Both the position numbers and the translations under genes were made by a program. The notes below the pieces were generated by a model. It was not told the origin of the DNA. It worked only from the letters and a program-made list of their open reading frames with translations, and did no database searches. This document shows, piece after piece, positions 1 through 48,185 of a DNA stretch of 48,185 nt. How positions within the stretch are numbered: the stretch's first letter is position 1; each line of letters opens with the position of its first letter. Origin of the DNA: an uncultured Ruminococcus sp. (GTDB taxonomy: Bacteria; Bacillota; Clostridia; Oscillospirales; Acutalibacteraceae); contig CACWOX010000025.1 of NCBI GenBank assembly GCA_902762615.1, positions 1-48,185 on the forward strand. The letters run 5' to 3'.

Positions 1-606
1 CTTTCCGACACCCGTGTTATTCTGCAAATTACCAAAGGTGCGGGAAAAAGTGTTGGCATTTGTCAGTGTTCCATTCACAAAGCACGCGGCGTAATTTGCA
101 TCATTTTCTCCGGCAGCCTGACCGTCCGACAGGCTGTAGATGTTTAAGGTGGTGGGTCTTTTGGTGGTGCTGGATGATGTGTTTCTTTGATAAAAAGAAA
201 GCGCCAACAAGTCCACAGCAAACGGGAAAGCAACATAGACGGTCAATGCTGTCAGACTGGTTTTTGCAGAAAGATAAGCGCCGTTGTCATTCACCGCTCC
301 GTCGAACGAATGTATAAGGGTATAATTGACGTTTGCATACGGAGATGGTGTAGATCCCGATTCAATCTGAAACCCGTCGGCAGCATAAACGGATTTTACA
401 CCGCTCGCTGTCGTCGGGTACGGAATAAGACCGTCATTGCCCCCTAAAAGAATTCCGTTGGGGTCGTCGGCGTGACTGGTTCCGATTTGCAATATTATAA
501 ATTCATCATCTTTTTCCCACACCAAGTCAGAGCCGTAATACGCTTTTGCAATCTGCTGAGAGCCGAATTTTACATCGGCAATGGAATCGCTGACCGATCG
601 AATCAT
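1..606 (-). CDS. Phage tail protein, C-terminal part outside window
   Basis: An open minus-strand frame starts with ATG at 606 and runs off the left edge with no stop, so at least 202 residues are present. Its ATG overlaps the TGA of the upstream tail-fibre gene (ATGA), which indicates translational coupling. The N-terminus has the pattern SDVKFGSxxIxKAYYGSDLVWE (residues about 9-31), a form often found near the start of tail or baseplate-associated phage proteins. The rest is rich in Thr, Ser, Asn and Tyr with few charges, as in beta-rich virion surface proteins. A receptor-binding or baseplate role is inferred from position only. It could also be a cargo-type virion protein, because the C-terminus is not visible. 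Confidence 0.6.
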   Translation of the reverse strand, partial: MIRSVSDSIADVKFGSQQIAKAYYGSDLVWEKDDEFIILQIGTSHADDPNGILLGGNDGLIPYPTTASGVKSVYAADGFQIESGSTPSPYANVNYTLIHSFDGAVNDNGAYLSAKTSLTALTVYVAFPFAVDLLALSFYQRNTSSSTTKRPTTLNIYSLSDGQAAGENDANYAACFVNGTLTNANTFSRTFGNLQNNTGVGK

Positions 607-1022
607 GAACTCGCCTCCGGTATCAGGTAAAGTGTATTGGAGTCGGGCGGGTCGAGCGCTTCGTACTGCTCCTGCGTCAGAAGGACGATATTGATATTGT
701 CGAGCTTCTCCTTATCGGGCGGCGACATCAGACCGGCTGACCCGCCCGAACCGCTTACGGAAGCGACTGCAACAGCAGTGGAAGCTTTGCCCGCCAGCGC
801 TTCGGCAAGTCCGGTAATTTCGGACAGCGAATGGGTATGAACCGACGCTGCCTTGCCGTCCACAATTTCCCGAAGCGCCGGCATATCGGTGAGCGTCAGA
901 TAATTGCCGCCCGACAGCTTGACGATGAATTTTCCGGAGTCAAGGCATACCGCACATTCTCCCGGCTGAAGCCGCGAAATATCCAGATCTGCTTCGTTTC
1001 CGCGTCTTAATTGAATTGCCAT
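603..1022 (-). CDS. Phage tail-fibre-like protein
   Basis: This 139-residue protein begins MAIQLRRGNE, a start seen in many tail-fibre and tropism proteins. It continues with a short beta-rich segment, then the fibre-type motif HTHSLSEITGLAEAL at about residues 62-76, and a C-terminal segment with LTQEQYEAL and NTLYLIPE. The HTHxxxxITGL pattern and the xxNTLYLI ending are common in short siphophage fibre or collar proteins. No C-terminal receptor domain is present, so this may be a connector between the baseplate and the next gene product, whose ATG overlaps its stop. Plausible alternatives are an upper-baseplate protein or a truncated fibre. It belongs to the late operon on the minus strand. 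Confidence 0.65.
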   Translation of the reverse strand: MAIQLRRGNEADLDISRLQPGECAVCLDSGKFIVKLSGGNYLTLTDMPALREIVDGKAASVHTHSLSEITGLAEALAGKASTAVAVASVSGSGGSAGLMSPPDKEKLDNINIVLLTQEQYEALDPPDSNTLYLIPEASS

Positions 1023-1052
1023 ATTTTCAAATTACCTCCTGACAATAGAAAA

Positions 1053-1247
1053 TTACCACGACTGCACCAATGCGCCGTTTTTGTAAATGGAAATGCCGCC
1101 GTCGGTGACGACAATGCTGTTCTGCCCCGACATGCCGGAAATGCGCACACCGCCGTTTACAGCGCTGGCAACAAGCAGCTCGTGCCGGTCTCCCGAAGCG
1201 TCATAGCCGTATAATGCAACAACATTATTCAGCTCATAAACCATCAT
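1053..1247 (-). CDS. Small phage late-operon protein, unknown
   Basis: A 64-residue protein with no recognised domain. It has alternating beta-type hydrophobic residues and Gly-rich turns (GGVRISG, TDGGISIYKNG), suggesting a small beta structural protein such as a fibre accessory. Two start codons lie in tandem. The first ATG overlaps the TGA of the upstream minor capsid gene by four bases. The second, at 1244, has better spacing from the GGGAGG Shine-Dalgarno. It lies where the tail-tube and chaperone genes of an intact siphophage would normally be. Confidence 0.5.
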   Translation of the reverse strand: MMVYELNNVVALYGYDASGDRHELLVASAVNGGVRISGMSGQNSIVVTDGGISIYKNGALVQSW

Positions 1248-1627
1248 CCGCCTCCCATCTGCGCCATAAACGCGGCGAACGCTTTCGGGCAGAAATCCTT
1301 ATACGGCCCGTCAATCCATGAATCGTACCACCTGCCGCCTGCGTTGGCATTATTGACGGTCTGGAAATCATATTCCGGGTGATAATAGAGCCTCCGCGCC
1401 TGCGGGGAGCCTATCACGATCGACACATTGCCGTTCGGAAGGTCGGTGGTGTCCACATAGGTCTGCTGATTCTGCATATTGCCGGTGTCAAAGGGCATTA
1501 CCTGCGAATTGACTACCTCGGTGTGAAGCGCCTCGGCGGTCAGCTCCAGCGCCGCAAGCGTGATATTGTCCAGCTGGGTGAGCCTGCCGTAATTCAGGCT
1601 GACCCAACTGGTGACGTAATTCGACAT
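1244..1627 (-). CDS. Phage minor capsid protein (Minor_capsid_2-like)
   Basis: A 127-residue head-completion protein. The central stretch ARRLYYHPEYDFQTVNN followed by AGGRWYDSWIDGP (residues about 77-107) matches the core pattern I know for the small minor capsid proteins that follow the head-tail connector in Clostridia and Lactobacillus siphophages. The N-terminal half is helical (LDNITLAALELTAEALHTEVVNSQVMPFDTGNMQ), as in HK97 gp10-type proteins. It is in the expected order behind the connector genes. Its TGA overlaps the next ATG, so translation is coupled. The assignment rests on motif and order, without a profile search. Confidence 0.65.
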   Translation of the reverse strand: MSNYVTSWVSLNYGRLTQLDNITLAALELTAEALHTEVVNSQVMPFDTGNMQNQQTYVDTTDLPNGNVSIVIGSPQARRLYYHPEYDFQTVNNANAGGRWYDSWIDGPYKDFCPKAFAAFMAQMGGG

Positions 1628-1643
1628 TTTTTAAATCAGCCTC

Positions 1644-1982
1644 CTACATCAATTGGATTTCCGTGTAATTCACACTGCCATCGGGATTCCGCGCTTTGGT
1701 GCCGCGGTAAATTTTGCGGGTTTCGCCGAAAATTTCTGCTGTTCCGTCGGCGATGACAGCCAATTCCGGGCAAATATCGCCATTAAAGAGTGCTTTGCCG
1801 CTGAGCTGAATGTAATGCTTGTCGTCGGTGTAGACACGCTGGGCGCTGTCCTGATAATTGCATTTTCCTTCAAAGGTAAAAGCAACCATCGGCGCGCTGT
1901 CCTCGGTGAGTTCATCGGAATAAATTGTCAGGCTGATCGGTGTTCTGCACACAGCATCCGGCACAAGCGGAGGGTATTTCAT
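1644..1982 (-). CDS. Phage minor capsid / head-closure protein
   Basis: A protein of 112 residues when started at the ATG at 1982, which overlaps the TGA of the connector gene (ATGA). The frame stays open to a further ATG at 2018, but that would run deep into the connector gene, so the coupled start is preferred. The content is beta-rich, with a CRTPISLTIYSDEL start and a C-terminal GETRKIYRGTKARNPDGSVNYTEIQL. Size and position between the gp6-type connector and the Minor_capsid_2-like gene suit a Minor_capsid_1 or head-closure protein. No catalytic motif is seen. The function is inferred mainly from conserved gene order. Confidence 0.55.
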   Translation of the reverse strand: MKYPPLVPDAVCRTPISLTIYSDELTEDSAPMVAFTFEGKCNYQDSAQRVYTDDKHYIQLSGKALFNGDICPELAVIADGTAEIFGETRKIYRGTKARNPDGSVNYTEIQLM

Positions 1983-2377
1983 GACGGAAAGCACCTCCGC
2001 TTCATGCTGAGTGAACACAACCCGCTCTGACAGAGCAATGAATATATCTCCCGGCTGACCGGTACGCCGTTAATCACCGTTACCGCCATGCCCCCGAAGC
2101 TCATGGAAACGCCGTTGACTGAATAGGAATTCAGCGCGGAGTCCAAAAGATCGGCGTTGTCGTGCAGGAAGTCAGCCAGTTTGCAGCAGGATTCTGTAAT
2201 AATTTCCTGCTGAAAATCGGTCAGATTATCGAAGCCCTTTCCAACAATGCGGTTGAAGGTCAGACTGTCGATCTGTCGGCTGGCGTTGTGCAAAATTTGG
2301 TCAAGTTCTTCCGGTTGAATGTTCCCGCTCCCGTACTGGGCGTAATCGGCTGACGTGGCGTATGGAATGTAAGACAT
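1979..2377 (-). CDS. Phage head-tail connector protein (gp6-like)
   Basis: A 132-residue protein, helical in its first 85 residues. The stretch ADYAQYGSGNIQPEELDQIL followed by SRQIDSLTFNRI is characteristic of the small gp6/YqbG-type head-tail connectors, in which a DUF-type helical bundle plugs onto the portal. It also has FQQEIITESCCKLADFL in the central helices. It sits two genes downstream of the capsid gene, the normal place for this family. No portal gene is visible in the window, which is odd for an intact head module. Its stop overlaps the preferred start of the next gene. Confidence 0.65.
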   Translation of the reverse strand: MSYIPYATSADYAQYGSGNIQPEELDQILHNASRQIDSLTFNRIVGKGFDNLTDFQQEIITESCCKLADFLHDNADLLDSALNSYSVNGVSMSFGGMAVTVINGVPVSREIYSLLCQSGLCSLSMKRRCFPS

Positions 2378-2386
2378 TACATCACC

Positions 2387-2620
2387 TTATTTCTTCCTTT
2401 TGAGAGCCGGGGAAGGCTGCTTCTGAGCGGCGGCAAGCTGCTTTTTCAGGCGGTTGTTTTCTTCGAGGACGGCAACGTATTGCGCATACGGAACGGTCTT
2501 TCCTGCGGCGTATTCGATAATTCTGCCGTTCTCGTCGGTGATGTCAAAGCCCTGCGCAGCGTAAGCCTTGTGCTGGGTTTCGTCGATGGTGTAGACTTTG
2601 TTTTCCTTGACCGCTTTCAT
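2387..2620 (-). CDS. Small phage protein following the capsid gene
   Basis: A 77-residue protein with a short N-terminal beta unit (MKAVKENKVYTIDETQHKAY, then GFDITDENGRIIEYA) and a C-terminal charged helix (EENNRLKKQLAAAQKQ...ALKRKK) likely to form a coiled coil. Small proteins with this layout often lie between the capsid and connector genes in Clostridia phages, but their role is not known to me. Only three bases separate its ATG from the stop of the capsid gene, so it is probably translated from the capsid mRNA. Confidence 0.5.
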   Translation of the reverse strand: MKAVKENKVYTIDETQHKAYAAQGFDITDENGRIIEYAAGKTVPYAQYVAVLEENNRLKKQLAAAQKQPSPALKRKK

Positions 2621-2623
2621 GAA

Positions 2624-3670
2624 TTAATTACCTCCCGTTCCGGTGGTTTCACCGCCTGATTCAGACCCGGATTCACTGCCGCCGGACTCGGTGCCGGAAG
2701 ATTCTGTGCCCGAAGATTCAGAGCCGGAAGTGCTGCCGGAATTGGTACCCGAAGTATCAGTGCCGGAATTTGCTGCCGCCTGCACATTGATGGCAATGCC
2801 GCACGCCTTCGCGTCGATGAGGAAGGTGCCGGTGTAATAGCGGTTCTGGTAGATGTAATTGTCGGCGGTGCGGGAGTCGCTGCCTGGCGTGAAGAGCTTC
2901 ATGTAGGCGTACTTGTCGCGGGACACCTGACAGGTGGGATGAATGAGAATCGCGTTGATCTGGAGCGCGCCCGACGCCGGAACACAGCCGTCAGAGAAAT
3001 CATACAGCGTTTTCATTCTGGCGGAAGGAACCTTTTTGATAATAACGTCTTCGATGGCGTTGACTCTGCGATCAAGTGTGCCGCCTGTACGGGCTTCAAT
3101 AGTGCGCTGAATGTCGGCTGCCTGTTTAAAGAGGGTAGCAAAGGCGGACGTACAATAGAGGATTCTGCCCTCCTGCGGAACGGAATTGTCATCCATGTAG
3201 ACCGTCACACTGTCGAACCAATTCAAAATATTCTGCGAGGTGAGGACAGTATTGTCCACCTGCGCGCCATTGGAAGCGCATCTGACCGCTTCGGAGTACA
3301 GCTTGGAAAAACGGTAGCTGTCCTTTTCGGGAATAGCCTGCTCATTCTCAAACACATTCTGAATATTGGCGATTTCCGTAACAAGGTTTGTTTCGTCGAT
3401 GTCCTGCGGGTCAATGATGAATTCCACATCGCGGTCATGATCGAGGGTCTTGGGTTCCCAGCTGTTGGCAACGGTGCCGGCATTGAAACCGGCAGAAGCG
3501 CGGTTATGATCCTTGTAGCCGCTTACCGTCAGCTTCGGCAGCTTGATAGTCTTCGCGTTAAGGAATTTAACGCCGGGGTTTGACTGGGTGAGTTCATAGG
3601 AACACATCTCTCTGGAATACTTCTGCTGGAGTTCTCTTTCAAACTGTACTGCATAATCAAATACGGGCAT
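2624..3670 (-). CDS. Phage major capsid protein
   Basis: A 348-residue protein at the expected place for the major head protein, between a scaffold-like gene and head-tail connectors. The N-terminal segment FDYAVQFERELQQKY and the following KTIKLPKLTVSGYKDHNR and HDRDVEFIIDPQDIDETN are typical of a family of Clostridia phage coat proteins. I cannot see an obvious prohead protease, consistent with a separate scaffold. The last 45 or so residues (about 303-348) form a low-complexity tail of Ser, Gly, Thr and Glu with repeated SGTES and GSES units. This tail is unusual for a capsid shell and probably projects from the particle or is disordered. Confidence 0.75.
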   Translation of the reverse strand: MPVFDYAVQFERELQQKYSREMCSYELTQSNPGVKFLNAKTIKLPKLTVSGYKDHNRASAGFNAGTVANSWEPKTLDHDRDVEFIIDPQDIDETNLVTEIANIQNVFENEQAIPEKDSYRFSKLYSEAVRCASNGAQVDNTVLTSQNILNWFDSVTVYMDDNSVPQEGRILYCTSAFATLFKQAADIQRTIEARTGGTLDRRVNAIEDVIIKKVPSARMKTLYDFSDGCVPASGALQINAILIHPTCQVSRDKYAYMKLFTPGSDSRTADNYIYQNRYYTGTFLIDAKACGIAINVQAAANSGTDTSGTNSGSTSGSESSGTESSGTESGGSESGSESGGETTGTGGN

Positions 3671-3741
3671 TTTTTATACCTACCTTTCATGTGTGAGAAT
3701 TGCAATGACGATTGCAAAATACTTATTTCTTTTTTCCATAC

Positions 3742-4200
3742 TTATTTTTTGTTGCCGAAGATGCGGGCGAGTTCGTCACTCTGAGCTGAGGACTGACCGC
3801 CTCCGGCGCCGATCTGCTGAAAGCCTTTGGACTGGTCGCTCTTGGCGGGTTTCAGTACCGGAATATCGTCCAGCACCTTACCTATTGCCGCCTGAATGGC
3901 GGCAGCGTCAGGGGTGCCGTCCTTGTCGGGCTTTACCGCCGAAAAGTCCGCCATTTTCAGGACGTAAGGAACGGTCTTCACGTCAACGCCGAGGGTGATT
4001 GCCTCGAGTGCCGCCTGCTGCGAAATGCGGGAAGCAATCGCCGCCTGCCGGTACTGTTCGGAAAGCTGCTGCGACGCGGCGAGCTGCGATTGCAGCGCGG
4101 TCAAATCAATTGCCGACTGCTGATCGGGCTGCTGATTCTGCTGCAGGGAATTGTCCGCAGTCTGGTCGGGTGTTTGTGCGTTCTGGTTCTGTTCTGCCAT
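3742..4200 (-). CDS. Phage scaffold-like protein
   Basis: A 152-residue protein started at the ATG at 4200, which has GGAGG ten bases upstream. The open frame extends to 4263, but that start lacks a ribosome site and overlaps a terminator hairpin. The N-terminus is Gln/Asn-rich (AEQNQNAQTPDQ, QQNQQPDQQ). A helical region LQSQLAASQQLSEQYRQAAI and a conserved-looking block LGVDVKTVPYVLKMADFS follow, and it ends NELARIFGNKK-like with a short basic tail. Short, acidic, helical proteins with a basic C-terminus upstream of the capsid gene are usually scaffolds (DUF4355 or GP20-like). It would be lost or cleaved during head maturation. Confidence 0.65.
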   Translation of the reverse strand: MAEQNQNAQTPDQTADNSLQQNQQPDQQSAIDLTALQSQLAASQQLSEQYRQAAIASRISQQAALEAITLGVDVKTVPYVLKMADFSAVKPDKDGTPDAAAIQAAIGKVLDDIPVLKPAKSDQSKGFQQIGAGGGQSSAQSDELARIFGNKK

Positions 4201-4240
4201 TTGTTGAAAAACCTCCGTTTCTGGATAAATTGGGTATAAC

Positions 4241-4283
4241 AAAAGCCGCCTTGATTCAATCAATTGGAATCAAAAGCGGCTTG
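4241..4283 (-). terminator. Rho-independent terminator-like hairpin in head operon
   Basis: Read on the minus strand, AAGCCGC...TTGATTC pairs with GAATCAAGGCGGCTT around a short loop and is followed by TTTTGTTAT. It lies directly after the stop of the 68-residue gene and before the scaffold gene, so it may only reduce, not end, late transcription. A related GCCGC hairpin follows at 4512-4559. Confidence 0.6.
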
Positions 4284-4284
4284 G

Positions 4285-4491
4285 TTATTCTGTTTTCTTT
4301 TCGTTCTTCTTCCCGGAATCCTCCGGGAACAGCTCGTCGGTTTCTGCCTTGTCAATCGCGCGTCTGATTGCGGTCAGGCGGGTGCGGTACTGCTGCGGAA
4401 CGTCGCCGTCGGTGATCATCTCGTCCAGCACGTCCCACAAGTCCGCGAATTCCTCCGCGTCGGTGATGGCGAGTTCAAGATTGAGTGTCAT
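4285..4491 (-). CDS. Small acidic phage protein, unknown
   Basis: A 68-residue protein taken from the ATG at 4491, which has AGGAGG nine bases upstream. A longer in-frame start at 4530 would lie in the preceding terminator hairpin. The sequence is acidic and helical (ITDAEEFADLWDVLDEMITDGDVPQQYRTRLTAIRRAIDKAE) and ends in a Lys/Glu-rich tail. I do not recognise a family. It is bracketed by two terminator-like hairpins, so its mRNA segment may be processed or attenuated separately from the scaffold-capsid message. Confidence 0.55.
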   Translation of the reverse strand: MTLNLELAITDAEEFADLWDVLDEMITDGDVPQQYRTRLTAIRRAIDKAETDELFPEDSGKKNEKKTE

Positions 4492-4511
4492 GGGTGAATT
4501 ACCTCCTTTCG

Positions 4512-4559
4512 GGCATAAGAAAAGCCGCATTGATTATCCTAAAGGCTCAAAGCGGCGTA
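4512..4559 (-). terminator. Second GCCGC terminator-like hairpin
   Basis: On the minus strand, GCCGCTTTGA pairs with TCAATGCGGC across a loop of about 13 bases and is followed by TTTTCTTA. It resembles the hairpin at 4241-4283 in its GCCGC stem and U-tract and lies just after the stop of the 79-residue gene. Confidence 0.55.
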
Positions 4560-4566
4560 GTTGAAA

Positions 4567-4806
4567 TTATTCGGTTGTGTCTTCTTCGTCGGTCAGTGGG
4601 ATGCCGTATTCTGTCAGTATCTTCTTCGCCGTTCGGGCATTAAAGCGAATCCAGCTAAAATTCGGATCATCAAGCTCCAATTCTCTCATTTCTTCATCAG
4701 TATAAGGATTAGGGCATTCTTTCAGTCGCTGTCTCATTTTCTGAATCTTTTCATCAGTGATCCAATCGGGTAGGGATTTCGATGTACCTGAATCCATAGT
4801 GTTCAC
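4567..4806 (-). CDS. Small phage protein, unknown
   Basis: A 79-residue protein with DWITDEKIQKMRQRLKECP and YTDEEMRELELDDPNFSWI, ending in acidic TDEEDTTE. Its start overlaps the end of the large head protein by about 50 bases, so it is translated from the same message. No domain is recognised. It could be an immunity or accessory protein for the toxin-like C-terminus of the upstream protein, because small acidic genes directly downstream of such domains often are. That is inference from position alone. Confidence 0.5.
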   Translation of the reverse strand: MNTMDSGTSKSLPDWITDEKIQKMRQRLKECPNPYTDEEMRELELDDPNFSWIRFNARTAKKILTEYGIPLTDEEDTTE

Positions 4807-6499
4807 TCGCTTTCAGAATATCAGTAGTTGCTTTTTCAATTGAGGACTCAAGCTCTTTCTGCTTTTTGCCCGACAATGTGGACTTTTTATGAGCTTTTGC
4901 TTGTTGTTCAAGATAATTCAACGAATAATCAATTCCATCCGCTGAATAGATGATCTCTCCCGCTTTTTCAGCTAAATAATCAGCAAACTCCGTTTTATTA
5001 CTATCTATTGTTGCAAACAGCCCATATATGCTTCCCCTGTTTCCAATAGCCACAATTCCTATTTGCTGACTATCATCGACAAATTTAATGATATCCGAAT
5101 GACTTAACCTTAAATCACTTCCGTGATTATGGAAAGCATAATAGAGCACTCCCGGCTGGTCAATGGAACAGCGTCCCATACTCCCCTTTCGGGTGTTTCC
5201 TATTTGCTCTAACGCCATATTGTAAACCGCAGAAAACTCTGTACCCGGCTCCGCTCCCGAGTCTTTCACAGTCCTTAAAAGATCTTGGCAATTCGTTCTG
5301 AATCGGATATTCATCTGTTCGTCGTCAAAATAGTTTATTTGTGGAATAGCTTGAATGGATTGTTCTGTAACGGGGAAATTATCTAAACCACTATCCAAGT
5401 ACATTTTACCACTTCCGCCCGCTTTTTGCAAGGCTTTTTTGTACTCGTCGGAACTGACGACTGTCGAAAACCTCCGCTGTGCGGCTCTGGCTTGGGTCTT
5501 GGCAACCTCCGCCGACTGCCGGAGCTTTTTCGCGTCGGCAATGGATTTTTTCGCGTCGCGCATCTGCTTGGAAACCTGCTGATCGCGTAACTTGGTCTTG
5601 GATTGTATGGAATGGACTGCCTGCTGTGCGCTTTCGGCTTTCTGCGCTGCCCTCTGCGCCTTTGCGTCAAGCGCCTGTGCCGCCTGTCTGGCTGCCTGTG
5701 CGTCCTTTTCCATCTCGGCTGCCTTCTGCTTCACAAGTCTGACCTTGGCGCGGATGGTTTCAATGTCCCGCTTGCGCTGCTCATTGGCTATGCTCACCGT
5801 CACGGGCGGCTTGGATGGCACCGATACCGTTGCGACGGGGCGTGATTTCGGGGTTGGCTTGACCTTGACGGCGGTGGGACGGGCGGTTTTGGCTTCTACT
5901 GATACCTTTAATTTCCCTCCGTTGTCGAGCTTCATCAAAGTGGCATATCGCCGCTGCGCCGCTCGCGCTTCGGTCTTGTCAATCTCTGCAATCCGGCGCA
6001 GCCTTTTCGCCTCGGCGGTCGAGAGCTTTGCGTCCCATATCCCCCGCGTAACCTGTTTGTCACGGATTTTTGCCCTTGCCTTGATGGCGTTGATTTCTTC
6101 TGCGGATGCCTGTCGCGTGCGTTTTGCGTTATAATCGGCTGCCTTCGCGTTTTCGGACGCAAACAACGCCCTTTCCCGCGCGTTCTCCGCTTGGGCTTCC
6201 AACTCCCCCGCCTTTTTGCGCACGAGCTGCACCTTAGCTTTGATACGCTCAATGTCCCGCTTGCGCTCTGCTTCGGACGGACCGATTGACGGCGGCGTTT
6301 TCTTGGGCGTAGAATATGCCTTTACGTCGATGACGGAACGGATATTGCCGCCCTTCGGCTTCTCCTGCGTTTTAGCCTTGGCAAATATCTCGACTCCTGG
6401 CGGATTCCTCGGCGGTGTAATGCCTAATTCCTCGGGGATATTGCGCAGCTGCTCCCGCGGCGGTGATCGCCGGAGGATGCCGGGATTCGCGTCAATCAA
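4754..6499 (-). CDS. Truncated phage minor-head-like protein with coiled coils and a JAB-like C-terminus
   Basis: A 581-residue open frame beginning at TTG 6499, which overlaps the TGA of the truncated ATPase gene. Reading continues in frame upstream of the TTG without a start, which suggests that the native N-terminus was lost. Residues about 75-200 and 235-355 form two similar coiled-coil blocks, each with a KRDIExIxAKVxLVxxKA start and an EARAAQRR or QARAAQRR end, so an internal duplication of roughly 150 residues is visible. Residues about 375-581 are globular, with a YYAFHNHGSDLRLSHSD segment resembling the HxH...S..D core of JAB/MPN-type domains appended to phage minor head proteins. 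A MuF-type portal-binding N-terminus, usual for this family, is absent. Peptidase activity is not assured, because the HNHGS motif lacks the usual proline. Confidence 0.6.
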   Translation of the reverse strand: MIDANPGILRRSPPREQLRNIPEELGITPPRNPPGVEIFAKAKTQEKPKGGNIRSVIDVKAYSTPKKTPPSIGPSEAERKRDIERIKAKVQLVRKKAGELEAQAENARERALFASENAKAADYNAKRTRQASAEEINAIKARAKIRDKQVTRGIWDAKLSTAEAKRLRRIAEIDKTEARAAQRRYATLMKLDNGGKLKVSVEAKTARPTAVKVKPTPKSRPVATVSVPSKPPVTVSIANEQRKRDIETIRAKVRLVKQKAAEMEKDAQAARQAAQALDAKAQRAAQKAESAQQAVHSIQSKTKLRDQQVSKQMRDAKKSIADAKKLRQSAEVAKTQARAAQRRFSTVVSSDEYKKALQKAGGSGKMYLDSGLDNFPVTEQSIQAIPQINYFDDEQMNIRFRTNCQDLLRTVKDSGAEPGTEFSAVYNMALEQIGNTRKGSMGRCSIDQPGVLYYAFHNHGSDLRLSHSDIIKFVDDSQQIGIVAIGNRGSIYGLFATIDSNKTEFADYLAEKAGEIIYSADGIDYSLNYLEQQAKAHKKSTLSGKKQKELESSIEKATTDILKASEHYGFRYIEIPTRLDH

Positions 6500-6717
6500 T
6501 TCCTGCGTGCGTCCCTGCCATAATCGACCTGAGAGAGAAGCATTGTCCAGCTCGTGGGAGCGTCAAAGCGCTTTACGTCAAGAAATTTGGTGCTGCCCTC
6601 CGTGTCGATGAAGACCGGATCCGGGAAGTGGGAGGCCAATGTGGTCTTGCCAATGCCTTCCACGCCGTAGATCACGACCTTCTGCGCTGTATGAATTTTT
6701 CCGCTTGTGATGTTCAT
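6496..6717 (-). pseudogene. Truncated phage AAA ATPase (Sak4-like)
   Basis: The 73-residue product from the ATG at 6717 contains the opening of a phage RecA-like ATPase: GKIHTAQKVVIYG, Walker A GVEGIGKTT, then FPDPVFIDTEGSTKFLDV and PTSWTMLLSQVDY. Phage proteins of this type are usually over 200 residues, so about two thirds is missing. After VDY the frame reads GRDARRN and stops inside the start of the head-protein frame. The ATG overlaps the TAA of the SMC-like gene (TAATG), as expected for a recombination module. I interpret this as the left half of a deletion junction rather than a working gene. Confidence 0.75.
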
Positions 6718-8018
6718 TAAAACTGACCTGCCTTCCATGTCTTTCTTCCGGTTTCCGAGGGCGGCTCCGTCTGATTGGCTGTGACGGAATAGCCGTCCTC
6801 AATAATTACGCTGCATTCGTCTCCGGTCGATACGCGGGTAGCAATTGCCTGTAAGCCCTCGCTTTCGAGCCACTCTCCGAAGTCCCGCAGCGTGTCAACA
6901 TCCATCTGCTCCAGCTTGTCCAGAAGTACAAAGCCGCATTCGGGATTCAGCCGGCGGATAATGGCGGTCGATACCCGGAGCTGATCGGAGCCGCTCATGC
7001 AGTCCCATTTATGCCCGTTGTATAGCAGCTCACCGTCTGCCACGGATAAGCCTTCCAGCGGAAGGTCAGCGGAATCAAGCAGCTTTTTTCTGTCGCGCCG
7101 GATAGCTTCGATCTTATCGGTAAGTTCATTGTATTGCTCGGCATACTGCGCCGCTTCTTCCTCTGCCTTTTCCTTGTCGAGATTGGCGCGGACTTTCCGG
7201 TTAATCTCGTCGATGGTACGCAGGCTTTCTTCCAGTTCGGCGGTGGATTCGTCCTGCAAATCCTGCGCAGATTTATTGGCGGCTTCAAGATCGGCGGTGA
7301 GCGTTTCCAGCTTGGCTTTTGCCTCCGCAAGCTCCATTTCAAGTGCCTTTACCTTGCCATACTGCTGATTGTATTCAAGCCGGATTCTGTCGGCATTTTC
7401 GCGCTTGCGCTGGTTCTCACCGTTTCGGGCAAGAATCTCCTGCTGCTGTGCAATCAGTTCCGAAGCCGATACCGGCGCGTCCGGCACACTGTCATAGGCA
7501 ATCATTTCGTCAGCATATTTTTTCTTCCGGTCGCCGATCACGCCGATGGAGTGGCGCTCATTGTAGAGCTTCTGTTCTTCGGAATCCAGTTCCGCGAGCT
7601 TGGCTTCTATGCCGATGATACGGAGAAGGATTTTTGCTTTGTCGGCATTGTTTGCGCTCATGAATCTGGGAAGGTCAAGCGCGAACTGCTCCACAAATTC
7701 ATTGAGAAGCTGCTGTCCGCCTTTCTGCCCCTTCGGGTCGATGACCTTCAATGCGCTGTTCTTGCCTTTGCGCTCCACGATCAGACCGTTGCTCAGCTCG
7801 ATGTGAAGAGCGGGCGGGAGTGCCGAACCTTCGCGCTGTGCCTGTGACGGACGGTATTTTTCGCCGCCCAGCGCCCATGCGATGGAATCCAGTACAGAGG
7901 TTTTCCCCTGTCCGTTCCTGCCTCCGATGACCGTCAATCCGTTGGCAGTCGGTTCGATGCGCACCGCCTTCACCCGCTTGACATTTTCAAATTCCAGTGA
8001 ATTGATTTTCACGCTCAT
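6717..8018 (-). CDS. Phage SMC/RecN-like AAA ATPase
   Basis: A 433-residue ATPase of the ABC/SMC type. The N-terminus has the FENVKRVKAVRIEP strand pattern and Walker A GGRNGQGKTS at about residues 32-41. A central coiled coil (about 195-310) follows, then an ABC-signature-like SGSDQLR, Walker B FVLLDKLEQMD, and a RecF/RecN-like switch TRVS. There is no zinc hook. Such genes commonly stand in phage recombination modules beside a Sak4-like ATPase and a nuclease. Here only the start of the ATPase remains. Loading or processing of DNA ends for recombination is the likely role by family. With its partner broken, activity of the module is doubtful. Confidence 0.75.
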   Translation of the reverse strand: MSVKINSLEFENVKRVKAVRIEPTANGLTVIGGRNGQGKTSVLDSIAWALGGEKYRPSQAQREGSALPPALHIELSNGLIVERKGKNSALKVIDPKGQKGGQQLLNEFVEQFALDLPRFMSANNADKAKILLRIIGIEAKLAELDSEEQKLYNERHSIGVIGDRKKKYADEMIAYDSVPDAPVSASELIAQQQEILARNGENQRKRENADRIRLEYNQQYGKVKALEMELAEAKAKLETLTADLEAANKSAQDLQDESTAELEESLRTIDEINRKVRANLDKEKAEEEAAQYAEQYNELTDKIEAIRRDRKKLLDSADLPLEGLSVADGELLYNGHKWDCMSGSDQLRVSTAIIRRLNPECGFVLLDKLEQMDVDTLRDFGEWLESEGLQAIATRVSTGDECSVIIEDGYSVTANQTEPPSETGRKTWKAGQF

Positions 8019-8072
8019 GTCTTGACTTACCTCCTGATTTGTGTTATCATTTTTTCGTAATTCTTACTTATG

Positions 8073-8112
8073 CCGCTGAGGAAGTGCCACCTTCCAAAGC
8101 GGCTTTTTCTTA
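8073..8112 (+). terminator. Plus-oriented GCCGC hairpin with T-tract
   Basis: GCCGCT...GGAAG pairs with CTTCC..AGCGGC and is followed on the plus strand by TTTTTCTTAT. Its stem resembles the hairpins at 4241 and 4512, but the T-tract faces the other way. No plus-strand gene ends here, so it may block stray plus transcription or be an inverted copy of the same element. Confidence 0.45.
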
Positions 8113-8295
8113 TTTGCTGATGATCAGCTTTTCGTATCCTTTGCAACCGTAGGCAACCGGGATATACACAGCAACGCACTGTTTTACGCCATTGCACGAA
8201 TTGCAAGGCTTATCCCTGTCATGCAGACAATTATCTGTTCCCTGCCAACGGCAACTGGTGCATTTACAGCCTTGGCACCATTTAGACAGCTTCAT
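8110..8295 (-). CDS. Small cysteine-rich phage protein
   Basis: A 61-residue protein from the ATG at 8295, which overlaps the TGA of the upstream gene (ATGA). The frame is open for another 26 codons, but that reading would overlap the neighbour heavily. It contains nine cysteines in a pattern of CxxCxCxxC, then C, CxxC, C and C. This is likely a small zinc-binding fold (KWCQGCKCTSCRW, KPCNSCNG, AYGCKGYE). Its place in the early accessory block suggests a DNA- or protein-binding regulator of host functions, but no family is recognised. Confidence 0.6.
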   Translation of the reverse strand: MKLSKWCQGCKCTSCRWQGTDNCLHDRDKPCNSCNGVKQCVAVYIPVAYGCKGYEKLIISK

Positions 8296-8492
8296 TCTGT
8301 CACTTCCTCTTGTTGCGGTTCTTCCAAAACATAATCCGGCAGCCTTTCCATCACCAGCAAGTCGCACTCCCAATCGGTTTCCTCGCGCCGGAGCTTTGCT
8401 GCCGCTCTGATTTCGGCGAAGTTATTTGACGTGCAGATCAGCTCACCCAGGGGTGTTTCGGCTTCATAAGCGTCGTACAATGCGTATTTCAT
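8292..8492 (-). CDS. Small phage protein with MKYALYDA start
   Basis: A 66-residue acidic protein, MKYALYDAYEAETPLGELI..., with no recognised domain. Its first eight codons are repeated exactly, together with flanking bases, at 9053-9077, where a second copy is truncated. It overlaps the next gene by ATGA. It is part of a run of small early genes transcribed leftward from the divergent promoter near 10.05 kb. Confidence 0.6.
   Translation of the reverse strand: MKYALYDAYEAETPLGELICTSNNFAEIRAAAKLRREETDWECDLLVMERLPDYVLEEPQQEEVTE
8468..8492. repeat. 25-bp direct repeat, copy 1
   Basis: The 25 bases at 8468-8492 are identical to 9053-9077 in the same orientation. In both places they encode the first eight residues (MKYALYDA) of a small minus-strand protein. 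The copies are 585 bases apart and could recombine. Confidence 0.85.
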
Positions 8493-8513
8493 TTGTTTGT
8501 CCTCCTCGTCCTG

Positions 8514-8741
8514 TCAGAATATCTGACGCATCACGTCGTAAATCAACGCTGTGTCGCTGTCACATGTCACATCGGCAACCATTTCGATACCGTTTTCGAA
8601 TACAGCCGTGACGGTATCTTTTTCAGTGTATTCGTCAAGTTCGTCGGTCTTGTATTTCAACGCCACCAGATCACTTGCTTCGTCCGTAGCCTGTAATGCT
8701 TTCAGCAACAGGTCACAGATTCTCTGTTTGTCTTCGTCCAT
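8514..8741 (-). CDS. Small acidic phage protein, unknown
   Basis: A 75-residue protein with the helical start DEDKQRICDLLLKALQATDEASDL and a small beta C-terminal half (TAVFENGIEMVADVTCDSD). It is preceded by GGGAGGCGAAC before the ATG. It has the size and charge of early phage regulators or anti-host proteins. No function is assigned. Confidence 0.5.
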   Translation of the reverse strand: MDEDKQRICDLLLKALQATDEASDLVALKYKTDELDEYTEKDTVTAVFENGIEMVADVTCDSDTALIYDVMRQIF

Positions 8742-8754
8742 TATGTTCGCCTCC

Positions 8755-8913
8755 CTACAGATTGTTTACCCAGTCCATACATTCTTCGATTGAGTCAGCG
8801 TAGTAGCGCGGAGCCCATGAATTAGAGCCGAGGCATTCTTCTACCGAATAATCACGGTTGGTTTCGCTGTACACAATCAAGAATCGCTTTCCGCCTCTGA
8901 TTATTGCTTGCAT
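8755..8913 (-). CDS. Small phage protein of 52 residues
   Basis: A short minus-strand frame starts with ATG at 8913, preceded by AAGGAGATGAAAGT, an excellent ribosome site. The product begins MQAIIRGGKRFLIVYSE and ends SIEECMDWVNNL, a compact alpha/beta pattern. The good ribosome site, the tight packing between neighbours and the biased codon use support it as a real gene. No family is recognised. Confidence 0.55.
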   Translation of the reverse strand: MQAIIRGGKRFLIVYSETNRDYSVEECLGSNSWAPRYYADSIEECMDWVNNL

Positions 8914-8987
8914 ACTTTCATCTCCTTGTAAACTCTCATAGATGTAGATTTATGCGGGCTTGTCCAAAATAAATCCTTGCCACACCG

Positions 8988-9077
8988 TCACTTCTGTGAT
9001 ATAATCCAATTGGGAAGGAGGTGTAGTATCGTATGGATAAAACCCCTACAGCAAGCGTCGTACAATGCGTATTTCAT
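8988..9077 (-). pseudogene. Truncated copy of the MKYALYDA gene
   Basis: It starts with ATG at 9077, coupled by ATGA to the 66-residue Cys-containing gene. The first eight codons equal those of the gene at 8292-8492. Then the sequence changes abruptly to an unrelated 21-residue tail and stops. The break coincides with the end of the 25-bp repeat and with the orphan promoter region, so this is a broken paralogue. Confidence 0.65.
9053..9077. repeat. 25-bp direct repeat, copy 2
   Basis: Identical to 8468-8492. It marks the surviving 5' end of the truncated small gene at 8988-9077. Confidence 0.85.
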
Positions 9078-9274
9078 CCCTTTCTCACCTGCTTTCGTCT
9101 CGGCTCGTAGTCTGAGCAGCTCCACTCGCCGTCCACCTGAATCACTCGGCTCACAACCGTCTTGGTACATATGGTACTGCCGCGCTCCTGCCGGAGTGTG
9201 ACGAAGGGCGAAAGGATGACCGTCCGCGGCTGCTTTGCCATGTTTGCCCATTTACAGAACTTACAGCAGTGCAT
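9074..9274 (-). CDS. Small Cys-containing phage protein
   Basis: A 66-residue protein from the ATG at 9274. The frame is open further upstream, but that would overlap the membrane-protein gene. The start MHCCKFCKWANMAKQ has a CCxxC cluster, with further cysteines in STICTKTV and EWSCSDYEP, so a small metal site is plausible. The start codon lies within the last codons of the upstream gene (14-base overlap), and the stop overlaps the next ATG, so this is a tightly coupled early operon. Function unknown. Confidence 0.55.
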   Translation of the reverse strand: MHCCKFCKWANMAKQPRTVILSPFVTLRQERGSTICTKTVVSRVIQVDGEWSCSDYEPRRKQVRKG

Positions 9275-9509
9275 TGTCCTCACCTTCTTCCTGCTCCGCT
9301 GCTTCCTGTTCCACTGTCTCACGGTACCAGCGCCAGAGATACACCACAAGTCCGGCAGGAATTGAGAGGAAGAGCGGTATCCACAGCCAGTCCGGCGCGG
9401 ATTCTGTCATCCAGTCTCCCAACAGTTCCGCGAGAGCGCACACGCCCAGGAATGCGCTGAGAATGACTAAAATAATGCCCGTTTCTTTCATTGCTTTGCC
9501 TTCTTTCAT
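9261..9509 (-). CDS. Small two-helix membrane protein
   Basis: An 82-residue protein with two clear membrane segments (TGIILVILSAFLGVCALAELL, then LWIPLFLSIPAGLVVYLW) and an acidic C-terminus EQEAAEQEEGED. The first ATG has AAGGA five bases upstream. An ATG six codons later is also possible. A prophage membrane protein in the early region could be an exclusion factor, but nothing in the sequence proves that. Confidence 0.55.
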   Translation of the reverse strand: MKEGKAMKETGIILVILSAFLGVCALAELLGDWMTESAPDWLWIPLFLSIPAGLVVYLWRWYRETVEQEAAEQEEGEDNALL

Positions 9510-9572
9510 GCTTGTCCTTAAAAAAACAAGAAAAATTTAAACGTCCTTTGTTTTGTGTGTGGGTGAAATATT

Positions 9573-9797
9573 TTACATCTTTGCGAGAATCTCCGCGGCT
9601 CTTTCGAGCAGTCCGTTGCAGTAGGCAATGCGCACTTCATCGGGGACGAGGTATGTCACGACGCCCTCGCAGAATTCGCAGATTTTCACATGCGAACCGC
9701 CCGGGCCGATCGGAGCGTTGACGATCACCTTCATCGGCTGATTGCGGTATGAAGGGCGCTTCTTCTTTTTCGGCTGAACCGTTTCCATGATATCCAT
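9573..9797 (-). CDS. Small phage protein with CxxC
   Basis: A 74-residue protein from the ATG at 9797, which follows GGAGGTGATTAT. It starts MDIMETVQPKKKKRPSYRNQ, has the motif KICEFCEG, and ends with a helix LLERAAEILAKM. The basic N-terminus and the single CxxC suggest nucleic acid binding, but the family is unknown. Confidence 0.55.
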   Translation of the reverse strand: MDIMETVQPKKKKRPSYRNQPMKVIVNAPIGPGGSHVKICEFCEGVVTYLVPDEVRIAYCNGLLERAAEILAKM

Positions 9798-9851
9798 ATA
9801 ATCACCTCCCTGCTGTAATGTATGCACTCTGCGGCTTGTACGATTCGCCCG

Positions 9852-10004
9852 TTACGCGGGCTTGTTCATAGACATACCGATAGCCACGCCCTCGAGTTTC
9901 GCCTTCTGGATCTCGCTGAGCTGCTCCAACAGCTTGATGAATGCGATTACATCTTTCACCTGATTATTTGCAGCCATCGCTTCGGGGAGCTGCTTATTTG
10001 CCAT
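9852..10004 (-). CDS. Small phage protein, first gene of the leftward operon
   Basis: A 50-residue protein beginning MANKQLPEAMAANNQ and continuing as one helix (VKDVIAFIKLLEQLSEIQKAKLEG). GAGGTGAT lies upstream of the ATG, and a near-consensus promoter with repressor-type repeats lies before that. As the first gene controlled by the lysogeny switch it may be an antirepressor, Cro-like or accessory protein. It has no visible HTH. Confidence 0.55.
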   Translation of the reverse strand: MANKQLPEAMAANNQVKDVIAFIKLLEQLSEIQKAKLEGVAIGMSMNKPA

Positions 10005-10020
10005 ATGTATCACCTCTCTT

Positions 10021-10126
10021 TCGTTACCTCTGTTACCATTATAATTACCTTAGTTGATTTTGTCAAGATGTTTTTGTAAACTTAGGTAACTTTTTTCTTG
10101 ACATTTCAAATTCTATAAGCTATACT
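10021..10126. promoter_or_regulatory. Divergent promoters and repressor operators of the prophage
   Basis: Minus strand: TTGACA at 10066-10061 and TATAAT at 10043-10038 with a 17-base spacer drive the leftward genes. Plus strand: TTGACA at 10098-10103 and TATACT at 10121-10126, also with a 17-base spacer, drive the repressor. Half-sites GTTACC/GGTAAC occur repeatedly. Two longer matching sites, ATTACCTTAGTT near 10045 and AACTTAGGTAAC near 10079, lie in or next to the promoters and are the best candidate repressor operators. Confidence 0.75.
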
Positions 10127-10148
10127 ATTATCAAAGGGCGGTGATTAT

Positions 10149-10508
10149 ATGACACAAGGCGAAAGAGTAAATCGGCTCCGAACAGAATTAAACCTAACGC
10201 TTGAAAAATTTGGTGAACGGTTAGGTGTAACGAAAACAGCAATTTCTTATGTTGAAAAAGGCAACAGGAATCTGACCGAACAAATGATCAAAGCCATCTG
10301 CCGGGAGTTTAATGTCAATTATGACTGGCTGGTTTACGGCGAGGGTGAAATGTTTTCCGAGCTGCCCAAGACAATACTCGACGAACTGTGCCGTGTATAC
10401 GATCTCGACGAGATTGACCGCAAACTGATTCAGGAATACATAAAGATGAGCAAGGAATCACGACGGGTTTTGAAGGACTACATTATGCGCATTATCTCCG
10501 ACAAATAA
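10149..10508 (+). CDS. XRE-family phage repressor (CI-like)
   Basis: A 119-residue DNA-binding protein. Residues about 5-65 form an XRE helix-turn-helix (GERVNRLRTELNLTLEKFGERLGVTKTAISYVEKGNRNL, in order). A FNVNYDWLVYGEGEMF hinge typical of Firmicutes phage repressors and a helical C-terminal half with DEIDRKLIQEYIKM, probably for oligomerisation, follow. There is no S24 peptidase domain, so induction cannot be by simple RecA-mediated self-cleavage. It is transcribed away from the early operon, and the GTTACC-type repeats between the two are its likely operators. GGGCGGTGATT precedes the ATG. Confidence 0.8.
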   Translation: MTQGERVNRLRTELNLTLEKFGERLGVTKTAISYVEKGNRNLTEQMIKAICREFNVNYDWLVYGEGEMFSELPKTILDELCRVYDLDEIDRKLIQEYIKMSKESRRVLKDYIMRIISDK

Positions 10509-10538
10509 AAAAAGAAGTTCCCGTATTTCGACGAGAAC
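10505..10538 (-). terminator. Terminator of the 43-residue gene
   Basis: On the minus strand, GTTCTCGT pairs with ACGGGAAC around CGAAAT and is followed by TTCTTTTTTTATTT. It ends leftward transcription of the gene at 10568-10699 before it reaches the convergent repressor gene. Confidence 0.7.
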
Positions 10539-10567
10539 CTCCTGCGCGTGTGGTTATGTGCTGCCGT

Positions 10568-10699
10568 TCATCCGTAAATGTAAATGCACTTAATCAATTC
10601 ATAAATGCGTGCGAGCTGCTTTTTGGAGAGCTTCAGCAGCAGATCATTGATTTTGCTCAGCAGTATCTTTTTTTCTTCCTTATTACGATTTCCTTTCAT
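10568..10699 (-). CDS. 43-residue basic helical protein beside the repressor
   Basis: From the ATG at 10699 (AAAGGGGAA upstream) the product is MKGNRNKEEKKILLSKINDL followed by a helix LLKLSKKQLARIYELIKCIYI. The helix with xxLxxIYxLIK resembles very small proteins often seen near phage repressor or integrase genes, whose role I do not know. It has its own consensus promoter and its own terminator, so it is a monocistronic unit convergent with the repressor and probably expressed in the lysogen. Confidence 0.6.
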   Translation of the reverse strand: MKGNRNKEEKKILLSKINDLLLKLSKKQLARIYELIKCIYIYG

Positions 10700-10732
10700 T
10701 TTAAAAATTCCCCTTTCGGTCTTTTTGAATAT

Positions 10733-10761
10733 ATTATAATTCTCAAAAGCGCGATTGTCAA
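10733..10761 (-). promoter_or_regulatory. Strong promoter for the 43-residue gene
   Basis: On the minus strand, TTGACA (10761-10756) and TATAAT (10738-10733) are separated by exactly 17 bases, followed by the ATG about 35 bases downstream. Confidence 0.7.
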
Positions 10762-10805
10762 GCATAAAATATATTATTTTATCGCAGAAAGTAGATTGAT
10801 ACATA

Positions 10806-11537
10806 ATGTTTGGTAAGAAGAAACCGTCGTTGCTTCCACCGTCACAGCCGGAAAAAACACGCCACGAATACACGCTGGAATATGCCCAGATTGATATTCA
10901 CCGGATTGTTTTGGAAATAGACCATTGCAACCAAATAGCGCTTACTGAAGCCGACACATGCAACAAATTTATTCTTCCCTTCTTCCGCGCTTTCGGTTGG
11001 GATCCTTTCAGCACAGTATGGCGCTCACAGTTTCCTATTAACAACACCCGCAGACATGTCGATTACGCCTTTTCCAAGAACGGTCACGGCTGGGCTTTTA
11101 TCGAAGCCAAAAAGATTAACTTCAAAAACATCGACCGGAACAAAAATTTCATCAAACAGATTACCGGCTACTTCAATGCCGACCCGCACGCGCACCTGAT
11201 CATTTTGACCAACGGGGAGGAATACTGTTTTTATTCCTACGGTGAAAGCACCGAGATCAGCACCACACCGTTTATCAGATTCAATATCCGCAGCATCGAC
11301 GTCACCGCAAACGCAAGGTTTCTGGGGCGTCTGTTCCGCAATCAATTCAACATCGGCGACTGGCCGAAATATGCCGAGATGAGCCGCGCCCTCGCGGAGA
11401 TTCGCCATTCCCTGCGCAATGCTCCCGACAGCCTGACCAAGCAGCATTTAATTGAAAAATCCTTCGCCCTGCTCTATCCGGAATACCAGGAGCCGGAGCG
11501 GAAGGAGCTTATCGAGTTTTTCACACTGTACAGTTAA
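10806..11537 (+). CDS. Stand-alone type I restriction HsdR-N-like nuclease
   Basis: A 243-residue protein resembling the N-terminal nuclease domain of type I restriction R subunits (HSDR_N) without the helicase part. The PD-(D/E)xK-type core is visible as HVDYAFSKNG, then WAFIEAKK (D and ExK), with a Gln-containing helix FIKQITGYF behind it, as in this family. A C-terminal helical extension ends ALLYPEYQEPERKELIEFF. It lies between repressor and integrase, the usual place for lysogenic-conversion genes. A role in phage exclusion is inferred from that. No methylase or specificity subunit is nearby, so it is not a full restriction system. Confidence 0.7.
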   Translation: MFGKKKPSLLPPSQPEKTRHEYTLEYAQIDIHRIVLEIDHCNQIALTEADTCNKFILPFFRAFGWDPFSTVWRSQFPINNTRRHVDYAFSKNGHGWAFIEAKKINFKNIDRNKNFIKQITGYFNADPHAHLIILTNGEEYCFYSYGESTEISTTPFIRFNIRSIDVTANARFLGRLFRNQFNIGDWPKYAEMSRALAEIRHSLRNAPDSLTKQHLIEKSFALLYPEYQEPERKELIEFFTLYS

Positions 11538-11559
11538 TATTGTTTAAAATCAGGCAAAT

Positions 11560-11603
11560 AAAAAAATCCTCTATCTGCCCATCGCCAAACAGTCAGATAG
11601 AGG
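11560..11603 (-). terminator. Perfect hairpin with U-tract facing left
   Basis: CCTCTATCTG at 11568-11577 and CAGATAGAGG at 11594-11603 form a 10-bp stem. On the minus strand it is followed by a run of seven T. It lies between the nuclease and integrase genes and probably stops antisense transcription. Confidence 0.65.
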
Positions 11604-11704
11604 AAATTTCAAAAACAACTTGCACCAAGGGTGAAGTCTATTCTTATGATAGCATAAATCTCCCTCGGTGTCAAATATTTATTTTCCGAGGAAGGTGTTT
11701 TATT

Positions 11705-13126
11705 TTGAACAGCATGAAAACCGCCGCAGCATACATTCGCGTATCGACTGACGATCAGATCGAGTATTCTCCCGACAGTCAGCTCAAGGCGCTGCGGGAT
11801 TACGCCAAGCGCAACGACATGATTCTGCCGGAAGAATTCATCTATATCGACGAGGGAATTTCCGGGCGCACCACATCCAAGCGCCCTGCCTTCAACCGCA
11901 TGATCGGCACCGCGAAAACGAAGCCCAAGCCCTTTGACGTGATCCTGCTGTGGAAATTCAGCCGCTTCGCCCGCAACCGTGAGGACGCCATTGTCTACAA
12001 ATCCATGCTCCGCAAGCAACTGGGAATTGAAGTGATTTCTGTATCTGAAAATATCGGCGACGACAAAATGTCGGTGCTCATTGAAGCCATGATCGAGGCG
12101 ATGGACGAATATTATTCCATCAACCTTGCGGAGGAAGTCAAGCGCGGTATGATCGAGAAGGTTTCCCGCGGCGAGCCGGTTTCCATTCCGGCATTCGGCT
12201 ACGACATCAAAGAAAAGAATTATGTTCCCAATCCCGAGACAGCGCCGATTGTGGCAAGCATATTCAGCGATTATCTGAACGGCAGCGGAACGCGCGAGAT
12301 CGCCCAAAAGCTCAACGCCCTCGACATACGCACATCACGCGGGGGACTGTGGGAGAACCGCACGGTGGAATACATTCTGCGCAACCCGGTGTATATCGGA
12401 AAGATACGCTGGAATCCTGCCGGACGTACCCGCAGGAATTACGACCAGTCCTCCATCATGCTCATTGACGGACACCACGAGCCGATCATTGAGGAATCGA
12501 CCTTCAACGCCGCTAATGAGAAGCTCGACGAAATCAAGGCGCTTTATGGCAAATCCACTGCCAAACAGAATCACCCGTCCGAGCCGTTCATGCTTTACGG
12601 TCTGGTGCAGTGCAGCAATTGCGGCGCAACGCTCACACGCTCCGCAAAGGACTCCGTGCAGTGCTACAAATACGCCCACGGCAAGTGCAGCGTCTCCCAC
12701 CACATCAGCATTAAAAAACTCAATGATCTGGTGTTGGAATCGCTGGAAGGCACACTCCGGGGAACCATTCCGCCCCTCTATTCCGAAAGGGTATATCAGA
12801 TCGAGGACCCGGCGATTCAGTCCGCGAATCTGCTGGCAGCGGAAAAACGCAAGCTGGAACGCGTCAAGCAGGCATATGAAGCCGGCATAGACACGCTGGA
12901 GGAATACCGCGAAAACAAGCGCAAAATCACCGGGCGGATAAAGCAGCTCGAAGCCGAACAGCCAAAACCGAAACTGCGCAAGCCGCTTCAGGAGCACCTT
13001 GACATGCTTCCGAAGCTGCGTGACCCTGACCTGACCACCGAAGAGAAGAACATACTCCTGCGCACAGTTATCTCCCATGTCGTCTTCAACCGGGCAAGCT
13101 GCACGGTCGATATTTTTTTAAGGTGA
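11705..13126 (+). CDS. Large serine recombinase (phage integrase)
   Basis: A 473-residue site-specific recombinase. A TTG start at 11705 is chosen because GAGGAAGGTG lies seven bases upstream. The ATG at 11714 is the alternative. The resolvase domain begins AAYIRVSTDDQ, with Ser of VST as the expected nucleophile, and includes LLWKFSRFARN. The Recombinase domain follows (about 150-290, with SRGGLWENRTVEYILRNPVY). Next is a zinc ribbon with CSNCG and later CYKYAHGKC, then a coiled-coil region (LLAAEKRKLERVKQAYEAG). It is the last gene of the prophage and ends 15-25 bases from the junction with cotJC, so it is the enzyme that integrated, and could excise, this element. Confidence 0.9.
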   Translation: MNSMKTAAAYIRVSTDDQIEYSPDSQLKALRDYAKRNDMILPEEFIYIDEGISGRTTSKRPAFNRMIGTAKTKPKPFDVILLWKFSRFARNREDAIVYKSMLRKQLGIEVISVSENIGDDKMSVLIEAMIEAMDEYYSINLAEEVKRGMIEKVSRGEPVSIPAFGYDIKEKNYVPNPETAPIVASIFSDYLNGSGTREIAQKLNALDIRTSRGGLWENRTVEYILRNPVYIGKIRWNPAGRTRRNYDQSSIMLIDGHHEPIIEESTFNAANEKLDEIKALYGKSTAKQNHPSEPFMLYGLVQCSNCGATLTRSAKDSVQCYKYAHGKCSVSHHISIKKLNDLVLESLEGTLRGTIPPLYSERVYQIEDPAIQSANLLAAEKRKLERVKQAYEAGIDTLEEYRENKRKITGRIKQLEAEQPKPKLRKPLQEHLDMLPKLRDPDLTTEEKNILLRTVISHVVFNRASCTVDIFLR

Positions 13127-13241
13127 AATCATAACTTTTGCAGTATGTACCTCCGTACTGCGATATGATCATCTGGGCGAGCTTGGGATTGGGATTTTTA
13201 ATGTTGACGGGATACTGCAATTTCTTCTCATAGCTCCACAT
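13086..13241 (-). pseudogene. cotJC: cotJC 5' fragment, interrupted by prophage
   Basis: CotJC is a manganese-catalase-like spore-coat protein of about 190 residues. Here the ATG at 13241 overlaps the cotJB stop (TAATG), and the first 31 codons are normal: MWSYEKKLQYPVNIKNPNPK, then LAQMIISQYGG. After 13150 the frame enters prophage DNA and stops at 13086 with an unrelated tail. The C-terminal part with the metal ligands must lie beyond the other prophage end. Because the host part is in frame and undamaged, precise excision would be expected to restore the gene. Confidence 0.85.
13140..13161. other. Prophage-host junction (attR-type site) inside cotJC
   Basis: GCAGTA at 13140-13145 and TACTGC at 13156-13161 form an inverted repeat (8 of 10 positions symmetric) centred on CC/GG at 13150-13151. 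The cotJC reading matches the family up to SQYGG, whose last glycine codon holds this GG, and diverges directly after it. Large serine integrases exchange DNA at such central dinucleotides. The matching left end is outside the window. Confidence 0.65.
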
Positions 13242-13588
13242 TATCTCCACGCTCCTTTCCTGTTTTTGGCGGCGCCTGCGTTCCTTGCTCCCATGGAAGG
13301 GGTGAAGCAGCCGCAGCCGCCGGTCTGGGAGGAATATTCCCACGGCCACGGGTCGTCGATCCAGCACCAGTGCTTCATGTTCGCCTTGGGATTGCTGAGT
13401 GGACCGTATTTGCACTCGTATTCGTCCTTGAGCTTCATCGCGTTGGCGCGGTGCATATTGAGCGCCTGCATTGCCTCGACGCAGTTCGGGTGTGTATCGA
13501 GGAACAGCATCAGCTCATACTGCGCGAATTTGCACGCCGAGAGCTTCATGAGCAGCTTCTTTCTGTCGTCCATTGCGTATGCGTTCAT
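13241..13588 (-). CDS. cotJB: Spore coat protein CotJB
   Basis: A 115-residue protein from the ATG at 13588, which overlaps the TGA of cotJA (ATGA). The family core is clear: KLLMKLSACKFAQYELMLFL, DTHPNCVEAMQAL, YGPLSNPKANMKHWCWIDDP and WPWEYS. The usual family length is about 85-95 residues, and this copy has an extra C-terminal Gly/Ala/basic tail of about 28 residues after WPWEYS. CotJB belongs to the inner spore-coat cotJABC operon expressed in the mother cell. It ends at TAATG with cotJC, showing coupled translation of the now interrupted gene. Confidence 0.85.
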   Translation of the reverse strand: MNAYAMDDRKKLLMKLSACKFAQYELMLFLDTHPNCVEAMQALNMHRANAMKLKDEYECKYGPLSNPKANMKHWCWIDDPWPWEYSSQTGGCGCFTPSMGARNAGAAKNRKGAWR

Positions 13589-14049
13589 TTGCAGCAGCCT
13601 CCTCTCCCTGTAAACGGCTTGTCGAGCGCGGGAAACAATGTTCCCCTGCACAGAGCCTCTGCTTCGTTGTACATTTTTCCAAAAGGCTGCATTTCAATGA
13701 ATACCATGACCGGCACATCCTTGTCGCATTTTTCGCTTTTTTTGCACTTCATCTGCTCCTGCCGGTCGCCCGCGATATTGCCGTAACCGCAGGGAGTTTT
13801 TGCCTTGCAGCAGGTGTCTTCCCTATCGGTGTCGCCCATCGTCATACCGCAGCCGCAGGAATTTTTCATGTCGGTGTCGCCCATTGTACCCATGCATCCG
13901 CAGGATTTTTTCATGTCGGTATCGTCCATTGTCATTACGCAGCCATTGAAATCATTCTCTGCTTCATCGTATGCGGAGAAAATATCCTCATAGTTGCACT
14001 TCGCCTGCTTCATCGAACGTCTGATAAAGCGGTTGTAATCGTCCTGCAC
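13585..14049 (-). CDS. cotJA: Spore coat-associated protein CotJA with a Cys-rich N-terminal extension
   Basis: The C-terminal 45 residues (VMVFIEMQPFGKMYNEAEAL and CRGTLFPALDKPF) are the CotJA signature. The preferred start is GTG at 14049, with AAAGGAG eight bases upstream, giving 154 residues, about twice the usual length. The extra N-terminal part contains three imperfect repeats of MxMxDTDMKxSCGC at residues about 37-75, with further cysteines later (ten or so in total). This suggests disulfide or metal cross-linking in the coat. It is the first gene of the cotJA-cotJB-cotJC operon and has a sigma-E-like promoter upstream. Confidence 0.8.
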   Translation of the reverse strand: MQDDYNRFIRRSMKQAKCNYEDIFSAYDEAENDFNGCVMTMDDTDMKKSCGCMGTMGDTDMKNSCGCGMTMGDTDREDTCCKAKTPCGYGNIAGDRQEQMKCKKSEKCDKDVPVMVFIEMQPFGKMYNEAEALCRGTLFPALDKPFTGRGGCCK

Positions 14050-14114
14050 GTCAATTGCTCCTTTCCGTATATTGAATAGTAGTTCTGTGAAAACACTCAA
14101 ATACCCAAACAGAT

Positions 14115-14143
14115 ATTATATGCTTTCTTTTATCATATTATTC
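14115..14143 (-). promoter_or_regulatory. Sigma-E-like sporulation promoter of the cotJ operon
   Basis: On the minus strand, GAATAAT (14143-14137), a 14-base spacer and CATATAAT (14122-14115) fit the known mother-cell sigma-E pattern (ATA-type -35, CATAnnnT-type -10). They lie about 65 bases before the cotJA GTG. A sigma-A reading has no good -35. Confidence 0.6.
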
Positions 14144-14167
14144 CCGCGTCAGGCAATTGCCACAAAC

Positions 14168-14210
14168 AAAAAAATCCCGATGAATGACAATGCTCTGCCA
14201 TCCATCGGGA
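14168..14210 (-). terminator. Terminator of bcp
   Basis: TCCCGATG (14175-14182) pairs with CATCGGGA (14203-14210). On the minus strand, seven T follow. It separates bcp from the cotJ promoter. Confidence 0.8.
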
Positions 14211-14233
14211 CGATTTTTTATGGAATGAATGAT

Positions 14234-14728
14234 TTATTGATTGTCTGCCGGCTGCGCTTTGGCATTCGTTAAACCTTTTAAAAAGTCCAGCGCGTCGGCG
14301 GCATTGGCGTCCGGCTTGACCTTGGGCATGATTTTTAAAATAACGCCGTTTTCGTCGATGATGAAGGTGGTGCGCACCACGCCCATGCTCACCTTGCCGT
14401 AGAGCTTCTTCTCCTGCCACACGCCGTAGGCTTCAATCGCCTTGCGTTCCGGGTCGGCAAGCAGCACGAAGGGGAGCGAATTCTTTTCCGCAAATCGGGC
14501 ATGCGACGCGGCGCTGTCCTTGCTGATGCCGATAACCTCCGCGCCTACCTCTTTGAATTCGTCATATAAGGCGGCGAATGCCTGCGCCTGACGGGTGCAG
14601 CCGGAAGTGTTGTCCTTGGAATAAAAGTAAAGCACGACCTTCTTGCCCCGAAAATCCGAGAGGCTTTTTTCATTCCCGTCCTTATCGGGAAGGGTGAATT
14701 CGGGAGCTTGGGTACCTGTTTCGAGCAT
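14234..14728 (-). CDS. bcp: Thiol peroxidase Bcp (1-Cys peroxiredoxin)
   Basis: A 164-residue AhpC/TSA-fold peroxiredoxin of the Bcp/PrxQ type that reduces hydroperoxides. PEFTLPDKDGNEKSLSDFRG opens the fold, and the peroxidatic Cys is C44 in TSGCTRQAQAF. R119 of the VVRTTFII strand is the usual active-site arginine. Typical Bcp proteins have a resolving Cys five residues after C44. Here there is none, and the protein has only this one Cys, so it must use an external thiol. CGGAGG precedes the ATG. It appears to be monocistronic, and its terminator faces the cotJ operon. Confidence 0.9.
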   Translation of the reverse strand: MLETGTQAPEFTLPDKDGNEKSLSDFRGKKVVLYFYSKDNTSGCTRQAQAFAALYDEFKEVGAEVIGISKDSAASHARFAEKNSLPFVLLADPERKAIEAYGVWQEKKLYGKVSMGVVRTTFIIDENGVILKIMPKVKPDANAADALDFLKGLTNAKAQPADNQ

Positions 14729-14819
14729 TTTTGCGTTCCTCCGTTGTTATGTGTACTTTAATCTGTCGATTGGCTTGTTAACTTATAATATCATATTTAA
14801 TGATAAAACGCAACCCTGT

Positions 14820-15089
14820 CTATGTCTTTCCCTTGGGAGAAGAAAGAAAAATCTTCGTCTCGCCCTCGTTGAGGAAGGACTGCATTTTTCGGGCGATTCT
14901 CGGATGGGCGAGGGAATTCTGCACCATTGCCCTGAGCGCGTCGCCGCCGCGGTAGCCGTGAATGACATGCAGCTCTGTGACGTCTCCGCTCAGCCTGTCG
15001 AGCAGCCCGAGAATTTCCCGCCGCGCCTGCGCGGGATTCATGCCGTGAATATCAATTTCCATCACACTTCCGCTTCGCCTTGTCACCAT
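14820..15089 (-). CDS. Small Smr-domain protein
   Basis: An 89-residue single-domain Smr protein. VMEIDIHGMNPAQARREI gives the LDxHG-like strand-helix, and HVIHGYRGGDALRAMV gives the HGxGxGxLR-like loop, both nucleic-acid contact sites of the MutS2 C-terminal/Smr family. It lacks the MutS2 ATPase part. The start at 15089 has GGGAGATGA nine bases upstream. A later ATG at 15062 is possible. Stand-alone Smr proteins are candidate endonucleases or rRNA/mRNA-binding factors, and the exact role is unknown. Confidence 0.75.
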   Translation of the reverse strand: MVTRRSGSVMEIDIHGMNPAQARREILGLLDRLSGDVTELHVIHGYRGGDALRAMVQNSLAHPRIARKMQSFLNEGETKIFLSSPKGKT

Positions 15090-15163
15090 TTTGAATCATC
15101 TCCCATTAAAAAATCACATAATTCTTACCATAAAATTCATTAAAAATGCAAAAATCTATTGAT

Positions 15164-15246
15164 TTGTCACTAAAATATATTATAATATAATTACGAGCCT
15201 GTTGCAATGGGCTTTGAGCAAATTATCAGATTTTTTTATCAACAGG
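15164..15246 (+). promoter_or_regulatory. Promoter and self-pairing 5' leader
   Basis: TTGTCA at 15164 and TATAAT at 15186 (16-base spacer) place the RNA start near 15197. The first bases CCTGTTG (15198-15204) are complementary to CAACAGG (15240-15246), which overlaps the AGGAGG ribosome site of the next gene. This would allow regulation by sequestering the site. The pairing is visible, but its use is inferred. Confidence 0.45.
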
Positions 15247-15261
15247 AGGACAATTAAACTA

Positions 15262-15648
15262 ATGGATATAACCGAATTTGTCGATTCCTCACTCAGAATA
15301 TCCCCCGCGAGTGAGTACGCTGTCACCGAGGACGAACTGCTCGATATCATCGACTGCCTGCAAAACAGCACCTTCTACGGCGACGATGGCGCTACCATTG
15401 AGGAACGCCTCACCGCCCTCTGTGACGGCAGACACCCCTACTGGGAGGCATTCCAGAGCCGCAAGGGTCCCATCTACATCAACTGCAAATGCTCCGCGAC
15501 CGTCGGCGGCAGAGACGTCGAAATTGCCCTGCAATTCGGCATCGGCGACGACCGCCGTAGCTTCGCCCTTTTAGCCATCATGCTCGACAACCGCGCCCAG
15601 ACCGACGACTACATCGACGAATTCCTCAGCATGATACGGAAACTGTGA
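15262..15648 (+). CDS. Conserved-looking small protein, unknown
   Basis: A 128-residue acidic protein from the ATG at 15262, with AGGAGG twelve bases upstream. The frame is open 20 codons earlier, but without a ribosome site and ahead of the likely transcription start. It has an N-terminal helical part (EDELLDIIDCLQNSTFYGDD), a central YWEAFQSRKGPIYINCKCSA and a C-terminal helix DNRAQTDDYIDEFLSMIRKL. I do not recognise a family. It is a single gene between the Smr gene (minus) and a repeat element. Confidence 0.55.
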   Translation: MDITEFVDSSLRISPASEYAVTEDELLDIIDCLQNSTFYGDDGATIEERLTALCDGRHPYWEAFQSRKGPIYINCKCSATVGGRDVEIALQFGIGDDRRSFALLAIMLDNRAQTDDYIDEFLSMIRKL

Positions 15649-15712
15649 GCGCGGCGCGGTTGCGCCGCTAAGATAATAGAGAATAAAGAATAAATAATAG
15701 ATAATAGAAAAG

Positions 15713-15872
15713 GAGCGCTTCGCGCTGGAATATATGACGCTGCGCTTCTTAGAAATGACCGCCGGTTATGATTTTGGGCTTTTATTTGAACTTGCGTAAA
15801 GGTGCAGTAAAGTGCGGTACACTTCAAACCAAGAAGCGAAGCGTTTCTTTATTCCAGCGCCGACAGGCGCTC
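15713..15872. repeat. 160-bp imperfect inverted repeat (MITE-like or structured RNA)
   Basis: Outer arms: GAGCGC plus GCGCTGGAATA at 15713-15732 pair with TATTCCAGCGC plus GCGCTC at 15850-15872. Inner arms: CGCTGCGCTTCTT at 15738-15750 pairs with AAGAAGCGAAGCG at 15831-15843 (12 of 13). The remaining centre is about 80 bases without a long frame. An A/T-rich degenerate repeat (ATAATAGA-type, 15671-15709) precedes it, and three CTCCACACT units follow (15880-15910). A non-autonomous element is possible. Confidence 0.6.
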
Positions 15873-15935
15873 ATTCACTCCACACTCCACACTTGATAAG
15901 GCTCCACACTAATTGAAAGGTGATGAATTAAAAAA

Positions 15936-16652
15936 ATGAAAGAAAACATCTGTACCATTCCGGTGAATGAGGTATTTGAAGTGCATGACGGCTGCCCGAT
16001 CTGCCGCATGCGCGACCTGATCGAGGCAAAATATATTGATTACATCACAGGTCCCGCCATGATGGAGCCGGATATCCGCATTGAAACCAACCGCGCGGGA
16101 TTCTGCGAACGCCACTTCGGCATGATGCTGACCTCCGGAAGGGCACGGCTGCCTGTGGCACTGACGCTGGAGAGCCATCTCATCGACGTGCGCGAAAAAA
16201 TGCTCTCCAAAAAGCCCGACAAAAAGACCCTTGAGGCAATGGAAACGCTGGAACACAGCTGCTTTGTCTGCGAATACATCGAGCCGCACCTCGCACGCGC
16301 TATCGAAACGGTCTGCCTCAGCTACAAAAACGAGCCGGAATTCCGCAAGCTCTATGAATCCCAGCCCTTCATCTGCCTGCATCACTACCGCATGATCGTG
16401 CAGAATGCCAAAAAGCCGCTCAGCAAGGAATACGATTATTTTGTGGAAGTGACACGCAAACTCGTCAAAAAATACGCCGATTCGCTGCAGGAGGGCATTA
16501 CCCAGTTCCGCGACGCGTTCGATTACCGCAACGCGGGCAAGCCTATGCCTGCCGAAGCACGCACTTCCATCGAAAGCACCATCGAATTCCTCACCTCCCG
16601 CCCCGCCGCCACCCGCAAGGAGCCGGAGAACAAGACCGAGGAACAGAAATAA
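15936..16652 (+). CDS. DUF6062-like Cys/His-rich protein
   Basis: A 238-residue protein with GAAAGGTGATG upstream. Two similar metal-site halves are visible: CPIC (C20, C23) with GFCERHFGMM, and HSCFVCEYI with PFICLHHYRMI. This repeated CxxC...CxxH layout matches what I know as DUF6062, a Clostridia-specific family of unknown function. The middle is helical, and the last 30 residues are charged and low in complexity. It is located alone upstream of the Y-RNA/Ro60 locus. A link to RNA metabolism is not supported beyond proximity. Confidence 0.7.
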   Translation: MKENICTIPVNEVFEVHDGCPICRMRDLIEAKYIDYITGPAMMEPDIRIETNRAGFCERHFGMMLTSGRARLPVALTLESHLIDVREKMLSKKPDKKTLEAMETLEHSCFVCEYIEPHLARAIETVCLSYKNEPEFRKLYESQPFICLHHYRMIVQNAKKPLSKEYDYFVEVTRKLVKKYADSLQEGITQFRDAFDYRNAGKPMPAEARTSIESTIEFLTSRPAATRKEPENKTEEQK

Positions 16653-16694
16653 ATTTTTAAATCATTAAGAAAACCTAAAGATTGCTGTCAACTA

Positions 16695-16723
16695 TTGCAT
16701 TATCAGATTGCCTGTGGCATAAT
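16695..16723 (+). promoter_or_regulatory. Promoter of Y RNA 1
   Basis: TTGCAT (16695-16700), 17 bases, then CATAAT (16718-16723). A leader follows with GGAAGG...CCTTCC, then CTTTGATAAT, then the Y RNA. The same TTGCATTATC start and the same leader plan recur before Y RNA 3. Confidence 0.6.
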
Positions 16724-16770
16724 CATATTGGAGGAAGGAACAAACCTTCCCGTCAGCTTTGATAATCCCG

Positions 16771-16901
16771 CACAGCAGTGCAGAATGCGGTTACTTCGTC
16801 TTTTAAACGAGAGGTTGCGGGTTCAAATCCCGCCGGAGCGACAGTCGCTCCGTAGCTCAATCGGTAGAGCGCTAATGTACCGCTTTCGCCTATTCTCTGT
16901 G
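16771..16901 (+). ncRNA. yrlA: Y RNA 1 with a permuted tRNA-like module (YrlA type)
   Basis: Ends: CACAG (16771) pairs with CTGTG (16897-16901). GCGG-T-TAC (16787-16794) pairs with GTACCGC (16877-16883), giving the bulged helix expected for Ro60 binding. In between, tRNA parts follow in permuted order. The anticodon-like arm is TTCGT-CTTTTAA-ACGAG (16795-16811), then a variable loop AGGTT, then T arm GCGGG-TTCAAAT-CCCGC (16817-16833). The 3' acceptor strand CGGAGCG is closed by ACAGT onto the 5' strand CGCTCCG (16846-16852). TA and D arm GCTC-AATCGGTA-GAGC (16855-16870) complete it. The tRNA circle is therefore opened between positions 26 and 27. It stands directly upstream of rsr. It cannot be aminoacylated, because the acceptor has no free end. 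Confidence 0.88.
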
Positions 16902-16931
16902 TGTGATTATATAATAATACAATGAAAACCG

Positions 16932-17064
16932 TACAGCAGTGCAGAACGCGGTTACTTCGTATCAGGTGCCGGAGGCTGCGGGTTCGAGTCCCGTCTGTTC
17001 GTCCGAACAGTAGCTCAAAGGTTCAGAGCGTCGGTGTAAGTCCGCTTTCGACCCATTCTCTGTG
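16932..17064 (+). ncRNA. yrlA: Y RNA 2 with a permuted tRNA-like module (YrlA type)
   Basis: The flanks match Y RNA 1 closely (CAGCAGTGCAGAACGCGGTT at the 5' side, ATTCTCTGTG at the 3' side). TACAG pairs with CTGTG, and GCGG pairs with CCGC. T arm: GCGGG-TTCGAGT-CCCGT (16978-16994). Acceptor: CTGTTC onto GAACAG with a four-base loop GTCC (16995-17010). Then TA and D arm GCTC-AAAGGTTCA-GAGC (17013-17029). The anticodon-like arm is degenerate: CTTCG pairs with CGGAG, but the loop is ten bases. Only 30 bases separate it from Y RNA 1. A TATAAT at 16910 may be its own -10, or both may be cut from one transcript. A terminator follows at 17112. Confidence 0.85.
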
Positions 17065-17111
17065 CGATATTCGTTTCATTTTGATTGTTGTATTTTTATA
17101 TTTTTTTATAA

Positions 17112-17145
17112 TAAAGCCGGGGTCATGTTACGCCCGGTTTTATTA
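17112..17145 (+). terminator. Terminator after Y RNAs 1 and 2
   Basis: CCGGG (17117-17121) pairs with CCCGG (17133-17137), followed by TTTTATTATT. It separates the two tRNA-like Y RNAs from Y RNA 3 and rsr. Confidence 0.7.
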
Positions 17146-17213
17146 TTCTGATTCTTATGTCTTTGCTTAATGTTTGACAAACATAAAGAAAGTATTAAGA
17201 ATCGACAAAACGC

Positions 17214-17241
17214 TTGCATTATCTTTTTATTGTGTTATAAT
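17214..17241 (+). promoter_or_regulatory. Promoter of Y RNA 3 (and probably rsr)
   Basis: TTGCAT (17214-17219), 16 bases, then TATAAT (17236-17241). The leader repeats the plan seen before Y RNA 1: GGAAGG...CTTTCC, then CTTTGATAAT, then ACAGCAG. No terminator is seen before rsr, so read-through is likely. Confidence 0.6.
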
Positions 17242-17290
17242 GTGAAAGCAAGGAAGGCGTTCCGCTTTCCGATGTACTTTGATAATTTCA

Positions 17291-17501
17291 TACAGCAGCG
17301 CAGATGGCGGTTACTTCAAACATATTACGGATTTATAACAAAGATCTCTTTCTGATCTGTTCATCAGAACGTCTGAACTTTTATGCTTTATCAATTATAA
17401 ATGATATAAAAGTCGGTTCGCGCGAACGGTTTTGAGCATCTCTACAATTGAATATTTTTTAAATTTTTTTCTTTTGTCACCGTCGTCGCCCATTCTCTGT
17501 A
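17291..17501 (+). ncRNA. Y RNA 3, divergent and lacking the tRNA module
   Basis: The 5' end ACAGCAGCGCAGATGGCGGT plus TACTTC and the 3' end ACCGTCGTCGCCCATTCTCT plus GTA are the same conserved flanks as in Y RNAs 1 and 2. TACAG pairs with CTGTA, and GGCGGT pairs with ACCGTC, with bulges at the equivalent place. The 160-base interior has no T, D or acceptor arms. It contains other possible hairpins (AGATC...GATCT near 17342, TCTGAT...ATCAGA near 17350, GTTCGCGCGAAC near 17416) and is A/T-rich. It is probably a second class of Ro60 partner with a different effector domain. Confidence 0.7.
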
Positions 17502-17567
17502 TGTGATTATATATTTTTAAATTTTAAAAGAATTCGTATGATGAATCATTCAAAGGAGCTGAGAATC

Positions 17568-19046
17568 ATGGCAAAATTCAATCAGAAAAACACAATCAGG
17601 ACGGAAAACCGCGAAGGCTTTCCCGCCTACCGCATGAAGCTGAAGGAGCGGCTCGTCACGGCTGTGCTGACCACCATGTTCGGTGAGCCTAAATTCTACG
17701 GCTCCACCGATGGCGACGTCGTAAAGCTGGCGACCCAATGCGCCGAAGCCGACCCCGAATTTCTCTGCAAGCTCGCCTGCTACGCCCGCAACGTCGGCAA
17801 TATGCGTTCGGTCAGCCATGTGCTGACCTGCGTCATCGCCCGTGAAGCGCATGAATTCACCCGCAAAACCGTCCGGAATGTGGTGGTGCGACCTGACGAT
17901 ATGACCGAAATTCTCGCCTGCTACAAGCAGATGTACGGCAAGCCCTTCCCCAACGCCCTCAAGCGGGAAATCGCGCAGGTCATGCAGCGCTTTGACGAGT
18001 ACCAGCTTGCCAAGTACAACAGCGGCGGCGCGATGAAGCTGCGCGACGTGCTGCGCATCACCCATCCCGCGCCAAAGGACTCCCAGACCGAGGCGCTTTT
18101 CAGAAAGGTGCTGGACGACACGCTCGAAACGCCCTACACATGGGAAACCGAACTTTCCCAGAAGGGCAACACCAAGGAGGTCTGGAATGAGCTGATCGCC
18201 TCCGACAAGGTGGGCTACATGGCGCTGCTGCGCAACCTGCGCAATATCATTCAAAGCGGCGCGAACGTCACCCCCGTGCTGAAAATTCTCTCTGACCCCG
18301 AACGCGTCAGAAAGAGCCGGCAGCTGCCCTTCCGCTTCTACAGCGCCTATCTCACCCTCCTCGATAAAAACATCCTCAGCGCCAACACCCACCGCGCACT
18401 GGAACAGGCGCTGGAAGTGTCTGTGGAAAACATGGAACAGATTCCCGGAAGGACGCTCATAGCCATCGACGTTTCCGGCTCCATGGGCAGCCGCATCTCT
18501 AAGCGAAGCGAAGTGCGCTGCTGCGACATTGCCTCCCTTCTCGGCGCTATGGCAAGCCGCATCTGCGAGGACGCAACCGTCTGCTATTTCGACGCGGCAG
18601 GCTCCTGGTCTTCCCACGGCAGCAAGGGCTATACAATAAAGCATTACGGCAAGTACGACTCCATCCTCGAAATCTGCAAAAACAGTCGCTTCTACGGCGG
18701 CGGCACACAGATGGATCTGCCGATGAAGTACGCCTTGAATGAGGACGGCAGCCGCGACGTCAAGCCCTTTGACCGCGTGATTTATTTCAGCGACAACGAG
18801 TGCAATGCCTCCTGCGGCGGCATGAACAGAGCCGTACAGGGCATGGCGGAAGAATACCGTTCCAGATACAACCCCAACTTCTGGGTTCACGGCGTCGATA
18901 TACAGGGCTACGGCACACAGCAGTTCTGCGGCGACAGGTTCAACCTCATCGCGGGCTGGAGCGAGAGCGTGCTGCCCTTCATCCATCTCGCGGAAAAGGG
19001 TATCGGCAGCCTTGTCGATGCCATCGGTCAATACACCGTTGCCTGA
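17568..19046 (+). CDS. rsr: Bacterial Ro60 orthologue (Rsr), TROVE-vWA ring protein
   Basis: A 492-residue Ro60-type RNA chaperone from the ATG at 17568, which has AAAGGAG nine bases upstream. An ATG at 17538 is less likely. Residues about 1-275 are the HEAT-like TROVE ring (KLACYARNVGNMRSVSHVLT, KYNSGGAMKLRDVLRITHPA, WNELIASDKVGYMALLRNLR). Residues about 290-490 are a von Willebrand A domain with an intact MIDAS D301-x-S-x-S (IAIDVSGSMGSRIS) and later YFSDNECN. In Deinococcus and Salmonella, Rsr with Y RNA tethers PNPase and acts in rRNA and damaged-RNA turnover. The same role is inferred here. The three Y RNA genes directly upstream strengthen the call. Confidence 0.93.
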   Translation: MAKFNQKNTIRTENREGFPAYRMKLKERLVTAVLTTMFGEPKFYGSTDGDVVKLATQCAEADPEFLCKLACYARNVGNMRSVSHVLTCVIAREAHEFTRKTVRNVVVRPDDMTEILACYKQMYGKPFPNALKREIAQVMQRFDEYQLAKYNSGGAMKLRDVLRITHPAPKDSQTEALFRKVLDDTLETPYTWETELSQKGNTKEVWNELIASDKVGYMALLRNLRNIIQSGANVTPVLKILSDPERVRKSRQLPFRFYSAYLTLLDKNILSANTHRALEQALEVSVENMEQIPGRTLIAIDVSGSMGSRISKRSEVRCCDIASLLGAMASRICEDATVCYFDAAGSWSSHGSKGYTIKHYGKYDSILEICKNSRFYGGGTQMDLPMKYALNEDGSRDVKPFDRVIYFSDNECNASCGGMNRAVQGMAEEYRSRYNPNFWVHGVDIQGYGTQQFCGDRFNLIAGWSESVLPFIHLAEKGIGSLVDAIGQYTVA

Positions 19047-19066
19047 TTCGTCCCACAGTACAATAA

Positions 19067-19118
19067 AAACTCTCCCACCGAGCTGCCATTTTCAGCTGAC
19101 GGAAGGAGAGTTTTTTTA
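19067..19118 (+). terminator. Terminator of rsr
   Basis: AAACTCTCC (19067-19075) pairs with GGAGAGTTT, with an inner AGCTG...CAGCT stem, followed by seven T. Confidence 0.85.
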
Positions 19119-19239
19119 TTGCCTATTGCTTTTTTTGCCTGCGCTTCTGATTCTTATTCGGGAATCCTTGGCGGCGGATAACGCTCTGTTGGAGAACGTC
19201 ATCGCGCCAGCCTTTTTTATTTTGGATTTCAAAAACGGA

Positions 19240-22200
19240 TTACGCTTCTTCTTTGCGTGCTCTGAACTGTCTGAGCATGACAAACGAACCTGCCAGCAGC
19301 GAGAGTACAAGCACATTGAGCGCCAGAATGAGAGGCATATCGCTTTCGCCTGTGCCGGGGGATACAATGTTGCCGTTGCTGTCAACCCAGATGGCGTAAA
19401 GTGTCACGTTGCTCTCCGGCATGGTGAAGCTGTCGGTGCCGTCGCCCTTGTATCCGGTGCCTGTGCCATTGGATTTGGTGTTCCATTCCTTGAAGGTGCA
19501 GCCTTCCTTGGTGAGACCTTCCATCTTGGCAACCGTCACGGTTTCTCCGCCGGTGTACTTATTGGAATCGGTGGGTGCTGTACCTTTGGCGCCGTTTGCA
19601 TCGTAGGTGACGGTGAATTCATTGCTTCCCGAATCGGGAGCGTCGTCATAAATGGCGTAAAGAACGGTGTCTTCGTTAATGGTGAATTTATCGCCGGTCT
19701 TGTAGTGCGTGCTGCCGGTCACATCGTTTGCCGATGTGCTCCAGTACTTGAATACCTGATCACCGTTCTTGAGAGAATCGCCGCTTTGCACTGTGACCAG
19801 ATCGCCTGTGCGATGTTCAATCGGCTCCTCCTGATTCGGAACAGCAGACTTCGGAGAACCGCCGTTTGCTTTGTACGTCAGAGTGATCGGTGAGGACTCT
19901 GTCCACTGTGCCTTGAAGGTGATATTGCCGTGGAAACGAACCTTTGTGCCGGGCTCCAGCAAATCTACTGACGGATGGGATGTGTTTCTGTTGGGCTCTG
20001 TTCCGCTGCCGGATGAAGGCATGGAAAGTATCTCGATCAGATCGTTGCCTTCTGCAACTTCCCATGTCTTGATTTCATAGCCGTCCAGATGGAACGGAGG
20101 ATTAAGCTCATTGTTCGCCTTGATGATATAGCCGTTTACATCGTAGACGTCAACCACAAACTGTGTTGTCTGCGTCTGTTCATCAATAAGACCGGAGGAG
20201 TAGGTGACAATTATCTTTGCCTTCCATTTAGCGTAGACGGTAAGAGTAGTGTCGTCGCCGAAATCGGCAAGTGTGACCTTCCTGATCATTTCATCACTGG
20301 TGTATGCCTTGTTGGCGGCATTGCTCCAGCCGATGAAATTATAGTTGTAGGAGTCGGGTCCGCTTGTCGGAAGGGTGTAGCCGTTCCGGAGCTGCTCGCC
20401 CGTAAGCTCTGCCGTTTCGGGTATGCCTGTGATATCCTTCATCTCGTTGTAGAAATCGTCGATCACTACATTGTAGGATTCATGATTATCGGCAAAGATG
20501 AGAGTGTAGGTCGGCTCGGGAATTGCCTCCCACATAGCGGTGGCAACTATCGTCAAAGTGCCGTCCGGGAAGTCCGCGTCCGTGAGGATCGAGTTGACGG
20601 TGTTGTCGTTGAGCTGATCCGCAGGAATTTCAACCGTGACGCTCTTCTTTGCGACGCTCCAGCCAATAAAGGTGTAGCCGTCGGCTGTTGGCTGCTGCGT
20701 GCTGATTCTTACGGTGGAGCCTAAATGCAGGTTGCCGTAGTAATATTGCTCGTCGGAAGGCAGATTGCTTACTGTTGCGGGACCTGTGCCGGGTTTGTAT
20801 TCGACTTGATAGGTCCAGTTGTTCCACTGTGCAACTGCAACTGCTGTCTTACTGCTGTTGTCAAAGGCGCTGAACGGAATGGTTTCGCCCTTGGCGTACT
20901 CAGTGCCGTTCACCAGCCATGACTTGAAGGAATAGCCGGCAACGGTCGGTTCTGTGCTGCTGAGTGCATAGCCGTCCTTGACGGCGGTGTAAGCAAGACC
21001 GCTCTCGTCATCCGGAATTGCCGCTCCTGTTTTGCCGCCGTCCTGATAATCGAGGGCGTAGGTGTTTTCATTCCAGACAGCGTAAAGCGTGGTGTTCTCT
21101 GTGAATTCCTGATTCGCTGCGCCAACGCTGTAGACATGACCCGTGCCGTCGGGATTGGTCGCCCACTTGCCGGCAAAGGTATAGCCCGTGCGGGTGATGG
21201 CGTCAGGCAGATCGGCAATGGTCGCCGTCACCTTGGTATATTCGCTCTTGGTAAGAGAATCAATGATACCTGTAACGCCGTCATTTGCGTCGTATTTCAG
21301 TGTGATTTTATCATTCTCTGTAAATACGCCTGTCAGTGTGACATTCTCGGCAGGCATTGAGAAGGTTCCTGTCAGCAGAACGCCGTCCTTCTTCCAGCCC
21401 TCAAAGGTGTAGCGGGCTGTGTCATATTCGGGAACAGCCCTGGGTGTGACGGTCGCTCCGAACTCCTCGGAATGGCTCGCAGGTGCGTTCCAGCCGTCGG
21501 GCTTGGTACCTGTCACGCTGTAGCTGACCGTGAAGGACTTCTTGGTGAATACGCCGGTCAGCGTGACGCCGGCTGCCGGCATGGTGAAGGAAGTCACGAC
21601 CTCGTCGCCCTTCTTCCAGCCTGTGAATTCATAGCCGGGATAGGAGGTCATATCGGGTGTATCTTCCGCTGTGACGTTGTCGCCGACGAAATAATCCTTG
21701 CTGTCGGTCGGAACGGAATATCCGTCGGGTGCGCCTGTGACGGTATAGGTCACATGGTAAGGAATCTTGGTGAATACGCCTGTCAGTGTGACGTTGGCAG
21801 CCGGCATGGTGAAGGAAGTCACGACCTCGTCGCCCTTCTTCCAGCCCTCGAAGGTGTAGCCGTCAATGTTCGGAACAGCTGCCACGGAAACGCCGTCGCC
21901 TACATAATAGACTTTAGCGTCTGTCGGCGCGGTGTAGCCGGAGGGTGCTCCTTCGACCTCATACGTCACGGAATACGGGAGCTTTTCAAATTCGCCGGTC
22001 AGTGTGACGTTCTCCGCCGGCATGGTGAAGCTGCCGCTCGCGTCAGCGCCGCCCCGCTTCCAGCCTGTGAATTGGTAGCCGGGATACTGGCTCATGTCGG
22101 GTGTGGCTTCTACATTGACCGTGCTGTCTACCTCATACTGTGCGGCAGCCGGCGCGGTGTAGCCGGAAGGTGCGCCTGTGACGGAATAGGTCACAGTGTA

Positions 22201-24672
22201 CTTTTTCTTGGTGAATGTGCCTGTGAACTCGACGTCGTTCTGGGGCATGGTGAACTTGCCGTCTGTCACGGTGACGCCGGAAGGAGTCCAGCCCGCAAAG
22301 GAATATCTGGCGCTGTCGTAATCGGTGCCTGCGACGGGGACGGCTGCAACGGGAATATCGGTCTTGCCCTCGTAGTAGGTCGCGGATCCGGGCGCGGTGT
22401 AGGTAATGTCATCCGAATCGGCAGGCTTGTTTACCGTGTAGGTGACATTGTGGGTGGGAATAGCCTCCCAGTTGGCGGTTGCGGTCGCCTTTTTATCCTC
22501 ATTGTCGAAGCTGCTGAAAGGAACGGCTGCTTCGGCTGCGAATGTGCCGGACTGACCGTTGAGCGTCCAGCCTGTGAAGGTGTAGCCTTCGCGTGTCGGC
22601 TCTTTGCCGGAAAGCTGATAGGCTCCGTCCTTGACGTCGGTGTAGTAAATACCGCTGCTATTGCCGGGCATGTTGCCGACGGTTTCGCCTTCCGGCACAT
22701 TGGCGTTATAGACGAGATTATACTGGAATTCCGTAAAGGTGCCGTAGATCTCAACATCATTGTCAGGCATATTGAACTTGCCGTTCTCGGGCGTTGCGCC
22801 GAATACAGTCCATCCTGTAAAGGAATATCCATCGTAGCTCGGCTTCTCGGCGACGGTCACCTCTGTGTCGAATACAACAGCATTCTGATCGGAAGGCTTT
22901 GTGTATGCTGCGGGCTTTCTGCCGTAGATCCAATACGTTACCTTGTGCTTATTGATCTCCCAGCTTGCCGTAGCCACTGCGGTGGCTGCCTCGTTGTCGA
23001 AGCAGCTGAACGGCACGCCCGTGCTGCTGTCGTAGGCGCCGCCGCCGTTGAGCGTCCAGCCCTTGAAGGTGTAGCCGGTTATCTTGGGCTTAGCGGTGGT
23101 CAGCTTATAATCGCCGTTTTCGACCGCCTCTTTCTCAATATTGCCGACCTCGACAAACGCGCTTTCATTTGTGACAACAAGCGTGTCTTTGGGCTTATTG
23201 AGATCATATTGCAGCGTATAGGTCATGGGTATCGGGAACTGCGCATTCACCGGAACACGCAGCTTGATTACGCCGCCCGATGAGCCGCATGAATAGTTCG
23301 ACGCGGTAAAAAGACCTTTGACCGTGCTTTGAGATCCCAGCGGGAAGGTTTTGCTCTTGTCATTTGACGATTCCCAGCAAACCGCGTCTTCCCATTCATC
23401 ATCGGGAACCGCTTCCGCACTTGCATATTCGGTTCCGCTGTAAGACTGCGGCGTCGGGTAACCGCTTTCCGGCTGGAACTTCATGCTGACGTACAGACCG
23501 TCAAGCAAACATTCGTCGGTATTGTCAAACACATTTTCACTGTGTCCGTTAAGCTCTGTATTTCTCACCATCACTTTGGGGTCAGGAGAAACAACCGAAT
23601 AATCCACATAAACGGTCACCGGCACATACATCATGCTGCTGTCATTCGCATAAGTCATAATGGTACCCGCATCTCCGGGAATGCCAAGAAGACTGCTCAG
23701 CGATTGCGAGGAAATCGGTTTAAGAGTCCCATAATTGACAATATCGCTGTCATTATCAGAATCGTGCAGCACTGCTATATAGCTCTGGCTGCCGGGATTG
23801 GCGCCGTTAGGCGTTATAATCGGAACATTCGTCGCGGAATGATGACTGCTTTCCAACGGCACACGATCGCCGTATTTATAAAAGGTCTTCTCCTTTATGC
23901 CTAAAAAGCTGTAGGTAGCGGATGTAAAATCAAAGCCTGCATCTCTGAGCACAGTTTGACCTGAGCCGCCGGGAAAATAACTGCCTTGATTCTCCCATTC
24001 ATAATATTCTCCGGTGTGATGCACACGCTCACCTTTTGCATCGTACGCACTAACCGATTCCGACGGGGAATAGGTTCCTTCTGCATCGGAGGTATCAAGA
24101 CCAATTTCCTTAATAAAATCACTGACGTCATAGTACGGTAAATAACCGTTGGTCAGGATTTTTTTAAGCGAAGAAGAGTTCTTTATATCGAATGAACCGA
24201 CATAGGTTTCTTCATAATTATCGGTCTCTTCATTATACAAATTCTGGAACGCATAATATCTCTTGCTCGGAAGATCTCCGTTGATTGTGACGGTAGTTTC
24301 CGAATAAGACATATCAGTTGTTCCGTCACCGTCCGAATCATAGGAATTCAGATCAAATGATGCCCCGTCTTTTTTGAACTCGCTGGTGTCCAGCCAATTG
24401 TTGTCGCCGGCATATGTCAGCGTTGCCGACTCCGTGCCTGCCTCGGAACAGTAGACCTGCACAGAAACATCGTCGTCCCATGTCTGCATATAAACGTAAT
24501 TGATGACGGACTGGGAATAGTTGCTGAGAATTTCGTCCGGCACAGCAGGAACGTCGCCGTCGGCAAACGCCTGCATGGCAAACATGGAGCCAATGCCCGC
24601 TACCGCCACCGCTGCCAGCACTGCCAACAGGTTAGACGGCTTTTGGATAAATTGCTTTGCTTTGGTAAGCAT
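19240..24672 (-). CDS. Giant InlB-repeat cell-surface protein with sortase-like tail
   Basis: An 1810-residue secreted protein. The signal peptide (LLAVLAAVAVAGIGSMFAMQ, cleavage probably after AFA near residue 38) is followed by a unique region to about residue 480. Then come some 15 units with the GYxFxGW strand of Listeria-Bacteroides (InlB B / flg_new) repeats, several with TMPAxNVTLTGxF endings. The C-terminus has SPGTGESD, a membrane helix PLILALNVLVLSLLAGSFVM and RARKEEA. That is the layout of an LPxTG-type anchor with SPGTG in place of LPxTG. Adhesion or carbohydrate contact is likely but unproven. AAAGGAGG precedes the ATG. The gene lies just downstream of the LRR-sigma gene on the same strand and may be its target. 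Confidence 0.85.
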   Translation of the reverse strand: MLTKAKQFIQKPSNLLAVLAAVAVAGIGSMFAMQAFADGDVPAVPDEILSNYSQSVINYVYMQTWDDDVSVQVYCSEAGTESATLTYAGDNNWLDTSEFKKDGASFDLNSYDSDGDGTTDMSYSETTVTINGDLPSKRYYAFQNLYNEETDNYEETYVGSFDIKNSSSLKKILTNGYLPYYDVSDFIKEIGLDTSDAEGTYSPSESVSAYDAKGERVHHTGEYYEWENQGSYFPGGSGQTVLRDAGFDFTSATYSFLGIKEKTFYKYGDRVPLESSHHSATNVPIITPNGANPGSQSYIAVLHDSDNDSDIVNYGTLKPISSQSLSSLLGIPGDAGTIMTYANDSSMMYVPVTVYVDYSVVSPDPKVMVRNTELNGHSENVFDNTDECLLDGLYVSMKFQPESGYPTPQSYSGTEYASAEAVPDDEWEDAVCWESSNDKSKTFPLGSQSTVKGLFTASNYSCGSSGGVIKLRVPVNAQFPIPMTYTLQYDLNKPKDTLVVTNESAFVEVGNIEKEAVENGDYKLTTAKPKITGYTFKGWTLNGGGAYDSSTGVPFSCFDNEAATAVATASWEINKHKVTYWIYGRKPAAYTKPSDQNAVVFDTEVTVAEKPSYDGYSFTGWTVFGATPENGKFNMPDNDVEIYGTFTEFQYNLVYNANVPEGETVGNMPGNSSGIYYTDVKDGAYQLSGKEPTREGYTFTGWTLNGQSGTFAAEAAVPFSSFDNEDKKATATANWEAIPTHNVTYTVNKPADSDDITYTAPGSATYYEGKTDIPVAAVPVAGTDYDSARYSFAGWTPSGVTVTDGKFTMPQNDVEFTGTFTKKKYTVTYSVTGAPSGYTAPAAAQYEVDSTVNVEATPDMSQYPGYQFTGWKRGGADASGSFTMPAENVTLTGEFEKLPYSVTYEVEGAPSGYTAPTDAKVYYVGDGVSVAAVPNIDGYTFEGWKKGDEVVTSFTMPAANVTLTGVFTKIPYHVTYTVTGAPDGYSVPTDSKDYFVGDNVTAEDTPDMTSYPGYEFTGWKKGDEVVTSFTMPAAGVTLTGVFTKKSFTVSYSVTGTKPDGWNAPASHSEEFGATVTPRAVPEYDTARYTFEGWKKDGVLLTGTFSMPAENVTLTGVFTENDKITLKYDANDGVTGIIDSLTKSEYTKVTATIADLPDAITRTGYTFAGKWATNPDGTGHVYSVGAANQEFTENTTLYAVWNENTYALDYQDGGKTGAAIPDDESGLAYTAVKDGYALSSTEPTVAGYSFKSWLVNGTEYAKGETIPFSAFDNSSKTAVAVAQWNNWTYQVEYKPGTGPATVSNLPSDEQYYYGNLHLGSTVRISTQQPTADGYTFIGWSVAKKSVTVEIPADQLNDNTVNSILTDADFPDGTLTIVATAMWEAIPEPTYTLIFADNHESYNVVIDDFYNEMKDITGIPETAELTGEQLRNGYTLPTSGPDSYNYNFIGWSNAANKAYTSDEMIRKVTLADFGDDTTLTVYAKWKAKIIVTYSSGLIDEQTQTTQFVVDVYDVNGYIIKANNELNPPFHLDGYEIKTWEVAEGNDLIEILSMPSSGSGTEPNRNTSHPSVDLLEPGTKVRFHGNITFKAQWTESSPITLTYKANGGSPKSAVPNQEEPIEHRTGDLVTVQSGDSLKNGDQVFKYWSTSANDVTGSTHYKTGDKFTINEDTVLYAIYDDAPDSGSNEFTVTYDANGAKGTAPTDSNKYTGGETVTVAKMEGLTKEGCTFKEWNTKSNGTGTGYKGDGTDSFTMPESNVTLYAIWVDSNGNIVSPGTGESDMPLILALNVLVLSLLAGSFVMLRQFRARKEEA

Positions 24673-24863
24673 GGTTGTAAAAACCTCCTTTGGCTTTTCT
24701 TCTTTTTTTCATTCATTCATCCCAAAAATACAACAGTTGCATAAAGTTATCATTCACTATGTCATAGATCCATTCATCTCCTTATCGTCTGCATTTCAAA
24801 TGTGTTTTTTGTGTTTTTGTTTTTCCATCTATGATAAAGGGTATAAAATAACCCTGTTGCGCG

Positions 24864-26348
24864 TTAATGATGGAATCCCTTGAACCCGGCGTATTCATAT
24901 GCGTAAGAGCCCTCCGGAGCCGCTATGTAAAAATCCTCCGCCGCGCCGTCGAAGCTGTCGTCGCCAATGCTCGACACCGATTCGGGCAGAGTGGCTTTTT
25001 TAAGACCGACGCATTCCTTAAATGCCGCATATCCTATTACCTCCACTCCCTGCGCCGCTTCGGCTTCGGCAAGCTCCGTGCAGTAGGCAAAGGCGTAACC
25101 GCCCACATGACGCACGCTCGGAGGAATATATATGCTTTGCAGTGCGCTGCACCCCAAAAACGCCGAACCGCCTATTGTCTCCACTCCGCTGCCTAAGGTG
25201 ACCGAACGGAGATTTCGGCAATTCTTGAAGGCACTGCTGCCTATTGTTTTCACCGTTGAGGGTATGACGACGCTCCCCAGCACACTGCTTCTTTTGAAGG
25301 CGCCGTCCCCGACTGCCGTCACCTTTCTTCCGTCGATGCTCTCGGGAATGACCACATTCGTCTCGTTGCCGATGTATCGGGTGACTATAATGCCGTCTCC
25401 GTCCAGGCTGTAGTCAAACGCCGCAAATATCCTCGGCGCTGTCGATGCGGTTGTTGCAGCGGCGGTCGCGGTCGTCTCGGCTGTGGTGGCAGTCGTGGTC
25501 GCCGCAGATGTGGTGGTGCGTGACGCAGAGGTCGAAACGGTTGCAGTAGTTGTCGGCGACGCGGGCTTGGTCTGTCTGCTGCCGTAATGACGCATCGCGG
25601 CAGCTCCGCCTATCAAGCCTCCCACCGTCAGCAGCGAAGCGATCGCCACGCTCACGCGCAGCGCCATGCCGCTTCCAGCCACAACAGCCGTTCCTTTGGA
25701 GCCTGCCGTCAGAGCCGCAAGCACCTTGGCAAGCAGCGCGGAGTCGGCAACCGGCGCGGAAGCCCGAATATTCGACATGCCGAAAGAATCGAAGCCCCGT
25801 ATCTCCATCATGCGCCTGAGCTGCTGCCGCCCGTAATACAGACGGCTCTTGACCGAACCGACGGGAATATTCAGCACGTCGGCGATTTCGTCGACCTTCA
25901 TATCCTCGTAATAAAACAGTATCATGCATACGCGCTGATTTTCGGGCAGCTCATTGACCAGCTCGTATATTTCCCGACTGGTTTCGGATATCTCCACCGC
26001 GTCGAGCGCCGACTCGGAATACTGGGACTCGTCAAAATAATCGTCCATCACATCGGAAACTGTCGTTTCATAGGCGTTTGACTTTTCCTTGGCGAAGGCA
26101 CGCCATGTGTTGACAACGATTTTTTTGAGCCACGCGGGAAACGCCGCCTTGTCCCTGATGGTATTGAGCCGTGAAAATGCGGTGATGTAGCTCTCCTGCA
26201 ATATATCCTCGACGTCGTTCTGATTGGCGCACAGGTGATTGGTGAGTGAATAAGCGCCGGAATAGGTGTATTTATACAGAGTCTCAATCGCCTTGGCGTC
26301 ACCTGCCGCAGCCTGCTCTACATAACTGATCATCTGTTTTTTGTCCAT
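24864..26348 (-). CDS. Membrane-tethered ECF sigma factor fused to an extracellular LRR domain
   Basis: A 494-residue fusion from the ATG at 26348 (TTGGAG six bases upstream). Residues about 1-85 are sigma-70 region 2 (NDVEDILQESYITAFSRL, FPAWLKKIVVNTW). Residues about 130-182 are region 4 (LPENQRVCMILFYYEDM, IADVLNIPVGSVKSRLYYGR). A single membrane helix (MALRVSVAIASLLTVGGLIG, about 228-250) and a 50-residue Thr/Ala/Ser linker follow. From about 310 to 480 there are four or five BspA-type LRR_5 repeats (VTAVGDGAFK, VKTIGSSAFKNC, VETIGGSAFLGC, VEVIGYAAFKEC). The predicted topology puts the sigma part inside and the repeats outside. Signal-dependent release of the sigma part is inferred. The likely targets are neighbouring surface genes. 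Confidence 0.85.
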   Translation of the reverse strand: MDKKQMISYVEQAAAGDAKAIETLYKYTYSGAYSLTNHLCANQNDVEDILQESYITAFSRLNTIRDKAAFPAWLKKIVVNTWRAFAKEKSNAYETTVSDVMDDYFDESQYSESALDAVEISETSREIYELVNELPENQRVCMILFYYEDMKVDEIADVLNIPVGSVKSRLYYGRQQLRRMMEIRGFDSFGMSNIRASAPVADSALLAKVLAALTAGSKGTAVVAGSGMALRVSVAIASLLTVGGLIGGAAAMRHYGSRQTKPASPTTTATVSTSASRTTTSAATTTATTAETTATAAATTASTAPRIFAAFDYSLDGDGIIVTRYIGNETNVVIPESIDGRKVTAVGDGAFKRSSVLGSVVIPSTVKTIGSSAFKNCRNLRSVTLGSGVETIGGSAFLGCSALQSIYIPPSVRHVGGYAFAYCTELAEAEAAQGVEVIGYAAFKECVGLKKATLPESVSSIGDDSFDGAAEDFYIAAPEGSYAYEYAGFKGFHH

Positions 26349-26435
26349 ACTTGCTCCAATGCCTGATTTCATTATAATTCACATTGATACACAGTCTGAC
26401 AACCGCGTATCCCCTATATATAATCTAACAAAAGT

Positions 26436-26463
26436 ATTATACAATAAAAATAAATATTTGCAA
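26436..26463 (-). promoter_or_regulatory. Promoter of the sigma-LRR gene
   Basis: On the minus strand, TTGCAA (26463-26458) and TATAAT (26441-26436) are 16 bases apart, about 85 bases before the ATG. The rest of 26464-26653 is A/T-rich and shows nothing else I can identify. Confidence 0.55.
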
Positions 26464-26653
26464 TATGTAAAATTCACAACACGAAAAACCAATTTTTCAT
26501 TAATAAGGTGGAAAAAAATTAATGCTTAGTTCAAAAGCCAGATATAAAAAAACACCCGATTTTTTTATGCAAAAAGCAAAGAGCATTTTTACATTAAAAT
26601 CAGATGTTCTTTCGCTGTTTTTTTTGCAGACAGCGTGTGATTGTGTAATTGTC

Positions 26654-27646
26654 TTATTTTTTTCCCTGCATACTGCTTTCCTCGCCGTCCGTCGGGATCT
26701 GGTCACGGCTAAGGATCCGCTCTATGCGGTATCTCGGGCGGCGCTTTGTCTCAAAGTATGTCCTTCCGGCATATTCGCCCACCACCCCGACAGCGGCAAG
26801 CTGCATTCCGCCCAGAAGCCATACCGACGTCAGAATGTACTTGCCGTCCGATATGCTCCGTCCGCAGACCGAACAGCCCAGCAGCAGCACCAGCGCCGCC
26901 AATGCGCACACGGTAATTGCCGCGCCCGTCATCACGATCAGCGATATAGGCTTGATGCTGAACGAGGTTATCGCCTCAAATGCCGTGGAAAACATTTTGG
27001 AAAGCGAATATTTGCTTTTGCCGGCAGCACGCTTTTTCCTCGCATAATACACAGTCCTGCTCTGATACCCCATCAGCGGAACAACGCCTCTGACAAACAG
27101 ATTCCGCTCACCGTACCGCATGAGCTGCCGCAGCACATCGGAGCTCATCAGGCGGTAATCCGCGTGATTGCTGACCGTCTTGGCGCCCAGCAGCTTCATG
27201 AGGGTGTAAAACATCTGCGCGGAAAAGCGTTTGAAAAACGTATCGGTCTTTCGGTCATTCCTCACGCCGTAAATCACATCGGCGCCCTCATAGTACTTGT
27301 CGATCATTTCCTCCATAACGTCTATGTCGTCCTGCAAGTCAGCGTCAATGCTCACAGCCATGTCGCAATTGTCTGCCACAGCGGCAAAGCCTGCCATCAG
27401 CGCGTTTTGCTGTCCGGAATTCCCCGCAAGACCCAGCGCGCATACATGAGGATCCTTTTCAAACGCCTCGTTCATAAGCTCCCATGTGCCGTCCGTACTG
27501 CCGTCGTCCACAAACAGGATATAACTGTCGGCAGATATCTTTTTCTTCTGTATCAAATCCGCCATAAGGTCGGTGAGCCTGATTGCCGTGTTCTCCATGA
27601 CCTCCTGCTCGTTGTAACAAGGAACTACGATAGCCAATCGTTTCAT
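26654..27646 (-). CDS. GtrB-like polyprenyl-phosphate glycosyltransferase
   Basis: A 330-residue family GT2 enzyme of the DPM1/GtrB group, which transfers a sugar from UDP- or GDP-sugar to undecaprenyl phosphate for cell-wall polymer decoration. VVPCYNEQEV, FVDDGSTDGT and SIDADLQDD (DxD metal site) are present, with QNALMAGF between them. The QSRTVYYARKKRAAGKSKY stretch and KMFSTAFEAITSFS precede two C-terminal membrane helices (ISLIVMTGAAITVCALAALVLLL and SVWLLGGMQLAAVGVVGEYAGR). The acceptor flippase and final transferase are not nearby. It has its own promoter. Confidence 0.85.
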   Translation of the reverse strand: MKRLAIVVPCYNEQEVMENTAIRLTDLMADLIQKKKISADSYILFVDDGSTDGTWELMNEAFEKDPHVCALGLAGNSGQQNALMAGFAAVADNCDMAVSIDADLQDDIDVMEEMIDKYYEGADVIYGVRNDRKTDTFFKRFSAQMFYTLMKLLGAKTVSNHADYRLMSSDVLRQLMRYGERNLFVRGVVPLMGYQSRTVYYARKKRAAGKSKYSLSKMFSTAFEAITSFSIKPISLIVMTGAAITVCALAALVLLLGCSVCGRSISDGKYILTSVWLLGGMQLAAVGVVGEYAGRTYFETKRRPRYRIERILSRDQIPTDGEESSMQGKK

Positions 27647-27712
27647 CTTTTTGTATCTCCTAATTGCGTCCCGCTGTGTGATGAGTAATTGAGTAATTGA
27701 TTGATCGAGTAT

Positions 27713-27741
27713 ATTATAAGTTATTTTTCATGTATTTGCAA
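27713..27741 (-). promoter_or_regulatory. Promoter of the glycosyltransferase gene
   Basis: On the minus strand, TTGCAA (27741-27736) and TATAAT (27718-27713) are separated by 17 bases, about 70 bases before the ATG. Confidence 0.55.
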
Positions 27742-27783
27742 TCAAAATATTTTCCCGGCTTTTTTCAATTATGTCGATCATTT

Positions 27784-28416
27784 TTAAAAACGGTAAACCG
27801 TCAGCCTGTCGAGCTTCCACAAGCCGTTTTCACGGACAAAATCAATCTCGCTTCGGACAACGCGGTACGGATCGCGGGAATCGGATGTGTGGGCGACCGT
27901 TACCGTCAATTTTGAGGCGTCGTCAATGTAATACCGGCAGATATCCTTCACATTATGTTCTCTGACCCCCACCACAAAATACAGATTCCCGTCCGCTTCG
28001 GTAAAATACCTGCTCAGTCTGCCGACCTCCCCTGTTTCCGACCGCTGCCCGACGAATTTGACAAATGCGCTGTAGGAACCGAACCGTCTGTCGGTGAGCC
28101 TGCACCAAAGCACGCCGTCCTTTTCGGTGCATACTATCTCCCCGTTTTCGTCCGACTCGACCTGTACGCCGGCGAAAATGCTGTCGCTGCCGAAGTCAAT
28201 TGCCTCGCCCACCCATTCCTCGATGCCGAGGGCGGCGTTGTCGGCAGCCCTGCGTTCATATGAGCCGACCGGATATTTCTGCACGGCAGATGAAGAACCG
28301 CTGCCTGTGTCCACGTCCGGCTGTTTGCCGTCGCCGCAGCCGCAGAACGTCAGCAGTGCCGCCGCGGCAAGCACCATTCCCGCAGCCCTGATTCTTTTCA
28401 TTATTATTTTCTTCAT
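27784..28416 (-). CDS. Lipoprotein of unknown function
   Basis: A 210-residue protein with a basic n-region (KKIIMKRIRAAG), a hydrophobic core and a lipobox-like LLTFCGCG, so it is probably lipid-anchored outside the membrane. A short Gly/Ser linker follows, then a globular domain with DFGSDSIFAGVQVESDENGE, ADGNLYFVVGVREHN and ENGLWKLDRLTVYRF at the C-terminus. This could resemble an NTF2-like or DUF4829-type fold, but I cannot confirm a family. GGGAGAG lies nine bases before the ATG. It is divergent from sbcD. Confidence 0.6.
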   Translation of the reverse strand: MKKIIMKRIRAAGMVLAAAALLTFCGCGDGKQPDVDTGSGSSSAVQKYPVGSYERRAADNAALGIEEWVGEAIDFGSDSIFAGVQVESDENGEIVCTEKDGVLWCRLTDRRFGSYSAFVKFVGQRSETGEVGRLSRYFTEADGNLYFVVGVREHNVKDICRYYIDDASKLTVTVAHTSDSRDPYRVVRSEIDFVRENGLWKLDRLTVYRF

Positions 28417-28608
28417 TCATTCTCACTCTCCCGAAATGACGTTGGTTGTAATTCCATACCATTATATTTTCTGCCGCGCTAAAAAATAACGAAAAAAAAA
28501 CAGACAACAAATACAATACTTTTACATATTTTTCATTCAATAGCGACTCACAGGTAATATAATTGATTAGGAAATCAAAAAAAATATTCACCAAGGAGAT
28601 GTGAGATT

Positions 28609-29760
28609 TTGAGAATACTGCATACATCTGACTGGCACCTCGGCAAGATCGTCATGGTGCAGTCGATGCTCGACGACCAGAGGTATTTCATCGAGAATGA
28701 CTTTCTGAACGCGCTTGATCGTTACCAACCCGACGTCATCGTGCTGGCGGGAGATATTTTTGACAGGAGCATAGCGCCGATATCCGCCATCGCCCTCTTT
28801 GAGGAAACGCTCTACAAGGTGGCGGAGAGAGGAATCCCCCTCATTGCGATATCCGGCAATCACGACAGTCCCGAACGCCTGATTCCGGCTGCTAGGCTGC
28901 TTCGCTCATCGGGCATTTACCTTGCCAACTCAATGAGCGATTTTCTTGAACCCATCGACATCACCGCAGCCGACGGCAGCCGCGCGAGGTTTTTCTGCCT
29001 GCCGTATTTCGACATTTCCATGGCAAAGGCTTTCATCGGCAGCGACGAGATAAAAACCGTCAACGACGCGTACGGCGTCATTCTTGATATGGCTTCGGAC
29101 AAACTCTCCGGCGACTGCCCGAATATCCTTGTCACCCACTGCACCGTCACCGGCGCCGTTACCTGTGAGAGCGAAAGCAGCATTTCCGTCGGCGGCGCAC
29201 AGCAGGTGTCGTCCGACCTTTTCAGCGCGTTTGACCTGACCTGTCTCGGACACATTCACTCCCCCCAGAGAGCAGGCGGCAGCGCACAGTACAGCGGTTC
29301 GCCCCTGCGTTATTCCTTTGACAGAAACGAGCGCGACAAGAAAATGCTGCTCTATGACACGTCGGACGGCATGAGCGTCACCGAAATTCCCATCACGCCT
29401 CTGCGCGAGATGAGAACGGTCAGGGGCAGCTTTGACGAGCTGATGAATGTGCCGGACAATTGCTCGCAGGATTACATATATGCCGTTGTGGACGACGATC
29501 ACCTCATCTATGAGCCTATGTCACGGCTGAGAATCAAATATCCCAACCTTCTCAGTCTGGAACAGCTCTATATGACACGCACCCATGAAGATGAAAACAG
29601 CACGCTCAGCATGACAAGAGAAAAAATACGAGCCAATGCCATCACCGACGAGGAAATTGTGATATCATTCCTCGAGAACATCTGCAAGGTCAAGCCCACC
29701 GAGGATGAGATAGCGTTCTTCAACGGGATAAACAAAAGGATAGGAGATGACGGAATTTGA
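28609..29760 (+). CDS. sbcD: Exonuclease subunit SbcD (Mre11-like)
   Basis: A 383-residue metallophosphoesterase, with a TTG start preceded by AAGGAGATG. All five motifs are visible: SDWHLGK, AGDIFDRS, ISGNHDSPERL, VTHCTV and LGHIHSPQ. The C-terminal cap domain ends FFNGINKRIGDDG. With SbcC it forms the SbcCD complex that opens hairpins and trims blocked DNA ends by ATP-dependent nuclease action. Its TGA overlaps the TTG of sbcC by two bases, so translation is coupled. A TATAAT near 28556 is the probable -10. Confidence 0.93.
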   Translation: MRILHTSDWHLGKIVMVQSMLDDQRYFIENDFLNALDRYQPDVIVLAGDIFDRSIAPISAIALFEETLYKVAERGIPLIAISGNHDSPERLIPAARLLRSSGIYLANSMSDFLEPIDITAADGSRARFFCLPYFDISMAKAFIGSDEIKTVNDAYGVILDMASDKLSGDCPNILVTHCTVTGAVTCESESSISVGGAQQVSSDLFSAFDLTCLGHIHSPQRAGGSAQYSGSPLRYSFDRNERDKKMLLYDTSDGMSVTEIPITPLREMRTVRGSFDELMNVPDNCSQDYIYAVVDDDHLIYEPMSRLRIKYPNLLSLEQLYMTRTHEDENSTLSMTREKIRANAITDEEIVISFLENICKVKPTEDEIAFFNGINKRIGDDGI

Positions 29761-32700
29761 AGCCGATATATCTTAAAATGACAGCCTTTGCCTCCTACAA
29801 CGGCACTGCCGAGGTGGATTTTACACAGCTCTACGAAAACGGGATATTCCTCATCACCGGCAAGACCGGCGGCGGCAAGACCACCATACTCGACGCGATC
29901 TGCACCGCTCTTTACGGCAGGGCGACGGGAAGCGTCCGAGGGAAGGAATGGCGGCAGTTCCGAAGCATCAACGCGCCCGACAGCCGCGACACCGAGATCG
30001 AATATATCTTTTCGGTCGCCGGCATAAAATATAAATTCTACCGCCGCTGGCACATGCCCAATTCCAAGAAGGAAGACCGCAAGCTCGACGACAAGGAAAA
30101 CGCCTGCTATCGCCGGACAAGCGACTCTGACGATTGGGAGATCATAGCCACCGGCAGCGCCAAGGCAGTCGAACAAGCCGCGGCAGGCATCATAAAGCTG
30201 ACCCACGAGCAATTTGTCAAGCTGATCATGCTGCCGCAGGGCGAATTCCGTGAGCTTCTCGTCTCCGATGACGAAAGGAAAACCGATATATTCAAAAAAC
30301 TGTTTGACACCGAGCGCTGGGAAACCATCACCGACGCCATCAAAGATGAGGCAAAGAACATCAGCGACCGGTGCAGGGAACAACGGGGAATGCGTCAATT
30401 CGCCCTTGACAGCGCGGCGTGTGAATCTCCCGACGAGCTGGACGAAAAAATCAAAGAGATATCCGGCTTGCTCTCAGAGCTTGCGATAAAAGTCGGGCAA
30501 AATGAAACTGAAACCCGACGCACCGCAGAGGCACTGCAAAAGGGCGAGACGCTCGCCAAGCTCTTTAAGGAGCTTGACATTCAGCAAGCCGAACTTAAAA
30601 GACTGGAAGCCGATACGGCAAGGTATTCCGAACTGAGGCAAAAGCTGGCGCAGAGCCGCCGGCTTCGCGGAGCGCTCTCGGAATACAGCATGATGAACGC
30701 GGCGGATCTTGAAGCCTCACGCGCTTCCGCTTCCGTCAAAAAGGCAGCTGATGACAAAGCAAAAGCCGACCGCGCATTGAACGCCGCCAAAGAGAATTAC
30801 GCCCATCTCCCCGAGCTTGAAAAGAACAGGGACAGCCTGAACGCAGTCATAGCCGGTCTGACAGAGCTTGCCAAAAGCCGCGCGGCTCACATGCAGGCGG
30901 CTGCCGACCTGAAAAGGCACTCCGACGACCTCAAAGCGCATCAGGATACGCTAACGGCGCTTGAAAACGAAAAAAAGACCATTGAAGACAATATAAGGAA
31001 GGGAAACGAATACCTCGTAAAGTGCATGGAGGCGTCCAAAGCGCTGCCAGCCGCCGCAGAGAAATGCGCCGACCTTCAGAACGCATTGACAATCGCCAAA
31101 GAGCATGAGGAAAAAGCAGCCCATCTTTCCGATTTGGAAAGGAATCTGTCAAACGCCGACGTTCAGTTAAAGCAGAAGGAGGCAGAGCTGTTATCCCAGC
31201 AGAAATCAGTCGAGGCGATGGAGCATGCCATCCGCTGCGACAAGGCGTATTCGCTGGCGTCTGACCTCGCGGAAGGCGTTCCCTGTCCGGTGTGCGGCTC
31301 GACGCATCATCCAAGCATTGCCCAGCCTGCCGCCTCCACGCCCACGGCACAGCAGCTCGAAATCTGCAAAGGGCTTGCCGACAAAGCCGCAAAGGAGCTT
31401 GCCACCTTGCGGGCACAACATTCCGCACTCACCGCCAAGCAGGAAATGCTCACACGTGACATTGCGGCAATAGCGCAGAAGGCGGACGGCGCCGAGATAA
31501 GAAGCTCACGCGTACTTCAGGCGGAATTTGAAGCTGCCAAAGCCGAGAGGGACAGACTGAAAAAGCTCGCCGACAATGTCATTCCGTCACAGAAAAAAAT
31601 CGAATATTACAGCCATCATCTGAATGACAAAAGCGCCGACATCAGAAATGCCGAAACCCACATCAACAACCTCACCCTTCAGATATCCTCGGACAGGCAG
31701 ACGCTCACCTCACTGGACGAACGACTGCAATCACACGGCATAGCAGGCTTTGATGAGCTGGATAGCAGACTGAGGCAGGCAAACGCACGTTTTAACCGTA
31801 CCCAAGCCGAAATCAAAAGTCTGACCGATATCTTCCACCAATCCAAAAACGCTGCCGACAGCAGCGCGGCACTTCTCGCCAGCGCACAGGAGAGCCTTGT
31901 CCGTGCCAATTCCGCGTGCCGGACCCGCAGGGCTGAATTTGCCGCGAAATGCGCACAGCTCGGCTTACCGGAGGAAAGCGACTTCAAGGGCGGCATTCTC
32001 GACGACCGCAGCGAAGGAAATATCGACCTGACTCTGAAGGAATACGAAGAAAAGCTTGCCTTTGCACGCAAGAGGATCGGAGAGCTGTCCGGCGAAACCG
32101 AGGGCATGTCCCGCCCTGATACGGCAGCCCTTGAAAACGCCCACAGGCAGACGCTCGAGGAGGGCCGCACCCTCTCGCGGCAGAAGGGCGAATTGGAATC
32201 CAAGCTAAAGTCGCTTGATAATTGCCGCAGAACCGTCACGGAGACGGACATTGCTCTGAAAACGCTCGAACAGCAGTACAGCACCGCACAGCGCATGAGC
32301 CATCTGCTCTCCAACAAGAACATCGCCAAAATGTCCATTCACAGGTACGTAATAGGCTTGAAGATGGATCATGTCATCACCCAGGCAAATGAATACCTCA
32401 AAAAACTCACCAGAGGACAGTACTCCATGAGACGAATTGCTGGCGGCGCTGACAAAATCAATCACGCACTTGACATTGAGATACTCGACGCCTGCACCGG
32501 CGGCGTGCGTGCCGTTTCGACCCTGTCGGGCGGAGAGCTGTTTCTCGCCTCGCTTTCGCTTGCCTTCGGGCTTTCCGAAACGGTGCAGAGCTTCGCGGGC
32601 GGCATACACCTTGACTCCCTGTTTATAGATGAGGGCTTCGGTTCGCTCGACAGCGAGACGCTTGACACTGCTATGGAGGCGATCACCCGCGTGCGTGAGA

Positions 32701-32807
32701 ACCGGCTTCTGGGCATTATCTCGCACGTTTCCGAATTGCAGGAGCGTATTCCCTGCGGCATCGAAGTCATTAAGAACCGCGACGGTTCATCGCTCAGAAT
32801 CAGGTAA
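29757..32807 (+). CDS. sbcC: Exonuclease subunit SbcC (Rad50-like ATPase)
   Basis: A 1016-residue ABC-type ATPase with TTG start. The N-terminus has LKMTAFASYNGTAEVDF and Walker A TGKTGGGKTT. Long coiled coils run from about residue 190 to 850. The zinc hook CPVC is at residues 510-513 (VPCPVCGSTHHP). The C-terminus has the signature LSGGELFLASLSLAF and Walker B LFIDEGFGSLD with the D-loop. Length and layout are normal for the family. It works with the coupled sbcD product at DNA ends and palindromes. A terminator follows at 32861. Confidence 0.93.
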   Translation: MKPIYLKMTAFASYNGTAEVDFTQLYENGIFLITGKTGGGKTTILDAICTALYGRATGSVRGKEWRQFRSINAPDSRDTEIEYIFSVAGIKYKFYRRWHMPNSKKEDRKLDDKENACYRRTSDSDDWEIIATGSAKAVEQAAAGIIKLTHEQFVKLIMLPQGEFRELLVSDDERKTDIFKKLFDTERWETITDAIKDEAKNISDRCREQRGMRQFALDSAACESPDELDEKIKEISGLLSELAIKVGQNETETRRTAEALQKGETLAKLFKELDIQQAELKRLEADTARYSELRQKLAQSRRLRGALSEYSMMNAADLEASRASASVKKAADDKAKADRALNAAKENYAHLPELEKNRDSLNAVIAGLTELAKSRAAHMQAAADLKRHSDDLKAHQDTLTALENEKKTIEDNIRKGNEYLVKCMEASKALPAAAEKCADLQNALTIAKEHEEKAAHLSDLERNLSNADVQLKQKEAELLSQQKSVEAMEHAIRCDKAYSLASDLAEGVPCPVCGSTHHPSIAQPAASTPTAQQLEICKGLADKAAKELATLRAQHSALTAKQEMLTRDIAAIAQKADGAEIRSSRVLQAEFEAAKAERDRLKKLADNVIPSQKKIEYYSHHLNDKSADIRNAETHINNLTLQISSDRQTLTSLDERLQSHGIAGFDELDSRLRQANARFNRTQAEIKSLTDIFHQSKNAADSSAALLASAQESLVRANSACRTRRAEFAAKCAQLGLPEESDFKGGILDDRSEGNIDLTLKEYEEKLAFARKRIGELSGETEGMSRPDTAALENAHRQTLEEGRTLSRQKGELESKLKSLDNCRRTVTETDIALKTLEQQYSTAQRMSHLLSNKNIAKMSIHRYVIGLKMDHVITQANEYLKKLTRGQYSMRRIAGGADKINHALDIEILDACTGGVRAVSTLSGGELFLASLSLAFGLSETVQSFAGGIHLDSLFIDEGFGSLDSETLDTAMEAITRVRENRLLGIISHVSELQERIPCGIEVIKNRDGSSLRIR

Positions 32808-32860
32808 AGCAACGCAGACAAGCTCTCCCCCTTCAGCTACACACTTCAACCTGACGAAAT

Positions 32861-32915
32861 ATCGGGCATAAGGCTCCGCTTGCTTTGAGCGACCTTCTGC
32901 CCGATTTTTTTTATT
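32861..32915 (+). terminator. Terminator of sbcDC
   Basis: ATCGGGCA (32861-32868) pairs with TGCCCGAT (32898-32905), with inner AAGG/CCTT and GCTC/GAGC pairs, followed by eight T. From here to 33130 the sequence is A/T-rich and I see nothing else. Confidence 0.85.
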
Positions 32916-33133
32916 CTTTCCTAAAGATGGATTTGATTATTGTGCAAAACACCGATTCTTTTGTTTGTTGTTACCAGTTATCGGGTTGAATATCTATACA
33001 ATCGTCTGATTTTTTATAAATCGGAAATAAAAATATTTTTAAAAGAAGAAATAGATTGACAATATAATCCAAAAAGCAAAATTTAGATTCCAACAGTCTT
33101 GTGATATACCAACAATAGTTTTGACACATTTTA

Positions 33134-33162
33134 TTGATTTTTTGTAACTTTTATGTTATAAT
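33134..33162 (+). promoter_or_regulatory. Promoter of the secreted Ig-repeat hydrolase
   Basis: TTGATT (33134-33139), 17 bases, TATAAT (33157-33162). The ATG/TTG region is 200 bases downstream, so the mRNA has a long leader. Confidence 0.55.
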
Positions 33163-33220
33163 ATCATTCGTCAGTCACCACAAAAATTCAACATTATTTG
33201 TTCCCTGGATTCTCGAAAAC

Positions 33221-33281
33221 GTGACGATAATATCATAGGAAATCCCATAAAATAGGGATTTCGAGCTGCTTTTATCGTCAC
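33221..33281 (+). promoter_or_regulatory. Two-level hairpin in the long 5' leader
   Basis: GTGACGATAA (33221-33230) pairs perfectly with TTATCGTCAC (33272-33281). Inside it, GAAATCCC (33239-33246) pairs with GGGATTTC (33255-33262). A small GGCTGGCAGCC hairpin follows near 33311. It has no match to c-di-AMP or c-di-GMP riboswitch signatures that I know. It may stabilise or regulate the mRNA. Confidence 0.45.
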
Positions 33282-33369
33282 GCATTTAGAATAGATAGTT
33301 GTGAAGGTCGGCTGGCAGCCTAAAAATTCGGATAGCAATGGCATTTCACAAGAAAGCGAGGGAAGAAAT

Positions 33370-35547
33370 TTGGTAAAAAAACGTATTGTCTTGATCGGAC
33401 TGCTCTCTGCTCTGATGGCGGTGATGATTCCCTGTACGTCGGTCGGCAGGGTGGTACATGCCGAATCGCTGGGTCTGAAAGCCTGTACGGGGAGCTTCTC
33501 TACGGCACAGGCGACAAACAGCGACCAGATCAAAAAGGTCGAAGAGCTTTCCAAAAAGGAAACCACAGGCGACATGTCCGCAAAAATGCACCAGCTTCTT
33601 TTTACGTCGACCTACAGACCAGCCGAAACAGGCGGGAAGGACTGGATCAAGGGCAACAGCGGGGACCCCATCACCTCCGTCTATGACGAGGGACTTGGAA
33701 TGACCGTATCGTGGGGCTGGAGATCATGGGGATGCTTTTCCTACGCCTGCTTTGTCTCACAATATGTCAGAGGCACCATAGGTTCAGGCTCGATCGTTTC
33801 CATCGGTTATGAATCCGTTCCGACCGCAGCCGAGATAAAGTCCTTTATAGAAAAATATGCAGACCCGGGCGAACAAATACGTTATTATTACAAATCTTCC
33901 TACGGATACTCCAGCGTACATTCTGTGGCATATCTGGCAAGCGACAGCAACGGCTTTTACTTTCTGAGCGAATCGGGAGACGGACTCAAGGTGAGCGTGC
34001 TTTACTGCACATACAGCTATTTGCAGAGCGTTCTGAGGGTCTGCCCGAACGACAGCACTCTGAAAATCTACGATACCAACGGCAGCAGCAGCGGAAGTGC
34101 AACCCCATCCATTAATTTAAGCGCATCCAACGCCGCCTCCACAGTGACTGCCAAGCCCACGCCCCGTTACACCCCCGACACTTCGGAATACAAGGTGTCC
34201 TTCAGCCGCGAACTTGTTTCGAGAGACTGGATTGCCGTAATGTACGGCAGCGACGTCAGATACATGCAGGCGTGCCTTTACTACCTCGGATACAGCGTTG
34301 ATATCGACGGCATGTACGGCAAGTGGACGGCGGCGGTTGTCAGACAGTTCCAGTCCCATTACGGACTGAGCGCCGACGGAGATATAGGAAGATCCACATG
34401 GCCCGCTATCGAAAAGGCGGTCACCGCCAATCCCTCTCCCGTCTCACAGCCCGAAATCACCACCCAGCCCAAAGACGTCATTGCCGTTGCTGACAGCGAT
34501 GTCACATTCCGCGTCGCCGCCAAAGGCTCCGGACTCAAATACCAGTGGTACTACAGGAAAAAAGGGCAGACCGACTGGACGCTCTGGAAGGGGCATACCA
34601 CCGCCTCCACCACCGCGACATCCAATTCCTCTTGGGACGGAATGCAGGTTCGCTGCCTTGTGAGCAACAGCTCCGGCAAGCAGGTCTATTCCAAGGCTGC
34701 GGTTATTACGATAGCCAAGCCGCTGAAAATCACCTCCCAGCCGCAGAGCAAGACCATTGCCTCCGGCGAAAGCATCACCCTTTCGGTCAAGGCGCAGGGG
34801 ACAGGCTTGAGCTACCAGTGGTATTTCAAAAAGAAGGGCGACAGCTCGTGGAGCGTGTGGAATACGAGAACACACGCCAGCGAAACCGTCGCCCCCAATG
34901 CCAAATGGAACGGCATTCAGCTCTATTGCAAGGTCAGGGATTACTCCGGCAAGACGCTCAATTCCACCGCCGCCACTGTCACATTTACATCGCCTGCCAT
35001 TGCAATTACGGCACAGCCCCAGAACAGGACGGTCAGCCTCGGACAAAGCCTCACCCTCTCGGTCAAGGCACAGGGGAAAAATCTGAGCTACCAGTGGTAT
35101 TTCAAAAAGAAGGGCGACAGCTCGTGGAGTCTGTGGAAAACAAGGACACACGCCAGCGAAACCGTCACCCCCAATGCCACATGGAACGGCATTCAGCTCT
35201 ATTGCAAGGTCAGGGATTCGTCGGGCAACACCGTCAATTCCGCCGCCGCAACGATAACCGTAACGCCTCCCGCCATCACGATAACCTCGCAGCCCCGCGG
35301 CAAGGCAATTAACCTCGGTGAAAGCCTCACCCTTTCAGTGAAGGCGCAGGGAAAGAGCCTGAGCTACCAGTGGTATTACAAAAAGAGAGGCGCTTCCGGC
35401 TGGAGCATTTGGAACGGTCACACTCACGCCTCCGAGAGCGTGACGCCCAATGAGACATGGGACGGCATTCAGCTCTACTGCCGCGTAAAGGATTCCTCCG
35501 GCAATGTCGTAAAATCCGACGTCGCCGTTGTGGTGGTCAATTCATAA
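33370..35547 (+). CDS. Secreted cell-wall hydrolase-like protein with PG-binding and Ig-like repeats
   Basis: A 725-residue exported protein from TTG 33370 (GAGGGAAG upstream). An earlier in-frame GTG at 33301 would place 23 polar residues before the signal peptide. The signal is KKRIVLIGLLSALMAVMIPC. Residues about 65-235 look like a papain-type amidase/peptidase: WGCFSYACFVSQY offers the Cys, VHSVAYL the His. Residues about 295-352 are a PG_binding_1 unit (YMQACLYYLGYSVDIDGMYG). Four Ig-like repeats of about 85-90 residues follow, each with QPxx, YQWYxKKxG and a WDGMQVRC or WNGIQLYC strand. It is related through these repeats to the protein at 38760-40619, on the other side of alaS. Confidence 0.75.
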   Translation: MVKKRIVLIGLLSALMAVMIPCTSVGRVVHAESLGLKACTGSFSTAQATNSDQIKKVEELSKKETTGDMSAKMHQLLFTSTYRPAETGGKDWIKGNSGDPITSVYDEGLGMTVSWGWRSWGCFSYACFVSQYVRGTIGSGSIVSIGYESVPTAAEIKSFIEKYADPGEQIRYYYKSSYGYSSVHSVAYLASDSNGFYFLSESGDGLKVSVLYCTYSYLQSVLRVCPNDSTLKIYDTNGSSSGSATPSINLSASNAASTVTAKPTPRYTPDTSEYKVSFSRELVSRDWIAVMYGSDVRYMQACLYYLGYSVDIDGMYGKWTAAVVRQFQSHYGLSADGDIGRSTWPAIEKAVTANPSPVSQPEITTQPKDVIAVADSDVTFRVAAKGSGLKYQWYYRKKGQTDWTLWKGHTTASTTATSNSSWDGMQVRCLVSNSSGKQVYSKAAVITIAKPLKITSQPQSKTIASGESITLSVKAQGTGLSYQWYFKKKGDSSWSVWNTRTHASETVAPNAKWNGIQLYCKVRDYSGKTLNSTAATVTFTSPAIAITAQPQNRTVSLGQSLTLSVKAQGKNLSYQWYFKKKGDSSWSLWKTRTHASETVTPNATWNGIQLYCKVRDSSGNTVNSAAATITVTPPAITITSQPRGKAINLGESLTLSVKAQGKSLSYQWYYKKRGASGWSIWNGHTHASESVTPNETWDGIQLYCRVKDSSGNVVKSDVAVVVVNS

Positions 35548-35606
35548 AGCCGCAGCGCCGACCTCCTGCTTCATTCCAAAAGCATCTGTTATATCTTGAA
35601 ATAAAG

Positions 35607-35645
35607 AAAGCGCGTGCCGTCACTCCATGTGATAACACGCGCTTT
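35607..35645 (+). terminator. Terminator-like hairpin after the Ig-repeat gene
   Basis: AAAGCGCGTG (35607-35616) pairs with CACGCGCTTT (35636-35645). The T-tract is weak (TTTGTCTATATT), and the stem also serves the convergent alaS side. Confidence 0.65.
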
Positions 35646-35707
35646 GTCTATATTATAGACGCAAAATCATATCATATCATTATTTGAAAGAAAAGCTGTG
35701 GGTATAT

Positions 35708-35735
35708 AAAACATAAAACATAAAACATAAAACAT
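35708..35735. repeat. Four tandem copies of a 7-bp unit touching the alaS stop
   Basis: AAAACAT is repeated four times without error, and its last base is the first base of the alaS stop codon complement. It is one of several short tandem repeats placed at gene ends in this window. Confidence 0.85.
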
Positions 35736-38368
35736 TACTTCACAAACTCCGCAACGATCTCTTCCGCCTTGGCAAGAGCCTCGTCCAGCTTGGAGAGATC
35801 CTTCGCGCCTGCCATCGCGTTGTCCGGCTTGCCGCCGCCGTTGCCGCCTGTCACCTGAGCGACTGCCTTGACGATCTTGCCGGCATTGGCTCCCTTGGCG
35901 AGCGCCTCCTTGCCGACCGCAACAAATATGGTACCCTTCTCGCCGTTGACCGACGCGAACACCGCAACGCTGTCGGCGCACTTGTCACGCACCTTGTCGC
36001 CCATTGTGCGCAGCTCGTCCGGCTTCACGCCATCGAATTTTTTGATGACCAGCTTGGTATCGCCTACACAAGCGGCGTTCTCCACCAGCGAATCCACCTC
36101 AATGGAAGCCAGCTTGGAGGAAAGCTGCTCGATTTGTCTGTCCTTCTCCTTCAGCTCGGCGGTCATGGCAGCGCCCTTGCGCACCAGCTCGGCGGGATTG
36201 CTCAGCTTCATCGCCGCCGCCGCGTCGCTGATGGTGGCAAGCGCTTCATTGAGCATGGTGAGAACATTCGCGCCCGTAACGGCTTCGATTCTTCTCACGC
36301 CGGCAGCGACGGAGGATTCGGATTTAATCTTGAAAAGACCAAGCTTGGCGGTATTGTCCACATGCGTGCCGCCGCAGAATTCAATGGAGAAGTCGTCCGC
36401 CGTGCGCACAACGCGAACCACATCGCCGTATTTTTCACCGAACAAAGCCATTGCGCCCAATTGCTTGGCTTCCTCGATGGGCATTTCGACATTGATGACT
36501 TCCACAGCGCTGAGGATTTCGGCATTGACGAGGGCTTCGACCTGCGCAAGCTCTTCGGCTGTCAGCGCCGAGAAGTGGGTGAAGTCGAATCGCACCGCGC
36601 GGCTGTCGACGAGCTGACCCGCCTGCTCGACATGGGTGCCGAGTGTCTTGCGAAGCGCCGCCTGCAAAAGGTGCGCCGCCGTGTGGTTGCGGCGTGTTGC
36701 CATTCTGGTGGCAAAGTCGTAAGCGACCTTTACGGTGTCGCCGACATTCAGCTGCCCCTCCGTCACCTTGCAGGTGTGCAGGAACACGCCGGAATTGTTT
36801 TTCGTTGTATTCTCAACGGCAAGGACAGCGTTTTCGCCGGAAACACTTCCTGTATCGCCCACCTGACCGCCGCTTTCGGCATAGCATACCGTGCGGTCGA
36901 GCACAACGATGGCTTCTTCGCCCTCGGACGCGCTGTCGGTGAGTTCGCCGCCCGAAACGATGGCAACGACCTTGGCTTCACATTCGCTCTCGGTGTAGCC
37001 GAGGAACTGCGTTGCCTCCATATCCTTGAAGAGATCGGCGTCCCCCTTCCACGCTTCGGTGGTGGCGTGAACGCCTGCCATCTTGGTCTTGAGGCGGTAA
37101 TCGTCGTATATCCTGCGGAAGTCCTCCACATCGACCTTCATGCCCTTGTCGGCAAGGATCTCCACCGTCAGGTCAATCGGGAATCCGTAGGTGTCCTGCA
37201 ATTTGAATGCCGCTTCGCCGCTGAGAGTATCGCCGTCGTGGTCGGCTACGAAGTCCTCGAGAATCTTCATGCCCTGATCTATGGTCTTGGCGAAGTTGGC
37301 TTCCTCGGTGGCGATGACGTTGTGTATAAAGTCGCGCTTGTCCTTGAGTTCGGGATAGGCGCTCTCGTTTTCGTGAATCACGGTGTCGCAGACCTCGGTG
37401 AGGAACATTCTGTCTATGCCGAGCAATCTGCCGTGACGCGCCGCACGGCGGAGCAGACGGCGCAGGACATAACCGCGTCCGTTGTTGGAGGGCATGACGC
37501 CGTCGCCGATCATGAAGGTGGTGGAGCGGATATGGTCGGTGATCACGCGGAGGGAAATGTCAGTCTTGGGGTCGTCGCCGTACTTCACGCCGGCGATCTC
37601 GCTGATGTGCTTCATGATATTCTGCACGGTGTCGACAAGGAAGAGATTGTCCACGCCCTGCACCACGCAGGCGAGACGTTCCAGACCCATGCCGGTGTCG
37701 ATATTGGGGTGATCGAGGGGGGTGTAGGTTCCCTTGCCGTCGGAATCGAACTGGGTAAAGACGTTGTTCCAGATTTCCACGTATCTGTCGCAGTCGCAGC
37801 CCACGCCGCAGGTGGGCTTGCCGCAGCCGTATTCCTCGCCGCGGTCAAAGTATATCTCGGAGCAGGGACCGCAGGGACCTTCGCCGTGCTCCCAGAAGTT
37901 GTCCTCCTTGCCGAGGCGGACGATTCTGTCGGGCGAAACGCCGACTTCCTTTGTCCAGATATCGAATGCCTCGTCGTCGTCCTCATAAATGGAGACCCAC
38001 AGGCGGTCTACGTCCATTTCGAGCGTCTTGGTGAGGAATTCCCATGCCCATGAGGTCGCCTCATGCTTGAAGTAATCGCCGAAGGAGAAATTGCCCAGCA
38101 TTTCAAAGAATGTGCCGTGACGGGCGGTGATGCCGACGCGCTCGATGTCGGGGGTGCGTATGCACTTCTGGCAGGTGGTGACGCGCTTGCGGGGAGGTGT
38201 GATCTCGCCGGTAAAGTACTTCTTCATGGGTGCCATGCCGGAGTTGATCAGCAGCAGGCTGTTGTCGTTCTTGGGAATGAGCGAAAAGCTCGGGAGACGA
38301 AGATGCCCCTTGCTCTCGAAAAAGGAGAGATATTTTTCTCTCAGCTGGTTAAGTCCTGTCCATTCCAT
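35735..38368 (-). CDS. alaS: Alanyl-tRNA synthetase
   Basis: An 877-residue class II synthetase that charges tRNA-Ala. The start at 38368 gives the usual MEWTGLNQLREKYLSFFESK N-terminus, with AAAGGAAGA ten bases upstream. Catalytic core residues 1-440 include GMAPMKKYF, TCQKCIRTPDIERVG and TGMGLERLACV. The editing domain has HTAAHLLQAALRK and FCGGTHVDNT for the zinc site. The C-terminal DHHA1/C-Ala region has QVTGGNGGGKPDNAMAG. Length is normal. The gene is controlled by a T-box leader and is flanked on both sides by Ig-repeat secreted-protein genes, which are not functionally related to it. Confidence 0.97.
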   Translation of the reverse strand: MEWTGLNQLREKYLSFFESKGHLRLPSFSLIPKNDNSLLLINSGMAPMKKYFTGEITPPRKRVTTCQKCIRTPDIERVGITARHGTFFEMLGNFSFGDYFKHEATSWAWEFLTKTLEMDVDRLWVSIYEDDDEAFDIWTKEVGVSPDRIVRLGKEDNFWEHGEGPCGPCSEIYFDRGEEYGCGKPTCGVGCDCDRYVEIWNNVFTQFDSDGKGTYTPLDHPNIDTGMGLERLACVVQGVDNLFLVDTVQNIMKHISEIAGVKYGDDPKTDISLRVITDHIRSTTFMIGDGVMPSNNGRGYVLRRLLRRAARHGRLLGIDRMFLTEVCDTVIHENESAYPELKDKRDFIHNVIATEEANFAKTIDQGMKILEDFVADHDGDTLSGEAAFKLQDTYGFPIDLTVEILADKGMKVDVEDFRRIYDDYRLKTKMAGVHATTEAWKGDADLFKDMEATQFLGYTESECEAKVVAIVSGGELTDSASEGEEAIVVLDRTVCYAESGGQVGDTGSVSGENAVLAVENTTKNNSGVFLHTCKVTEGQLNVGDTVKVAYDFATRMATRRNHTAAHLLQAALRKTLGTHVEQAGQLVDSRAVRFDFTHFSALTAEELAQVEALVNAEILSAVEVINVEMPIEEAKQLGAMALFGEKYGDVVRVVRTADDFSIEFCGGTHVDNTAKLGLFKIKSESSVAAGVRRIEAVTGANVLTMLNEALATISDAAAAMKLSNPAELVRKGAAMTAELKEKDRQIEQLSSKLASIEVDSLVENAACVGDTKLVIKKFDGVKPDELRTMGDKVRDKCADSVAVFASVNGEKGTIFVAVGKEALAKGANAGKIVKAVAQVTGGNGGGKPDNAMAGAKDLSKLDEALAKAEEIVAEFVK

Positions 38369-38428
38369 TATGTTTTCGTCTTCCTTTCTTTGTGTTGGAT
38401 TTAGCAAAATGAAGTTTTTGAGCAATAC

Positions 38429-38700
38429 AAAAAGCCCTGCTGTCCCCGTAAGAAACAGGGACGACAGAGCCGCGGTACCACCCTAATTGCTTGATGCTAC
38501 GAAGTAACATGTAAGCCGCTTTGATTGCCGATTAACGCTCGACGCACGTCCGATTCGTCACCGGAGCGCTTTCCATGGATATTCGGGCGGCCATTATTCC
38601 GCGTTCACCCGTCAGGTCTTGCAGCCGTGAACCTGACTCTCTGAGGGCAGCCGGAATAACTTTCCCGAAGGCGCATGATTTGCTGTAAATAAAAATTGTA
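38429..38700 (-). promoter_or_regulatory. T-box leader (tRNA-Ala sensing) of alaS
   Basis: The T-box sequence AGGGTGGTACCGCG is at 38484-38471 on the minus strand. The terminator after it is GCTCTGTCGTCCC paired with GGGGACAGCAGGGC and followed by TTTTT (38470-38429). The antiterminator would pair with uncharged tRNA-Ala through the UGGU-type bulge. The 5' part (38700-38570) is stem I, with a candidate GCC alanine specifier in AATGGCCGCC near 38590. The specifier position is my reading by eye. Confidence 0.88.
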
Positions 38701-38706
38701 ATTTGA

Positions 38707-38735
38707 ATTATACACCGATTTTTTTTAAATGTCAA
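38707..38735 (-). promoter_or_regulatory. Promoter of the alaS T-box transcript
   Basis: On the minus strand, TTGACA (38735-38730), 17 bases, TATAAT (38712-38707): consensus in both boxes. The start of the RNA should be near 38700. Confidence 0.8.
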
Positions 38736-38759
38736 TACAGTGAATGAAAATAAAATCAT

Positions 38760-40619
38760 TCAGGCTTTGCTGAAAGCCCACAGATTGCGGATCTGCCCCT
38801 TTATGTCGTTGTATTTCCAGAGCTTGTCGGAATTTATGTAGCTGTTGGAGTCGTTGATCTTGATTTTGCCGTCAACGTAATCTGTAAATACTATGTAATG
38901 TCCGCCGGTAGTGAAATACCCCTTGCTCATGATGGCAACTATGGGATGCCCCTTTTTGAGCTGGCTTTTTATGTCGTTTTCGTTGTTGGAGACTCGTTTC
39001 ACCTTCATGCCGAGCTGGACACCGCCCTTGTCCATAAGGCTCCACGACGAACCGTTGCCGGGAACGCAGTAGCCGTTTTTAATGGCAAACTGCGCCATTT
39101 TACGGGGCGTAAGCGTGGTATCGTTGAGAACGTACATCGCCGTCATGGAGAGGGCTGTGGGACCGCAGCCGCTGGTTCCGATGCAGCCGGTGCCGTATTT
39201 GTCGTAGCCCCAGCGTTCGTCCCATTGCATTAGCAGCGGAACGGTCTTGCTGCTCTTGTATTCAGTCAGGTTGAAATTCACGCCCTTGTAGCTGTCCTTT
39301 TTGATGGGATAATTGAGAACAAAGGCGGTCGCCTCCTTGTCGCGGTCGAGCAGACTGACCAGATAGGCGGGATATCCCGCGGTGTCTATTGTGACCGTTG
39401 CGGCTTTGGAAGTGGCCTTTTTGCCCACATTGTCGGTGACGACGCATTTCACCTTCATGTTGTGCCACGAGGCGTCCGAAATATCCCATGTAGATGCAGA
39501 AGCATGTCCGACCCATTTGCTCCATGAGGCGTCGTTTTCCCTCTTGATATACCACTGATATTTCAGCCCTATGCCGGAAGCGGAAATCACAAAATCCGCC
39601 TTGTTCTTTATCTTGACGCAGAGATCCTCGGGCTGAGTCGTTATCTGAAGCGGTGCGTTTACGGTGATCTTTGCGGGAACCGTCTCGACCGTCCTGCCGA
39701 CATTTCCGGTGATCACGCACTTGATGAGCATTCCTTCCCATGTCTTGTTGACCTTGGCGGTGGTATCGGGGGTTGTGCGGTCGTCCCATTGATTCCATTG
39801 GGTCTGTCCGGATTTTTTGTAATACCAGCGGTACTTGACGCCTATGCCGGAAGCCTCGGCGGAGAGTGTAACGGTGCTGCCCAGATCAAGGGTGGCATTC
39901 TCCGGCTGCCTGACGATAGTGAGCGGCGCATCCACGCTTACGGTGAGACTCTGAGTAGTGACCGACGCCTTGCCGTCCGAAATGACGCATCGGAGCTGCA
40001 TGCCGTGCCACGTCTCATTGGCAACGGCGGAGGTGACGGCGGTGGTGTGTCCCTTCCACTCTGTCCAGAAAAGCAAGCCGTCCTTCTTGAAATACCATTG
40101 GTATTTGAGGTTGCTCCCCACTGCCTTGACCGAAAACTTGGTTCTTTCGCCGAGCACTGCCATGGTGTCGGACGGCTGGCGCACGATCTGAAGCGGCGCG
40201 TCAATCCTGACCTTTGCGGAACGGGAGTAAACGCTGTTTCCCGCACTGTCGGTCACCATACATCTGACCAGCATGCCGTCCCACGTCACATTTGCCGCAG
40301 CGGTGGTTTTTGCGGTAGTGTGTCCCTTCCACTCGCTCCATGTGTCTGCGTTGTCCTTTTTGAAATACCACTGAAATTTCAGTCCGTTGCCGCTCGCCTT
40401 GACGGTGAATGTGACCTTCTGTCCCGGCTCGGCTGTAACGTCGGAGGGCTGCGTGACAATGCTGACGGCTTGAGCAGACCCAATTGCAGCGCTGACACTC
40501 TGCACGGCTGTGGCGGCACTTACCGAAGGAACCGACGGGAGATACGACACGCCTATGACCATTGCCAGAACTGCCGCACCTGCCAATATTCGCTTTTTTA
40601 AATCATTTGTTTTTTCCAA
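38760..40619 (-). CDS. Secreted Ig-repeat protein with C39-like peptidase domain
   Basis: A 619-residue exported protein. TTG at 40619 is chosen because AAAGAGGAG lies about seven to nine bases upstream. An ATG at 40643 has no ribosome site. The signal is LKKRILAGAAVLAMVIGVSY. Four Ig-like repeats (about residues 50-410), each with QPSD or QPEN, YQWYFKK or YRWYYKK and a WDGMLVRC-type strand, are followed by a C39_2-type papain-like domain. TSGCGPTALSM holds Cys485, GGHYIVF holds His574, and KINDSNSY holds Asp590. It likely cuts peptides at the cell surface or in secreted proteins. It shares repeats with the protein at 33370-35547 but not the catalytic domain. Confidence 0.78.
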   Translation of the reverse strand: MEKTNDLKKRILAGAAVLAMVIGVSYLPSVPSVSAATAVQSVSAAIGSAQAVSIVTQPSDVTAEPGQKVTFTVKASGNGLKFQWYFKKDNADTWSEWKGHTTAKTTAAANVTWDGMLVRCMVTDSAGNSVYSRSAKVRIDAPLQIVRQPSDTMAVLGERTKFSVKAVGSNLKYQWYFKKDGLLFWTEWKGHTTAVTSAVANETWHGMQLRCVISDGKASVTTQSLTVSVDAPLTIVRQPENATLDLGSTVTLSAEASGIGVKYRWYYKKSGQTQWNQWDDRTTPDTTAKVNKTWEGMLIKCVITGNVGRTVETVPAKITVNAPLQITTQPEDLCVKIKNKADFVISASGIGLKYQWYIKRENDASWSKWVGHASASTWDISDASWHNMKVKCVVTDNVGKKATSKAATVTIDTAGYPAYLVSLLDRDKEATAFVLNYPIKKDSYKGVNFNLTEYKSSKTVPLLMQWDERWGYDKYGTGCIGTSGCGPTALSMTAMYVLNDTTLTPRKMAQFAIKNGYCVPGNGSSWSLMDKGGVQLGMKVKRVSNNENDIKSQLKKGHPIVAIMSKGYFTTGGHYIVFTDYVDGKIKINDSNSYINSDKLWKYNDIKGQIRNLWAFSKA

Positions 40620-40826
40620 GAGAACGCGCTCCTCTTTTGACATCTCATTGCCGTTTTCATGAAAAAAATCAGCAATGCCAAATGTTTTATAAAAAGTTTG
40701 ATTACAGCTATTTAAACATTATAACAGAATTATTACAAATTGTCAATTCATATATTTTTTGTAGAAATGATGGCGCGTTGACTGATTTTTGTACTGTTTG
40801 TATGTTTGTCCAAAAACTGATACTTA

Positions 40827-40882
40827 TCAATCCCATTCATTTTTTGAATGGGATTGACTTCTATTTTCTCAGAAGCTACAAT
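40827..40882 (+). promoter_or_regulatory. Promoter of the two-component operon overlapped by a perfect dyad
   Basis: TTGACT (40854-40859), 17 bases, TACAAT (40877-40882). A perfect inverted repeat TCAATCCCATTCA (40827-40839) / TGAATGGGATTGA (40845-40857), with a five-T loop, overlaps the -35 box. It may be an operator, or the terminator of a transcript from the left, but no plus-strand gene lies there. Confidence 0.65.
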
Positions 40883-40920
40883 ATATACAGACATTATGTG
40901 CGAAAGGAAACAGCGGCGTT

Positions 40921-41622
40921 ATGAACGATTCGACTCCAAACAAAAGTTACAAAATCCTTATCATCGACGATGACGAGGATCTTTCCATGATTATTTCGGA
41001 TATGCTGACAGATTACGGCTATCGCGTGACGCACGTCGCGGACGGGAACGGCGCGTTTGATCTGCTGTCGGGCAATACCTACCATTTGATTCTGCTGGAC
41101 ATCAATCTGCCCGATGCCGACGGCTTTGCCATCTGTCGGGAGCTGCGCCGCGCCTCTACCGTTCCTGTACTCTTTGCCAGCGCGCGCACCAGCGAAACCG
41201 ACCGCGTGGAAGGCTACGACATCGGCGGCGACGATTACCTGCCAAAGCCCTACTCCATGAAGGAACTGCTGGCACATATCAACGCGCTGATTCGCCGCAC
41301 CTACGGATTTTCGCAGCAGGAGCAGGTCGTGACCTTCGGCAATGTTACGGTCAATCTCACCGCACGGAGCGTCACCAAAAATGGGGTACCCGTTTCTCTC
41401 TCACTGCGGGAATTCGACCTGCTGGCTTACCTTTGCCGGCACCCCAACACAGCCATTTCCAAAGACACGCTGCTTTCGGAGGTGTGGGGCGCATTTTCCA
41501 CCGTCGAGCCGTCCACCCTGACCGTTCACATCCGCTGGCTGCGGGAAAAGCTGGAGGACAATCCCGCCGAACCGCAATACATCAAGACCGTCTACCGCGT
41601 CGGCTACTTATTAAATGCGTAG
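40921..41622 (+). CDS. OmpR/PhoB-family response regulator
   Basis: A 233-residue regulator. The receiver domain has IIDDDEDL, phosphoacceptor D60 in LILLDINLPDADG, and the conserved Lys in DDYLPKPYSMKEL. The C-terminal winged helix (about 135-230) has SLREFDLLAYLCRHPNT and STVEPSTLTVHIRWLREKLE followed by IKTVYRVGYLL. It is the first gene of a regulator-kinase-ABC transporter cluster. The direct repeats before the ABC genes are probable binding sites. The ligand is unknown; by family it could be a cell-envelope antibiotic or peptide. Confidence 0.92.
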   Translation: MNDSTPNKSYKILIIDDDEDLSMIISDMLTDYGYRVTHVADGNGAFDLLSGNTYHLILLDINLPDADGFAICRELRRASTVPVLFASARTSETDRVEGYDIGGDDYLPKPYSMKELLAHINALIRRTYGFSQQEQVVTFGNVTVNLTARSVTKNGVPVSLSLREFDLLAYLCRHPNTAISKDTLLSEVWGAFSTVEPSTLTVHIRWLREKLEDNPAEPQYIKTVYRVGYLLNA

Positions 41623-41668
41623 TAATGCGTAATTCGTAATGCATAATGCGTAATTATATCGCATAATC
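41620..41668. repeat. Short degenerate tandem repeat after the regulator stop
   Basis: Units of the form TAATGCGTAAT / TCGTAATGCA repeat four to five times from the regulator stop codon onward, ending just before the GGGAGG ribosome site of the kinase gene. Confidence 0.7.
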
Positions 41669-41679
41669 GGGAGGTCCCT

Positions 41680-42813
41680 ATGAAACGGAAGTTAATGATT
41701 GTTACGTCGCTCTTTTCGGTTGTCATTATTTTCACAGCAGCAGCGTTTTCGCTCGCAGACAAGGCAGCCAATCCGGACGACGCCCGCGCCGAAGAGCTGA
41801 TTGCGCTCAATGAAATATCGCGGCTTGTGGAAACGAACCCTCATCTGGCGAAAGAAAAAATTGACGCGCTGGAACAAAACATCCGCGCCGAGGAAATCCG
41901 GCGCAGCGGTGCCGGACGGGAATGGCTTTCTGGCGGCATCAGCCTTGTGTTTCTGGCAGGCGTGATGGGATATGTGTATGTTTCCGTTCTTCGTCCGTTT
42001 GATAAAATGAAGGAATATGCCGCGGAGATAGCCAAAGGCAATTTTGACGTGCCGCTGGACTATTCCCGCTCCAATTACTTCGGGCAGTTCACATGGGCAT
42101 TCGACAGTATGCGCCGCGAGATCACCAAAGCCCGTGCCAACGAGCGCGAGGCTGTCGAAAACAACAAGACCGTCATCGCCACACTCTCTCACGACATCAA
42201 GACGCCTATCGCTTCTATCCGCGCCTACGCCGAGGGATTGGAGGCGCACATGGATTCCTCTCCTGAACGCCGCGCGAGGTATCTTTCCGTCATCATGCGA
42301 AAATGCGACGAGGTGGCGAAACTCACCGACGACCTGTTCCTGCACTCGCTTTCCGACCTAAATAAATTGAAAATCAACGCCGCGCCGCTGGAAATTTGTT
42401 CCTTTGTGAAAGAAGCCATAGAGGAATTGGCTGCCCAGCAGGACGATATTTTTTTCGTCCCGCCCTCTTTCTCCGCTTATGTATCTGCCGACAAAAACCG
42501 TCTTTTGCAAATCATCGAAAATCTCATCAACAATGCCCGCAAGTACGCCAAATCCGATATTGACGTGTCTCTGTCGCAGGAAAACGGCGCAGTATGGCTG
42601 AAAATCCGGGACTACGGCGGCGGCATTCCGGACGGGGATATGCCCTTTATCTTTGACAAATTCTACCGCGGCAAAAACTGCGGCAATGAGCAGGGCTCCG
42701 GCTTGGGGCTTTATATCGTCAAATATCTCGCTGAAAAGATGGGCGGCAGCATTCTGCTCCGCAACCGTGCAGACGGACTGGAAGCGGTGGTTTCCCTGCC
42801 GGTGGAAAAATAA
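41680..42813 (+). CDS. Sensor histidine kinase
   Basis: A 377-residue membrane kinase. TM1 is about residues 4-25 (LMIVTSLFSVVIIFTAAAFS). A 60-residue extracellular part follows, then TM2 at about 84-104 (GGISLVFLAGVMGYVYVSVL), a HAMP-like linker, and HisKA with H171 in LSHDIKTPIAS. The ATPase domain has N-box IENLINNARKY, DYGGGIPDGD, FDKFYRG and GSGLGLYIVKY. The extracellular part is larger than in the BceS type, so it may sense a ligand directly. It is preceded by GGGAGG and follows the regulator gene closely. Confidence 0.92.
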   Translation: MKRKLMIVTSLFSVVIIFTAAAFSLADKAANPDDARAEELIALNEISRLVETNPHLAKEKIDALEQNIRAEEIRRSGAGREWLSGGISLVFLAGVMGYVYVSVLRPFDKMKEYAAEIAKGNFDVPLDYSRSNYFGQFTWAFDSMRREITKARANEREAVENNKTVIATLSHDIKTPIASIRAYAEGLEAHMDSSPERRARYLSVIMRKCDEVAKLTDDLFLHSLSDLNKLKINAAPLEICSFVKEAIEELAAQQDDIFFVPPSFSAYVSADKNRLLQIIENLINNARKYAKSDIDVSLSQENGAVWLKIRDYGGGIPDGDMPFIFDKFYRGKNCGNEQGSGLGLYIVKYLAEKMGGSILLRNRADGLEAVVSLPVEK

Positions 42814-42827
42814 TTGATTTCTCGGAC

Positions 42828-42863
42828 TTCTTAATTACTTCTTAATATCTTTTCTGATAGAAT
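42828..42863 (+). promoter_or_regulatory. Probable regulator-binding direct repeat and promoter of the ABC genes
   Basis: TTCTTAAT occurs at 42828 and again at 42839, an 11-base period typical for OmpR-type dimers. TAGAAT at 42858-42863 serves as -10, and the repeat takes the place of a good -35, as in activated promoters. GGGAGGT and the ATPase start follow. Confidence 0.6.
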
Positions 42864-42898
42864 GTGGCTATCAAACCAAAGGGAGGTATTTTCAGTTC

Positions 42899-43678
42899 AT
42901 GAAAAACATGAAAAACAATCAAAAGACCATTCTGTCAGCAAAAGACCTGTGCAGGAGCTTCGCCCATAACGGTGGACAGGTGCATGTCCTGCAGCACATC
43001 GACCTCGACATTTATGAGGGCGACTTTACCGTCATCATGGGCGCGTCGGGTTCGGGCAAATCCACCCTGCTCTATTCGCTCAGCGGCATGGACCGCGCTA
43101 CTTCGGGACAGGTACTTTACGGAGAACTCAATATCGTGAAGGCAAAGGAAAACAAACTCTCCGAGCTGCGCCATACCGACTTCGGCTTTATCTTCCAGCA
43201 GATGCACCTTGTCAGCAATCTGACGCTGTTTGAAAATGTCGCCGTGTCGGGTTATCTCAACAAGGCAGCTTCCTCTGCCGAAGTCAAAAAACGCACCAAT
43301 GAGCTTCTTGAAAAAATGGGGCTTGAAAAGGTCAAAAGCCACCTTCCCTCACAGGTATCGGGCGGCGAACAGCAGCGCTGCGCCATTGCCCGCGCGGTGG
43401 TCAACAATCCCCGGCTTCTCTTTGCCGACGAGCCGACCGGCGCGCTTAACCGTCACAACACCACCGAAGTGCTTGACCTTCTGACGGAATTGAACAGTGC
43501 GGGACAGAGCATTCTGATGGTGACGCACGACCTCCGCGCCGCGCTGCGTGCCAACCGCCTTGTCTACATCGAGGACGGACGTGTCATCGGCACGCTCGAC
43601 CTGCCGCCCTACAACGCCGAGGAAGAGCACAGCCGCGAGGTGCAGGTCAACGCGTGGCTTTCTTCCATGAAATGGTAA
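42899..43678 (+). CDS. ABC transporter ATPase (MacB/BceA-like)
   Basis: A 259-residue ATPase. Walker [10 protein letters not shown] is at residues 48-56. The Q-loop is FIFQQMHLV, the signature is [14 protein letters not shown], and Walker B is [13 protein letters not shown], with H-loop MVTHD. The D-loop reads GALNRHNT rather than the usual GALD. It pairs with the FtsX-like permease that starts 13 bases downstream. The group includes BceAB-type antimicrobial-peptide transporters and lipoprotein-release-like systems. The linked regulator and kinase favour peptide sensing or detoxification by analogy, but the substrate is not known. Confidence 0.92.
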
Positions 43679-43691
43679 GGCGGTGACGCAA

Positions 43692-46028
43692 ATGGAAATT
43701 TTGACATTATTATCCGCCAATATCCGCCGCAAAAAAGGCTCCTTCACCAGCATTATCCTGCTGATGCTCATTATCTCGATGGCGCTGACCGCCTTTCTGA
43801 GCATCAGCAAAAGCACCCGTGCAAGCATTGAAACCGCCATGAATACCGCCGACGCGCCGAACATCAATGTGTTTATCATGGACGATTTCTACAAGCCGGA
43901 AATCGTTGCGAAAGTCAGGAATCATTCGACAGTTGACCGCGCGGAAGTGGTGGACAGTGTCGCAGTAAAATACAGTCTGAACGGCACCATCGGTCACAAT
44001 ACATGGTTTCTGCGGAAATATGACAGCGAAAAATTTCCACGGTTAAAGGACGATTTTTCAGGCTATTCCGGTAACACACAAAAGCCCAAAAAGGGCGAAA
44101 TTTATGTGACACAGGGTATTTTAACGTCAGAAGAATGTAAAATCGGAGACAAAATCAAGCTCTACCCGACCACAGCACCCTATGAGCAATACGTCACCGA
44201 GATGACCGTCGCCGGTGTGGTGGTGGAGCCGTCGCAAGGCTCGGCCATGATCGGCTGGAAGCAGATCTTTATCAGCGATGAGGATTTTGACAGAATGTTC
44301 ACCGCCAACACAGAGCGCAGCAATTGTCATATTGCCCAAATTTATCAATCACCCGACTGCACGCTCAGCGACGCCAAATTCGAGCGACAGCTCAATCTCG
44401 ACACCGGTATCACTGACTGTGCGGTCGGATCACTTACACGCGAAGAGTCGATACATTACACCTACCTTTACACAGAGATTATCGTGTCCGTCTTAATGGT
44501 ATTCCTGATTTTTCTGACCGTCATTGTGATGATCGTCATGAATCACTCCATTGCCACCAGCATTGAAATTGACTATGTCAATCTCGGCGTACTCAAGGCG
44601 ATGGGCTTTTCCAAGGGCAAAATCCGGGCGGTGTTTCTGCTGCAATATCTGCTGGCGGAGCTGATCGGCGCGGCAGTCGGCTTTACGCTGTCTATTCCGC
44701 TGACGGGCGCGTTTTGCGACGTGTTCCAGCCGATTATTGCGATTCCCAATGAAAACACGCTTGCCGTTTTGCCGAGCGCCCTGATTCTGGCGGGAATATT
44801 AGTTGTCTCCTGCCTGTTTATCCTTCTCGGCACCCGCAAGGTCGGACAGATTTCCCCCATCCGCGCCATTTCCGGCGGGAGAGAGGAAATTTATTTCGAC
44901 AGCCGCCTCAAAGCCCCGATCAGCAAAAGACTCCTTTCCGCCAGCCTTGCGCTGCGGCAGTTGACCGCCAACAAACGCCGCTATTTCGGCACCGTGGTGA
45001 TTGTCGCTCTTCTCACCTTCTTTATGCTGACCATCACGGCGCTGGGAGATACGGTTGATTCGGAGTCCGCTCTCGAAGGCATGGGATTGATCACCAACGA
45101 AATCGGCGTACTCTTCAGCGAACCCGAAAAATATGACAGTACGGTGGGCGGTATCGAGCATATCATTGAACGGCACACGACCATCAAAAAGAAATATTTT
45201 TACGCGACCGGATACGTTTCCTTAAATGGCGAAAATCTGTATTGTATGTACTATGAAAATCCCGATGTATTGGTCATATCGAAGGGACGCGCGCCGCTGT
45301 ATGACAATGAAATTGTCATCACGCCCATCGTGGCGGAGGGACTGAATCTGCACATCGGCGACAAGGTCACCATTTCCAAGGACGGCAAAACCGAATGTAT
45401 CATCGCTGGGTTGTTCCAGTCGGTCAATGATACCGGACGCTGTTTTGCCACCAATCTGGACTGTGTCAGAAAAATCGGCATCAAAAACGTGAATTATGCC
45501 GGATTCCATGTGGAAGACAAATCGGATCTGAAAGCCATTCAGAGCGAAATCCTTAACACATACGGCGCATATGTGGAGTGTGAACTCAATGAGGACGGCA
45601 ATCTGGACGATACCTTCACCATTGCCATCAACGCGATGAAGGCGTTTATCTATGTGTTCTCGATTGTCTTTGCGCTGGTGGTCGTGGTCATGGTCTGCAA
45701 AAAGACCTTCCTGCAGGAAAAGACCGACATCGGCATTTACAAGGCGGTCGGCTTCCGCGTGCGCCGTCTGCGGCTGCAATTCGCGGTGCGATTCCTGCTG
45801 ATTGCCGTCATCGGCGCGGGAATCGGTTCCGCTCTCAGTCTGTGGCTCTCCGGCAGGGTGCTCACTATGATGCTTTGGAATATCGGCGTGAGCAGCTTCC
45901 GCGTCGCCTTTACCCCGATGACGATTGCCGTACCGGTTGCGCTGCTGTGCGTCTGCTTCTTCCTGTTTGCCTACCTGATGGCGGGACGTGTCAAGCGCGT
46001 GGACGTGAAGGAACTGATCACGGAATAA
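43692..46028 (+). CDS. FtsX-like ABC transporter permease
   Basis: A 778-residue membrane protein from the ATG at 43692 (GGCGGTGA upstream). An earlier in-frame GTG at 43683 is less likely. TM1 near residues 18-40, a large extracellular domain of about 220 residues, three further TMs and FtsX segment one (VNLGVLKAMGFSKGKIRAVF) form the first half. The second half has another TM pair (KRRYFGTVVIVALLTFFMLT), a second extracellular domain, and the last FtsX segment (IGIYKAVGFRVRRLRLQFAV). This is a two-FtsX-domain permease unlike BceB with its one large loop, and closer to multi-loop ABC permeases of Clostridia. It is translated together with the ATPase. Confidence 0.88.
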   Translation: MEILTLLSANIRRKKGSFTSIILLMLIISMALTAFLSISKSTRASIETAMNTADAPNINVFIMDDFYKPEIVAKVRNHSTVDRAEVVDSVAVKYSLNGTIGHNTWFLRKYDSEKFPRLKDDFSGYSGNTQKPKKGEIYVTQGILTSEECKIGDKIKLYPTTAPYEQYVTEMTVAGVVVEPSQGSAMIGWKQIFISDEDFDRMFTANTERSNCHIAQIYQSPDCTLSDAKFERQLNLDTGITDCAVGSLTREESIHYTYLYTEIIVSVLMVFLIFLTVIVMIVMNHSIATSIEIDYVNLGVLKAMGFSKGKIRAVFLLQYLLAELIGAAVGFTLSIPLTGAFCDVFQPIIAIPNENTLAVLPSALILAGILVVSCLFILLGTRKVGQISPIRAISGGREEIYFDSRLKAPISKRLLSASLALRQLTANKRRYFGTVVIVALLTFFMLTITALGDTVDSESALEGMGLITNEIGVLFSEPEKYDSTVGGIEHIIERHTTIKKKYFYATGYVSLNGENLYCMYYENPDVLVISKGRAPLYDNEIVITPIVAEGLNLHIGDKVTISKDGKTECIIAGLFQSVNDTGRCFATNLDCVRKIGIKNVNYAGFHVEDKSDLKAIQSEILNTYGAYVECELNEDGNLDDTFTIAINAMKAFIYVFSIVFALVVVVMVCKKTFLQEKTDIGIYKAVGFRVRRLRLQFAVRFLLIAVIGAGIGSALSLWLSGRVLTMMLWNIGVSSFRVAFTPMTIAVPVALLCVCFFLFAYLMAGRVKRVDVKELITE

Positions 46029-46052
46029 CGAAACAAAATATGATAAAATGAA

Positions 46053-46098
46053 AAAAGGGGACGGAAATCAAATTCCAATGACTTCCGCACCCTTTATT
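46053..46098. terminator. Bidirectional terminator between permease and pepO
   Basis: AAAGGG...GGAA pairs with TTCC...CCCTTT, with A- and T-runs on the outer sides, so it can end both convergent transcripts. Confidence 0.7.
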
Positions 46099-46109
46099 AT
46101 TTTTCAGGC

Positions 46110-48020
46110 TCACCATATAATGACGCGCTTGTCCTCGGGGATGTACATTTTATCCGTCGGCTGAACGCCGAAGGTTTCGTACCATTCGCTGAAATTGCGG
46201 GGCTGCATGTTCGCCCTGAGTTCACAGGGGGAATGCACGTCCATGGTAAGCAGGATCTTTATATAGCCTTCCTTGGCTTTCATACACCATATTCTCGCCC
46301 AATTGAGGAAGTAGGCTTCAAAATCGGGATGTTCCAGTGTATGCATGATTTCCAGCGTAACAGCCATTCCGCCGTTGTCCGCAATATTTTCGGACACCAC
46401 CAGACCGCCGTTGACCTTGCCGCCGTGGTAGGGAATGCCGTCGAACTGGGCGGTCATAGCCTTCGTCTTTTCCTCGAAGGTCTGGAAATCCTCCTTCCTC
46501 CACCAGTCGAAGAGGTTGCCCTTCTCATCGAAATGAGATCCGTTGTTGTCGAAGGCGTGGGAAATCTCATGACCGATCACCGCGCCGATGCCGCTGAGGT
46601 TTTCCTCCCTCTTCTGCTCCACCGAGTAAAAGGGCTTCTGGAGAATGGCGGCGGGAAAGGTGATGTCGTTCCTGAACGGGTCGTAGCAGGCGTTCACCAT
46701 GTGAGCGGGCATCTGCCACTCGTCGGGATCGGTGGGCTTGTTCAGCTTTTCAAAATGGTGAATTCTCTTCAGGCGGTAGATATTGTCCATAGCGCCGAAG
46801 AAGGAATCGTCATCGCTGACCTTCAACGTGTCAAAAAATCGGTCATATTCGTCCGGATAGCCCATTTTGATGTGTATGCTGCTGAGTTTCAGAATGGCTT
46901 TTTCCTTTGTTTCCTCCGCAAGTATTTCGTTTTTCCTGATCCTATTCTCGTAAGTCTCGATGATCTCCTTGACAATCGAGGTGATGTCCTTCTTGGCTTC
47001 CTCACCGAAATATTTTCTGCCGTAATACACCCCTATCGGCTGATCATACAGCGAGGAGGCAAGACGGGCTGCCTGCTTTTCGATGGAAGGCATCTCTTTT
47101 ACGCCGATGAGCTTGTTCATGGCTTGCTGTGAAATTTTGTAAATATCCGTGGAGAGCGCCGGCGCGTACTGGAAGATAGTATTCACATAGCACCAGTGAA
47201 TGAAAAGGGGAAAAGTCTTTTCACTGAATATTTCCCTGAAGCCGTCGAAATAGCGGGGATTGGCAAGTATCAGCTTTTCGGGAACGCCGTCGCCGTACAG
47301 CTTTTGCAGCAGACCGGCAAGATCGAAGGGAGCGAGAAGCCCGCAGACCTCCTTGGTGTCCCTGGGATTGTACATCTTGTAATAATCCGCCATTTCCCGC
47401 TGGCTGAGCGCCTTTCTGCGGATCAGATCGTCGAAGGCGATGGTATCCTTCAGATACTGTTTTTGCTCTTTCCGGCTGAGAGGGGATAGTTTGAGCAGGG
47501 CGGTTGCCATCTTCCTGTAAAGGGAGAGCATGTAGTGTCTGGTGATTTTCTTCTCGTAATAGGTGGTGTCGGGAAGCAGGAGACTTGGATTCGAGAGGAA
47601 GAGACAGTGGCGGGAGGTATCCTTCCAGTCCTCAGTGACCTCCATATCAAAGGGGAACGGTACTCTGTCGTACAGAAATTCCACATTTTTTTGGTTGAAA
47701 TCACCGACCGATGTGATGCTCTTTATCTTATCAAGCAGCGGATACAGCGGCTTCATGCCCGCATCGCCGCGTGCCTTTACGTCAAGAGCCTTTTTATACA
47801 GACGCACTGCGTCCTCAATGATCGGGATATCGGGCTTCTCCTCCCCGCTTGCGAATTTCGCGCAATCGTCCATCAGCAGCTTTTCCACATCATCCGCCAG
47901 CAATGAAAAGCCTCCTGTCATCGGCTTATCAGCGGGAATGACCGCGTTTTTTATCCATTCGCCGTTGACATACTGATAAAGATCGTCCTGTATTCTTACC
48001 GTTTCTTTTTCCTTACTCAA
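46110..48020 (-). CDS. pepO: M13 (neprilysin/PepO) family zinc metallopeptidase
   Basis: A 636-residue peptidase without a signal peptide, thus probably cytoplasmic as in PepO of lactic bacteria. It has the family N-terminus DDLYQYVNGEWIKNAVIPAD. The core motifs are VNACYDPFRNDITFPAAI (variant of the NAYYxP substrate site), HEISH at residues 484-488 (GHEISHAFDNNG), SENIADNGGMAV for the third zinc ligand, and a C-terminal end MYIPEDKRVIIW, close to the usual P-xxRxxxW. It cleaves oligopeptides by family. It starts with GGAGGGG upstream. An 8-bp tandem repeat lies before it. Confidence 0.9.
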   Translation of the reverse strand: MSKEKETVRIQDDLYQYVNGEWIKNAVIPADKPMTGGFSLLADDVEKLLMDDCAKFASGEEKPDIPIIEDAVRLYKKALDVKARGDAGMKPLYPLLDKIKSITSVGDFNQKNVEFLYDRVPFPFDMEVTEDWKDTSRHCLFLSNPSLLLPDTTYYEKKITRHYMLSLYRKMATALLKLSPLSRKEQKQYLKDTIAFDDLIRRKALSQREMADYYKMYNPRDTKEVCGLLAPFDLAGLLQKLYGDGVPEKLILANPRYFDGFREIFSEKTFPLFIHWCYVNTIFQYAPALSTDIYKISQQAMNKLIGVKEMPSIEKQAARLASSLYDQPIGVYYGRKYFGEEAKKDITSIVKEIIETYENRIRKNEILAEETKEKAILKLSSIHIKMGYPDEYDRFFDTLKVSDDDSFFGAMDNIYRLKRIHHFEKLNKPTDPDEWQMPAHMVNACYDPFRNDITFPAAILQKPFYSVEQKREENLSGIGAVIGHEISHAFDNNGSHFDEKGNLFDWWRKEDFQTFEEKTKAMTAQFDGIPYHGGKVNGGLVVSENIADNGGMAVTLEIMHTLEHPDFEAYFLNWARIWCMKAKEGYIKILLTMDVHSPCELRANMQPRNFSEWYETFGVQPTDKMYIPEDKRVIIW

Positions 48021-48040
48021 AATAACCCCTCCTGTGATAA

Positions 48041-48088
48041 GTGTATAAGTGTATAAGTGTATAAGTGTATAAGTGTATAAGTGTATAA
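48041..48088. repeat. Six tandem copies of the 8-bp unit GTGTATAA
   Basis: GTGTATAA is repeated six times exactly, with a partial copy (GTGATAA) before it at 48034. It lies in the 5' region of pepO. Bases 48089-48185 show no gene. Confidence 0.85.
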
Positions 48089-48185
48089 CCTTAATCCGTG
48101 AAATTGAAAAAGTGCAGAAGTTGAAAACCGCGCAAAACAGGGCGTTGACAGCCGGAAAAAGAAAATATGGTACTCACCCAAAAGG

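Follow-up and report, generated by a model that had tools for sequence, protein, structure and literature searches.

In Deinococcus-type Y RNAs and in YrlB a Ro60-linked Y stem is present without a tRNA core, and in the permuted tRNA genes of algae and archaea the 3' half of the tRNA is placed before the 5' half. YrlA (RF02553; 6CU1, the Salmonella RNA) is the described system closest to the RNAs reported here. In YrlA a T arm, a sealed acceptor stem, the dinucleotide TA and a D arm follow one another, the two ends of the RNA form a Y stem, the RNA is associated with a Ro60 (Rsr) gene, and the Rfam consensus has an anticodon stem that is opened into the Y stem, with no anticodon loop. A permuted superposition of 6CU1 on tRNA has been published (PMC11472068). 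For other Y RNAs, PMC8394870 and PMC7790460 describe a stem that is bound by Ro60 and an effector end that tethers PNPase; the tRNA-like end of YrlA is described as modified by DusA and TruB, and D, pseudouridine and PNPase binding are reported for YrlA RNAs (PMC8394870).

We analyzed a window of 48,185 nucleotides from an uncultured Ruminococcus sp. (contig CACWOX010000025.1), in which three RNAs, here called RNA1, RNA2 and RNA3, precede a Ro60 gene. RNA1 and RNA2 share with YrlA the order T arm, sealed acceptor, TA and D arm, the Y stem formed by the two ends, and the association with Ro60, and both score below the Rfam cut-off for YrlA. RNA2 further agrees with the Rfam model in its opened anticodon stem; it follows the ordinary YrlA plan (type II), a class already known. 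RNA1, in contrast, is judged from its sequence to be a variant with a whole anticodon arm (type I), the Y helix apparently entering between tRNA positions 28 and 29, a layout absent from Rfam's YrlA model. A literature search in sources other than the primary YrlA papers (Chen 2014, Wang 2018, Sim and Wolin 2018) returned no description of an anticodon arm in a Y RNA, and a prior description of the RNA1-type layout in print is possible. The window RNAs resemble the algal and archaeal permuted tRNA genes in that the 3' half comes first; however, their acceptor is sealed by a few bases, the other joint is a long Y helix, and, unlike the permuted genes, they give no sign of tRNA release. Tandem tRNA genes have the same element order across their junction and match the same covariance models, but they possess neither a Y stem nor a Ro60 gene, and their acceptor strands come from two tRNAs.

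A first-pass annotation of this DNA had read RNA1 and RNA2 as mimics of tRNA, circularly permuted like YrlA and linked to Ro60. This core reading holds; the accompanying assumption that the two are built alike does not, as they represent two architectures. The RNAs of this locus are almost certainly Ro60-linked Y RNAs, whereas binding by Ro60 itself is presumed by analogy. The explanation that we find best, and consider likely, is a locus with one Ro60 and three Y RNAs, two of which carry permuted, sealed tRNA bodies. What sequence comparison shows is a permuted tRNA fold with a composite anticodon stem and a tertiary 15-48 pair, a Y stem, and linkage to Ro60.

Organization of the Ro60 Locus

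The features of the locus, all on the plus strand, are as follows.

15936 to 16652, plus strand: DUF6062 family gene, the upstream neighbor (PF19538, 217 bits)
16695 to 16723, plus strand: possible promoter of RNA1 and RNA2, as read from the sequence (TTGCAT-17-CATAAT)
16762 to 16910, plus strand: RNA1, type I: Y RNA with a tRNA-like core and a whole anticodon arm (sequence, arm scan, folding, comparison)
16920 to 17080 (outer limits approximate), plus strand: RNA2, type II: Y RNA with a tRNA-like core and an opened anticodon stem, Rfam YrlA plan
17110 to 17144, plus strand: possible terminator after RNA2, as read from the sequence (12-bp stem, 11-nt loop, T-rich 3' side)
17214 to 17241, plus strand: possible promoter of RNA3's own, as read from the sequence (TTGCAT-16-TATAAT)
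17282 to 17510, plus strand: RNA3, third Y RNA, 229 nt, with the same Y stem, no tRNA core and two small GUUC-N4-GAAC hairpins
17568 to 19046, plus strand: Ro60/Rsr gene, 492 aa, TROVE and vWA_Ro60 domains

In a profile search the Ro60 gene matched TROVE (PF05731, 122 bits) and vWA_Ro60 (PF25045, 37 bits); the genome has two TROVE matches, both inside this frame. The gap of about 0.9 kb between the DUF6062 gene, which is not thought to be part of the RNP, and the Ro60 gene holds three Y RNA units. The first-pass annotation had counted two Ro60-linked Y RNAs; RNA1 and RNA2 do adjoin the gene with the TROVE and vWA_Ro60 domains, but RNA3 at 17282-17510 had been overlooked. All three units have (C)AYACAGCAG-GCAG..GCGGUUACUUC at the 5' end and AUUCUCUGURUG at the 3' end.

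Boxes resembling the possible promoter at 16695-16723 precede the first Y RNA in several relatives. A consensus promoter scan returned 6 promoter-like sites where 2.6 were expected, with neither 16695-16723 nor 17214-17241 among them. The corresponding terminator scan returned 1 site (0.9 expected); the putative terminator at 17110-17144 is absent from its list because the loop exceeds the length that the scan permits. RNA1 and RNA3 are each preceded by a small GGAAGG...CCTTCC-like hairpin (16732-16750 and 17252-17270), which lies downstream of the possible promoter and ahead of the Y stem, and hairpins of a similar kind are also found in the related loci L005, L006 and L007. Behind the Ro60 gene, on the minus strand, an open frame of 1810 aa with repeated modules spans 19240-24672; by eye, the repeats look like InlB-type beta-repeats.

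The Anticodon Stem of RNA1 and Related Cores

RNA1 and RNA2 were dissected with an arm-finding script, which seeks a T arm, a sealed acceptor hairpin and a D arm, and by folding and comparison. The elements of RNA1 are:

16762 to 16775, plus strand: Y stem, 5' strand, complementary to 16897-16910 save at one position
16797 to 16809, plus strand: inner anticodon stem (29-31 with 39-41) and loop CTTTTAA (32-38, anticodon UUU); the local strand covaries with 39-41 in 70 cores
16810 to 16811, plus strand: tRNA positions 42-43, predicted to pair with 16872-16873 from covariation with the strand after the D arm in 70 cores
16817 to 16833, plus strand: T arm (arm scan, folding)
16834 to 16852, plus strand: sealed acceptor stem, 8 bp, 3-nt loop CAG (arm scan, folding)
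16855 to 16870, plus strand: D arm (arm scan, folding)
16872 to 16873, plus strand: tRNA positions 27-28, outer anticodon stem, D side (comparison of cores)
16897 to 16910, plus strand: Y stem, 3' strand, partner of 16762-16775

Those of RNA2 are:

16968 to 16972, plus strand: anticodon stem, 3' strand (39-43), pairing with 17031-17035
16978 to 16994, plus strand: T arm (arm-finding script)
16995 to 17010, plus strand: sealed acceptor stem (arm-finding script, folding), 7 bp with a 2-nt loop or 6 bp with 4 nt
17013 to 17029, plus strand: D arm (arm-finding script)
17031 to 17035, plus strand: anticodon stem, 5' strand (27-31), from the D side

The script found the hairpin TTCGT-CTTTTAA-ACGAG in the place of the anticodon arm of RNA1 and no closing stem after its D arm; of the closing stem of the YrlA plan, only the two outer pairs come from the D side in RNA1. 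RNA2 has no anticodon hairpin and does have a closing stem after the D arm (TGCCGG/TCGGTG), its anticodon stem (GCCGG with TCGGU) being the helix that leads into the Y stem, as in the Rfam YrlA consensus. The arm order that had been ascribed to both RNAs is thus correct for T arm, sealed acceptor, TA and D arm, but the anticodon-like arm belongs to RNA1 only.

RNA1 folds better than its shuffled versions (z -3.69, 0 of 200 as good), and its split structure, at -45.2 kcal/mol against a minimum of -51.6, is disfavored relative to the local hairpin by energy alone. RNA2 alone folds no better than shuffled sequences (z -0.51, 53 of 200 as good), and here too energy alone favors another fold (-40.0 kcal/mol for the YrlA-plan structure, -43.0 for the minimum). 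We therefore rejected energy folding, which favors other pairings, as a judge. In RNA1 taken singly, positions 42-43 can pair either way, and comparison alone decides.

For this comparison we scanned for permuted T, acceptor and D arms together with TAA at 36-38, ignoring the anticodon stem. Scan matches that overlapped an ARAGORN tRNA by more than 20 nt (53 of 229) were removed, and 114 distinct cores passed further filters; the type I comparison rests on 70 distinct cores. Because A14, A21 and the pairing of the T, acceptor and D stems were preconditions of the scan, they are not independent evidence. In the 70 cores, the strand on the D side pairs at 27-43 in 91% and at 28-42 in 96% (68 and 47% in shuffled controls; both 0 of 2000 as high), whereas for 29-41, 30-40 and 31-39 it pairs in 41, 21 and 54%, against 40, 17 and 44% when shuffled. 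The local strand behaves the opposite way: it pairs at 29-41, 30-40 and 31-39 in 90, 91 and 87% (shuffled 66, 49 and 41%; 0 of 2000), while its pairing at 27-43 is 76% (shuffled 75%) and at 28-42 slightly above the shuffled level (69 versus 62%, 16 of 2000 as high). The 32 cores outside the loci fetched with the TAA pattern agree (88, 94, 88, 88 and 81% for the five pairs). A perfect fit to a stem split into two and three pairs is found in 54 of the 70 cores, the other 16 deviating from it. Alignment A1, which comprises 32 type I cores, has 43-27 and 42-28 formed with the D-side strand in every row, with three double changes at 42-28, and no double changes at 42 and 43 against the local strand. 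An alignment of the 54 perfect cores (A3) has double changes at 16 of 20 pairs; 98.9% of its cells pair, which follows from the selection of its cores.

The anticodon stem of RNA1-type cores is therefore very probably composite, with 27-43 and 28-42 contributed from the D side and 29-41 to 31-39 formed locally. The Y helix would then be inserted between tRNA positions 28 and 29. The first-pass annotation had placed the joint between the D arm and the anticodon arm; we rejected this position, as the partner of 42 and 43 is the strand that follows the D arm, and comparison puts the joint of RNA1 inside the anticodon stem, at 28/29. ARAGORN calls on rotated cores were discarded as a judge of the joint, since 69, 68 and 61 of the 70 cores were called tRNAs for joints at 28|29, 26|27 and 31|32, respectively.

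The Y-type helix said to join the two ends is borne out: its two strands flank the arms of both RNAs, and the stem covaries in the clade, the inner seven pairs of the RNA1 stem among them. Twenty distinct stems are paired at 96% of positions (71% when shuffled, 0 of 2000), a count in which pairing is partly imposed, as strand ends were picked by complementarity with at least 6 of 7 pairs. Compensatory changes among relatives, named earlier as the check on the stems, are present in the anticodon stem, the Y stem and the 15-48 pair. The scan set no condition on this Levitt pair; GC or AU is found there in 67 of the 70 type I cores (53% when shuffled, 0 of 5000), as well as in 18 of 22 type II cores. 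A purine occupies position 26 in 68 of the 70 type I cores, and 56 have a variable loop of 5 nt.

An alternative explanation is that both RNAs are ordinary members of YrlA and that the hairpin of RNA1 is an inserted stem unrelated to a tRNA anticodon arm. The arm order is indeed the same, and YrlA is the best Rfam match. The local UUC of the RNA1 hairpin also falls in the motif GGUUACUUC, which is common to Y RNAs without a tRNA core; the local strand is thus not there for the hairpin alone, and the UUC may only seem to be part of it. However, the hairpin has tRNA dimensions, with a 7-nt loop, a 5-bp composite stem, purine 26 and a 5-nt variable loop; its inner and outer pairs covary each with their own strand; and Rfam's model contains no anticodon hairpin element. 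Moreover, such a hairpin (at least 4 bp, a 7-nt loop and no closing stem that is longer) is present in 22 of 63 cores from loci that were fetched by a pattern lacking TAA, with U33 in 20, U36 in 20, A37 in 21 and A38 in 21 of them, the other positions being free. We consider it unlikely that the hairpin is a mere insertion.

Anticodon Loop, Linkage to Ro60, and Occurrence in Phages

The sequence U36A37A38 is described as a universal determinant of t6A enzymes (PMC9654439), and U36, A37 and A38 as required in mitochondria (PMC7102964). Ordinary tRNAs of the same loci have it in 407 of 1382 distinct sequences (29%). The loop would make RNA1 a substrate of the t6A enzymes, and we tentatively predict that RNA1 may be t6A-modified. 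The commonest anticodons in the 70 TAA-selected cores are GUU (15), UUU (12), UGU (11), GCU (9), CUU (6) and UCU (5), and the anticodon varies among close relatives.

Protein homology identified 18 Ro60 loci, 14 of which keep at least 800 nt upstream. The association with Y RNAs is not due to chance, because all 14 of these upstream regions contain the Y-stem motif and 11 contain a tRNA-like core. A tblastn match to the window's Ro60 is present in the loci of 58 of the 70 cores; each of these 58 has the same orientation as the match, and 53 are upstream of it, with a median distance of 231 nt. TROVE itself is sparsely distributed, being found in 11 of 398 genomes of the family and 10 of 398 genomes of the phylum, the window's own genome included in each, and in 418 of 50,697 phage records. 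A search of viral contigs with the window's Ro60 protein as query found no relative.

The layout is not special to this lineage, as it also occurs in viral contigs and named phages. Viral cores lie in a locus with Ro60 in 21 of 26 cases for type I, 5 of 17 for type II, 27 of 40 for unassigned cores and 1 of 2 for those assigned to both, many of the contigs spanning only a few kb; at least 120 stretches entered each scan of viral contigs, and the counts are no measure of prevalence. Among the named records that were fetched, Y-type motifs precede TROVE in Xanthomonas phage 10KY502B (five), Olaya (four), Gordonia phage Trax (four), Rhizobium phage RHph_TM21B (three) and a Deinococcus gobiensis plasmid (two), and lie behind TROVE in crAss-like phage PhiCrAssBcn17 and Thermus phage phiLo (two each). 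Before TROVE, no Y motif was recognized in Vibrio phage pv27, Thermus phage phiLo, Mycobacterium phage EmToTheThree and LR745206.1.

Two tRNA genes annotated in phage genomes overlap type I cores: a tRNA-Thr of 10KY502B (loop CTTGTAA) and a tRNA-Ser of Brevundimonas phage Kikimora (loop CTGCTAA). These two features lie directly before TROVE genes, at 1328-1395 of locus L370 (OQ622092.1) and 1293-1367 of locus L374 (ON529857.1), respectively. If the type I reading is right, these labels call for correction of the annotation. Such arrays in cultured phages, for example Caulobacter phage CcrColossus and Kikimora, make experiments possible.

The whole anticodon arm, the class-specific loop and the many phage copies could also mean that type I RNAs are decoys, in which the Ro60 particle, chiefly in phages, offers a sealed tRNA of the ANN class to anticodon nucleases or tRNA-binding proteins. 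A role of YrlA as competitive inhibitor of a nuclease is proposed as a possibility in PMC7790460, where YrlA is, however, also reported as uncut by the nuclease. Positions 34-35 vary, so that no single tRNA is copied, and no nuclease is known here. As the explanation for type I RNAs we regard the decoy role as improbable; it is compatible with a tether, and the two are not exclusive.

Sealing Loop and Similarity to Functional tRNA

Rotated into tRNA order, RNA1 is called a 73-nt tRNA-Lys(UUU) by ARAGORN. The same is true in general: 69 of the 70 rotated cores are called tRNAs, compared with 20-28 of 70 when halves of different cores are combined, and none of the 70 unrotated cores, a zero that is partly due to the prior removal of cores overlapping ARAGORN tRNAs. 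One could assume from this normal-length tRNA-Lys that RNA1 is a real permuted tRNA gene whose transcript is cut open in the acceptor loop and, after joining across the Y helix, serves in translation. The sealing loop is CCA or ACCAC in 5 of the 70 cores, all from part of the Ruminococcus clade (L004, L006, L008, L009 and L012). However, the loop of RNA1 has no CCA, those of close relatives are CAG, CTT, CTA or TCA instead, and in most phage copies the seal is a different loop, in some cases UUCG- or GNRA-like. We also considered the encoded CCA as a working 3' end or an RNase P signal and rejected it; with only 5 of 70 cores involved, drift is more likely. The anticodon drifts among relatives, whereas the Y stem and the linkage to Ro60 are conserved, and the genome has 41 other tRNA matches; those checked, from 17 of 30 fetched loci, include normal tRNAs for Lys (UUU and CUU), Asn, Thr and Arg (UCU). 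A translational role of RNA1 is therefore very improbable.

Covariance Model Scores and Tandem tRNA Genes

The window RNAs do not have the canonical arm order of tRNA genes (5' acceptor, D, anticodon, T, 3' acceptor). They had been expected to escape tRNA searches, and ARAGORN indeed reports 0 tRNA genes in the window; the Rfam tRNA model, however, matches 16769-16841 at 29.6 bits, just above its cut-off of 29. This match covers half of RNA1 and takes the Y stem as the acceptor, with mismatches. The covariance search with the YrlA model that had been recommended gave 39.9 bits for RNA1 and 34.2 for RNA2 (model positions 23-85 of 114), well below the gathering cut-off of 69. YrlA is the best Rfam match, but scores of this size are also obtained for tandem tRNA genes and so have no diagnostic value by themselves. 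None of the 12 viral loci with such RNAs or candidates reaches the cut-off. At an E-value of 1e-3 the model matches 192 of 299 Bacillota genomes, none above the cut-off, and 6 of 14 control genomes; the best control match inspected was a run of tRNA-Asn genes. The Rfam YrlA score was accordingly rejected as proof.

Our own covariance model, R1, has the same weakness. It matches 396 of 398 genomes at 1e-5, and tandem tRNAs score up to 74.7 bits, above several true cases linked to Ro60 (69.0-69.6 bits). RNA1 is the best match of R1, at 86.9 bits, and had contributed to the model via L001. We rejected R1 as a detector, since only position beside TROVE separates true cases from tandem tRNAs; such a match lies beside TROVE in at least 5 of the 9 other TROVE-positive genomes (G502, G400, G790, G773 and G463), with a stop in the TROVE frame of G400. 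Where two tRNA genes stand in tandem, the arms across their junction follow one another as in a permuted tRNA, and for this reason both YrlA and R1 scores mislead. Identification rests on the Y stem, Ro60 and covariation, not on model scores.

The matching arm order suggests that the module may have been derived from a piece of a tandem tRNA array. That the RNAs are nothing but role-less debris of tandem tRNA genes left beside Ro60, which would account for the shared order and the matches to the YrlA model and R1 (396 of 398 genomes), is hardly credible in view of the compensatory changes in stem and tertiary pairs, the recurrent place before Ro60 on the same strand, and a Y stem common to Y RNAs that do not resemble tRNA.

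Other Y RNA Modules

Between one and five Y RNAs are found per locus in relatives, with modules of several kinds: type I, type II, RNA3-like, short, T-arm-only and a 189-nt form. In six loci a type I core and a type II core occur together. Like Deinococcus-type Y RNAs and YrlB, RNA3 and the short Y RNAs of relatives have a Y stem and no tRNA core; RNA3 differs from these in a module of its own, on the scale of 150 nt, with the two GUUC-N4-GAAC hairpins. RNA3-like RNAs occur in the window and in L005, L006, L008 and L009, and the common Y stem and the two hairpins were recognized in an alignment of only these 5 sequences, all from Ruminococcus-clade loci.

The short Y RNAs, of about 85-90 nt, lie at about 3493-3580 of L006, 3296-3383 of L007 and 251-338 of L009, and their terminal loops are near-identical (UUCGUAUUUCAUAGGUACA.AAGAC). 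Apparent T-arm-only Y RNAs are present in L035 (about 878-976) and, on the reverse strand, in L039; similar copies lie behind TROVE in crAss-like phage PhiCrAssBcn17 (L372, about 3155 and 3396). L035 (about 983-1172) and L039 (reverse strand) also contain the 189-nt Y RNA, whose inner sequence, GUGGGUACAGGCCCGUCC..GCAGACCGAC, is conserved and unlike every other module described here.

Possible Function and Implications

The locus would yield one Ro60 protein and three Y RNAs that have a Ro60-type stem in common and display different ends. RNA1 would display a complete tRNA body, its acceptor sealed by the three-base loop and its chain cut between 28 and 29; RNA2 a tRNA body without the anticodon loop; and RNA3 a different module. 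Ro60 is expected to bind the Y stem, as it does in the Y RNAs studied by others, and the sealed end should block CCA addition, aminoacylation and use in translation. The tRNA-shaped end may then tether Ro60 to a tRNA-recognizing protein, in the first place PNPase, as in RYPER, or else a tRNA-modifying enzyme. By analogy with other Y RNAs, a tether to PNPase or another tRNA-binding protein is a plausible role and the one we favor, although we propose it with some reserve.

A broader and more speculative proposal is that the Ro60 of many phages and some bacteria carries a second, hitherto undescribed tRNA-mimicking Y RNA besides YrlA: a complete but sealed tRNA of the ANN-decoding class with the Y helix between 28 and 29, t6A-modified, that shows the whole tRNA surface to tRNA-handling proteins as a tether, a decoy or both. 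It would be paired regularly with an anticodon-less YrlA and with Y RNAs unlike tRNA, as exchangeable modules on one Ro60. Rfam's YrlA model misses type I, while tandem tRNA genes score as high. If the proposal is correct, two permutation points of one fold adjoin in one operon, and the search for partners narrows to proteins that read whole tRNAs, with t6A and TsaD binding as the direct test. The mimicry of tRNA by Y RNAs would then extend to the anticodon arm.
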